Shown in pieces: positions 1 to 64,000 of a stretch of 64,000 nucleotides of DNA. A program made the translations under genes and the position numbers. Under the pieces are notes generated by a model that had not been told where the DNA came from, searched no databases, and saw only the letters and a list, made by a program, of their open reading frames with translations. Positions within the stretch are counted from its first letter, which is position 1; every line of letters starts with the position of its first letter. This stretch comes from Cloeon dipterum (lineage: Eukaryota > Arthropoda > Insecta > Ephemeroptera > Baetidae), in the NCBI RefSeq assembly GCF_949628265.1, contig NC_088790.1, forward strand, positions 12,652,545 through 12,716,544, given 5' to 3'.

Positions 1-1167
1 TCTTTCAATATTTAAAACTAGTGTGCAAACTCTTGCAACAGTAAAAATTAAAATTCTACTAATTTACTCCGAAAATTTACAGTGCTTGACCATAATTCCA
101 TGACAAATTTCGATTATTCTCGTCGAGATCTATCCTACGGTGTTAGCCACTATTCCGTGAAACTCTTTGTCATGGAATAAAATAAGATTTCAAGTAGGGA
201 GACGGTGCTTACCATTTAAAAAGAATGCTAACTTAGCACCTAATTTTCTCAAAAATGTAACTCAAACCTCAAGGGCTAGTTTATTCAGTAGCAACTAGGA
301 AACATCATAAAAAGCTGTCAAATGATATCTATCCACTCAAATAAAAAAGCAAATAATTTATTTAATGCAAATCATCACTCCTGTCGAATATCTCAATTTA
401 GAAGTCTTAGTCATGATTACATCCGCGTCATCAGACCGTTTTTTGACACAAATATGACATAACCAAAGGATTAAATAAGACAAACTAGCTCGGTTTATTT
501 TGACTGCACGCTAAACTGGCCCAACGAGTGCGGCGCGATTCCATTGTCCGCGTGTCTCAAGAGTGAAACCGACGTGCATGCAGGTCGCGCTTCTGCCTCG
601 ATTCGTCGCATGGGGCGCGCAATAAAGAGAGAAGAAGCGAGCCGCTCAAAATCCGGTTTTCGTCGTTTTCTCAAGTGCATTTGCTCCTTGAAAAGTGCAT
701 CCTCCGACAGGCCGGCAGCTTTCCCAACCTCGATTCCGTCTCACGGATATGCACTCACCAATTTCGATTACAAACATCCTGATAGTGCAAGCACTTGTTG
801 ATCTTCCTGCGCAAAAAGCGGTCTGTTCGCTCAGATCGATTGATTTCGACTTTAGAAAGCCAGTTCCAAGTACGTACCTGAGATAAAACTCAAACTGGAT
901 CTTTTTGTTTGTATCTTTGTTTTGAGTTATTTCAATTTAAATGTTTTATTAATTATATTATGCTAGTTTCAATGGTTCTCACCACGATAGCGTGAATTTT
1001 TTTCTCTGATCAGGACAAAATATTTTGTAAAAAGAAAATATAATATAATAGATATAAATAGATAATTGCTTAGCTCAGAAATAGATTATCAATAGTACGT
1101 TTAATGCACTAAACAAATCAAGACCGGAACAAACAGGAATCATCGTTGACCTTTACAGCCTTGCAAT
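1..1167. other. AT-rich intergenic DNA
   Basis: No convincing gene was found. A GC-richer patch at about 520-720 is open in several frames on both strands but shows no signal peptide, no family resemblance and no convincing splice sites, so it is left unannotated. Confidence 0.5.
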
Positions 1168-1174
1168 TATAAAA
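1168..1174 (+). promoter_or_regulatory. TATA box candidate upstream of the 44-aa secreted ORF
   Basis: TATAAAA lies on the plus strand 136 bases before the ATG at 1304. Transcription would be expected to start near 1195-1200. The match is exact, but TATA-like strings are common in AT-rich DNA, so its value comes only from its position before a signal-peptide ORF. Confidence 0.3.
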
Positions 1175-1303
1175 TACAGTTATATCTTCTACTGAAAATC
1201 GAAGAGTTAAGTGCCTAAAATACCTAAAATGCATTGAAATTCGTCCGAATTGTCCACCCCCTAAATTGGAAATCCGTTCTCTCAATTAAAATCATCTCAT
1301 CAA

Positions 1304-1438
1304 ATGACAAAAGGCGTGGAAATTGTCCTCATATTGATTTCCGCATTCGTCGTCTCGTCCTCAGAAAAGTCAGCTGGGGGATCTGCTGCTCCACATTCTG
1401 CATTTCCTAGCGGAGCAATTACAGATCAATTATTCTAA
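1304..1438 (+). CDS. Candidate 44-aa secreted peptide
   Basis: A short complete ORF of 45 codons encodes a 44-residue product. Residues 5-17 are a strongly hydrophobic run (VEIVLILISAFVV) after a Lys at position 3, followed by small and serine residues, which is the layout of a signal peptide. The expected mature part is only about 24 residues, rich in Ser, Gly and Ala, and ends DQLF before TAA. A TATA box lies at 1168-1174. A good donor-like string (GTACGT) occurs just after the stop at about 1441, so this could also be the first exon of a differently spliced gene. I do not recognise a family. Its small size makes chance a real possibility. Confidence 0.33.
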   Translation: MTKGVEIVLILISAFVVSSSEKSAGGSAAPHSAFPSGAITDQLF

Positions 1439-4400
1439 TACGTACGTAGGCTAACGCGCGTGCAGTGAAATTACCTGCTACGACGCGTCCAGCGAACTGA
1501 CCTGAATTCGTTTCGTCAGGGCAGCAAACGCGCGAGAAGCTGTTGGCCGGCACCGGTGCAATATAAAATATAATTTAATCATAATAATAACAACAGCAAT
1601 AACAAGCGTCTGAAGCGACTCGCTGAGAGCGGCCAACGCTGCTGATGCCGAGAGATGCCTCGACCCGCACGCCTCGAAACTTTTTCGCCTCGTTTGAGAT
1701 GTAAAATGCAGCTCTGCAATGCCTCTCGGATGAGATGTAACGAGATTGGTCTTTTTTCCTTCCAATGTAATAAGGCAATTCGCCATCATGAAATAAAAAC
1801 ATTATTCCGTTTTTTCATTTTTATTGTTGGGAATTTTAGGCAACTTGTACAATGGAAAGTCAGTTCTTTTACAGTATTTAACATTTTGAGTTCTCATATT
1901 TAATATTTGGAGTTTTAAATTTAGGACTATTGTTTCCTGCTCATGAAAAAATTAGTCCAGGCTGCATTCAAATCTTTCAAAAACATTTCTTAACGAACTG
2001 CCAATAAATTTAATTCTCACCGTTGAAGTTTTTAACTTTCAGTTGGATATAAAGTCACTATCTGAAGACTGCTTCAAACGTTAATAATTTACAAGCAAAT
2101 TGAATTCAGGCAAATAAAAACTTACGATTAATATTTGCAAATTTTCTTAAACAATAGATTTTATACAATTCATTTTTTAACTAAAAAATTTAACATAAAA
2201 TAAGTATTTTGAGTAAGAAAAATGATCACTGTGAAATTGCTCTTAATTAGGATGGGCGGCTGCAAGTGAACATTTGAAGAAACGCCCTTCCTGGCTTCTG
2301 GATTCTCCCTTAGAATAGAGCGCTATTGTGTTCAAATTTGGTAAAAAGAATCAGCGTATAAAAATTAAAAATACTGAAACTAATTAAAAATTCTGACTTA
2401 GGTTCAATTTAGGTTAAGTATAGGCTTATATTTAGACGATATATTGAAAAAAAACAATTGGTGAGTCAATTTTGACACTCTGAAACTAAATTAATATAAG
2501 GTTTTTGCTGCAAATTGAATTTGTAAAAAAGAAGATAAAACAGTTGAATAGAAAAAAAAACTGATCCACAGTCTGATTTTCTCAAAGCTAGTAAAATTAA
2601 CTACATTTTTCATGTTAAAAAATTTTCTTTCAGTCTTCTTTATTTAAAACCTTAAAAAAAAGGAAATAAAACGTATTTTAAAAACAATTTAAAAGTAAAT
2701 CATCATAAAAAAGTAAAGCTCAGACTATTTGGAAAAATTATTGCAAGCATTCTTAACAAGCTTTTTGTTATTTTCCAGGTAAAAGTCTTAAATCTAAGAA
2801 TTACACTAATATCCAGTAAGAATATGACGTAATATCGATTTTAATATGACTTATCAAGTAGAGTATGGCCTATAAAATCATCTCGGTTGAACGAAAAACT
2901 GGCTTCAAAATTCGACTGTTAAACAATTCCTATTAACTTTTTTATAGGATTTTATTCATTCTGAGCTCGAAACGCAGCATTCCAAAAATTCCTAGATATA
3001 ATTAGATTAAATACCACATTTTATTATTATTTCTATATATTTAACGTTTTATGTATGCACTGCCGAATAATCTTACAAGTATATACTTCCTTAATATATT
3101 CCATGAATATTGAGGTTGGTTCATTCTTAACATTAAAATGAATACGAATTTCTGCAGCTGTTGTTGATTTATTCTCAGAGTGCGGATCAATTCATTAAAA
3201 TTTAGAACGGATTTCGCAGAGAGCAGAAAAGAATCGGCAACAATCGAATCTCGTGCTGGCGGTGAGAACAAAAATCGACTCGCGGGTGAACTTTGATCTA
3301 ATTTTCGCCGCTGCCTGAATCAAGTGCTTTTGTCGAGTGCGCCGCATGCTTTCTCAGTGACCCAGAAAGAAAGCAGGCAAAAAATCGCCCACAAGTGAAT
3401 GCGATGATGTGGCTGGCGACTCTTTTATTATTTTTTCTTTTCAATGCGCGCTAGCTCGCGGCACCCACTCTGCAACGAGCGCAGGAGGCGCGAGACGGCG
3501 AGTAAATAAGCCGCGCGCGGCGAGTACTGCTTCGACCCACAGACCGAGCGCGGAGCAAAGCAAGCATGCCTCGTGTGCGAGAATTCATTATCAAGATCAC
3601 GGTCGGCGAGGAGAAAGACGCGGGGCGTGTTCGCCGCGCGAGAATTCCTGACCACATTTCCAAGATTAATTAGCTACTTGACCTGTCCAATAAATCGAAT
3701 CATGTCAATCGCCTTAAACAGTTCGGCGAAAATGATTGCGGCGCCGAATCATGGTTTCATTCGCATGCATATTTCAATGACTCTTCAAGTTTTCATTCAT
3801 TATTGCCATTTAGAGCCGAGATTACCGTCACTTGTACAGCTATTTAATCAATTAAACGCGCGCGAGATGCAAAATAGGCCTAGAAAGGCAGTCGCGGCGG
3901 CCATCTGCCTACTTATTAATCTATTATGGAGAAGAAGCTGCAACTGGAACTGCAGTGAGAAGAGAGAGAGAGAAAGAGAGGTGTGTTCCTCTGGTTGCAC
4001 CGACCCAATGACCGCGTGCAGTGCGTTTAATTCTCGGCTCGCTCGCACATATAAATATTTATCCCAGGCCGAGGGAATTGCATTCCATTGCATATGAATG
4101 CGCGGCTCATTTCGCAGCAAACGCGAACAAACCGAGCCTCATTTTCCTAACAGAGATATTTTATACCGTTGTTTGCCGACCGAAGCATCTTTGACACGTT
4201 TTAATATAATTTCCATCGTAATCGCAACTCTTTCCCTCCTCTTCCGCGAATGCTCGCTTACTTTGCCAATACCCATTTGTCACAAGCTCTTTTCAATCGG
4301 TCTCTTCCTCACTACGGATGTGGTCGAGAATGATTAGGAGTCGCACAATTTCTTACATACCTCGCGATACAAGTTGCATCAAGGTGTCTCACTCAGCATT

Positions 4401-7400
4401 ATCCTGCAGCTTAAATTTTCGACTATAGTTCTAATCTAAAAATGGCCGACAAAGTTAAATAATCTGTCATGCTTATGACATCTTGGGCCTTTAAATTATA
4501 ACGAGACGTGCATGGTGTGAACTAGTTCACCTTGTATTTTTCAGGGATATGGGATATCAATTGTATAATTAAGAGCTCATCAGGTATTGCATTGTTTAAA
4601 CAGCATACCTTTACAGTAAGACCCAGAAATGAATTTCGTGTATTTTAAAATCAACAATTTGAAATTTTTAAAATTGCAAGCGTGTATCTATTTAAATAAA
4701 AATTCAAAATAATTCATTTTATTAAACCTTTCCACGTGCACCTTTCTAAATTAAGAAATTCACACAAATATAAATAAATATGCACTTTTCAACAGTATTT
4801 AGCTTTAGCATGGTTAAAAAACTGTAAAACGGCATATTTTACTTGTTTTCATGACGTTTGGAAGTTCAGATATATCCTTTTAAGACAATTTATTGTTTGA
4901 AACTTGCTACTGAAAAAAATTAAGGTGAAATTTCGCAAGCCTCAGAAACATGATTTTACAAACAAATTGCGAAAAGGGTTATAGGGCGTCAATTTTTGCT
5001 ATTAGGAACCTTAGAAATTTTTCAAATATTCTCTATCAGCAAACAGCCACAAAATTATTCAATTTAGCTACATTTTCTCCATACGGCATTGAAGAACTGT
5101 TGCTATTTTTTACTCCGAAATACTTAGTTATTCTATTTTGTGTTGAATATAGAGTTTTATATAAAAAAATACGTCTGTCGATAAAATTATGAAGTCTTGG
5201 GTTGCAGAAAAATTAGTTCCAAATGGTTATTTTGTAGACGATGCAAAAAATTCTCACTCCCTATATCACAGACGCTTTGTAACGAACATGAACTTTAAAG
5301 CCGATTCAATTGATTGTAGATGTTACAATACGCCAGCAAGGTCTATAGAATCCTGGAAACAAGCAAAGTTCAAAGACAGATAATTGTTCACTTGTCTCTC
5401 ACGGATATAATTTTTTTTACATTATTCAAGCGTTTGTTTCTATCTCGAATCATTCCCGACCTGTGTATGCAAATTTCGTAAAAGTACCCACATCAGCATG
5501 CATAATATTTTTTCAAATACAATGCTGATTGTCTATCTCTAAAGAATGCAGTGTAACATATAAGAAACAATGTTAGGATATTATGTCTTTTGTAAACTTT
5601 TGCATCGCCGGAGTTCGTTGATTAATAAATTTATATTCTAAAAATATTGACGTGGAAAACTCCACACTTTGAATGTTAAATGAAGTTATCAAAATTTCTT
5701 GGCTAGCCCCTCATTCCCAGATTGTGCTGTTTTAAATTGGCAATTATTATCTTTATGGTTTTGATGCTCCAATAGTTCAATTTGAAATGCATGCTAATTT
5801 TTCTGCACAATGTTAAAAATGCTGAAAACTGAGACTTATTAGAGCATAGATCATCAAATTTTCCTAATTTTGTGATAAAATTTAATTGCATTTCCCACAG
5901 GAGTGTTTCACTTGTGTATCGCACCTGCAGCTCTTTGATTCGATCCGCTGCTGCTTTTGTAATTTGATAATTTGCTGTGCGTCCTCAAGCGCGTACAGCA
6001 CACCAGGTGAGAAGGTGCGAAGAATCGAGGCCGACGCGGCTGTCTTTTCAACCCAAAACGACGACATGTTGCTGCGAAGAGTAATTTTATTTCGCAATTA
6101 AAGGTGAACTTTACCGCTTGAGGTTAATCGATGGAATTCGTGTGGGCTTGCAAACGAGTTAGCCTACATCCTTTTCACCCGTTCGGTTCATTTTCGCGTC
6201 TCGCCAAAATTTACCGATCAGGTTGAAAATCCAGCTTAACGTGCGAAAAAACGAACGAGAAAACAATACGCTGATATGTGTTACTTTCTCGTTGGCTTTG
6301 CCGGGATTTCATTTTTGTTTCGATATGATACACAACTCGCGCGTCCATGCAGTATGGCAATGCTTGGCTGATTCATTTCCTCTCGCGTTCTGCGGCCTAT
6401 TTCTGCGGCCGACTGCATGCAGTGGATGACTTTCAATGCTGCTCTCGCCAAGAAAAGGCGAACAAAGTGCTAAATGCATTCATTGTCCGGCGGCTGTGGG
6501 GCCATAGCTTCCATTCAGGAACCTCCTTTGCTGCCAGAACAGTTTCTGTTTCGTTTTCAGATCAGAAAAAATAGTCACGATGCATTCTGTGAATCAATTA
6601 AATATTTTAAAATTTACCTTTCTCTTATATAGAAAAAAATTTAATCACCTGGATTTCTTTTGTATAGGTGTCATCAAATTTTTTTACCATCCCAGTGCAG
6701 GATAGATTTGCGTGACATGACAAGAAAATTATTTACATAGATGTATATGAATTATTTGTATTTTTGTTATTCCCTTCCTTTCTTTTTAGCTCCATTTTAC
6801 CCACAGGTGTTTTTCAGTGTAAGAAACAGTTAGTCCTAATATGTGTTTTATTTTTAGAGAGTAGGTATTATATATAAATAAAAATTTTTATTTTATTAAT
6901 TTTTTAAATCAACCAATACAACGTTTTACTAGTTTAAATATTTTGATCATAGGAAAATACTAAATTTTGATCAACCAACTGCACCAAATTCCTCAAATTT
7001 TGTTCTTTCTTACTTATTAAATTGCTATCATTATTTTTATCCTTAACACATTAAAATTTTTTACATGTAACTTCGGCTTTGGAATTATTTAAGCAAACTA
7101 TCTAACGACATTTGAAACAGAATGGGCGACATCAATTCACCTTTTTAATCAAGGAACCAAAGCGTCACTGGCCCAAGAGCCTGTCCTTGTTGCGTGTTTG
7201 GCACAAAAATCGACATTTTTTGGACCGACCCAGATCCAAACGCTGAACAAGTATATTTATTTTCCTGCCTGCTGCCAGTCTCGTCTTATTGCGAATGCTA
7301 ATTTCTTTCCCACCGAGAGTTCGTGCGACGACATAGCTGTCACGGGCATGACGCGAATCAGCAATAACAACGCCGGTGCCAAAACCGTGCTGATTGCACT

Positions 7401-8172
7401 TGTTGTTACAACCTTGCGTGATATGTCAGCGCACACAAGAGAGGTGGGTGGGAACGCATTCCACCGCGTAGTCATTTTTTATTTTAAGCTCATTAAATTA
7501 TTCGCACATGCCACAATATGGAATTGCTGGTGAACGCTAACTGTCAACTTGCCGCTCTGACCGTGACGTTTTCTGAATGAAATGTTGCGCTCGTTTCATT
7601 AACATTTTATAGCGGATTGAAACAGGACGAAAACTGAAATTTATTATTTATAATTTTGCCAAGTTTTTTTTTCTCGTTGAGATCTATGTAACGGTATATA
7701 TGCCATATTTTAAGAAATTTAAATGCAGTATATATGCCAACAAATTAGTTTGTCAAAAGAGATAAGTTCTTCATGTTATATAGTTGTCTGGATATAAAGA
7801 TCGATAGAGTGAAGTGTTTTTTATTTAATGTCAAGATAGAGTGTATAAAGGGGCTTTTTGCTTTCATGAACTGCTTCCTGGATTTCATTTATAACAATTC
7901 GAACAGCCTCTGTTGAATTGAGCAGCCCTTTATAAATAGGAATTGATTCTGTAGAATGTCAGTTTTTGGTATTGATTCGATTAAAATTACTACCCTGTCG
8001 AGTAAATTGTAAAGCGAGCAACATAAAGTATTTTTTCGGCAGCTATTCATGTCCAAAACACTCCCCTTACCCGGTGCACTAAAGTTTTTTGACTTGATGT
8101 TCTCCAAACAGATGGGAACCACCCCTGCCCGAGACAAATGTTAAAGAACGCGGTGATTTTATCAGGGATCGC
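1439..8172. other. Long intergenic region with a GC-rich island
   Basis: Mostly AT-rich DNA without a supported gene. A GC- and CpG-rich island spans about 3400-3680 and a GA-rich tract lies at about 3958-3981. A 174-codon open frame at 3573-4097 crosses both, but its composition is irregular and no domain or signal peptide is visible. A second GC-richer patch at 7100-7560 also has only uninformative open frames. These patches may be regulatory DNA for the cluster, but that is inference. Confidence 0.4.
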
Positions 8173-8597
8173 TTTTTTGCTCTTTTTATCCCTGTCTGAG
8201 GACCGGGAAGGGCGCGCACTGCAATAGCACGAATGCTGAAACCCGGGTCCCAATAACACCGCGAACGGATAACATGGGCGCACCAGGCCGCACAGGGACC
8301 CAGCCCACTCAAGGGCCACTTGCCTCCGCACCGAGGACTGCATTGAAACGCTAGACATTTAATTTGTCCCGTGAAGCCAAATCACGCATGCTGGAAAGGT
8401 GCAAACCAGCAAGTAGCGAGTCGGCGCCGGTGCGCCTCCCAGCCCGTTGAGCAATTTGAGCATTTCGAGTCACTAAACTAACCACTTTTTTGTTATCTCT
8501 AACATTAGGTAGCCAGTATTAGAACTCCGAACTGCTCAAATACCTCCTATTGCTTTGACACTCCTGAGAATGCCTTAACAATGCGAGCCAGCGGGCT
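8173..8597 (-). repeat. SINE-like retroposon, copy 1
   Basis: A roughly 425-bp repeat is shared closely with the copy at 63038-63471. The plus-strand left edge is a T run followed by GCTCTTTTTATCC, so on the minus strand the unit ends in a short poly(A). The right edge is a shared GCGAGCCA-CGGGCT segment that is also the boundary of copies 2 and 3. Shared internal blocks include GGACCGGGAAGGGCGCGCAC and GAGTCGGCGCCGG. A common far end plus a poly(A) tail points to a full-length non-autonomous retroposon. The family is not identified. Confidence 0.75.
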
Positions 8598-8674
8598 TGC
8601 CACAGAAATTTACAACATTTTTATTAAACAATCTTCCACTTCAGTTGTGGATGCCTTTTATTAGGTATTATTTA

Positions 8675-8968
8675 TTAGAATGGCAGATGATCCAAAATTA
8701 ACTCCCAAATTTCCTTTTTCCTCATTTTCATAGCATATACCGCGAGCTCATTTTCATCTTTTATGAAACTAATATTATCACACACACGGCTGAGTAATCT
8801 TTTAAAATATAGCCTATCATGCTCTTGCAGTCCCTCCGAACCAAACAGCACGCCCAAAAAGTGTGCACAAGTGTCTATACTGATGTCGTTGGATACACTA
8901 TTCAGACTTCTGTCATTCAAACTGAATGCCTTAGCATTAAAATTCCGCCTTACGCTATATTTTTTCGT
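8675..8968 (-). pseudogene. Coding-like fragment between two retroposon copies
   Basis: The minus strand is open for about 97 codons, from just after a TAG near 8970 to TAA at 8675. The product is mixed and protein-like, with an acidic/basic C-terminal segment containing ENELAVYAMKMRKKE and ending DHLPF. The tail has a faint resemblance to the last repeat of an ankyrin protein, but this is only an impression. It starts directly beside the poly(A) of repeat copy 2 and AATAAA-like strings follow the stop. No start codon context, upstream exon or splice site was found, so a retrocopied 3' end or transposon remnant is more likely than a live gene. Confidence 0.3.
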
Positions 8969-8974
8969 CTAGCC

Positions 8975-9387
8975 TTTTTTTAGAACCTCTGCACAGCACT
9001 TCCCGTGGGCTATGAGCTCACTGGGTCCCAGGCCCCAATAACACCGCCGAGCGGATAACATGGTGCCTGAGTGGCCCGAGTGGCGGCAAAGGAGATGGGC
9101 CCAATGTGGCCATCTTTTCGCCTCCACGCACCGAGGTCTTTTAATTTAAACGCCAGAAATTTGTCCATAAAGCCGCTGGCAAGGTGCGCAAACCAGCAAG
9201 TGGCGAGTCGGCGCCGGAGCGCCTCCCAGTCCGTCGAGCAATTTGAACATTTCGAGTCACTAACCTAACCACTTTTTGCCATCTCTGACATTGGGTAGCC
9301 AGTATTAGATCTTCGAACTGCTCAAATACCTCCCATTGCTTTGAAACTCCTAAGAATGCCTTAACAATGCGAGCCAACGGGCTGGTT
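8975..9387 (-). repeat. SINE-like retroposon, copy 2 (diverged)
   Basis: The same repeat as at 8173-8597, but more diverged. It shares the GAGTCGGCGCCGG, GAGTCACTAA and TAGCCAGTATTAGA blocks and the same GCGAGCCAACGGGCTGG boundary. The poly(T) on the plus strand is at 8975-8981, and the 50-60 bases next to it differ from the other copies, so it may belong to a subfamily with another tail. Confidence 0.65.
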
Positions 9388-9992
9388 TGATTTTCCCGGA
9401 GGCTAAAACTTTTTCCTTTACAGAGCTTGCGATTGTCATAATTTCTTTCTGTGTCTGCAAGAAAAAAATCCGTATCACGGAAGTCTTTCAAAATTTTGAA
9501 GTCCTCTTTACACTAAAATCACCCAGAATCGAATCATGGTTCACTAGTTCTGCTCTTAAATTTAGAAGTCAATTTTGATTCATCTACCACTCCAAAAAAC
9601 AATAGCTACGATATGAAAGGAATCCACATCGGAAGTGGAAGATTAAAAAAAATAGTGGTTTTATTTTGCTCTTCTTTTATCCACCTATTTGTTTTTCAAT
9701 AAATGGTATAAGCCAGCTTAAAATTTTATCTTGAGGTTTTGATGATTTTACAAATAAAAAATTCTTTAATGTTTTTTGCATCGTCTCGCATAGCGTCTAA
9801 TGGAAAAATAAAGGTCAGAATCAGAAAGTACTGCGGCAACCTGTAACACTTGCAAGTCCAGCTGGTTGCATACTTTGGAGTTGCGGAAACATCTCTACTA
9901 ACTGGTCCAAATCAACTTTTGTTCAACTCAGGTATTACAAATTTGAGGTATTGAAGTAAAACAGGATGGTATTGGGTTGGAAATATTAATCG

Positions 9993-9998
9993 TTTATT
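9993..9998 (-). terminator. Polyadenylation signal of the 10147-11603 Osiris gene
   Basis: AATAAA on the minus strand lies about 150 bases after the stop codon. This would give a short 3' UTR. Confidence 0.45.
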
Positions 9999-10146
9999 AA
10001 TAAATAGCAATAAATTAAATTTTTGGAAACGTTAAGTGACTATTTTGGCATCATCAGCGGGACTGGCGGTGACCAGAATTGTCCGGTGTTCACGTTCAGT
10101 TGGTAACAGAGAGGAAGAGGGGTGTATTTTGTTTGGGGTGGGTTCT

Positions 10147-11603
10147 TCAGTGCTTCCAGCCGCCGTAGGGGAGGTGGTTCAGGGCTGAGGCAGCCTGCTG
10201 AGCGGCGATGCTGTTGGCGATGTCGTGCGTGGCCGCGATATTATGATACCTGAAAGCGAACGGACCGTTAAGAGCCACCGACAAAAGTCGCACTTGGCGA
10301 AGAGAGTAGAGAGACAGGAAAGTGACAGTGAACTTTTCGCCCTGGGCAAAAACCCAAACAAAGGGAAGCGGCTATATTGCGTCGTATTGCGTTAAGGAGT
10401 GTGTGATTAGTGATTATGAGCGAATTCAGCTCTTCTCAATTGTAAGCTAGCTTTTGAGCAGGGCGTCTGTGAGTTTAAAGTGTAAAAGTGTGTTGTGACT
10501 TACGCGGAGACCTGTCCAGCAAGGGCACCCAGAAGTTGAGCCTGTTCATGGTGCTTGGCATGTTTACTTACGATTAGACTCCTGATAAAAGTGACAATGG
10601 AGATGGCGATCGCAATCAAGGAGCCAATCGCGGCCTTCTTAGCCAGCAGACCCATGCCGATGTACGAGATCACCACCAGGGTGGCCACCTTCAGGATAAA
10701 TCCAACAATCACGGGCAACAGACTCTTGATGATCTTCTTGATGGCACGACCTGCTTTGCCAAAATGTTATCAAAAAGTGCTAACAATTAAAATTGTAGAA
10801 TTTTTTGTTTATTTGAGCCAAAGGCAGAATAAAAACAGGGTTGAATGAGGTTAATTTTGAGGGAAGGTAAGTTTTTATAATAAATAAATTAAATAAATAA
10901 GTTTTTTTAAAACTTATGTTTTTTCTGTAGTAATTTGAATTATCTCCTTTTTCATGGGATGCTTTACTCTGCGTAGGTTGATTTTTCCAGCTTTCGTTTG
11001 CCTTTGATCACACAATTTTAAACATACCTTGTCCATTGGTCAGAGCCTTGACGGTGTCGTACATTCTGCCAGCGACAGTGTCCACCTGCACGGACAGCCT
11101 TCTCTCGGAAGCAGCCTCCTGAACCTTGTCGGCGACATACTGCTGCAAGATCTCTTGCCTTTGCTCCAAGTCACCCTTCTCCTGGCTCAGCACAGCTTCA
11201 GCGGCCACGTCCTCAGCCTTGCGGGCACCGGTAGGTTTCACAGGTCGCACCAATTCGATGCCCTGGCTCAGGACGATGGTCTCTTCAGCCACCAAATCAC
11301 GAACATGTCTGTTTCAAAAGACAATCAATGAATTACCTCGTAATGGAATTATATAGCAAAAAACCTAGCAGGTTTATTTAAAAATATAAAATCTTTAAGC
11401 TAAATGTGTCTGATAGGACTGATAAAAGAATCTTTAAATTTGCCAAATTGAATTTTTGAGAATAATTGAAATCAAAATTGTTCCTACCTGTACGCAGTGC
11501 TCTGGAGGCAGGCGGCCGGGGACTTTGCATGGAGGCAGTCCTGAATGTCGGAGGCGGCCGCAGAGGCAGCAATCAGCAGCACCACGAATGACCACGAGTT
11601 CAT
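10147..11603 (-). CDS. Osiris family protein (DUF1676), 248 aa
   Basis: Four exons at 11603-11488, 11308-11028, 10750-10504 and 10249-10147 join in frame through GT-AG introns into 248 codons plus TGA. Residues 1-18 are a signal peptide. Cys23 and Cys32 form the family's short two-cysteine segment. Residues 55-130 are charged and helical. From Gly133-Arg134 a basic stretch (AIKKIIK) leads into two hydrophobic segments at about 142-168 and 171-192, the DUF1676 core. The C-terminus (215-248) has an AAQQAASALNH helix in the place of the usual AQxLAY motif and ends GGWKH. Osiris proteins are insect-specific, enter the secretory/endosomal system and act in cuticle-forming epithelia; their molecular action is poorly known. 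The family call is firm, but the individual Osiris number cannot be assigned. Confidence 0.9.
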
Positions 11604-11659
11604 GTTTGTGTGACTGCAGCACAGCGAGAAATAATGATGGACACTGGGATAGTGTTGGC

Positions 11660-11666
11660 TTTTAAA
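11660..11666 (-). promoter_or_regulatory. TATA-like box of the 10147-11603 gene
   Basis: TTTAAAA on the minus strand lies 57 bases upstream of the ATG. It is a weaker match than the TATAAAA boxes of the neighbouring Osiris genes but in a suitable position. Confidence 0.35.
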
Positions 11667-13126
11667 TGATCTCGACCCTTCTCCTAGGCTGGCTGGCAAA
11701 ACTAGTTGCACCTAGAGTAGTGCATTCGCATTACAGGACTACCCCAACGCGGATGGACGCCGTCGCCGCCGCCGCAGCAGCAGCAGCCGTGTTTAGCAAA
11801 CTGGACAGACCAGTTTTGCTCCATAGTCAGATGCAATTTGCACTTGCCGCCGTGCATATGGATAAAGGGGTCGCGATCCAGATCCACACAGCTTGCAAAG
11901 GCGATTATCTAAGGCATTTTGCACGCATTTCTCTTTTCTTTTATTTTTCCGTTTGCACGGACATCGTATTTCATTCCCAAATGAGTAACGACAACGATTA
12001 AGGCGAGGCAAACTCGACTCTGATGGCCGCAGCAGACGCACTCATTAGGTTTACAATTATTCTAATTTAGAGTTTGTTTTTTTCTCAAACGGGACAAATC
12101 TCGCATTAATTAATTAATTCTAACAGGTTTAATTCCACGAGTTAAGAAGATAATTAATTACCATGACACTTTTTGTGCATCGAACACCGATCCTTGTTTA
12201 TTTAATTTTAAAGTGACAAACGCATTGAAAATTTGCAATGCAAAGTGATCATTAAAGATGAAGTATACACTCGAACACTATTTTAGAATTTAAACTTCCA
12301 ACATCTTGTCAACCTAGAAGGTATTTACGCAGCTAAAGGGTATGGTGGTCTGTAGTTACGATGAATGAAGCGAGTGGACGTGCAAGAGGTGGTGAATGGC
12401 GACATGTGTGGCTATAGAGTAAAATTAACCGACTAGCTGACACTTGTATTAAGCAATTATTGCCACGCCGAAATATGGAGTGGTACTATTCTTCCTCAAT
12501 AAATGCTTAATAAGGAAAATAGTTGTGCCTCTTAAAATGTAAATCGTTCTGTTTCATATTTAAAGCCCAAAACAGTCAACATTGCCATGTACAATTGATT
12601 CACTCTTTAAAACGAGGACAAAACATTACACTCTGTCGAAAATTAATGGTTTCTCTACCAAATATATTCCTTTTAGTGTTCAAATAAAATTGCACAGTTA
12701 GTGCCAACTTGAAATTACGCGTAAAATTACAATAATCAAGTTTTCCTTTAAGGCTTTAATTAGAATAAGTTTGCTCAGACAAGTTTAATTTTGAAAAATA
12801 ATTTTCAACTAGATTTTGATAATCCCATATATGCATTGAGCTATGCTGTCGAATTATACAGAGCTTGGGAAAAGTTTAGCCATACTAGCCTAGTGATTGT
12901 ATTAATTAATATGAAATTTACCACTGAAACAATTTGACAATGAGCTTGACAAGCATACAAACTATAACAAAATATGAGATTTTTTAAAGAAAAATGGGGA
13001 GAACAAACGCATTAGAAGTATCAAATCCTTCTTAATGGTAATCTTTCGGTCAAAATCCGTTTAAAATTAAAATTAAATTCTCAACGACGAAAAAGTTAAA
13101 ACCATAAAATAGTTTGATACAAATAA
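11667..13126. other. Intergenic region between two Osiris genes
   Basis: It holds a GCC/GCA trinucleotide run at about 11758-11790 that creates an open poly-alanine frame on the plus strand, and otherwise AT-rich DNA. No gene is supported. Confidence 0.5.
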
Positions 13127-13132
13127 TTTATT
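13127..13132 (-). terminator. Polyadenylation signal of the 13362-15059 Osiris gene
   Basis: AATAAA on the minus strand lies about 230 bases beyond the stop codon. Confidence 0.4.
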
Positions 13133-13361
13133 ATTCAATAATAAATACAATAAGTTAGCGTCAACAATTATCAAAGTCACTTAGTCTGGCGTCAAAGGAG
13201 GAACATATAAATCGTTTGATCGTCACGAGTCGCACAAGTATTGATTGTCACTCAGTCTTCTCCTGAGAGAGGTGGTCACAGATGAAAAGGAAGATAGAAG
13301 AAAAAGGAGAAATATGGCAGAAGAAGTCTTAAGTCCTTAAGCACACACGCTAAGTTGTGAT

Positions 13362-15059
13362 TCACGCCGTCGCCTGGGCCTGGCCGTTGTAGGCGAGGTC
13401 ATGGGCCGCCAGGTCGAGCGCCCTGCGGTGGTGGTAGTCGCCGTGGTGTCCGTGCACCTGCACCACCTCGTGTCCGCCGTCGTCGCCCTTGCTGAGCAGC
13501 TTCTTCAGGCCGACGATGGCTGAGAGCAGGAAGGCCAGCGAGCTGACGGTCAGCGCCTTCATAGCCAGAAGTCCCAGGGCGCCGAGGGCCATCGCCTTCA
13601 TCATGCCGGCCATCATCATCGCGAGCATCATGGCACCGCCGTCCTTCTTCTTGCCGCCGCCGAAGCCGCCCTTACGAGCTGTTAAAAATAAATGGGATTT
13701 AATAGAATAAACAAGTATTTAAAACCAATAAATCTTGAGCTGTCCAGAAATTTTAATTTGAGTATAGAACACCATGTAATCAATATGGAAAATTGAGGGT
13801 TATTTTTCGACTTTTAGAACCAATTTGTAGTTTTTATTAATTTTTGAGGTTGAACTGAAAGAGTTTTAAGGCAGCAAGCGCTGAACCTTAGAATTAAAAT
13901 TAGACTTTGCAGTGGTTTGGTATAGTTTTTAACTCAAAAATGTATTTGCTTTGTAAATTTAGATTCATAGTGAAAGGAAAAATTTAGAAATAAGTTTAAG
14001 GTGGCTTTCAGGAACAAAGCTCTTGGGAACTTCTTAAGTTGGTTTCCATTTTATATTTTTATAATTCATTTAAATGTTCATTTTTAAGTTTTTCAATGGT
14101 GCCTTGATTCTTTATAGTTCATAACTAATTTTTAAAGAAATTCTTTCTTATGACAGGTAATTCAAACAAAACACCATAATGTTGCTAGGATGAAAAATAA
14201 TGAGCCAAGAGAGCTTTGATGATCTTGAACTCAACATTCAAGAGACAAATATAGTGAAGATCATGTTTATCTACGTTCGTTACTTTTTACTTTGGCTATT
14301 TTGATATCAAATATAATTTAACCTTTAGATCTAATCTGAGTACATCTCTTACAAGTAATTTCATATCGATTATGAAAAGTGGAAAGAGTATAGTTATAAC
14401 ATTGCAACTGAAAAAGTACTCAGTATATTTAAATCTTTTTTTATTTTTTACTTGTCGATTATAAATAAAAATACTTTTTATAACAAACTGTTATATTTAA
14501 TTAAACAAAATAAATTAAAAAATATAAATTATATATTTTTTAATAAATTAAAAAATATATATTATGTTTTTTAATTTATTAAAAAATTGTATGTAACTAT
14601 AATGAATTAATTATTTATACTAAAAAGTACTTCTGTTACTTTAGTAAATTTCTAGTTTTTAGTTATTAAAAATTAAAAAAAAATATGAAAAAACGTTATC
14701 AAACCTTCAGAGATATCCTTGATGGCTCCATCAACAACGTCCTGCAGCCTGAGACGCACCTCGTATCCAGAGGCGAACTTCCTGACTGTGTGCAAGAGGG
14801 ACGAGGAGAGGTCCCTGGCGTTGTCCATGCCCTCGAGGGGCTCCTCGATTTTCTGTGCCTCGACCTTGACGAGCTCGACGCCGTCCCAGAGTCGGCGGAC
14901 GAGCGGCAGGGCTTCGTCGGCCTCGTTGGACAGTTCGGAGACTACGTTGCGGGCGACGCATCCGACCGACTCAGAGCCCGGCGGACACACCTCGGCGGGC
15001 AAACCGGCGACGAGCCCCAGCAGGGCGACGAACAGGAGGATGCTACGAGATGATTGCAT
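13362..15059 (-). CDS. Osiris family protein (DUF1676), 223 aa, Met-rich core
   Basis: Two exons at 15059-14705 and 13678-13362 join in phase 1 to give 223 residues. Residues 1-19 form a signal peptide (SILLFVALLGLVAG). Cys25 and Cys34 are the paired cysteines. After Ala119-Arg120 comes a Gly/Lys stretch (KGGFGGGKKKDGG) typical of the family, then a hydrophobic segment with clustered methionines (MMLAMMMAGMMKAMALG, about 135-151) running on to about residue 180. The C-terminal region is His-rich (GHHGDYHH) and carries AHDLAYNG at 210-217, a clear form of the conserved Osiris AQxLAY motif. A TATA box and an initiator (TCAGTC, start near 15074) lie just upstream, giving a 5' UTR of only about 15 bases. 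The single 1-kb intron carries a strong AT-rich palindrome. Confidence 0.92.
14535..14587. repeat. Perfect AT-only palindrome in an Osiris intron
   Basis: Arms of 21 bases at 14535-14555 and 14567-14587 are exact reverse complements separated by 11 bases, inside a wider AT-only stretch at about 14500-14590. It would form a long hairpin in the intron of the 223-aa Osiris gene. Slippage in low-complexity DNA could produce it. Confidence 0.7.
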
Positions 15060-15100
15060 GTTGAGCAAAAGACTGATGCATTCGGTGCAGCCCGTCGCCG

Positions 15101-15107
15101 TTTTATA
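15101..15107 (-). promoter_or_regulatory. TATA box of the 13362-15059 Osiris gene
   Basis: TATAAAA on the minus strand is about 33 bases from an arthropod-type initiator (TCAGTC, A at 15074). The spacing is as expected for a core promoter. Confidence 0.65.
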
Positions 15108-18100
15108 CCTCGGACACGAGGGGACAAAAAGGAAGGCGGAGGAGTGTGCAGTGCACAAATTCGGCTGCAGGGAAATGGAGCGCGGACGAATCGCCTCTAC
15201 AGGCGACAAAGCCTCGCGCCCGCGAATTAGGAGCACCGACCACGCGCCATTGCCCGCCGCATTGTTCACTTTTCTTCCTCACTTTTCGACGTGGTCCTCT
15301 CCTGAGAATGCATTATTCGCTGATTCTCCATGCAATTAGAAGAGGAATGGCCGGCCACTTGCACGGCCCGAGCGTGGAATTAGGTGACATAGTGGTACAC
15401 ATCCAGATTCGACAATCTGGACTTTGGTCACATGCGAAAGCTAGCTCATTGTTTGTGTTTGTTTATGAGAATCTCGTTTGGCGAAATATGTATATTTGAT
15501 ATTTTTTTGTGAATTCCAGTTGTTGGTGGTGGTGTGGATTTAAAAAGCTGCCAAAACTCACTTGACGAAAAAATAAAACATCAAGTTTTCCAAATTATAT
15601 TTTTTATTATTTCGTTGTTTCTCTTTGGATAGAGAAGTAAACTATTTGAAAACTTTTGAAATCATTAAAATATGCAGTTTGATTTTTCAGAAAGAAAAAT
15701 TGAATATTATACAAAAATAGCACTAATAAATATCTTGACCAGCAACACCAGCATGTCTTGCATCATCCACCTCCCTATTTTATACAAAAAAAGAACAAAT
15801 AAAGATATGTGTGCGTTTACCTCAAGCCGTTTTAATTTTATGCATCATTTTATTTTTGCTAATAACATTTTAATTACCCTTTTAACATTAACTTTGTTAA
15901 ATATGCATCAATCGTCCAAAGTCGTTAATTTAGCTTGACAGCATCTAATAGAGAAGTAGCTTGAGGTAAAAATCATTCAAGAGGAATGATGCTGCAAAAC
16001 CTAGAAAAATCCTTTTGTTGCCAGTGAATTCTAAAGGAATGAATTTAATGCAGAATTTGATATGCTACAAAGTAATCTTGTAAAAAAGAGGCTGCAGGTA
16101 TGTTACACTGTTTTTTTCTAATTGTAGGAAACATCTCTTTATAATATTATTAATATAATATGTCTTATTTTATTTTATAACTAAAAGTTTCCATGTCAAA
16201 AGACCCACACAGTTGGGCGTTGGATAAAGAAATCGAAATCAGCTTTACAGAGATGGCAGAGTGTGGCGTAAATATTTGAAAAACATTTTATGTTACTTGG
16301 TTCTGTTTCAATTATTTCACATTATATTTTGTTCTGTGGTCGAGGCAATCACTTTATACCAACACGTGTCTTGCTATGGAGCATTCAATGCAAATAATTT
16401 CGAATTTTTGTAAAGAAGGTACCTTAGATTTTTTATGCTACTTTATCTGCAAATCGGAAGATCTCAAATGTTACACCTTATTAAAGTGTAAAGCAGTACC
16501 GATAAACCATTTTACCTTTACATGAAATACCTCTAAAAATTGGGAAAGAACTAAAACTTTTGCAGGTTACCGTTTATATTTGCGAGAAGATTGGCTCCAA
16601 AGTTTGCATAATATATATTTGTTTATTCTCACATTAAGAATAATCAAGCGGCGAGCATTGTCATCCTATTGAAAATCAGGATTTTTTTCCCTATTCCAGA
16701 AATTTGTCTCATAGTCCGCACACCGTTGAATAGATCGCGCCGAGAGGAACCAAAACTAAGCAAATGACAAACTGTTTTTTCGATTAAATTTGGTGTCCTA
16801 AAATTTACTTGGTCTTGTTTTCATTATTGCTCACTGTAGAGATAAACTGTTGCTAAATTCCACAAACAATAGACTAAATAAACCACTTGCTGTAGCGACC
16901 AACGCAAAATGTAATTAGTCGTTGACCTGCCAAACTCAACTTTAAATACATCGAGATGGCCTAAAATAACCGAAATTATTTAAGTAAAATTTAGGAGCTT
17001 ATCTTAAAAAGCTTTCACATTTCACAGGTGGCTTCAGCATTATAAAAGCTCAAAGATTTTTTGCGAGCACTGCTTAGAATCGGATTACCGCTTTTTCGCC
17101 ACAAAAACTATTTCTACTTCAGAGCCAGAAATAGCCGTCTTTTTGCTGAGCTGTTCGTGCTAATTGCATTATTCACTGCTGTGCTCAAGGGCAATGATGG
17201 GAGAGCCCCTGGCGCATATAATTGCACTTGTTGTCGGGATCTAAATTGGCTAGTCGACGGAGCAGTGCAGCCGGTTCGCGCTTGATTTGCGGCGCGCATT
17301 AGTCAAGGTGCATCATTTTCACACGATCTCATCGAACTTGAACTTTCTCCGCGCGCTGTGTGTCTGTCGCCGCCACCCGTGAAGAGTCAAGCAGGTTAAT
17401 CCTTTTTACTTTTTCGGGTGAAAAGATTTCTGCTCCAGTTTGGGTCAGAAACAAAATAACTGGACGCAAATTAGGCAAATCGTCGCCAGAGGCGGACTGC
17501 GGACATAACTGAATTTTTGATAAACTGTTACCATTTCACGAATTTACGAGAGCCACGGGCGCAGACGTTTGCCGTTTTTTATTGCTCGCGCTGACGAGCA
17601 CAACTTTATTACGTGCAAACCCAAGCGATCGAATTCCAGCTAAATTTAAAACTCCCGCAGTTGATGTGGGATACTCAGTGGAGCGAGCCGCGCAAAATAA
17701 ATTGCTTCCGTTTTTTTCTTTAATTCACTGAGGACCATTTGAAATTAAACATCTCAATTTCTTGTACTGATCAGAGTCTTTAATATAAATAACAATTCCG
17801 TACAGATTTGGATATGAGGCATACAATTATTTATCTTTCCTGTAGACCAGGAAACATTGGCAGAATAAACAGCGTCGGTCGTAAATGAAAAAGGGAATTA
17901 GTCTTGGTATCGGTTGAGCGGAGAGAACAGAAGAGATGAGAGAATGAGTCGTTGGGCATATTGTATGGTCGTCTCGTTGGGAGCATCGGAGGAAACGAAG
18001 AGAAGAGTATCTAGCCATATGTACACAAAAGCTTCACAGTTCATATAAGAGTGGAATTCACTGAGAAACAGATGGACAGCAGAGAGGCTTACAGTAAGGA

Positions 18101-18257
18101 AGAGAAGCGGAAGAGAAACAGTCTTTCGTCCGTTAAAAAAGGTCGGCGTCGGTCATTTTGATTGTTTGCTGGAGGACTATGCGTCCTCCTCTGTGGCTTA
18201 AAACTAAGGTAATAAATTAAGGGGGAGGGGGTTGATTCTTTATCTTTGATGAGCCGT
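15108..18257. other. Intergenic region between two Osiris genes
   Basis: GC-richer DNA continues upstream of the promoter to about 15420. A further GC-richer patch covers 17060-17640. Open frames in both are short and without recognisable features. The rest is AT-rich and I see nothing in it. Confidence 0.45.
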
Positions 18258-20404
18258 TTAGGGCTTGCGGGGAGCGTAGGCGCGGTAGGGTTGCTGGTCG
18301 GCGCGGGCGTAGCCGGTGGAGGCGGCGGCCGCGGCGCCGCTGTAGCTGGTGCCTGCCGAGAAGGTGTCGTGGTGGTCGAGCACGTGCGGGTGCGACACGA
18401 CCTCGTAGGTCACGGCGTGCGGTTGCGACAGGTGGCGGATGCCGAGCAGCACGGCGGCGGCCAAAGCAAGCTTGGACACAACCACGGCCTTGAACACCAG
18501 GATGGCCAGAGCGATGAACTTGAGGACGGCGAAGATGCTGATCTTGGTGATGGCGGCGGCGCCCAAGGCGTACAGGGTCTTGAACTTGTGCAGACGTCCT
18601 AAAACACGTGAGATAGCGGTTGAAAATTTAATTGTTATACAACAATTTATAGAATAGAGCTAATTACACCACACCTGCTTTAATACCCTGTCGAATTTAA
18701 GCAACTGTTTATTTTTAATTAAAAACGATATTTTTTAGGAGCAAAAAATCCTTGCAATTTTTTGTTCCGGACAATATTTTTGCTTGCTAATAACTGGTTC
18801 AAATTCAAAAGATTATTTTGCTTGTTCGGTCGAGATTGAGCATAAAAATAGGACAAAAATTATTTTAACAATGAAGATAAAAAATATGATATTTAAGTAA
18901 ATTAAAAATCCAATTTTTAAAAATGGTTGGATTCCAACTGTCAGGAGCTCTTCCGGTGGTTCTAATGCAACAATTAATTCATTTGTTAGCTCAAAAATGT
19001 GACAATCATTCACTTTAGGGGGCCTTTCCAAGGAAGGTAGACACCATGATTAATCCTTTCAATGAGATAATATACACACGATATTTGCAATTGAGTTGTG
19101 TTCAAGCCTATACATAGAAAGATTTTAAGACATTAATCAGGAACCTACATATTTAGATGGAGCGAAAAATCTTTCAAGATTTTACAGCCAGTATTGAAAA
19201 TTTTAAAACAAACGTGTTAAAAGAATAGTATGGATTTTTTGTTTATAATATTCTCTGCACAAGTTATATTGAATAATTTACAAACTGCTCTTATTTTTTC
19301 ACTTCATTGAGATATTTACTTTCCTATTTAGCACCTTAAATTTTATCTTAATACCGGTATAGCCTTTATTACATACATTTCTAAGCGGGAAAATTAGTGT
19401 TTTAGCACGATTTTGAAGCCTTTAACGACATCAATTTAAATTTATAACTAGTAATGAGTTAAGTCCTAATTGTATATTTTATTTTATAATGATGAAGTTT
19501 TGTCACTTCGAGGAAAATGTCCGGAATTTCAATTATGCTCAGAAAAAACCTTGATAGAATTAATTAATCAACAGTAATCTAGGCATTGTAAAGTACCAGT
19601 TGAAAATTCTTTTCACAGGTTTTATCTCAAATTTTATTCACTTGACTATGAAATTAAGGTTCAACCCCACCTATAAAAATCTGCCCTGTGTTGAGTGAAT
19701 CTTTAGGGAAAACATTAAAAACGATTTCCTTGAGAATCTACACTGTCACTGCGTAAACACAGTTTTTAAAAAGCCCAGTGACTAAAAAAAACAGACGCAT
19801 TCTGATTAAAAAGACATTTTGCACGGTTAATTTTGGAGAATACTGAAAATTAAAATAATAATTTCTGCTGTGTGTTATGGTTGGAAATTAAAACAGAATG
19901 GAATGTTACCAGTTTCGCTAGAGCGGGCAGTTTCAGCCAGCTTGAAATTGATGCTGGAGGCGTCCTTGTCGGTGGAGACGACGACGTCGGTGTCGGGGGC
20001 GACGGTCCAGTGCAGCTCACGCGACTTGATGAAATTCTTAACCTTGCTGGCCATCAGGACGATGCCGTCCTCGGTGCCGACCTCGCGGGGGCTGGTCAGC
20101 TCGAGCACCTCGGTGACCGACTCCGAGTTGGGGGTGACGACGATGTCGTCAGCGACCCTGATGGATGACTTCTTCATCAACTTCTGGAGGTAAGCGAAGG
20201 CCTGCAAATTCCGCAATTACGGAAAATCGAGGGTGGAAAACGGATTGAACTAACCTTGAGTTGGAGGCAGGCGGTGGCTGCCTTTTGGTGGGCGCAGGCG
20301 TTGTTCAATTTTGCCAGGACCTCGGTTTCGTAGTCCGACTGGGGGGCGGCCAGGGCCGCTGCGGCCACCAACACCACGACGACACACGTGCTCACTGCTC
20401 TCAT
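18258..20404 (-). CDS. Osiris family protein (DUF1676), 260 aa
   Basis: Three exons at 20404-20255, 20201-19910 and 18598-18258 give 260 residues. The first intron is only 53 bases long and phase 0; the second is 1.3 kb and phase 1. Residues 1-20 are a signal peptide (VVVVLVAAAALAA). Cys37 and Cys46 are the paired cysteines. Residues 51-147 are a mixed charged domain. Gly148-Arg149 begins the DUF1676 half, with a long hydrophobic segment at about 158-200. This is followed by VTYEVVSHPH at 210-219, a tyrosine/histidine motif seen in several Osiris members, and a tail rich in Ala, Ser and Tyr with paired tyrosines (PYRAY). A TATA box lies 36 bases upstream of the ATG. I cannot assign a specific Osiris number. 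Confidence 0.92.
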
Positions 20405-20439
20405 TGCGTTTTGATGCGTTTTGTCGGTGGGTCGGGCTC

Positions 20440-20446
20440 TTTTATA
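20440..20446 (-). promoter_or_regulatory. TATA box of the 18258-20404 Osiris gene
   Basis: TATAAAA on the minus strand is 36 bases before the ATG, so the 5' UTR must be very short. GC-rich DNA continues upstream to about 20760. Confidence 0.6.
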
Positions 20447-22955
20447 CGCGACCTCCGCGGGGGCAGGCCGAAATTCGCTCGTGTTGGGAGAAAAAAATTG
20501 CCGAGGAAGAAGCAGTCAGACCGGTGGCTCGAAATTAAGGATGGATGGGTGTCGCCTTCCGAATCTGGGGCCGGCCGGCTTGTTTGCTCCGTTCGCTCAG
20601 CACGAGGGGCCATCAAACCGATCGGCAGACGCAATAGATGCGTGCGGAACCTTTCATGTGGTCGACCACTTTGTGGAACGCGGGCAAAAAGCACTCGATT
20701 TGCGGCCGGAAACACTTATTATTGCTTATCGGTTTGTGGGCACGCTTCACGGCTTCCGATTGGAACACACTCAAATTGATTCAATTGATCCAAGCAATTC
20801 TGCTTTATAGTTTTAGCGGTGTAATTGAAGCTCGCAAAAACAGTTACGGAATTCGTATATAGCGGATTGCCTGAAGATTTTAAATGCACATATTTCCTCT
20901 AGATATGTGGCACAATCGGTCTAACCTTAATCCGATCCATGTAAATGAAGTCGGGCATGGAACGGGATGGATAACAATAGTTTCAATTACAAAGTCTGAA
21001 TTACAAACACAAACTCTATAAGCAATGTTATTTAAATAAGTCGAACCAATTTTCGACACTCCTTAGATAACGATTTGCGTGACGCTTTTCTTGGGAAGCC
21101 ATTACTTCAAGCAATTATCAGATCAATTTCGGAGAATTTTAACCAGTGAGCGGCTTTACTCTATTTTCCGTTTCTTTTTAAGAAGTAATCTAAAAAAATG
21201 GGTATCCCTTTGGTAGGAAAATACACTAAAAGGTTCACCAGCCAACAATTAAATAAACGATGTATGCCATGGATCAGATAATTAATTTTAAGTGTATATC
21301 TTTCTGAATAGATTTTAATGTGTCCTAAATTGGCAGATTACAATCTGTATAAAATGAGTTAGATGAAAATTGTACTGTAATATTCATAATTCCGATAATT
21401 CCATGAAAAAGAACTGCAGTTGATAACCGAAACTATAGGAGGAAAATAAATGACGACTTCCAACGAGGAATGTCCGATGTTTTTCTTCTTATACAACCGA
21501 ATCCTTTTGAGTGCCTCCTTTATAAACATAATAAAGGTATTTTTCTTATATTTTAATTACAGCTTAATCGCTTTATTTTAAATTCAAACGTGTTTTAGAA
21601 CATCTAACATTTTTCATCTTTTACAGAGGTGCAAATTGTTGGGGATTTGATTTATCTGCATTTGCGGGCGGCTTCCTTGTTTCCGTCGACAGCTGCCAAC
21701 AAGTGCCGACGACGCTGGGTCATCTAAACCAGTTCTGTTGGGCAATTTTAAAATAGGGAAGACACGTAACGGCCCATCCACGATATATTATAGTTGAGGA
21801 ACGGAAACGTGTGAAAATAGAATCTTAAGCTTCGCCCGAATATTTGGTCTCACTCCATATTTGTAAACCTGCTCTCATCTTGTTTACACCTGTAAAATGT
21901 GTTAACAAATTTTGACGCAGTGTGTGTAAATTTAAGCTCAATTTTTCTGTGTGTAGTACGACTTCTCATGCAGCTCTAAATAATAAAAACACTGGTCTTC
22001 ATTAAGATGAAGTGACGTTAGGTCGAAAAGGTGCGTGCGAATCGAAGCAAACGAGCCACGACCGACCACAAGCATGCGACTTTTCTCCGCCCGTGTCTCT
22101 CATTGTTTTGTGCTTAAGGCTCTTCTTGCGGCTTAAAAACTGGAGAACCGCACAGATTGTGGGACCAAATACCTCCATGACAGTTTTGAGGAAATTTTAT
22201 TTGCCATTCTTGCTCGTCTTGACAGAAGAAAGAAATTTAATTTTTGGCAAAGAAATGCTCTAATTAATCATTACTCTTTGTCGCCGCATTTTTAATGCCC
22301 CATAATTAAGGAAGAAACGAGCGGCACCATAGCAATTTCGCAGGAATTATCCAACAAGGCTCGTTAGCAATATTTGCACGTGGTTTTTTATCTTGCTGCG
22401 GTTTGTTATTGTTGTCAGGCATAATTGCACGCGCGGCAGGCCAGCGCCTGCTCGATTTGTGGAGCAAAATTATTAATGAAAACAAGCGGCGCAGACCCAA
22501 TTCGACGGTTCCGTTGCTCGTGGCAATAAAACCATTTCGTGCACGCTTTTCAAAGATAATTAATATATATTTTAATGTACGAATTTTAGTCTCTGTTTAT
22601 TCTACGAGATTCTGGAAGCAGAAAGACGAGAAGGATGGCATAGTTAAAAACGGAATGTGAAGGTAAAAATTGAACTTGTTTGAAATGATTTTCATGGCCG
22701 AGAAAACTCAGTGAGTTAATATATGCAAACTAAATGTAGCTTAAGTTGTTGTAAGTGTGAAAGGCAAAGTGCCTATGCTTTGATGTATGTCATCAAGACG
22801 TAAATGAATTATTTTTATCACGCGGGTAGATGTTTGAGCTGTATGGCAGCAAGGAACAAATAGAGCTTTAGTCATAACATGATATTCTTATTTGGCAAGA
22901 AGTAAATAAGTTTATGTTGTAAATATCTCCACCAAAATGAAACACTGTAGATTTC
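20447..22955. other. Intergenic region with weak plus-strand coding signals
   Basis: The first 300 bases are GC-rich promoter-proximal DNA. At 21476-21730 the plus strand can be read as two short exons around a 92-base intron (donor after 21534, acceptor TTTTACAG ending at 21626) for a peptide of about 55 residues, but other frames there are equally open. It is recorded only as a possibility. A GC-richer patch at 22010-22560 has only unremarkable frames. Confidence 0.3.
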
Positions 22956-23870
22956 ATGGATTGTGAATGTGAAGCTGTGCTGCAGCATTTTGGAATTAAG
23001 CTCATCAGTGTCACTGATCAACTGCTTGACACGCTCTCAACAGAGGGCAACGAAGAAATCAGAATCTTTGTGCAAGTCCCATTTGGTTAGTTTAAAATAT
23101 TATCTTATATTATTTCTTAAATGAGTGAATATTTCACTTTGGGATAGCAATGTAGTCATACAACGCAAGAGTCTTCCAAAAAGTTTAGAAAATCTGTTTT
23201 TTTAAGTTAGACAAATAGAAAGAAATACACACGCAGGTATAATTTTATGAAATTTTAAAATAACGGATGGCGCGAATGGCTAAGCTCTTCGCGATTTGAT
23301 TCAATATTATTTTTAGCTGTTGTGAAATAACTCGCTCTCGCACTGGTGGGATTGATAATATTTTCTCTTTTCGTTTGATGTTCAGCAATGCAACATTCGT
23401 CTAGATTGTTAGAGGAAAATTTTAATTATGTTTACCATCAATTTTCCTATCTGTATCAAAAACAACTATAGGAACGGGTGGTTATTTCCGAAAAAATGCT
23501 GTCTTTTTGTCCATAACCTTTTCTTTTGTTAAATTATGCCTTATTGAGATACTCAGCCAGACGACGGGCGGCTGAGACTTAGTGAAAACGGTGAAAACGA
23601 GTTTCTGGACGGCGGCAAGGGTGCGCTGGCCAATACCGATTCGGCGGGCATGACCGCGTGAGCCCGTTGGACTTGCAGGACGTATTCTTGGACACGATGA
23701 ACCCCGCGCAACGCTGGTTCGTGCCTCGTCGTCGCCACATCAAACAGTCCGTTTGGTGTGCGGCAGTTCCTGTGCTCGTCGACCAGTGGCTACTTCGCCT
23801 GCCAGAAAGAAGACGCAAAGATCGCGGACTTGATCAACGACGATATTAATTTGCTATCAGTGTGGTGAGA
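22956..23870 (+). other. Coding-like fragments, possible gene or pseudogene
   Basis: A 44-codon frame at 22956-23090 reads as ordinary protein (KLISVTDQLLDTLSTEGNEE) and has a donor (G|GTTAGT) at 23085. An in-phase acceptor (CAG before 23564) leads into about 100 coding-like bases (LSENGENEFLDGGKGALANT) that meet a TGA at about 23664. The text then appears to continue in a different frame (LDLQDVFLDTMNPAQRWF) and again in a third up to about 23863. The shifts suggest a decayed gene, unless short exons have been misjudged. No family is recognised. Confidence 0.27.
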
Positions 23871-26800
23871 GATATCCACGTAATTAATCGTTTTAGCAGT
23901 ATTTTACTAACTCTGTTTGCCCTTTTATTGGACTTCTTAATTAGTTGCAAAAAGTTAACTCGCTCAATTGCCTGAATCAATAATTTAGTGGCAATTTTTC
24001 TTTCTAAACTGAAAAACCTTCTGGTATCATAAATGCAAGTAGTAAAACATTTGAAAAAAAAAATAATAAATTCAATGCTTTAAATTACAAAAAAAAAACT
24101 GAATGGCTCCACTCTGTGTGGAAAATAATTCAAGACGGTTTAATTACAGTGAAAATTCTACGAGGAAAAATTAAATATCACGTTATCGGACTGTGAAACG
24201 GATGTTCCGGCCCCACAGGCCTCAACGGCATTAATTTACCTCCAAAACAAAATTCCTATCCTAGCAGTGCCAAATTAAAACCGTGCATATTAATCTCATT
24301 TTATTAATAATGCCTGCCAGTATTGTCTAATTGCTATAGTATAGTGTTTTTGAATTCTGCAGGCAGAGAAAACAATTTAAATGGGATAAAAGAGAAACCA
24401 TTTTCCCTGATTATATGAATAACCACATTCACTCATTCGATAACCAGCAGCAACTACTCTACTCCACTCCACTGACACACTAGACGCGTTCAGGGATAAA
24501 TTAAAATATATAATTCTGCTTGATGGTGCTGAGATGAGTGTATATAAGTTGCATGTAGTTAACACTATAAGCCTGGCTGGCTGGCCAGTGAGACACAATT
24601 ATTAACACCTGAAGACATTCCTACTGACACAGAGAAAATAAATATAGTTTTATATAAGCCTATAAAAATCAGAAACTTTTCAAAGAAAGGGTTCAGAAAT
24701 ATTCAAGCATTATTTTAGTCTCAAAAATGATCTCTATTAAGGTTCTGGAGGGCTGTTTTGCCCCATACATTTCCATATCCAGACAAATTAATTCAAAGGG
24801 ACATAATTGTTAAAAGAGAGGTGAGACGTTGGTTCGATATTTCTTGAGGAACTGCATGTTCTTTTAAGAAATCTTTAAATACGCTTAGGTTTTATTAACA
24901 TTTTTAGTCACTGTGAAAAAAATGCTACTATTAGTTTTTTAAATCGTGTTCTTGGAAACAAAGAAAATACCTTCTCTTTTTAAGTTATACGATTCAGGAG
25001 CAGTCTTTCGATTTTTCGTTCAAGCTCTTTGTTTCTGATGTATCTTTCGTCTAGAATTATTCATTGGTTTATAAATGTTTAAGTCATGCGTACAAATATT
25101 CCGTTTTTAATGTCATAAAAAATACCAAAAATATTTCAATTGCCGAGTGCGAGGTGTCGGCCTTGACCGCGACACAGTGGGCAGGACCAATTGTTGTTGT
25201 TCCCCTGATACTGAGTGATTGTGAGAAATGAAGCGGCCGACCCAGTTTGCGTGCGTCCAGCGGAAAGCAATACACTCTCCGTTGCGGCGTGGCGGTGCTG
25301 TCCAACAACGTCTTCCTCTCCTTTTCCTCCGCCACAGAGCTAGAGCAGGCAAGCAGCCTAACGGGATCACCGCATCATTGATCCTCGTCCGCTCGCTGCT
25401 CCACACATTTCAATTATTCATTTGCAGCCACGATCTGTTTTACGTCAGTCACTATTTATTTGATGAATTTTTCACGACTTTTAAATTTATCTACCCGCTT
25501 TTAATGACAATTAATTGCTCACAACAAATGCATGCCACTAATTGCACATCGACTGCTACCAGGATCGATAGAATGAGATATGCTTGGTTTTTCATACAAT
25601 CAAATGCGTTTATGAAAATGATTTTTGTTTTCAAACTCGCAGTGACTACTTATAAAGAAGAAAAGGCTGAAATTTATTGATTCAAAATCAAAATTTTCAA
25701 GGCTGAAAGATCAATGCAAAGGAGCATACACTAAAAAAAGTTTGTTGATTTCATTTTTTAATGCTTGTTAGCTCTGTTTAATTCTATTCGCATTCCTTAT
25801 GTTTGAAAAGGCAGCACTTTTTATTCCTGATTTTCATGCAAATTGCGTGTTGTGCCAATTGTAGCTGCGGGGCACTGATATTATCGCCTTATTCGAGTGC
25901 TCTCTGTGATTTTTTTGTCGCCGCTGGTCAGTCTCTCTTCTGCAACACTGCGAGTGATTGCGCGGCCTACTTATTTGGTACACTTCTCCGTATCTCTTTC
26001 ACTCGCGCCTGCTCTCGCGCACTTCCAAGTAACTCCTCTTCTATATTATTATTTCTTTACACCTTGTTGTACTGGTATAATTTTTCAGTGAGATTGAAGT
26101 TTAGACCGACACGTTTTCTTGTGACACAAGATGGGTGAAATGAATAAAAATAGTATGGATTTTTTTCCTTTAATTCAATTTAACCTAGTCCACGCCGTAT
26201 CTCTCCGAAAGCGGCGCAGTCAGGTCTCGCCACCTCCTGAATGAATTTGAAAGCTCCAGAAAGTGAGCGGACACCTGTAGCATCCAGAGACGGCGGATCT
26301 TTGAACTTTTAGTCTAGGAAAATCACTGTCGTATATATTTATTATAACTCCTTTTTGTATTAGCCAAATTTGTTTAGTCATAAAAAATCGATTAAAAAAT
26401 TTTACCTTAATTTTTTTCCGACGCAGAAACAATTTTAAACTTGGAAATAAAATAAAATAATTACAGGATTGGCTTAAATTGGCAACACGAGACCAAAAAT
26501 TCAAGAAAAGAACTGCGTGTTGAGTGTGGTGCCCAAAATACTGCTATTATTTAAATCATCTCAGAGTGCAATGGCTAGCTTTGAGTATAAATTATCAAAA
26601 TATTCATACATATTATATAAACTTTATTTGCAAATTATACAGAAATAACTCTTTGCAGGAATTTATATACTCTAAAACAACCAAACAAATCTGGTCTTTG
26701 CAGCTGTAATACAGGAAAGTTCTTTTCGTTTTTGTTCACAGAATTGTTAGAAATCTTTGCAGTCGAGATTTCGAGTACTTATTTATACTAAATCCAGTCG

Positions 26801-27130
26801 AGCAGAACACAAAGAAACTCAAGTAAGACGATGCAACAAAGTAAAAACGAAGTAGGAATTAAACTTTAAAGCGCCTTTGTTAGCAGTGGCTTATATTTAA
26901 AAATATCGAGGAAGAACTATAAATGAAGATTTGTTGCATGCGCGATACAGAGAAAATGATTTATTTATAATTTGACTAGTTTAACTTTCTTTAAACTATT
27001 GGAAATATTGATTTCATAGTTTTAGATATACCTTTCTAATTTGTTTTATTTTTTGCTTTCAAGACAGTAAGGTGGATGTGACGTGGTTTTCAAAAGTCTG
27101 TTGATATTTCTGGGAATAAAGTTTCATATT
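23871..27130. other. Intergenic region
   Basis: AT-rich DNA with a moderately GC-rich patch at 25130-26130. The patch contains a 150-codon plus-strand frame at 25228-25680 that has no signal peptide, motif or splice context. No gene is supported. Confidence 0.45.
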
Positions 27131-27136
27131 TTTATT
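27131..27136 (-). terminator. Polyadenylation signal candidate of the 27341-28091 gene
   Basis: AATAAA on the minus strand lies about 205 bases after the stop codon. Confidence 0.35.
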
Positions 27137-27340
27137 TTTGTTGTTTGCTCTAAAACACATTTCTGTACAGAAGCAGTCAGAGAAAACTTATGAATCTATC
27201 ATAACAGTCAAAACACGGTTGCAAGAGGAAAATGAAATCTAACATAATTTAAATATGTACTTTACTTCAATGAGTCAAAATTTTTAAATGCACTTTTGAG
27301 GCTCTCTAATCAAAGCATCAGTGCAGTCTTGGTCGCTGTG

Positions 27341-28091
27341 TTAATGTCTGTAATGCATACTCCTCCTCCGCACCAGTCCACGTCTGCTTCTTCGTTGCTT
27401 TTTTACTTTCTGCTTGGCTGTTAGCGATTCTGCAGAGGAAAATATAGCTGGTCGTTTTTGCACCGCAGCATGTGGAGACGGTAGCGACACAACATATTTG
27501 ATGTGTTTCTGCGGTGTATAGGAAACATAGTACGGGGGTGACGCGTGTAGACCCTCAGGGCCAATACCTATAAAATTATTAATTAAGATAAACTGTCCAC
27601 CTGATGCATTACTTTAAATAATTGCAAAAAATGTATATCATCAAAGATTTTATGTTTGAATTAAATTTTGGAAACAGATCACCACGTAAAATAGGTTGTT
27701 TTTATTCAGAGGTAATTTCCATTAGGTTTCAAAGAATTTAGAATTTTAATGAAAATTAAATACTTAACGAAATGGCTGCACTGATCTTAATTAGGGGCCA
27801 TTAGATTAATTTTCTTCAATAAAAATTAAATCCCCATTTCCGTTTTCTTCGATTCGTTTTACTTAGGGCGTTTAATAAAAAAACCACCTTATTAGAAATT
27901 GTTTTCTTGAATTGGCGTTTATGATAAATACATATGGTACCTGAAATCATTAAGCGGACGTATCCATTTGGAAGATGGACGTCGTTGGGCACTGTGCGTT
28001 GCTTCATGATGGAGTCAGCGTTGGGCCGTGCTGCCGCGGCCGCAGCGGCCAGCAGAAGCGCGACGATGGTAGTACACCAGCAGGCTCTCAT
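27341..28091 (-). CDS. Small secreted protein with polybasic C-terminus, 125 aa
   Basis: Two exons at 28091-27941 and 27567-27341 join in phase 1 across a 373-base intron (GTACC...TATAG) into 125 codons plus TAA. Residues 1-21 are a signal peptide ending in a run of seven alanines. The mature N-terminal part is unremarkable. The second exon starts with Gly/Pro/Tyr-rich sequence (GPEGLHASPPYYVSYTPQKH) and ends in an extremely basic tail: from about residue 101 it contains KQKVKKQRRSRR and VRRR, with furin-like sites. The absence of any stop over 75 codons in exon 2, with exact phase agreement, supports the model. There is no DUF1676 segment, so it is not an Osiris protein although it lies inside the cluster on the same strand. 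I do not recognise a family; a processed peptide precursor or a basic matrix protein are possibilities, not conclusions. Confidence 0.6.
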
Positions 28092-28124
28092 CACGTTTTG
28101 ATAAGGTTCGGAGGAGCGAGGGCC

Positions 28125-28133
28125 GTTTTTATT
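28125..28133 (-). promoter_or_regulatory. TATA-like element of the 27341-28091 gene
   Basis: AATAAAAAC on the minus strand is about 35-42 bases upstream of the ATG. It is a weak TATA variant supported only by position. Confidence 0.25.
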
Positions 28134-28711
28134 CTGAGCCCATCGACTTATTATGCCAATTAAACTAAACTGGTCGGACCAGACGAGCAATTTTTCGACT
28201 AAAAAGGTCTTAAAGCTTCTTCAAAATACGAATATTATTCTCATTCCCCGTTAATTTCGCAAAAACTGGAGGGTCACTTACATGAGTTTAGGCCTGTAAA
28301 AGACGTTTCTTGTGCCGCGACATTCCCCTGTTCTACTTCAAATCGATTGCAACCCGCTCTTAATTAAATTTCCCGGAATAGAGAAATATTCAGGGGTTGC
28401 CGGTGCGGTTGAAATTCTAAGAAGGTTTTTTGTTTAGCTCCTGCGAAGCACCGCAGCACGTACGCAGATTACGATTCACTCTCAAACAGAATTCTTTTCT
28501 TTCCTTTGTGACTATTGTTAAGGCTTCGTATTCAAAGTGTACAAAACAAAGGAACCATCTTTTGGCAGTTTTTTATCCGTTGCAGACAGCTTTGTGGTTT
28601 CGCAATCGATTTACTTCAAATGAGTCTCGGGAAAAAATCGTCTGGATGCAAAAGGTAGTGAATATCATCAATTTTTAAGTATTAAAACCAATGAAATTTC
28701 GTTTTATGTGC

Positions 28712-28717
28712 TTTAAT
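28712..28717 (-). terminator. Possible polyadenylation signal of the 28753-29809 gene
   Basis: ATTAAA on the minus strand lies about 36 bases after the stop codon. This is the commonest variant of AATAAA. Confidence 0.3.
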
Positions 28718-28752
28718 AATAAATATATAATAACAACTAGCAGGTAAAAATA

Positions 28753-29809
28753 TCAATTATGGATAGAAATTTCTGAGCTGGCGGCACCGAATTGGCTCAA
28801 CGCCACTGCGCTGCCCGCTCTGTTGACGTCTGTGTTGGTCTCAGGCTGTGAGGATGAAAACGAGGAGCACGAAGACACAAACTGTCGCTGCGGCTGCTGC
28901 TGGTCTTGTGTGGTAACGATTTGGACCTGGCTGGCGCTCACCACTGGTACAGGGGGAGGGTTTTTCGCGTTAAGGGGGCTCACTGAGCTTTTCACCCCTT
29001 GACGAAACTGAGCAGCTGCAAAGAGAATTTTTGTTTTGGTTAGTTCAACTGATCTTCATTTGAAGAAAATATGTCCAGTTTCCTTATTATTTAGTAGTTT
29101 AACTAAAAATAGCATGGCATGCGGGATTATATTTCATTTGGGTGGTAAATTCTGAAATTAAAATACAAGGAATATTTATTGTCAAACCGAATGATATTTT
29201 TTAATTGAACCAAATATAATCGAAAAAGCTTTGTAAATTTTAGAAAAAAATTGAGCTTCATTAATGTTTTAATGATTTAATGCGGACGGAGCCCTTAAAA
29301 ATGATTTATTTATCCAACGGTAAGCCTTATGACGGAGAAGCCCCCCTCTTTATGAAATAAATAATATTCTTAGCACGGAAACAGAGCTCGCCTTTTGAAA
29401 GGCAGACAAACTTGCTCTCCCTCTTTTTTCGAGACTTTAGTGCCACCAAGTAAATGTTGTTTTTCGTTGGCGCATTTGAGCTTTTCTATGATATATAGTA
29501 TTGTTATCTTTAATAAAATTAGCTTTTAATTAATAAGTGATAAATTTCTAGCTCAAATAATGAATCATGATTATTTTTCTGATTGAATTTTTCTAGGAAA
29601 ATGTTTTTTGAGCGAATTACACAAAATAGTTTAATTTACTGACCAGGTTTACCAGCTGGATCTCTAGCGGCATTGTCTGCCTCCTCCTCGAGAACCTTGT
29701 TCGTTTCCGGCACGGTGGTGGTTGCGGATGCGGCCTCTTCATCTTCGCGCAGGGGCACGGCTGCGGCCACAGCCAGCGTCAAAAGCAAGGCACAGGCGGC
29801 GACCCTCAT
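28753..29809 (-). CDS. Small secreted Ser/Gln-rich protein, 142 aa
   Basis: Two exons at 29809-29644 and 29015-28753 join in phase 1 across a 628-base intron (GTCAG...TTTGCAG) into 142 codons plus TGA. Residues 1-18 form a signal peptide (RVAACALLLTLAVAAAV). The rest of exon 1 is acidic and Thr-rich (LREDEEAASATTTVPETNK). Exon 2 carries a Pro/Val/Gln stretch (QVQIVTTQDQQQPQ), a serine cluster with one cysteine (SSCSSFSSSQ) and a short hydrophobic end. The start at 29809 is preferred over the in-frame ATG at 29839 because the TATA box at 29844-29850 would place transcription start downstream of the latter. The product looks disordered and extracellular. It has no DUF1676 segment, and I do not recognise a family. 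Gene layout resembles its neighbour at 27341-28091, but their sequences do not visibly match. Confidence 0.62.
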
Positions 29810-29843
29810 TGCTTTTCGACGCAGACTGGCCCGTCGCACGTCT

Positions 29844-29850
29844 TTTTATA
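29844..29850 (-). promoter_or_regulatory. TATA box of the 28753-29809 gene
   Basis: TATAAAA on the minus strand is 35 bases before the ATG, the same arrangement as in the neighbouring Osiris promoters. It argues that this small ORF is a real transcription unit. Confidence 0.55.
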
Positions 29851-30752
29851 CCGGCTTGGTGCGATTTGTACGAAAATTGGAACAATTAAAGGAAGGGGCC
29901 GTCGGACCGGTCACCAACCAGGTCATCCGATCGCTTATCAATACATCTAGGCGATGTCAACCTATTTCGCTGATAATTTGCGATGTCGCTTGATTTGCAA
30001 AATCCGCGATTCACATGATGTTTTGGTGATATTTATAGAAATGATACCTGTTTTAACGGTTTTCTGTCGTGATTGGATAAAAAAATGATTCTGCCTCATT
30101 GCACTTTCAAAAAACATGCACGAGGTGGAATGGACCAATGGTGTTTATATTTATTCCGGTTTGAACTTGTAATCCTCCTTTTTTCGGCTAAACGACGAGT
30201 CATTAGCTTCCTTTTCATCCAGCCCGCCTAGAATGAAACTCTCGCCAGAAGTTTCCATAAAAACTTGTTGGTGCGACGGTCTCCAGTACTTTTTTTATTT
30301 CCCTCTGCGCCGCATAGCTGAGCCGCGAATATTTGTATAACGGTGGCAAATCCACTCGGCAGCCCAGTTTTACTATGCGCACGCACGTTTCCCCAAACAA
30401 AGATCTTAATTAAATTTCCCTGCGCGGAAATTCTGTTGCTTGCCAGGTGGAATTAGAGAAAAAATGTGGGAAAATTAGATTTTGTCTATATATTATTATA
30501 CAAGCATTTTTACAGCAGGCATACACAATATAAATTACATAAGGCAGCTAGATTACAACACGGGTAACAGTAAAAAAGGCACTCGAAAGACATCAATAAA
30601 TAAGCCATGCAATCCAAGAGACGTGCAAGTCTTAAATTTACATCCGAGTTTCATCAACTCATCACAAACTGAGCAGTTTTTTGACGAAATTCTGGCACGA
30701 TTTGAAAAGGACGGCGCAGCCCAACAGCTTTTTTTTTAAAAAAAAAAATAAT
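29851..30752. other. Intergenic region and Osiris 3' flank
   Basis: Unremarkable DNA without a supported gene. A run of T followed by a run of A at 30729-30749 lies just beyond the stop of the next Osiris gene. Confidence 0.5.
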
Positions 30753-33700
30753 TTACTGGTACTGCGGGTAGCCAGAGTAGGCGAACTGGTGCGAGTCTCT
30801 GTGGTCATCGGGGTCGCGGAAGGCGACGGGGGCGGCGTTCACGGCGGAGGCGGCCACCTGAAGGTTGTTGGTGTCGCGGCCGTAGAAGGGGCCGCTGCCG
30901 CCTCCGGAGCCGTAGTAGGGGTAGTGAGGGCCGGAGCTCTGCGGCTGGTTGTAGTAGCTGCTGTGGCCGAAGTTGTTGTAAGGGCTGTGCAGATTCGGCT
31001 TGCACAGCTTGTAGAAGCCGATCAGACCGGGAACGACCAGCGCCAGCAGGCCAAGGATTTTCTTGAAAGATGCCAGGCCCAGGATGAAGGGCAGGAAGAG
31101 CAGCAGCTTCAGCTTGAACAGCTTCAGGATGATCAGCAGGGGGATGAACAGCTTCTTCAGCTTGGTGCGTGCTGCAAAATCGAATTATTGATTAGATTTT
31201 ACTGTCTAAATATAGCAAAAGAAGAATGTATTTAACTGATTTGGTCGGAAAAAGATTAAATTTGAAAAAAACTTATTTACTACGTAACTAAGTTATTATC
31301 GTGAAAATGTTCCAAAGGCTATACCATCGCTAATGAGAGGCTTGGAAGGTATTAAAGCCAATTTTAGGACCACTTGAGAGGAATCTAATGCACTATAATT
31401 AGCGTTGTGCTAACCAAGTAGGCTAAACAAAAAATAATTAATATCCTAAAAGCAAATATCACTGTGGCAGAGGTGATTGCCGGTAACTGATCATAACAAA
31501 ACACAAATTTGAGTGAGCAAAAATCGCTGAACAATTAATGTAAAATTAAAATTCAACTATTTTTCGAAAGTTACTAGCAATTGCTGTTGATACAGCGTTT
31601 TGCTTTGTAGTGAAATAAAGAATTTATTTAAAGCACTAGGCGCTCAACACTAAAATTATTACAGTTTCAAGTTTTGCACAGTTTTGAAGCTTCTCTATCC
31701 TATTTGTGATTAAATGTATTTACTATTCTAGAAAGTGATGTTATAAATTAAGCTCACTTTTTTTCTTTGAGCGCAGGAAATTAAATCAATGTGCACTCTA
31801 CACATGCCTTATTGTATTTGTTGCACTGTCTTTCATATTGTATGTAACTCTATTAAGCTCTATTTTCTCGAATATTTAATATAAAACGTTTATATTGTTT
31901 TCTAGACTAGATATTGCATTTCTGGTTAATTCTGCATCGCTGCTTCTAGTACGTATATGATTCAATCTGCGGTGAAAAATATTGATTATGTGTATGAGCG
32001 TTTGCTTTGTGAACCCGAGATAAACAGCGGCGGCGCTGGAGGCATCGTGATGGAAATTGGTGGCCGCAATCGAAACTCGGCACACTTGAGCGCAACAAAA
32101 GCCGTAATTGAGCGTCTTACTTTCGCGGTCATTGTCGGGGCCGGCCAGCAAAGCCGGCATGGATGCACTCACGTACGCAATGGCTGCACCCACGTGCGAT
32201 GTAATCCGTCGAATGTGGCACACGCTCGTTCAATGGCACGCCGCACAAGTGTAAATTTTGCAAAATCGCAACCGACCAGACGGAAAAAATATAGCTAATT
32301 TTATCTGGCCAGTGATTTTGCCCCCAGACACATAAGTCTGCGGTGGCGGTTTGTGCCCCCTCTGACAGCAATTAGGCTCTTTCCTAGCTAAATCAATCAA
32401 ATCATCAATTTCCTGCGATTTCCAATCAGCATTCCGGTGGCGAGGGGGAGAAAGCGTCTCTGATGATGATGATTTACGCGCTCGCACTCGCATTTTAATC
32501 AGACGCGTCGTTTCGCACTCTGCTCTGATGAGTCGAGGCGAAATCAACAAAACGAGAGAGACTGCCAATCGATATGTGCGGCTGACAAGTTTAGTGTATC
32601 AGAGGCTTCACGTGGCAGAAGAGGAAACGCAGCCAGAACCGATAATAAATTATAAAGTCAGGCAACCCGCGCCACACGAGGGATGAAAGTGTTGCATAAG
32701 CCAAATCTGTGGCAGGGGCCGGGTTAAAATTTAAAATCCCACAGACAAGCTTGGCACGTTTTTTAGGACAGACTTACGAACAATATCACTAAAAACGTGG
32801 AAGTTGCTGAAATGATTGCATTTTTTCAAGAAAGACAAAAATGGAGTAAATTACGTTAAATTGGCAAACTCTCCTTCTATTTTTTGCAATTCTAATTGTG
32901 TAGGGATACATATTAAGATAATTTTTGTTATGTAATAGCTGCTATCTAGCATTTGCATATTTTATGTAAAAAATAAATATATCTTTAAAAATTGTTTTGG
33001 TGGTTCTAAAAATTTGCTCTGAGATTAAATATTAACTATCTGCTGTTCAGAAGTATCTTAGGCTAAAATTTTCTTCTACCTTACACGTTAACTTAACTTT
33101 TAAAAAAAAAACTTTGGCAAACCCTACTGCCCTGGCTAGGATCCTAACAAAATACTCACAGAAAGAGTTTTCAGTCTTGTCCTCAATGAGGTCGATCTCG
33201 GTTGCGATCTCGTCGACGAATCTGGGTGCAAATCGACCCTGCTCCTGTCCCAGCAGCTCCTGGGGCACGTTGACTTCGAAGGCGGTCGAGCGGATGAAGT
33301 CCTCGGCCTTGCGCATCATGAATTTGGTGAACTGGTCCCATTCGGACTCTTCCGATCTGGGGGTTGAGGAGAATTCGTACTGCTTTCCTACTCTCTGCTT
33401 CCAACCTGGAAAATAAGAAGAAGTGAGAATGGTACTGATATTGCTAGAATGTAAATTTTGATGATTTTTAAACACATTTTAGGTTATTTTTTTCTTGAAA
33501 GGAAAGTGGCTCAAATGAAATTTGCTGTGCCGAAAAAGATGCACGTGCACCGTAAAGGAGCAAAGAAAGTTTATAAATATTATGATGAATGATCAACATT
33601 TTTTAACCTCTTTGGTATCTAGCACAATGGCTTTACTGGTCAGCGTGCCATTTTAAGGGGTTGCTGAATTTCTCTGAAGCTTGTGATTTTTTTATATATT

Positions 33701-34326
33701 TTTAGACCTTGGTTGCATTCCATATTTTGATTTGTATTTATAATAATTTATTTTTGAAGTTTTGTGTACAACGTGTGCCCTTCTTTTATTATAATGTATT
33801 AAGAATGGGAATCAATTAAAAAAAAAACAATGACTATCTATTCCTTGTCAGAGTCAGATCCAAAAATGAATATCAATTTTATGACCTCCTTCATGGCCTA
33901 CTTTGAAATAAAATTTTAACCAACCCGTCGTTTTGCATTTTATTACAACCTTAAGAACTGACCTGGCATCCTGACAACCTTAGCGTGGTCGCCGAACTGG
34001 TATCGCTCCTGCTGGAAGAATTCATCCATCGAGGCGAGGGCCCTGGACTTGAAGCACTCGGCCAGGTCACCGTTGAGGCACTGTCCATTGGCAGACGCCA
34101 TGTAGGGGTCCAAGTCTGGTCCGGTGCCGAGCCCGATGAGGTCACCAAGCAGGCTCTTGCCCTCGCGGTTCCTGCCCTCGGGGCTAGCCTGGGCCGGCTG
34201 CGGGGCCGGCTGGGGGGCGGCGGCCGGGGAGTCGCCGGCCGACTTCCACTTTGGGGGCTCGTCGTCGCCGTACGAGATGGCTACCAGCACAAGCAGCAGG
34301 CCCAAAAGCCGCGTGGCTTTACCCAT
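30753..34326 (-). CDS. Osiris family protein (DUF1676), 342 aa, Tyr/Gly-rich tail
   Basis: Three coding exons at 34326-33963, 33405-33160 and 31171-30753 join through two phase-1 introns into 342 residues. Residues 1-20 are a signal peptide. A Pro/Ala/Gln-rich linker (PAAAPQPAPQPAQ) precedes the paired cysteines, Cys83 and Cys91 in GQCLNGDLAECF. Residues 115-203 include EWDQFTKFMMRKAEDFI and DEIATEIDLIEDK, regions that in this type of Osiris protein are well conserved. Ser204-Arg205 starts the DUF1676 half with KLKKLFIPLLIILKLFKLKL and a hydrophobic stretch to about residue 258. The tail is rich in Tyr, Gly, Pro and Ser, ending with HQFAYSGYPQYQ, a version of the AQxLAYxxY motif. It is the best-conserved looking member of this window. 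A non-coding first exon lies at about 36.2 kb with its own TATA box. Confidence 0.93.
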
Positions 34327-34461
34327 GGCAAAGGTTGTCTTTTAGTCTTCTTCCTTTTGCTCGCTTCTCCAGCTACTCTCTGCTGCGCGCGCTCTCAGGT
34401 GCGGACGTGCTCTCTCTTGCTGCCTTTTGCTGCCGGTCCCGTTACTCCAGATGGCGCGGCA
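34327..34461 (-). other. 5' UTR part of the second exon of the 342-aa Osiris gene
   Basis: A good acceptor (TTATTTCCGCAG, AG at 34463-34462) lies upstream of the ATG at 34326. It pairs with the donor at 36190, so about 135 bases of 5' UTR would precede the ATG in this exon. Confidence 0.5.
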
Positions 34462-36190
34462 CTGCGGAAATAATACAGTAAGTAACGTCCTGACTCACGG
34501 TTTTTCACATTATTTGGAGCCTGCTTGCTTTTTAATTTGCGATAAGACAAAGTCATTGTTAGTGAAAATAAATATTGAATAACAGAGCTGAGCAAGTTTT
34601 TAGATATAAAGTTTGCCTGTTGTATTTTGCAATTCGATTGAAAACAGCAATTGAAATGATCTATTTGATTTTAGATACGAATTGTTGTGAAAATTAAATA
34701 AATGGAATCCAGCATAATATGAATCTCCAGCAGCAGTTAATAACTGATGCAGAGATTTCGACTTCAGTTTTCAATTTCTTAGTCACGAGTCGCTTGCAAA
34801 TAATGCTCACAGAGCACTCTCCACTTTCAAATGTTTAAGTTGGAAAGTATCTAGACACTCTATCAACATATAAATCTTACATATCACCTGCTGGCTACGA
34901 CAGGACGTGAAATGTTTGTATATAATGCACCATAATGCTTTTAAATCACGCGGGGGAGGAGCAATAAGCTTTTTGCGATGAAATCATCTTCAGAAATTAT
35001 TGTATTTAAGATATTTAAGGGATTATTCGGGCAAACATCCTTGATTTGATAATGATTACAATAATAACACAAATATGAAAACAAAAATTGAAACTTCAAA
35101 GTGATCTTTTTTTGTGAGTGTATACTGCCGAGGTAGATACTTTTTTTTAGAAAGAAAGATATATCGTGAGGTTAAAATTTAAGGGCTGCTTTTAAAATTA
35201 AAGCACATTATGAATGAGTAAGAGAAAAATGAGCTGAATGATAAACAGAGAATCGTTTCTTACATTTCAGACCAATCAGATATTTTTCACAATCATTGTT
35301 CTTCCGGGTCATTATGGCGAGAGTGAAGAATGCAAATTTGGTGACGTCAAGTGCAATAAATATCATATTGTATAATAAAAAAAAACTTTAAGAGGTGGTC
35401 AAAATTGATTTGTTTACAGATGGAGTGTTGTATGGCTACTACATTAATTAGATTATCTCTCTCTTTAACCAATTTATGCAGAGGATCTAGTTTATTTGAT
35501 AGTACTTTTTAGGCGAAAAACACCATTTAAACCAAAAATAAAATAAAAATAATGGTTCAACTCTTATCAACATTAAAAATTAAATTTCAAAAACGAAAAT
35601 ATGCACAGCTGAACAAATAAAAAAATTGAATTAGCATTGCCATGAAGATTTCTGAGCAAAATGACTATGTTTAAGTATTTCAACTTATAATGCAACATAT
35701 CAACATAAATAAGCAGTGTGCTTCCAAGTCATGACTGTGGAACAACTTGTCGCCGAATCTGTGTATATGAACGAGAACTCAAGTGCATTCAAACAAAAAA
35801 TTAGCCAGATATTTTTTGTTGAATACTGAATTGATTGAATGGTTATTTTTCCCTCTGTTATCGAAACAAAATAAAAAGTGCTTCTTTGTGTGTTCTGAAT
35901 GTGGGGATGTATGGGGAATAGCTAGTTGCTCTGCTGATCCGCAATAAAATTACTTTTGAAATAATTTCTATCGGCTGTAAAAAAATCAAATGTGGAGTTC
36001 ATAAATGCTCCTATTTCCTAATTTAGATTCAAAATGATTTTATCGAAAATTTATAATAGCTTAAATAAATTGAAATCATAACTCGATAAAAAATTAAAAT
36101 CTTTTAGCCCAAAACTGTTCATTTTAATTAATTCTTACTCTTAATAAATAAATAGCAAACAATAAATTAATTAAAATATAGTAGTCCTAC

Positions 36191-36268
36191 CTGAGTTGGT
36201 TTCGAGAGGATTGAGTGCTGCCTGTTCACCTCAGCCGGGTGGATTTGGAGGCAAGAGCGAGTATGGAG
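36191..36268 (-). other. Probable non-coding first exon of the 342-aa Osiris gene
   Basis: A strong donor (CTCAG|GTAGGA at 36190-36189) follows about 75 bases downstream of the expected start set by the TATA box at 36292-36298. This would give a first intron of about 1.7 kb ending at 34462. The exact 5' end is estimated from TATA spacing. Confidence 0.5.
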
Positions 36269-36291
36269 TGTCTTTGGGCAGGCGGCGCAGC

Positions 36292-36298
36292 TTTTATA
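36292..36298 (-). promoter_or_regulatory. TATA box of the 342-aa Osiris gene
   Basis: TATAAAA on the minus strand, within GGTATAAAAGCTGCGCC, in GC-richer DNA. It lies about 2 kb upstream of the coding start, matching the inferred 5' UTR exon. Confidence 0.6.
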
Positions 36299-39200
36299 CC
36301 AGCTCCCACTTTCACTCTCGGCCAGAGCGAGCGAGCGAGACTGTTTGGTTGGGCACACGCGGGGATTGCCCCTTTGATTTTGCATGGAGCCAGGTGAGGT
36401 GATAATACACTTAATGACCGCGCCAAGCTGCGTAAGACACGGCGCAAGAAAGTCCCGCGCGCCCGAGGAAAGCACTTTCACTGCGCTGCTCCTACGCCTG
36501 CCTCCTGCATGATAATTGTCTTCGGTGCATCACTGCGCTCTTTTTTCATCACAAGGCCACCCCTCGAAATCCTGTTGCTGCGGCCGAATTCGGAGCTCGT
36601 GCTCATGCTGACGCGGCTTTGTGATAATCCCGAGATCCGGGTTCGGTTCTTCAACAGACCGGAATATTTTGAAAGTGAACTATATTCGTGCATTCGTCAG
36701 AAAAAAGGTTCCAATAAATCTCGAAACAGCCGGTACAGTCTTTGTCAAATATTTTGTTTAGAAGTGGAACTCGGATATCGGTCATCTATTTTGAAATGAA
36801 TATTAATTACAAATAATAGATTAGATAGAGATATTAGCTCTTCCCGTAGGCAAACAATTTAAAATAAAATAGCCCCATTTGGTTTTCTTGTCTTTTTATT
36901 GACTGCACGTTTAGTTCAATCAACATTTTTTAAAACTGGCATGAAATGAGCAGCATTTATTTAATTTTAAAATTAAACAATTTGGATATCTTCACCGTAA
37001 AATCTCAATTTAGCAATTATTTAAATAGAAGAAATGTTTAATATTTTATATTTGGTGAAATTAAGTTTGGATTAGAACTCAGGAAACCTGAGCCACTCGA
37101 CCTTTTTCTGTAAGCCCTATAAACTCATATTCTCAAAACATGAATGAGTTTATTCTTGTTTATGAAATTTGGATCACACTCCCTCGTCTATGAAGTCACC
37201 TTACTTTGTTTACTGTATGATCATTGGAAAAAATATTTTTGAATAATCATTTCTTTGTATTTTTGGCTAATTACAAAATATATAAACATTATAATTAATA
37301 ACTGTGCTATCTTTATTTCATGGAAATCATCTCATTACTGAAAATATTTTTCTGTTCACCACTGAGTGAACATTCTGGCTTTTGGGTTGTAAATAATTTC
37401 AACATTAAATCCCCCTGAGGCTGTGTTGCGGAGGAAAACTTTTCCACAGCTTTGGCTGTTTACAGAAAATTGGATTTTTGATTGCACAAAATGGAGTTCG
37501 CAATTTAATCAAATAAAGAGAGAGTGATGGCGAAGTTTCCTCCAAAGGCACTCCATATATTGCTGCTGAATTGAAAGGACTGTTCAACTCCTTCATGTGA
37601 CTTGATCAAAAAGCTCTTGAAAATATGAGGTGCATATATAATATGCATTAAACTCATATATGAACTAAAATAAAGTATTTACCCAGCTACCCGCAGCGTG
37701 AGCGATTGTGACTGTTAAAATGGTTACATAATCTTATTCATATTACACGGATTATATGATAAAATTAACAAACGAGCACAAATGATGACATTTTTGAGTT
37801 TTTAAAAATACAGATACAGTTTGAAAATCAATTTTTCAACAAAATCAACTAATTTTTAAAAATCAAATTTTACTGCGATTTTTTCTGCTTGATTTGTCAA
37901 CGGTCACGTTCTTTTCCCCCACTTATTCATGTGTTATTTTAAGTGAATTCAGAGTAGGTGTTCTGTATAAACTATCAAGTATCTGCGGAAAATTTGTGGT
38001 GAGACAAAAGTAGTGAATTTTCCATATTTAGATTTGAATGAAAAATATCTGACGATTCCCTGTGAAAATCAAATAAGCCTCATCTTATAAACCTGCATTA
38101 TCAAACAAATAGTTGAATCACCTTTTAAAGTACAAGGCTATTTAAAATAATTAAAACTTAAATTAGTCTGAAGCCATTTTTCCAAAAATTTGCTGCAAGG
38201 GCTACAATTGGTTTTTAAAAATAAACTCACTTTTCTTGAGCACGCTAAAAATGGTTTAAAAAGTAAAGTAACTCCTAAAATATTTTACTGCTAATTTTTT
38301 TAAGAATGATATTTACTCTATCCTTCTTCTTTTCTATATATAGGTGATGTGTTTCGTTAAGAATAAAAAATAGCGTTTGAAATGATTCAATTTTATTAAA
38401 AAAAATATTTTGTTTTGTATAACTATAGACATTAATAAAACAATTAAGCCAGAAGCATCTTCAAGCAACAGAAAGAAATCTCTTAAGCATTCAATGAAGA
38501 CGTTTGGAGCGTGTTTTCTCATTATTATTTCCACTTTTATTACACTTTTCCCCCGTGCCATATTTTCCGGCCTAAAACAATATAGGTGCCGCCGCCGACG
38601 AGCACGAAAGAGAGATGCGCCGCATTCACGCTTGAGGCTATAAGTTCTTTGCTCATAACCGTCTCTGGGATAACGAATATAATAATAAAAGACGAACGGC
38701 GAACACAACAACAAATGAAAGTTAATAAAAGCAGGGGAGCAATGGCACCGAGGCAGCCATTGATCCCTTTACGAGCGTCGAGAGTGAAAGCTTTCTTTCT
38801 TTTTCCTCGTGCTCTCCCATTTCCAGCGCATCGCCGCCACAATAAGCGAGAATTGATGGCGGTATGGCACTCACAGCCTCTCTGCCTCTTTGATTTCGGC
38901 CAACTGGGACATGAAGCGCGCAACATTGACACTCGAATAATCACTTTAACAGTCCGAGCGGAAAATCGGCAAACAAAACAGCGACAGCAACAGATGGCAC
39001 AATCCTGCAGTGAGTTTGGGAATTAAATGTGCTTTCACGAACAGTTTATTGAGAAAAAATTAACCTCTAAAGCTCAATTCTCTTGCTTTGCCTTGTTCTT
39101 ATACAGAAATCGCAAATTTTTGATGGGATAAAAATAAAAAGAAATTATGGAGGTTCTCTTGCGACTAGAAGGAGCTCCTTTCTCCTAGTTTTGAATGTAT

Positions 39201-42200
39201 TTCTAGCATTACAACCTTCACTTTTCTCGAAAAGAAATATTCTATGAAAAAAATTCTTGTATATGAGTCAAAAGAACATATTTTTAATAAGCTTGTTAAA
39301 TGCGGGAAACATGACGTGAAACACGAAGTTAACGATCGGTTTGTTTGTTTACGAATCGTTTGTTATTTTTTAACAAACATATTGATGTATGACAATTTCC
39401 TCCATATCAAAACATCCTCATTTGAATACTTCGAGGAAACGTCCATCAGTTGATCGGACGGGTTTGTTTTGGGACATCAACGGAAAAACATGCAAAAAAA
39501 TTAGAATATTGAACTAAAAACACACAAAATCTTTCTCAGTTTCTTTACCCATCTATCAATACAATGTTTAGAGAACATTCCAAAAATTTCAGTTTTGAAA
39601 TGAGACGGAGGAAAGCAATTAATTAAAGGTTGCCTCAGACTGCTATGAAAAGATCGAGGCATCTTCAACACAAAATTACCCTCTCTATGGATTGACACTG
39701 CGTACTTCAGCAAAGCCATTTGTATTTACATTTACATAATCTGAAATACAAATCGAGGATACCGAGGTTACCGTATAAATTACCCAGAAAATCGGCTTTA
39801 AAGTTTGTATGCCTTTCGAATGGATAACACTCTTTACCTACTGCAAAATCATTATTTATTTAGATAAGGAGAATTTACTTTACAAGTCGCAAACTTTTGG
39901 ACCAAAGTCGATACTGGAAATTCGAAATGAAACGCAAAAACATTGTCAAGCCGTGTAATTTTCCATGCATTTTAGAAAAAGCTGGATATTTTGACATCTG
40001 CAAACTGTGGTAAAAACTTTTGCTTCATTCCATCAAAGATGATTGATACTAAAAACCCAGCAAACACCCTTCATGCCAATGTGTAAAGAAAGCTGAGCCT
40101 AATCCTTTAGAGTTTAAAATAGTCTGGTATATAAATATATTTGTTTTTTTTTTGCAATTAACTCTTTGTTTCGGATATACTGGCAAAAAATTATCATTCG
40201 CTTTAAAATCTGATCACAAAATAATCAGCTTTGCGAAATTGATCTCACGTCATATTTTTTTCGCTAGGCTCGCATTGTTGAGCTTCTGCAAAGTCTGAGA
40301 TATTTTGAGCGATATTTGGGGGTGAGTGCGGGCTGCTTGCTTAAGTGTGATTAGCTTTGCTTTGCCCTTTGGGTTTAACAAAAGGGGTGAACAATTTTAA
40401 AGAATCTAAATAGGAAATTTAAATTACTTTTAACGCTTTTAACAACTCTTACTTTTAAATTTAGCATCCTGTATTTTTTCAATTGCACACAACTGGTCCT
40501 TTTCTAGACTGGGCTTCCTTTAGTGAGGCCCGAGCACAAATGTTATTCGTTCGCGATGATATCGGCATATATGTTTTCGTGAGTTGGGATCGCCCATCTC
40601 AAAAGAGGTGAACCGATCATAAAAATCCCTTTTATTTCCAATAATGGAATAAGAATTAATTTTATTTTAAAGACGTGTTCCCCTCTGAGCTTCTGACTTC
40701 TGACCTGCACCCTTCGGTAATATTTCATATGCTGAGAAAAAAATAGCATGAAATATTTACATATTATTATCTGGTATAACTGACCATGGAAAACCCGAAC
40801 GCACCCTGGTATTCCATGTCTATTCGATAGAACTCCCAACTCTAGACTTTTTCTAATAGAATAAGACGTATCCATTTATCCCATTTATTGAAACATCCTT
40901 AATGAGACATAATTTGACGAAACATCCATCTCAACCATTCCTATATTGCTCATATGTGTCACCGGGACCCGCAATATATCCGCAGAGCAGATGAATTGAT
41001 GACTCATGAGTTCGATCGGTGGCCCTAGTGATTGGCACTGGGTCCGACCAGTCGTCAATTCTACAATATGTTTGCCAGACAGACAGACAGAGCAGTGTGG
41101 ATGTGGACGTGAATGTGTGCTTTATCATTGTCAAGGGGCCGTGATCGGCTCACACAACACACGGCAATTTCTCTTCTGGCGGCAGATCCTGCTTCTCGCA
41201 AGTCGTGTGTGTGTGATTCATACATACGAGCGAACCCACTGCCGACGCTCGCTCGCTCGTTTCCAAAGTGGGATTTCCTTTGCAGTTATAGAGAGTGTGC
41301 GCGCGTTGTGTGTGTGAGTATTATTATCGCAGCTCATTAGGTAACCCTTTTATTACGGCACCCAAGTAGGGATTCCACGCACAGCGTTGAATAACATGCA
41401 TATTTCTCGGCTGCTATTTCAAGTCAAAGGAATGAATGGTTGTGGGGGAGGACCTGCGATTTGTGCAGGGATTTTGTGCTCAATGGGTTGTACTATTTCT
41501 GTCAGAGTGAACTGCTTGCTGGCGCCGCACAATCAACGCAAACTAAATCCGTATGTTGGGGAATCCCTGCAAGAGCGCGGTTTGTGTAGGAAAGATCTAT
41601 TATTTGCTAACGGTTTAATGGTTGCATAAACGCAAGGAGGCCTAACACTTGTTGACCCGGTTTTTTTTAATCCAGAAGGAGGAAAAAGACTGGATCGATT
41701 GTACAATAGCACACGCTCTTCCAGTGAAATTCTTAAGGAAAAATACGTGAAACTTGTAAACATTTCTACATCGCAATGTGCAACACAGTTAAAATGGATT
41801 TTATTTGTGCTATATTTAGACTCAGGAATTCGATTAGAATCATTTGCCAAAACATCACGTTTTTAGTATGAATTCCAATTTGAGTGGAAAATTTAGAAAT
41901 TTTCGAACCAAGATTTTACTTTTACAGCACCTCACTTCTGTGTTGCAGTGTTGACGTCGAAGAGGAACGGGAACTCAAAGATGGTCATTATTTGCTGCGC
42001 GTCTGATTTTCTTTTAAGTAAATCACGAGCACTTAATTTGTACACTTGAGATTCATACCTTATACCGTCCAAAACCTTCTAATACTGCCGGAAACCTTAC
42101 AAAAGCACCTGGTATACACCTAAAATTGTGTACAAATCCTTTGACAAAAATGTATGTAACTAACAAAATTTCTTGTTTCGGCTGTTGCAAAATTTGAGAG

Positions 42201-43342
42201 TTGCTATATTTAAGTCTGGAAAAAGAAAGAAGAGTGTCATAATTTGAGTAGAGTATATATTTTAGTGGCTTAAATTTTAAACGCAAATTTCTCTAAAAAC
42301 AAAAATAAAATGGAGCAATATCAACGATCGATTTTTCAACGAGCTATGGGAAAAGCTGATGGGCTATGCTTTCAAAATCTGAATCATCATTTATCAACGA
42401 AAAAGGAAGATTTAAATGAAGAATATATGAAAGTCCTAAAATTTAATTTAATTGGTGAGACAATCGTTTCGAAAAACATCCTAAAACCGTCATGTTAAAC
42501 ATTAAATTTGATCCTTCTGGGCATACAATTATATTTGATTAAAATGATTTTACAATGGCTTCTCCCACCGGCGAACAATAAGGTATGGAAGACTAACAAA
42601 GTGAAATTGATATCACGTGCTCTCGTAATGTTTCTGCCCCGCATGCCTCATCAGCAGTACTTAACCTCCAAAAAATTTTTTTTAACGATGCCATAAAATG
42701 ATAATATTTCGACAAATTTGAGAATAAACAACTGTAAATACACAAAATTCGTAACTAAAGTATCAGTTGCAGACAATCTACTCTTCTTATTGTTAGGGCA
42801 AATGAAAAGAGAAAAGAGCAACGAAATAGAAAACCCCGTAACTCGATACAAACTCCTTTATCATTTCTATCTACTATTTTTAGTGCTCCGAGTATGAATC
42901 TACTCACATTTATTTTAAGTATAGTGGCTCATATCATTTAATTTATGGAGTAAAATTGAGTTTTACAAATGCATATAACAATGACTAACTAACCTTGAAA
43001 AATTAAATACGTAGTGCAATTTCAAAGGAAATTTCAAGACATTTTCTCACAATCAGCAGCGAAATGGATAGTATACCTCTAATCATACTGGTAATTTTAT
43101 TAATAGAAAAAATAGACAAATTTATTCATTGACATTTTCCGAACCCAACTTATTTATTGCAAAATATTCTGACGACAGAATGAATACATCTCGAGTAATT
43201 TTGAACAAAAATATTAAATACAGTAAATAAATTAGCTATATATGTAATAAATAAATAAATTAACTTACAGTCTATTCAAATAAATTATTAAACTCTATTT
43301 AAACTGCGTGAAACGTTTGTTGGCACAGAATTGTTTGTTTGG
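36299..43342. other. Long intergenic region
   Basis: About 7 kb without a supported gene. GC-richer patches occur at 36299-36620, 38580-39010 and 41000-41640. They contain open frames up to 146 codons but no signal peptides, domains or splice structures. They may be regulatory. The rest is AT-rich. Confidence 0.45.
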
Positions 43343-43348
43343 TTTATT
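43343..43348 (-). terminator. Polyadenylation signal of the Osiris fusion gene
   Basis: AATAAA on the minus strand lies about 310 bases after the stop codon at 43658. Confidence 0.35.
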
Positions 43349-43657
43349 AAGACGCGTTGGGAGTGTGAGCAATTCGCGCATTTTCCTGTTTCTCCTCTTT
43401 TTGATTATTCTCTCCATGGCAAATATGCGCAGGTCCCCAAGCGAGGGCTGGGGAGATTTGTTTGGAGCATCGTTATCAATTTAGAATACTGTCTATCACT
43501 GCGTTTCAGACAACACGCCGTGCTCTGAGCAAAAAATAAGGAAAGATTGCACAAAAAGCATATTTATCTTTCACGACATTTTTTCCGTGAATGCTTATTA
43601 TTCTAAAATGCTGTTTTCTTTTTTTTCTCCAAAGCATTATATTTTCCGTTGGACAAA

Positions 43658-45051
43658 TCATGCTGAGGCCGGCGCGGAGCTATCGGCTCTCTTATCTTTT
43701 TCCTTTTCATCGGCGAGCTGCTTGGCCAGGCGTCTGGCCTGCACCAGTTTGTTGATTTCGTGGTAGGTTTTCACCATGGGTGGACTGGCGGCGCCGAAGA
43801 GCGTTGACTGTTCCGACTTGGCGCCGTCCAGCTGATAATGCGACTGGTCTTCAGGCGTGTCTTCCGTCGAGTCGCAGTCAGGGTAGAGGGCCGAGCAGTC
43901 GGAGCCCTCCTGGCCGTCCTTGGCCGCCTTCATGTACGCGAAGAACTGCGTGCTGTCTTCGCCTCCAGCAACCGGCTTTTGCAGTTCACTCAGGTCTCTG
44001 GGAAAGGCAAAGTCTGTTAATTTTCGTCCTCGTGGTTAGCCCTCTAAGAAATTAACTTTGTTCCGAAAACTCCAACTGTGAGCTTTAATAATGGTGATGA
44101 AAATCTTGTCCTATTACTTAACGCAATGAATTCTACAGATTTTTAAGGTGCGTAAATTGGTCCCAGGTTCAGACGGACTTAATAATATATTTGATGCCAT
44201 ATTCAGTATTATCAATTATTGATTTCAATAGCTTAAAAATTAATTACCTTGGAAAGTATGTTCGGCTGTGGGGGACAAAAAATTTAAAAGTCACCTCTGT
44301 CAAATTTGGGCGTGTTTTTGTTAAATTGAAAAATCCATTTTGATAATTGAAACACTCTCTGACAGATTAAAATGGATTTCATTATTTTAAAAAAGAAAAT
44401 TTATATATTTTCTCTATTCTGCGTGGAATTATTTCAAGAATAATATAGAACAGTCAACCAATTGTTACCGCAGGTGACTCAACCTTGCAGCTAACACTGC
44501 AGCGTTTAAGTTTTGTTTTATATTCTAGGTACGGCTGATGAGACATGAGAGGCAGAAATGGCGTGCCCAGTACGAAAAGGTGTGAGATAATGTTTCTCTT
44601 CATAATTAATCCAATGCCGCCCATCCTAAACTTAAAAGCTCCGGGTGGAGTAGTATTATTTTTGGTTTTTCCTTTCTTTTAATTAATATAAGGGCAAAAA
44701 GAAGTAACAAAAAAATGTATTTCATATTCATTATTTGCTCTGTGGTTTTTCATTACTGACACACTATTGACTGCACCTAGTGACCCAATCTGCCGAATCG
44801 TAAATACGGCGTTAATGAGGTGCAAACAAATGGACAGGCGACAAACTCGACCTCGACCGAGAGACGCGTGTTAATGAACAAGGGGCACGCCTTTTTAGCG
44901 GTACCTCTTGCGTGTGCTGCCTTTGTTTGTGCCGCACTGATAAGAACGCAAAATTATACTCGGGTGTACTTGGTCATTTGATCCATTTAAATACAGATTA
45001 ATCTATTTTAATTAGCAAATTTAAAATTAATCGTAAAAAATGTTTTGCAAA

Positions 45052-45115
<64 letters not shown>

Positions 45116-48100
45116 TTGTTTAGAGCATGATATTGAAGCTAAAATTTTGAATTGTTCGATAAAATTGCAGGAAATCCTTTGTTTTTATATTTCCGCCTCT
45201 GTCCCAGAGCCTTTCATAGAAACCAACATTAAATCAGAATTATGTATTTATATATTAATTAGAGACTCTAACACATTAATTAGAGTGTGAGGATTGTTGC
45301 GAGCTGCTCATTTCGAGCATATTCTGTAACACAAGACACAAGCTCATTATTTGCAACTGATTCCTGACTGAATTCGCGATAGCTCCTTCACTATAAAAAA
45401 CGCCAACGCGGATGCAATTTCCAGGAGTCGTTAAAATCGACACCGTTAAAGCTGATGAGACGCTCATTTTCTGCAATGAAATGGGGAGACGACAACAAAG
45501 TTAGTGTGTCGTTCTCTAGTCTAATTGCCGCGCGCAGCAGTTACAATTCCGGCCGTGCGAAGTGAGATGCGTGGATTAAACAGCATAATAAGAGGCGGAA
45601 GCTAATCTTCGTCGAGAGATGAATGGATGGACGCGCGCATCTCATTCACGAATAAAATACCGTGGCGGCTATCAAAATAATGGGCCGGCCGCCGCACACT
45701 TGACCCACTAACAGGCGTGGAGAAACAAAAGCAGCGATGAGCAGGATGCTTTCCGCTTTTGTTTCAGCCCATGAACGAGTATGATTGCGTGAACACATCT
45801 AAGTATTCCTCTCTTTACTGCAGAAAAGAAAATAAACGGAGCGACATCGCCACTACGCAGAGAAAAAATTAGTTGGTCAAGTACATCTCACCTAAAAATT
45901 CTGAAATCAAGTTTGCATTCTTAAAATACACTTGATTACAGGTACAAAAATCTTCAATTTGATAATTTTTAAAAATATATTCAATTAAAAATGTTTTCAT
46001 TAAAAACAGTTATTTTCTAGAATTTAGTCAATTAGCTACTTTAAGTTTCTATTTCTTATATCAATACTTAATCTGCATGAATTTATACCCGAAGCACCCA
46101 TTTTAAAAAGTTTTTTGACTGCTTAATAATGACAACGCGTTTTAAATCCATTGTTTTAACACTTACAAAGTGTCAGGTACTTTAACATTTAGTTTTGTCT
46201 GATAGTTATAGTTATAATCAAGTGTCTTTTAAGAAATTACTTTTTTCCGAATTTCCATCTCCATATTTAACTAATACTCCATCAAAATCTGAATTATTTC
46301 CTCGCAACCACAGTTTTTCAATGGATATCACATTGATCTGAACCTCATGCTCAATATCCAAGTAGAATAATATATTAAATATTTTGATTTTAAAATGTTT
46401 CTTATTTTACAAGAAATTAAACTTCGATTTGGTCTGATCACTAGATCAATTTCCAAATGAGCTAAAACTATCTAAATTTAATGATTTTTTTTACTTTATT
46501 GAAAGTCTGAGTTTGTAAAAAAAATAATAGTAAGAATATATGGATAGGCCAATAATTTAATTCACCTGCTGAGTTGCGCCGAGACGAGGTTACTGTAGGG
46601 GGCGTATTTCCCAGGCTGCTTATACATATTGCACACGAGTCGCTTTGTGCACTCCTTGGACTTTTTCTCGTAGCCGAGCTGCTTGAAGACCACGTCCAGC
46701 CTGGACACGATGGGGCTGTAGTAGGGGTCGAACCCGTTCATGATCAGCGAGTGGCCGGGCACCTGCTGGAAATGGTTGAACTTGGACGGCATCAGCGGCC
46801 GCTTAAATGGCCACTGAGTTAGGGGACGCTTTCCGTACAAACTGCCGTAGCCGGCGGGCACGTACGACGGCGAGCCCAGAAGGCTGTCTCGTCTGTTCTG
46901 TGGGTAGTTGGTGAATGCGGCCACGTTGCTCGTTGCCGACGTGTCGTAGTTTGGGTCGAAATTGTCCTGCAACCATTATAGAGCCGATTAGTTTAATAGC
47001 ACCCCATGACATTAAATTGGGATTATATTGAATATTTTACATAAGCCCCTTAACTTCAAATAGAGGCTGAGAAACTGAAGACAGTGAAGACCGTCGCCTA
47101 TTTTTCCTCAGAGAAAGAGATAAAATTTAATGAGGACATTCGGGACATTCTAAAACGACTGAAATCGAAAAACGTCATAATATATTGTGTACTAAAATTT
47201 TCTGGTTAAGACATAAAAAACACCAAACTTTGGTCCATAACACGCATACATTAAAAATTTTAATCAAAACTTCTATTTGGAAATTTATAAATTTCCAATA
47301 AGTTGAAATTTTGTAAGTTTGAACCCCTAATTCAATCATATTTAATTAGGTTACAATTTAAAAATTAAATTGACTTGTCCATTTTTTACGTGACAAGTCT
47401 GTCCTTTTAAATTTCTTTTAAATTGGCACGAGAAAGAAAAATATGTTCCTAGCCTTTATATTTCAATTAAAAAATTATTATTCTATCTCGTTTCTTATTA
47501 CAAAATACCTTAAAGTCGAACTCGTCTTCTCCGCCGCTGTGTCCGTGTCCGGCAGAGGCCTGGAAGATGCTGGCACCGCTCTTGCCCAGGAATTTACCGA
47601 TGGAGGTCAGAATGGTGGGCAGGAAGATGGCCAGCAGAATTGACTTGACAACCTGCGCGCCGATAAAGAACGGCAGCAGCAGCTTTTTCAGGCCGAATGC
47701 TAGGAAACCCAGGCCGAATCCAGTCAGGAAAGTGTTGGCGCTCGCGGTTCGGGCTGAAATTGAATGCGCCACGTAAGTTGATACAGTTCAAACAGGAGCA
47801 AATGGAAAGGGAAAGTCAAAAGTAGACAGGCAAGAGTAGTTTGGTGAAATCGGAATTTCGAAAAAGTTCGATTGTTCCAGCTACCAAAGCCAGAAGTTGG
47901 TTGATTTGGAAATTGAAAATTTTGGGCAAAGCTGCGTTTGTAAAGTGGCTTGTTTAAAGGTTATTCTGAGAAATACGCAAAATATGGCATCATCATTAAT
48001 TGTATAACGAACTTAATTGGTTCTATATATGGCATCATTTTGATCAAAACGGCTCAAAGAACAACTCTTTTTAAGACATCTGTGCTAACGTCAGAGGAAT

Positions 48101-50622
48101 TTTGAAGGTATTTGACATTTAACGCTCAATAATTATTTTATGAAGCAACTTCAGCAATACTAAACATTTGCATGTATTTCTCCAGGAAACTTCTTATACA
48201 GTTGCTTAGAACCAAACTTAATTAATAATGACTATGTCGTTTTCTTCCACATTTAACATTAGTAACAAACTCACAAACAATCTCTGAATCAGAAATTCAG
48301 GTGCGTTATGAACGGAAGATGGATATTTCGATCCGAATCGGCTTCCTGGCGAATTTGATGGGCGCGTGCACACACGCATACTCATAATATATTTTTGTCA
48401 GTCCGTTAGATGACCGAGAGAGAAAAGGCTGCAGGCTCTGGCATTAAAGCTATGGTGGCCAATCGCGGAAAAAACCGAAAACCGCATTAGTGGTATCGAA
48501 TTGGTAAATTGGGCGTGGAAATCGACTTTTCTTATCACCGTGCTACTTTGCTGCGGCCACATCAAGAACAAATAAATTCAACCGATTGACAAAAAGTTGA
48601 AAATAAAATCAATATTGCTGGTAAGGTCTGGAGTTTTTTTTCGAATCGGTCTATTGAAAATCCATAATATTGGAAATTGGGATATTGAAAAAGTGACAGA
48701 TGCATAATTTGCAGATAATATATATCTGACTCCAGAGTAGGTTTAAAAAGCGTGAGTCTGATGTTGAGTGGCCCTATAGACGAATAATTCTCAGGCCACA
48801 AAGAACTTGGCCCTCAGACAAAAAATAAAAATAATTACTTATTGTGGCTCAAAGACTGAGTTCAGCCAAGGGGAACCGAACACTCCCACGTGATCCACCA
48901 TACGCTGGATAATTTTAATCCTCCACTCCTTTCACCTTTCGCATTCTTTCACTCCGCTTCTCTCCGAATAATATTACGTTAACACACTTTTGGTCAAACA
49001 AACGACTGATCTGAGCCAGCGAGCGAGCGTCTCTTTTTCAAGTACTGTATTGCCACTCGAGTGGTCAATAAGCTAAATTTGCTTAAGCTGGAGCACAGGT
49101 CGGTTGGAAATAATCGCCACCGGCTATTCACTTTGTACGCATACACACACAGTGCTCTCGGGATACCCCACATTTGCATAATCGAGCCCTTGTAATGATG
49201 ATAAGGTATACGTGATAAAAGAGGGTCTGAATGGGCACGAAAGTATCTAAATTCATAGAGCGGAAAATTCACGCAAATGAGGCAGAAACGAGCAGGACAG
49301 TGAAAGAATCATTCGAATTTTTTTAACACAAAGGCAAAAGCGATGTTCTTTCATTAGACTCGCCCGCCGACCTTTTTATCTCTGTGCAAAATTGGGACGG
49401 ACTGAAAAGCATTAGGAGCAAATTAATCTCCGAGCTACAACAATTTGATTTTTTTGTTCTTTTGTCCGGCTGCTACGATTATCTCCTTTGATGACCCAAA
49501 TTCCTGCGCACATTTTTGCTCACTGCCCTGGGTCGGCCCTTTGTGAGTGCATCACGCAGTGGCTGCTGCTTTATTGATTTTGGCTAACGATTCTGTTCGC
49601 AACCACCATTTAACTATGCATGTGCTGCCATACGGAAACGGAGGGCCATTTAAATATCAATTTTTCATCCACTATCAACTTTCCGGACCGGTATATTAAG
49701 TGAGTTAAGAGAAAGAAATTTGACAAACAGTGAAAAAGACATGAAACCAGGTCATAGTGTAAATACGGAGAAGAGAGCTTTAAATAGCCAACACAAAGAA
49801 GTTGTACACATCCAACGTTAGAGGAAACAAGAAGAGAGGAAAGTAGTCGCGCGGGTTTGAAGTGTGCGACAAAGACTAAAACGCACACCAAACTGGCAAA
49901 GACAGAGTATTCACATGCGCTCGACTTACCTATTCGAGCCAAAAATTCTATCGGATTTGAAAACGTTCCTGCAAATACGAGAAGAAAAATACTTCAAGAA
50001 AAGACAGAAGATTTACACTCGCGCAGTCAGTGCAAAGTGGCGGAAATATTAAGACTACACTAATAATTGCAACAAATATTTGTGCGGGAGACTACACAAA
50101 GAAAGTTACAAAATGCATCAATACAGATACACCAAATCAAATTTTCGGGAAAAATCAAATGGGACCAATTAAGCGGTAAAAATTTATTTAAGGAATGAGA
50201 AATTTGGATTGATCAAAATGTTTCCTAAAATAATTTAAAAATGATGTTTTTCACCGCTTTATCAATTATTTTAAATGTAAAGACTTACGTGCACCGCTCT
50301 CAAGGTCGCTGAAGGAGATTACCAGCTCGTGGCCTTTCAGGTAGTCCCAGGTGCGGTCGACTAGGTACTGGTCAGGGTCTTCGAGGCTCCTGTTGCTTCC
50401 TTCGTGGAGGCCCTCCACCCTGTGCACTTGGTAGCCCGACACGTACTCAGTGATGGGCTTCTCGTCCTCCTCGACCAAACTCTTGAGGGCCTGTTCCTGC
50501 AGGCAGGACCAGTCCACCTTTTCGGCGCATTTCTCGTGCAGCTTAGCCAGCATCAGCTGGTCTACTTGGTCCGCCCTGACGACGGCCAACACCAGCAGGG
50601 TCAGAAGCACCAAAGGTCTCAT
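43658..50622 (-). CDS. Osiris (DUF1676) protein fused to a DM4/DM12-like Cys module, 439 aa
   Basis: Coding exons at 50622-50289, 47753-47509, 46966-46566 and 43997-43658 join in phases 1, 0 and 2 into 439 residues plus TGA. Residues 1-17 are a signal peptide, with Cys32 and Cys40 as the Osiris cysteine pair. Pro112-Arg113 starts a DUF1676-like hydrophobic segment (GFGLGFLAFGLKKLLLPFF, to about residue 168) and a His/Gly-rich end (GHGHSGG). The next exon does not begin with a start codon and joins in phase 0. It continues with an Asn/Pro/Tyr-rich linker and Cys299-x5-Cys305; the last exon adds Cys361-x6-Cys368 in DCSALYPDC. That spacing and context resemble the insect DM4/DM12 family (PF07841). 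The C-terminus is a charged helix (ARRLAKQLADEKEKDKR). The donor GTAAGT at 50288 was preferred to an internal GGTGCAC. Introns are long (about 2.5, 0.5 and 2.6 kb). Two separate genes remain possible if an unseen promoter exon exists before 46966. Confidence 0.75.
45056..45113. repeat. (AT)29 microsatellite
   Basis: An uninterrupted AT dinucleotide tract of 58 bases lies in the last intron of the Osiris fusion gene. Confidence 0.95.
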
Positions 50623-50715
50623 TTTTTTCGGGAAAGTAGGAGAGGAGATAGGATAGAGAGAAAGAGGGGAGGGGCTAAGGGCGCCTCACATGCGGCCGCC
50701 GATTCACACGTCCCT
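50623..50715 (-). other. 5' UTR segment of the Osiris fusion gene
   Basis: An acceptor (TTTTATTTTCAG, AG at 50717-50716) precedes 93 bases of UTR before the ATG at 50622. No TATA box is seen here, which fits a spliced leader exon further upstream. Confidence 0.45.
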
Positions 50716-50717
50716 CT

Positions 50718-53700
50718 GAAAATAAAAAGAAGAAAGTTTGATATCAACCCTTTTTTAACTGACACGAAAGTAGCGACGGAAACAAAAATCAATCCTTCCT
50801 TGTTACTTGTTAAAGGGAAAGAGTAGCGAGTATGACGATTTACTGGTCAAGAGAAGAGCCCTCATTAGGTGAATACGACCCTAATGCAAAAACGACTTCT
50901 CTGAACTTGTCAGATTTACGACATTCGACAAATTGCTGCCTTTTATTCCAGCGCAAAGGAAAAATGAATTTCACGACAAAATTTCCTCGTCGAAGTGCGA
51001 TAAATATCCGAACACTGCTAATAATAAACTTTCCCATCGTTTTGATCGTTACCTTTTAGCCTGACCAAATAACCAAATAAAAACACTGCAATTCAAAACC
51101 AGTGCTAGGAGAACAAAGCGATTGGAAGAAATCGCCGTGTTTGGTTTTGCTGGGTCGACGCTCTAGAATTTCATCTCATTTGCAATACGTAGGGACAACT
51201 GGGTAATTCCATCAAGAGTCGCTGGACGTGCGCGAACGTGATTATTCGCAGCAGGCAAAACAGGTATTTTTATCCGCTATGTTCGCGATGGCGATTATTT
51301 ATGAGGGTATGTGGAGCACCAAGTGCGAGCAGCGCCCTTGACCTTGCAGAGAAATCAATGGCTAGCAGTCAGTGGCAGGATGCATTCTGCGCGGAAATCA
51401 GGAACATTTTCACACCCATCCAATGCGGAAAAACTTTCGATTTAATTAACTTATTTCCCTCCTGTGACACATTTTTAAATTCCAATTAGTATCTTGTGCG
51501 TAGATAAACAAATATTCAGAGAAATTTTTCATCTTAAGAGAGAAAAGTGATGGGGAAATCACTCGATTGCTCCTGTCAATAATTTTTATGTAGGATGAAT
51601 GTTCTTTTGAAAAATTGATCCTATCTATTTTAAAATTTGTACTCCTTAATGTCTTATTTTGAGGCTTTATCAAATATCTCTAGCACTTAGAATGCCTTGC
51701 TGACATTTTAGTTGTTGAACATAAAATTAATAATGAATCTTTGGGCTTTACTGTTATCATTAGTTGCAAAAAGCTGGGGAAGCATTAAACGTCGTTGCGT
51801 AAGAGAAAAGTTATGATTATCTGCTAAAAATGTGTTATTTTTTTTAAAAAAAAAGTAAGAAATATTGTTTAATGGGGATAATATATCCTGCCTGAAAGTT
51901 TATTTGAAAATATTTTGAAATTTAAGAATAAATTAGAGCCGTAAAAGAGCAAAAAAGTTTTTTCGAAATGAGTAGCTCATAAAAATAATTAAATTATGGC
52001 TCATTGGTGTACCGACCTGTTTGGTAAACTTTTAAGTTGAACTCCGACCATAATTTGTAAATAATTATTAGGAAACAACAAACAAAAGCCCAATTTTTAG
52101 CGGCTTCGACGTAATTAACTTCTGTGTCTTAATAAGAGATCAGATTTTTGGGGTATCCTTCTCGACCTATTAACTTGCTCGTCGTCATTTTCCAGCAGTA
52201 CTTGCGTGAAAGATGCTGCTGAGCATCAGATAGAAATTTGCCGCTTCACGGCACGTGCGTTTCTTGTAAAGGCAGCCACAGGCACTGTTAAGTAAGCAAA
52301 ATGCAACAATATGCCGGGAAGCAGCAATAAATTCATCAACAGCCTGCGTCCTGATTGCTCGGATAAAAAACGCTGTTACGCAATTGAGGTGAGGCAGAGG
52401 CTCATTTTTGGTCTAATTAGGGTCACTCGAACTAACATAAAATAAAATAAAAATATCTCACAATCAATGATGTATTCAGTTTAAAAATGTTGGCAAGGAT
52501 TTATTGCGTTTTTGAACACGTGCAGATTCCAATTTATATATTTTTCACTCAGCTGATTTCAACATTCGTATTTCCAGTTGCAAAACGCTATAATCAAAAC
52601 GCTGTTTGTGTGTTTGGCAGCAATCATTGACGTTTTTTGTTTTTGATTTTGAACAAGTAAAACCAAATCAATTTCCTGTCTGATGAGAGCCGCTGAAAAA
52701 TTGTGCAATTACAAATCACTTTCACAAAGGGCTGAATTGGTCGTTGTTCTAAACAAAACCTCTTTGATCTGTGCGTCCATTAGTCATTCGCCTGGCAATA
52801 AAAAATTCCATCGAATAATAAGCGGCGCCCGTCTGATTGCCAGCGAAATGGTATTTAATAAATTTTTCGTCGCTTCTTTTCCCTTTCGTACCATTGTATC
52901 CATAAATAGGTTTTTGTGCACGCGCGCGATGCCAATTTGCGATCACAATCGACCCTTTGACTTGCGAAGAGGCCTCAAGGGCTTTGTATTTTCCGGCTGA
53001 CGCAAAAGAATGTAGAACACGCTCGCGGTGAGTCGGCGGCAGCCGCCTTTTGTGCTGGCCGGCCTGTCTGAGTGGATTTAACACACATATTATGCCTCGC
53101 CACTCGGTTTTAATGTGTATGTGCACCGCTTGCACATCCGCGTCCTGCTTCGTTCTGGCGGAAAGGAACGAAAAATTTGGTTTAATAAATCACGAGGAGA
53201 ATTTTTCGGCTGGCTGCCGGGACAACACAGCGCGGCTAAACTGGGATTGTCGTGAATTTATGATTACGTCGGAATTTTCGTATGAGGGTCACGTCCGGCG
53301 AAATAGGAAAGCGAACAGGTGCAAAGGTTAAGCAAGGGTTTATAGGGGAAAGTAGACAAATGCGTCTCTCTGGAATCTACCTACATTCTTTTCACATAGA
53401 TGTGCTAATGGGAACCTTGATGGTGTTAGTCCAAGAATTAAATATTCTAATTTTGGAATAGGAGATAATTATTTTAAGATGGTCAGTTAAAATTTTCACA
53501 GAGAAATAAAATTAAATGGCAAATATATTCCTAGCAATGAATACCAATTCTTAGGAAAAATTTAAAATGTAGGTTTTGAAGAAATGATCCGATTATCTCT
53601 GCCCTTTATTGTTTCGTTTCTATGGCATATATCCTGCTTACTTCCGTTTCCCTCTCTCCTACAATTTTTATCTGCAAAATTTGGAAAAAATTGAATAAAT

Positions 53701-54415
53701 CATTTTGAATAGTATTTTTACAATGTTCCTTCCATAAAACTAAAAGTATTAACAAAATTAAAATATGATTCGACAAACCTTTGAGAATTGCCTTATTTGA
53801 TGTATTTATTGTTGTTTTTGTATGTTTTGAAAGACGAAAAAAGAAAATAACGGACGGGGAGATTTAATTTATAAAATTGTTTTTACACTGGACACTCCCA
53901 AAGGCAAACAAACATGGAATAAAATTAAATGCCTAAACAATTGAGAAAAATTACAATTGTGTACGTTCGCCAATTGTGTTAGGAGCAGCCATTTTAAAAT
54001 CAATATTTTTATAAATACATAATTTAATTCAATTGGATCCTACATAACTAATTAAAAGATTAAATTATAGCTATCGGGCACACAATGTTCCTCTTTTAAT
54101 TTCTTCCTAGACAAAGCTTTGAAGCATTTCAAGTGACACGTAAACACGCCTTAACAGCTTTTACCACGCGATTGAACTTCAATACAATATAAAGGGCTCC
54201 AAGGAAATGGCTCGCTATATAGGGACTAGAAAACTTAAAATTTCGTGTACAGCCACGATCCTTTTAGCAACATGATATTTTCGCGCAAAACGGAATGGAT
54301 AAGTAAAATTCCGGCGGCACCCACGCCTTATAAATTTCGCACTGGCAAACAATGAAATCAGATTACAGGAGGCACGCAAAGCAGAGCGTGCGGTTTTACT
54401 GTTGCACGTTGGCTT
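50718..54415. other. Probable first intron of the Osiris fusion gene
   Basis: No coding feature is supported on either strand. GC-richer patches occur at 51100-51400, 52140-52390 and 52880-53320, the last with a 93-codon plus-strand frame rich in cysteine that lacks a signal peptide or splice context. These could be intronic enhancers. Confidence 0.35.
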
Positions 54416-54417
54416 AC

Positions 54418-54752
54418 CTGGAATGCGTGTACGGAAGGTGCGTGAGCGAGTCTTCTGCTGGGTAACGGCCCTGCGTGCGAGCTTCCAGGTCGATTGCTTC
54501 TCACTTTGCCTGAGTTGGGCGCGAACTGAGCAGACCGACAGCGGTGAGTCCGCCTGGCGCGAGCCGTCAGAGGAAGGGGTTCCATTCCTACTCCGCATCT
54601 CAGGTGCCGGCTAACGAGGTTACCAGGCCTCCAACAGCTTCCTCCAGACCAGCTCTCAGCTGACGTAAAAACGAAACCAACGTACGTTCTAAACACGTAC
54701 CTGAGCTTGCCTTTTGCATGCACACCTCGCTCGCTCGGGATGCTGAAGCACT
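54418..54752 (-). other. Probable 5' UTR exon region of the Osiris fusion gene
   Basis: A GC-rich block on the minus strand holds two near-consensus donors, CAG|GTACGT at 54700 and CAG|GTAAGC at 54417, and an initiator match TCAGTG (A at 54752). Either exon could be spliced to the acceptor at 50716, extending the transcription unit to about 11 kb. There is no TATA box. Open frames through it are not protein-like. Confidence 0.4.
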
Positions 54753-57700
54753 GACCGCCTCTAGTCCAGTTCCCACTGTCGAGTCATTTCTCTGGCACGT
54801 CAGAGTGGACAGTAAGCAATGGCTAGTGTTGAAGGACTTGGATTAAAAATATATCCAATGCATAGACAAATAAGTATTTTTTTATCTGCAAAATATCAAA
54901 CAGGTTTCGAGTATTTTAAGCTGAAATTAGATGTAGCTTCCTAAATTCCTTGGTGTATGGTAAGCTTTTTATTTTTCCACACATAAATGTTTTGCTCTAT
55001 TCGACTGCAGGTCGCATCCCTAATTCGTTAGCTAGAATGACTTATGAGTTACAAATTAGTATTAGTTGAAAATTGCAAGACATGAATTTTACTTCAATGT
55101 GTATTAAGAAGTGCAACAAAGTGAATTAGAAATTCCCTTTAACATTGCAGAATTTGTGAAGTTTGCAAAATTCAACATTGTTTCCTGAAATTGTAAAAAC
55201 CAAAATGTAATTTAAAAATTGTCTGGAGCATTTCAAACGCATGGTACATAAATAATAGTATGTAGTTTTATTGTGGAGAATAGAAGTGGAACAACAATCC
55301 ACTTTTGTATTTACGAACTGGTCGCAACACAATCAATTGTTTGTGGAATCCAGTACCAATAAATACATATAATATCAGGAAATAATTAATTTAAATAGGA
55401 ACAGAATCCAGATTAAGGATGGTTTGGATTAATTAAGATTCGACTATATGTTAGGTCAGAAATCCTGCTATCCCACCTAATAATAAAAAATATTATTGCA
55501 TCGGGTATAAAGCATTGTCATATCCTAATCTCTACCATCCCTAATCCAGATTACGCCAGTTTTATAAAAACAAAATACTCAGCTCTACCATGTTTGTGAT
55601 TTTTCTTGTCACAATAATTCCAACGTTGAGCGGCTTCTGAAGGAAATACTGTTTCGAAGGACGGATTTTGCCTGAAATTCTTGTGGCAGCATTTTAGGTT
55701 TGACCTAAATTTAAAATAAAGATAAAATTGATTTAGCTGTAGGTTTGGTTACACGCTCTCATACGCAATTTTAAAATTTAGAGAGGCACTGTTTTTCATT
55801 CTAAATTATTTAATAAGAACGTAAGCAGAAATAACATGATTATTGATGAGCTTTCACGAGGAATCATTCAATTTTAAAAAGTTTTTGGACCAAAAATATT
55901 ATGGTAGTATCTCGATCTTGAATATTATATATTTATCATGATGACTTGCACGCAGAAAAATGTATTGGCTCGTTCTAGTTGAGACGAGTAAAAGTGAAGT
56001 GAACGCGAAGGAAAATAAATTGTATTAATATGTTGCACGCTGTGCATGTGTGCAAGCTTTGATGTCACACCTGCGGTGAGAGACACAATGGCAGAGTGAG
56101 TTGTAATGCGTTCACTCTACGAATTCTTTTAGAGATTTTAGGTGCATGATTTGTCAGAAAACATCTAAGCCACGTGACGTTACAAGCAGAGCCACTATAG
56201 TTGTATTTTATTAATCTAAGCAAACTCGTCCTAGTTAAATGTGCCACTGTGACATTTATTACCCAAATAGGAAAATTTCTTGGAAGTGATTTTGTAGCAA
56301 ATAATGAGAATTCCGTTCAAAGTCTCAATTAAAACTGGGAAGTTAAATTCTAAAGAAGGTGAAATGCAAATTGATGCAAATCATGAAGTGGACTGATTGA
56401 CTGAACAGGCGTGGCCTGATTATATTACATTAACTGCAGTTTTCTATTTCTCTAGCTGATTATACCGGCTGTGAACTTGCATGCAACGCGTCGTATGCAG
56501 TTTGCAGAACCAGTTTGGTCTAGCACGCCATTACCATTCAGTATTAAAAGTGCGAAAAGCGAATTGGAACTGCTTTCTATCAAAGGAGCTTACGCTCATT
56601 TTGATCGTTTTCCAGAAGAGTCGTTCAACCAGTGAGCCGCATTTTTCCAATTCAGCCATCAGGAAACACGCATTCAGAACACTCCAAGTTTCTCTGGCAA
56701 TAAATGATTCAGAATAGCCTTTTAACCCAAAAAATAAAATTACAATACCATTTTACATACAAGTGTGTTTGTGTACGACGCATGGAAGACACATTGTACA
56801 AAAGCCTCTACTCTCATCAGTTTTTTTAGGTACCATACTTCGTCCGAAATATACAAAGTTCTAAATATAAAGTTTTACGAAATTTCCGTACGTCCTCTAG
56901 TGTCCTGGAAAAATAATTTTGCAAAAAATACAAATTGTCCCAGGATTTAATCATATTTCAAATTTCGCTTCCTCTCTGTTGTCAATGTAATAATTAAAAC
57001 TGACTGAAATAATGTTTGCGTTATTGTTATAGCATCGCTTCTTATGTATTACAGAATTGTAAATATTTAGACGGTCTTTTTCATTTGCAATATTTTTATC
57101 CATAAAAAATTGACTGTCATATATTTAAAGCATTTGTCGGTCGAAGTTATTTCACTTCAAAATCGCTTTCCAGTAAGGAATGTGTTTTTTTGCCGTGAAA
57201 CGTGTGTAGGACAGCATCAATAAAGTTGTAGCTCATGACAGTCAACAAGTCGTCATATCCATTGCTTCTACATATTAATTGTGCTCTGGATTAACATAAA
57301 TAACCGTGAGAAAATAGATAAGCTGTAAAAAAGGTACATATTGCTCTACATTTGCTAACAACTATAAACAATCCAGTAACGACAGAAAAGAAATGTTTAT
57401 ATGCATAAAATTAAAATGCGTAAAATGTTTTATTCAAAGAGAAAAGGTATGAAGATTGATCAGCCTATAAATAAATATTAAAACTCTTAATGATACATAA
57501 CATGAAAATAAAAAGGCCCTGCAAAGCTCATTCTTGATAATTGTGTTATGTCTGTTTTTAGAGCAGTGCTGAGATTAATTTCAACTCCCACTCGAAGCAG
57601 AAATAAACTTTACTCTCGTGAAGCCGTAAAAATTTATGTCTACTGAAACCAGGCCTGAATAATCCACTCTAATTAAAGCTCAATTTTCTTTACGTTCATA

Positions 57701-58393
57701 TGAAACTTAAAAAACAGTAATATTTCTTCTACAAGTGGTATGCATTTAGATCTATCCCAGAAGCAAAGACGTCATTTCTGTGTAACAAAAATGGATTTGA
57801 AAGTATATTTTGAGTTTATTTTATTGTTCCTGCCACGATTCCGAGAAATTTCAGGACCCACATTGTTATACTATACATATAATTCAGCATACGTGTTTTT
57901 ATTTCTTAAAATAATGTGCGGAACATTTCAAGTACAAGCGATCATTACAAAAAAATCGCTGCTAGAATAACGTTGCAACTTTATTTGATAAGATATTAGA
58001 TATAAATAAAAAAACAGTAAAACTCATATTTTTCCTTTCTTGGATTTGACATGAATCGACGAGTCAAAATAATGTGCAAGCCCATAAAACGTGTCGTTTC
58101 ACGAATGACAAAAGCTGTGGTCCAACATTTGCACTGCAATAAAAGTTGTTTCCACTGGCCTTTTATTGCACTTTGGCGAGTTTACCTGACGGGCGAGCGG
58201 CGCCGCAGCTGACTGGAAAAGTCGGTCGCGCGTCAAAAGTTCTTTCGGTCGTGAGGGCGCATGCATCGACGGCTTTCGCGACCGGGGCAGCCACCTCCGC
58301 CGCCGCATGCCCTTGGCCCCCGCGGAGACGGAGGGGGTCGGGGCTGTGGGGTGAGAGAGCGCGAGTGGTGACCGCCCCCTCAGCCCAGTAGCT
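54753..58393. other. Intergenic region between minus- and plus-strand genes
   Basis: AT-rich DNA for most of its length with nothing supported. From about 58140 it becomes strongly GC- and CpG-rich, marking the promoter of the plus-strand gene at 58409. Confidence 0.5.
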
Positions 58394-58399
58394 TCAGTC
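58394..58399 (+). promoter_or_regulatory. Initiator candidate of the 58409 gene
   Basis: TCAGTC matches the arthropod initiator and lies 13 bases before the ATG, within a CpG-rich block from 58140 to 58408. No TATA box is seen, unlike the Osiris promoters. Confidence 0.35.
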
Positions 58400-58408
58400 G
58401 CAGCTGGC

Positions 58409-61400
58409 ATGGCGGTGGCGCCGAGTGCACCCATCCTCCTCTTCCTCCTGCTGGCGCTGCTCGTGGCCGCCGACGCCGCTGAAGCCGCCGCCGACGACGA
58501 CCTCGACCACGAGCACTATGACGAGGACGACTACGACGACGATGCAGACTACCCCGTGGTAGTGTTGGACGCTTTCATTCCTCGTGCACTTGACTAACGT
58601 GGATCTTTTCCATTACTCTTGTATCTGATTTCGTTTTGCTAGAAAAGCGGATATTTATTATCATAATTATTTTTCTTACAAGCACTCTTGAGTAGAGCTT
58701 GTCACGGCCATCAATTTAACTTTTTACATTTTTTTAAATATTATTTAAATATTTTGAATAATTGCCGGGGAAATATTGTAGGACTGTGCTGTAAACGAGG
58801 CAAAACAGCGCAGAGTTTATAATAGCACCTCCGACTATGATTTAGTTTTCCTCTAAATAACCATGTGCTTAAGATTTTGTTCCTTTTTATCATCTTTAAT
58901 AGATATTAGTTTGACCATCAACAACATCTAGTTATTTAATTTTTGAGGAGAAGCAACTTTTTTTATAGCTTCTTTCCCAGCCATTTTTTTTACAATTTGT
59001 TTATAAGAATATGCGTAAAATAGCCTAAATAACATTTTTTTTTTATACGGAGAAACTCAGGAAAAATTAAAATATAATAATTGCAATTGCCTGAATCTTT
59101 ATCAAGATGATGACTTCAAATGACCTAGACATTAAAAGATTTGTTGATTTTAATAATAAATTACAATTAACGTTTTTGAAATTAAATGAGCGGCAGAATA
59201 TTTTTTAAAGAGTTAAGTTGAAAATACATACGACTTGCAACAAACAAATAAATGCCACAGGTTAAAATATTGAAACAAAACTAAAAATCTATATTTAAAA
59301 TTACAAAAAAAAAGTTGAAACCCGATTAAAGTTGGGCAAATATCTGACTAAAGTGATAGCCTTGGAAAAATATCCTCAATTAGAGCAAATTCTGCGGTTT
59401 CCCACACATATTTTGCTAGTTTAGATGGTTTGCCAGTATTTTTATTTGTTGCTTTTTACTTAATCATTGATCGGAAGCTCAGAACCCGTCTAAATTTCAC
59501 AACCCTATTTTTCTATCAATGGTAGGAATAAAAATCTAATTTCCCAACGCATGCCTCGGGGTAGGATCTACCTCCTGCTGTTCCTGACACAACAACCGTA
59601 ACTTCTGTTGCTCCGACTGAGGGAGGAACTAGCCCAATTATTGCAACGTCAGAGAATCCCACTGTTATCTTCCAAGCTACAACCACAGAGGGCAACTTAA
59701 CCGACGAAGATGAAAAAGCTCTGCACAGGTGAGACGTATATGTGATTTTTTAATTAAATTAGATTTTATTTAATTTAATTTAAACTCAGGCAAAATATTG
59801 TGCAAAGCTCCTTTTACGTGCTACATGAATGTGGGAAAGTTAATCAAGTATAGTTTACTCAAAGCAAGTAAATTTAATCAAGGACATGCTGCAGATTGCT
59901 CAGGTTTCCAGTCGGAAGGAATAAATAACAAAGCAATTTTCCTCCGTGGGCCCTCGAGAGTGATACATAGGCAAATCCCTATTCACCATTATGTACGGAA
60001 GCAAGGCAGCAAATTTTAATTGCCTGCGATGAGTTTTCACGTCCCTTGTGAAAATCGAGCGTCTGCGTTCGACGCCCTTTGACCTTTGGCCCGACGCATG
60101 GTCCATTTTATTTAGCCGCACCCGGCATATAGCGGTCAGCGGGGGCTCCTCGTCTGCCTGCTTTCGGTCCAAAAAAAAGTTGTGAATTATTCATTGTGAA
60201 TAAGAGTGACGATGGTCCATTCACGAGCACTTACCGCTCCCAAAAGTGATGCACGTCCAATTTGCTGCTCTTCATATGTGCAAAAGGTGGCAAAAGTTGA
60301 TCTACTTTGTCATCCCTCGTCCTTTTGAAGAGTGAGAAAAGTCGAGAGGCGTTTGCTTTGCCAATCTGACAGATTTATCTTTTCGCTGATCGACGGGGAC
60401 GGAAAAGAGGAGTGAAGGGAGTTTCCGCTCGCAAAATTGCGCACTGCGTAACATTTTTATATAGTTTGAAATATTTGTTGTGTAGCAACCAAGCAGAAAG
60501 CACCTGACAGAGTACAGCCTAAAAGAAAATAAATTATTGCCGTGCTGCGCGCTTCAATGGGCTGAAAAATAATGTTTCTGATAATATGAATATTTTAAGA
60601 ACACGCACTTGGAAATCACGAGGCAAATATTTTTCCAATGCAAAGTTGCTGTATACGATGGATGCAAAAATATTGTTTGGTTTTTAATTGAAAGAATTAT
60701 ATTTTCGTTGAGTTCGTTTTTTACTAATATCGATAGCATATTAACGATGATTTTTCCAAAAATGTCAACGTTTTTATGAATTAGTCGTATTTTTTTATTT
60801 AATAGTGATATCTACACAGAAGAAAATTTCACACATAATAAACAGTTTCTAATGTTTCTCACAGCTAAACTAATTACTAAAACATTACCTGGTATCTCCT
60901 ATCAAATTTCCATCCCACTATTGGTTTCAGCAAATTAGAGCTGGAGATGTGGAGATGCTGTACAAATAAGGAAAGTAATTTAAATATCTCGGGCTTAGTA
61001 ATGAGAATGGCGGGTTGTGTGCTCAAACTTTTGTTTAATGAGTTTTTTACGTCGTAAATCGCACTTTTTGCTGCACTCTTTCTTTTGTTATGAAGCAGCA
61101 GCGTGTTACATTTCATTAAAAGCTCGACCTCTCACGAATTTAATGAGTTACAAATGACCTGGTTTCAGAAGATCTTATTACAGCACCCACGCAGGAAATT
61201 GTTTTTATCTGAAAAGCTTATATTTTTCCAGTGGGTTAAAATGAATGTCAGCTTTTAGCTATGAGCAGGGGATTGAATTTGTAAACAATTTCGACGAAAG
61301 GCGTAAGTATTGGCGTAAGTATTGTTTTCAAGGGTCAGTGCGGTCAGTCTATCAAGTTGCTATGAGAGAGCTGAATCAATTACAAACTTTCACTCCGTAT

Positions 61401-62383
61401 TGGCACGATTCTGAATTTTCTGATGAATTTAACTAAATTCAATTGACATTTTGTCAGTTACGGAAATTGCAGAAACACAATATAATCAAAGTTTTATATA
61501 TAATAATTTACAATCAATTTTCAATTGGCACTAGGTCATTTTTTAGATGTGGAATGGAAAAGTTAAATCGCAAGAATATATAGTTTTCCAAGATGTCTAT
61601 TGCCAGGAAATTGAAATACAATTCGATAAATTAATTTGAAACGAAAAGAGACTAACAACAACATTGATCCTGCACTTCGAAAATATTCATTCCATCTTGA
61701 GATTTAATTTTTCCATTCAACATCTTAAAAATAAGGTATCCGGCCTGGGCTTGCGGGTAAAATTGGAATGCTAATATCTATTCAACATACTCTGCCATGT
61801 ATTCATTTTCTATTAACGTGTTCTTTGCAATTTTTTTTTTTAAAAAAAGAGAAAATAATGTTCCACCATTTTTAATCCAGGCATAAAATAAGCATTGGAA
61901 ACTCGTGTTATCATCAAGGATGGTCTTTGAGAGTACGATTTAAAATTCTAAGTCGGAAACACGGAAACAAAACAAATTATATTCCCCTTAAAATTCATCT
62001 TTCCGCTGACACATATTTTTTTTAATTTACTGACAAAATCCACTATTTTGCACATAAGTTTCCATCTAAGAAAGACATTAAGTAAATTTACTTCAGCCAT
62101 TTGAGTAAAATTTATTTGAAAATAAGGGACCAACGCATAAAAGTGAACGTTGGGGTAATAGCTTCCAATTTGCCTCGGCATTTATTTGCAATCACGCGGT
62201 GGGTCGTTTGATTTCGCAGTTTGGTGGTGGACGGCAGCGAGAAGGAGGAGCACGAGGGCAGCAAGCGGGCCGGCTCGACCCAGGCCAAGGGGGCGGCCAC
62301 CATCACCAGAGCCATGCACAACAAACCAGCCAAAGGCATCAAGGACAAGGGTGCGCATTCCAGGTCCAACAACAAACACGGCG
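58409..62383 (+). CDS. Secreted acidic, Thr-rich protein (3' end not certain)
   Basis: Three exons, 58409-58558, 59565-59728 and 62220-62383, join in phases 0 and 2 and end on a strong donor (GGC G|GTGAGT) in phase 1, giving 159 residues before an unresolved end. Residues 1-26 are a signal peptide (ILLFLLLALLVAADAAEA). Residues 27-50 are almost all Asp, Glu, Tyr and His (DDDLDHEHYDEDDYDDDADY). Exon 2 is Thr/Pro/Ser-rich and mucin-like (PDTTTVTSVAPTEGG) with an acidic end. Exon 3 switches to Lys/Arg/Gly-rich sequence (NKPAKGIKDKG). The first donor could be 3 bases earlier (58555). The charge layout suggests a disordered extracellular or mineral/matrix-binding protein, but I recognise no family. 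A possible terminal exon is at 63801-63907. It is the only clear plus-strand gene here. Confidence 0.55.
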
Positions 62384-63037
62384 GTGAGTGGCAATCATTT
62401 GGCAGTAAAAGGATATGCAACCGGCACGACGCTTGAGAAAAGCCGGTTGCATACCTACCCAAGCCTTTTTATATTTGAGTAGTGCAAAACCTGTTTTCGA
62501 TGGTTGTCTTAAGAGGCTATATTTGGATTATTAGTAACACCGCACATCACCGCTAGAATCCCCTCCTGGTGCCAATCCACCGCGGCATTGGGAAAAATAC
62601 ATTAAATCCACCGGGATTGGCACCTGCCCTTGACCTCTCGCGTGTGTCTGAAAGGGTTTTGGGTTCCACCCCTTCAAAACCAGCTTTTGCACACTAACAA
62701 TAATAACATTTTGAACTTTTTTGTTTGATCGCACCGCACTGCGCACAGGAGTTGAGTTTTTGACGCACTAAAACCATAGCCATATAAATAATCTTAAGAT
62801 GTCAAAATAGCCAGCCCAATGGCGTATTGAAACTAAGATGACAAATTCATATTTGCTTATTTGCCGAAGAAAATCAGCTAGTATTAAAATTTCCAAATTG
62901 ATGCTCATTTATCAGATGCGACGAAAATTTTTGACAGTTAAATTCTCAAACTTTATTAATTAATTAACTGTTTATTCCTCTCCAATGTCATTTACATACA
63001 TACATACATATATACATATATATACATATAAAAAGAG
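62384..63037. repeat. GC-rich hairpin-containing patch, probable retroelement fragment
   Basis: At 62568-62578 and 62614-62624 there is an exact 11-bp inverted repeat (GGTGCCAATCC) with a 35-base loop, and near 62656-62685 another stem-like pair (GGTTTTG/CAAAACC). The patch, 62540-62690, is much GC-richer than its surroundings and lies in the probable third intron of the 58409 gene. A TACA/TATACA simple repeat occupies about 62994-63031. Confidence 0.4.
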
Positions 63038-63471
63038 TTTTTTTTTTTTGCTCTTTTTATCCTTGTCCGTCCGAGGACCGGGAAGGGCGCGCACTGCACT
63101 AGCACGAATGCTGAAACCCGGGTCCCAATAACACCGCGAACGGATAACATGGGCGCACCAGGCCGCACAGGGACCCAGCCCACTGAAGGGCCACTTGCCT
63201 CTGCACCGAGGACTGCATTGAAACGCTAGACATTTGTCCCGTGAAGCCAAATCACGCATGCTGGAAAGGTGCAAACCAGCAAGTAGCGAGTCGGCGCCGG
63301 TGCGCCTCCCAGCCCGTCGAGCAATTTGAGCAATTCGAGTCACTAAACTAACCACTTTTTGCCATCTCTGACATTGGGTAGCCAGTATTAGATCTCCGAA
63401 CTGCTCAAATACCTCACATTGCTTTGACACTCCTGAGAGTGCCTTAACAATGCGAGCCAACGGGCTGGTTT
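63038..63471 (-). repeat. SINE-like retroposon, copy 3
   Basis: Nearly identical in long blocks to copy 1 at 8173-8597, with the same ends. The poly(A) on the minus strand is 12 bases (plus-strand T run 63038-63049). A 162-codon minus-strand frame runs through it, but it is not kept intact in copy 1 and shows no reverse-transcriptase motif. The close match to copy 1 suggests relatively recent activity. Confidence 0.75.
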
Positions 63472-63558
63472 TGCCCTATACTGGAACCCCGTTACCGCCT
63501 AACGCATGTATTGTTGTTCATATTCTGAATCACCTGCTTAAAAGATATAATTGTTGGA

Positions 63559-63639
63559 TTTTTTTTTCGCTCTTTCTATCCATACCCGAGGACCGGGAAG
63601 GGCGCGCACTGCACTAGCACGGATGCTGAAACCCGGGTT
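63559..63639 (-). repeat. SINE-like retroposon, 5'-truncated copy
   Basis: About 80 bases corresponding to the poly(A) end of the same repeat (T run at 63559-63567, then the GAGGACCGGGAAGGGCGCGC block) break off after CCCGGGT. The truncation at the end away from the poly(A) is the usual result of target-primed reverse transcription. Confidence 0.7.
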
Positions 63640-63800
63640 TTTATCAGACATAAAAATTCTTACTTACGTCTTACAAGCTTAAATTTGCATTAAAATAATG
63701 GTCGATTTGCTTCTGAATTTTATAAATGTTAAACATATTATCTGTTAGTAGTTTACATAAATCTGTTTATCATCGTCTGAGCAAGTCACGATTGCTTCAG

Positions 63801-63907
63801 AAGAGATTAAATTTGATGTTTCCAAATGTGGCAGATTATTTTTATTTTGCATCTGCATCATGGTTTGGATTTATAATGAAGACAATCTTACTTGTGATTG
63901 TGTTTAA
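63801..63907 (+). other. Possible terminal exon of the 58409 gene
   Basis: An acceptor (TTGCTTCAG ending at 63800) opens a frame that matches the phase-1 donor at 62383 and runs 34 codons to TAA. It encodes a hydrophobic run (LFLFCICIMVWIY) and a short Cys-containing end. AATAAA follows at about 63971. Phase, acceptor and polyadenylation signal agree, but the exon is short and AT-rich, so chance is quite possible. Confidence 0.25.
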
Positions 63908-64000
63908 TGCATTCTACCGATCTTTAACGATTGAAACCTTTTTAACCGTGATGTAGGAGAAACCTTTCGAAATAAAGAGCTTTTCGAAGATACAAAACAA

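Follow-up and report, generated by a model that had tools for sequence, protein, structure and literature searches.

In the mayfly Cloeon dipterum, a gene on the minus strand of the 64,000-nucleotide stretch analysed here (the window) is predicted to encode a protein that combines an N-terminal Osiris (DUF1676) part with a C-terminal DM4/12 module of four cysteines. We consider the locus to be one ordinary insect gene. Synteny with a receptor gene resembling NPFR1 makes it most likely the orthologue of Osiris 24 (probability roughly 0.87). The single-gene layout had been proposed in a first-pass annotation, and it gains support from predicted splice joins that hold and from another gene built alike in this genome. 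The suggestion made there that the fusion would be a new architecture does not survive, since Duf1676 plus DM4_12 has already been published for NlOsiris17 (680 aa) and NlOsiris24 (478 aa) of Nilaparvata lugens (PMC12825958, 2025) and the mayfly genome itself has a second such gene; the Osiris plus DM4/12 architecture is thus already known. Like the window protein, the two planthopper proteins carry DUF1676 and a C-terminal DM4_12 with four conserved cysteines (PMC12825958), although they belong to another insect, differ in length from the 439 residues found here and are likened to it by their published domain description. Within the accessible portions of the literature on Osiris and DM4/12, the two domains meet in one protein only in PMC12825958, and PMC9764631 gives them as separate families. 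Because the architecture is already published, the value of the present case is modest: it adds another insect genome with an Osiris plus DM4/12 gene pair, and its intron evidence ties the module to stand-alone DM4/12 genes by homology. The first-pass annotation also suggested that the fusion might couple an Osiris trafficking domain to a cysteine-rich cargo; since two paralogues share the fusion and it recurs in a different order of insects, the module would more probably be a built-in domain than a chance cargo.

Gene Structure and a Second Fused Gene

The predicted gene consists of four exons on the minus strand, joined in phases 1, 0 and 2, which together give 1,320 nt including the stop, or 439 aa (table 1). 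The exon coordinates and phases stated in the first-pass annotation were verified on the sequence, as was the exact closure of its 439-residue model. All splice sites are of the GT/AG type, with donors CAC|GTAAGT, AAG|GTATTT and CAG|GTGAAT and acceptors TTTCAG, TTGCAG and CCCAG. The exons stand out by their GC content, which over 200-base blocks is 0.535-0.605 in the five that are mostly exon versus 0.175 to 0.50 in exon-free ones. Between exons 1 and 2 lies a candidate micro-exon of 39 nt (49968-49930, minus strand) with strong sites (acceptor tatttgcag|, donor |GTAAGT), whose inclusion would keep the frame and add 13 residues; the accepted four-exon model may therefore omit an in-frame piece.

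Table 1.—Predicted Features of the Window Gene and of the Second Fused Gene
Feature	Position	Strand	Description
Exon 1	50289..50622	-	334 nt; start codon at 50622; ends in phase 1
Exon 1, N-terminus	50569-50622 (residues 1-18)	-	Signal-peptide-like
Exon 1, two-Cys region	50503-50529 (Cys 32 and Cys 40)	-	C-x7-C; DUF1676 begins in exon 1
Exon 2	47509..47753	-	245 nt; remainder of the DUF1676 match and hydrophobic segment; ends in phase 0
Hydrophobic segment	47581-47732 (about residues 120-169)	-	In exon 2, from hydropathy
Exon 3	46566..46966	-	401 nt; ends in phase 2
Exon 3, parts		-	Linker (residues 194 to about 270), then first half of the DM4/12 module with C-x5-C
DM4_12 match, start	46702	-	In exon 3 (Pfam match)
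Exon 4	43658..43997	-	340 nt; second half of the DM4/12 module with C-x6-C
DM4_12 match, end	43874	-	In exon 4; beyond it an acidic, lysine-rich tail up to the stop
Second fused gene	C5:2271046-2278541		Predicted, 483 aa; 10.4 Mb from the window gene
Second fused gene, exons (n=5)	C5:2271046-2271188, 2271315-2271679, 2274846-2275200, 2275870-2276319, 2278403-2278541		
Counterpart of exon 3	C5:2275870-2276319		
Counterpart of exon 4	C5:2278403-2278541		Last exon of the second fused gene

The second fused gene was reached with exon 3 as query, which aligns to C5:2276138-2276317 (49% identity, E 6e-11), 1.1 kb from a DUF1676 match. It shares with the window gene the signal peptide, the two-Cys region, DUF1676, the hydrophobic segment, the module and the intron within the module; unlike the window gene, it has five exons and a histidine-rich stretch past the hydrophobic segment, and its stop follows shortly after the last Cys. 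Its protein scores 61.8 bits against DUF1676 and 16.5 bits against DM4_12, the latter below the cut-off of 22.

Osiris Affinity and Identity

Run on the protein, the profile check that had been proposed against PF07898 and PF07841 placed both domains above the Pfam cut-offs. The Osiris match (PF07898) is marginal, at 25.7 bits against a cut-off of 24.3 over residues 31-161, but the gene lies in an Osiris row, where four further DUF1676 matches share its strand within 13500-34083 of the window. Three Osiris traits were found: a hydrophobic, signal-peptide-like N-terminus (MRPLVLLTLLVLAVVRA), judged from sequence and hydropathy only and not with a dedicated predictor; a two-Cys region; and a hydrophobic, putative transmembrane segment, where 19-residue hydropathy reaches 2.1. 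No part of the 439-residue protein fits a strict AQxLAY-like pattern, and the second fused gene lacks it likewise; a looser form of the pattern matches QFFAY, which falls within the DM4/12 part. As the signature domains are reported in most Osiris members only (PMC3284338), the missing motif does not bar membership, and in Drosophila Osiris 24 (CG15589) not all of them are conserved either (PMC3284338).

The window has four other hydrophobic exons of Osiris type, to which exon 2 aligns at 20-30% identity. They lie on the minus strand within 10503-34341 (30756-31184, 18261-18659, 13365-13718 and 10503-10766), and two of the four frames, 30756-31184 and 13365-13718, carry an AQxLAY-like motif (SHQFAY and AHDLAY). 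AlphaFold2, run on exon 2 with the other four, predicted one long helix over residues 3-64 (mean pLDDT 64.1, pTM 0.27). Genome-wide, 31 DUF1676 matches were listed with PF07898 and 12 DM4/12 loci with PF07841; the window gene is missing from the first list and both fused genes from the second, so that the two lists are lower bounds.

The case for Osiris 24 comes from the neighbourhood. A rhodopsin-type receptor gene (C5:12728643-12731010; 7tm_1, 91.7 and 77.6 bits) lies on the same strand, 25 kb past the 5′ end of the window gene, and among solved structures neuropeptide Y receptor type 2 matches it best. The receptor fits NPFR1, a subtype we infer from its family and from that structural-database match. 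Outside Hymenoptera, every insect surveyed in PMC3284338 has NPFR1 between Osi1 and Osi24, and in Drosophila, too, Osiris 24 closes the Osiris row on one side next to NPFR1 (PMC3284338). With an NPFR1-like gene at the end of the Osiris row here too, Osiris 24 is the most likely identity of the window gene, and the second fused gene is perhaps Osiris 17. The fused layout is common to both genes, as it would be if the window gene were instead the Osiris 17 orthologue, or a lineage-specific Osiris plus DM4/12 copy, and the gene at C5:2.27 Mb were Osiris 24. We consider that assignment unlikely, given that it is the window gene that sits at the end of the row facing the receptor gene, as published for Osi24 and NPFR1. 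Length points the same way, 439 aa being closer to NlOsiris24 than to NlOsiris17, yet this is a weak argument because the second gene, with 483 aa, is also near 478.

One Gene or Two

The DUF1676 exons and the DM4/12 exons could in principle belong to two neighbouring genes misjoined by the model, namely a two-exon Osiris gene that stops just past 47509 and an independent DM4/12 gene whose first exon has escaped notice. The sequence offers some material for such a split: of the 13 ATG frames in intron 2 (542 nt) four provide a phase-0 GT, one of these, from 47339, encoding 54 mildly hydrophobic residues, and exon 3 contains three internal in-frame ATGs (46792, 46741 and 46627). Conversely, exon 3 has no in-frame ATG upstream, as the first-pass annotation had noted for this phase-0 exon: its own frame is shut by a TAA at 46978-46976, three codons before the acceptor, with no ATG between the two. 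Moreover, AATAAA is absent from intron 2 (ATTAAA occurs four times), the succession of Osiris hydrophobic exon, DM4/12 exon and last exon is repeated on one strand in the second gene, and the planthopper has a fused product (PMC12825958). The second gene and the planthopper report outweigh the candidate first exons sought in intron 2, and we hold the separate-gene reading to be very improbable.

Homology of the DM4/12 Module

The single fused gene ends in a module that matches PF07841 at 28.6 bits (cut-off 22) over residues 282-368, covering profile positions 7-86 of 86. The C-x5-C and C-x6-C spacings reported earlier for the C-terminal half correspond to Cys 299/305 and Cys 361/368, so all four conserved cysteines are present. 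In both fused genes a phase-2 intron interrupts the module 22 residues past the second of the C-x5-C cysteines. At all 12 other DM4/12 loci listed for the genome a phase-2 donor, chosen as the GT of that phase at the end of the open frame, falls at +21 to +27, and at exactly +22 in seven of them. A candidate last exon with C-x6-C was seen at nine of these loci and with C-x7-C at one, while at two neither was found within the 1.5 kb read. A profile built from the 12 loci gave 21.0 bits to the window protein, which ranked first of 2,002 sequences, and 14.5 to the second fused protein, against 8.6 for the best of 2,000 shuffles. Judged by sequence, the shared place and phase of the intron and the profile tests, the C-terminal module is homologous to DM4/12. 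That its cysteines merely resemble DM4/12 through convergent spacing is hardly credible against this agreement over nearly the whole Pfam profile, in the genome-internal profile and in intron structure, despite the low identity to the other DM4/12 loci and a tree that groups the fused modules apart from them (99/100).

Stand-alone DM4/12 proteins (PF07841) thus resemble the window gene in C-x5-C and in the phase-2 intron about 22 residues on, and differ in their separate tree group and in lacking a DUF1676 match alongside: none of the 12 listed loci lies beside any of the 31 listed PF07898 matches. Ten of the 12 form a tandem group on both strands over about 20 kb (C2:33905000-33932000).

A single origin of both fused modules is likely from the sequences. 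The two modules share 42% identity over 130 residues (E 1e-28). Resemblance between the Osiris parts is weak (29% identity over 48 residues and 33% over 64), and the intron between the Osiris and DM4/12 parts is in phase 0 in the window gene versus phase 2 in the second gene. The tree, built from 15 short rows of 92 columns (the two fused modules, a DM4/12-like exon at 66367-66749 and the 12 other loci) and with only one starred inner branch, sets the fused modules and that exon apart from the 12 loci with a support of 99/100. Just 6% of 200 bootstrap trees place the two fused modules by themselves on one side of a branch, since the exon 66367-66749, with its long branch, falls between them. 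This exon, whose position is counted from the window start and lies just past the window, is on the plus strand, opposite to and between the window gene and the NPY-receptor-like gene. It encodes CRRRLLC with a phase-2 donor at +21, has no Pfam match and reaches a weak 14.6 bits against a profile of the two fused modules. A signal-peptide-like exon at 58409-58597 of the window (plus strand) could be its start.

Function and Membrane Topology

The protein would comprise a signal peptide, the two-Cys and DUF1676 part, a hydrophobic membrane segment and the DM4/12 module in place of the usual AQxLAY tail. It would enter the ER of cuticle-secreting epidermal and bristle cells, where the hydrophobic segment would anchor it in the membrane. 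It would contribute to cuticle deposition through secretory or ER-to-plasma-membrane traffic, and its DM4/12 module, stabilised by disulphides, would face the lumen or the cell exterior. This mechanism as a whole is offered tentatively, at somewhat under even odds. The proposed function draws on published work. Five knock-outs are lethal in Drosophila, those of Osi24 and Osi17 included; the shaft cells of both mechanosensory bristles and olfactory sensilla express Osi24, and wing expansion depends on Osi17 (PMC11151929); Osi24 marks butterfly scale precursors (PMC12204629). NlOsiris17 and NlOsiris24 are called closely related, and knock-down of either leads to a similar hatching failure (PMC12825958). 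Counting against our explanation, Osi24 mutants are described as having no obvious olfactory-organ phenotype in Drosophila (PMC11151929). Osi23/Gox is ER-resident and linked to ER-to-plasma-membrane traffic, and is described with a lumenal and a cytoplasmic side (PMC9331688, PMC12755865).

The DM4/12 cysteines suggest a lumenal tail in the window protein, as a disulphide-type module placed after the hydrophobic segment fits a cytoplasmic tail poorly. Their conservation in a secreted family suggests disulphides; if these form, the C-terminus of Osiris 24 and 17 would be lumenal or outside the cell, and the hydrophobic segment would then have to make two passes through the membrane or none, in contrast to Osiris 23/Gox with its described lumenal and cytoplasmic parts. 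We advance as a doubtful, more far-reaching proposal from the sequences that the module might report this topology for both proteins, and that one old joining event with a DM4/12 gene might have replaced the AQxLAY tail of both. The topology question is testable, and the Osiris family underlies insect cuticle nanostructures. Among springtail and crustacean ESTs, matches were reported for no Osiris genes other than 17 and 24, and these were short and weak (PMC3284338); the DM4/12 tail may explain them, in which case they may be DM4/12 rather than Osiris matches.
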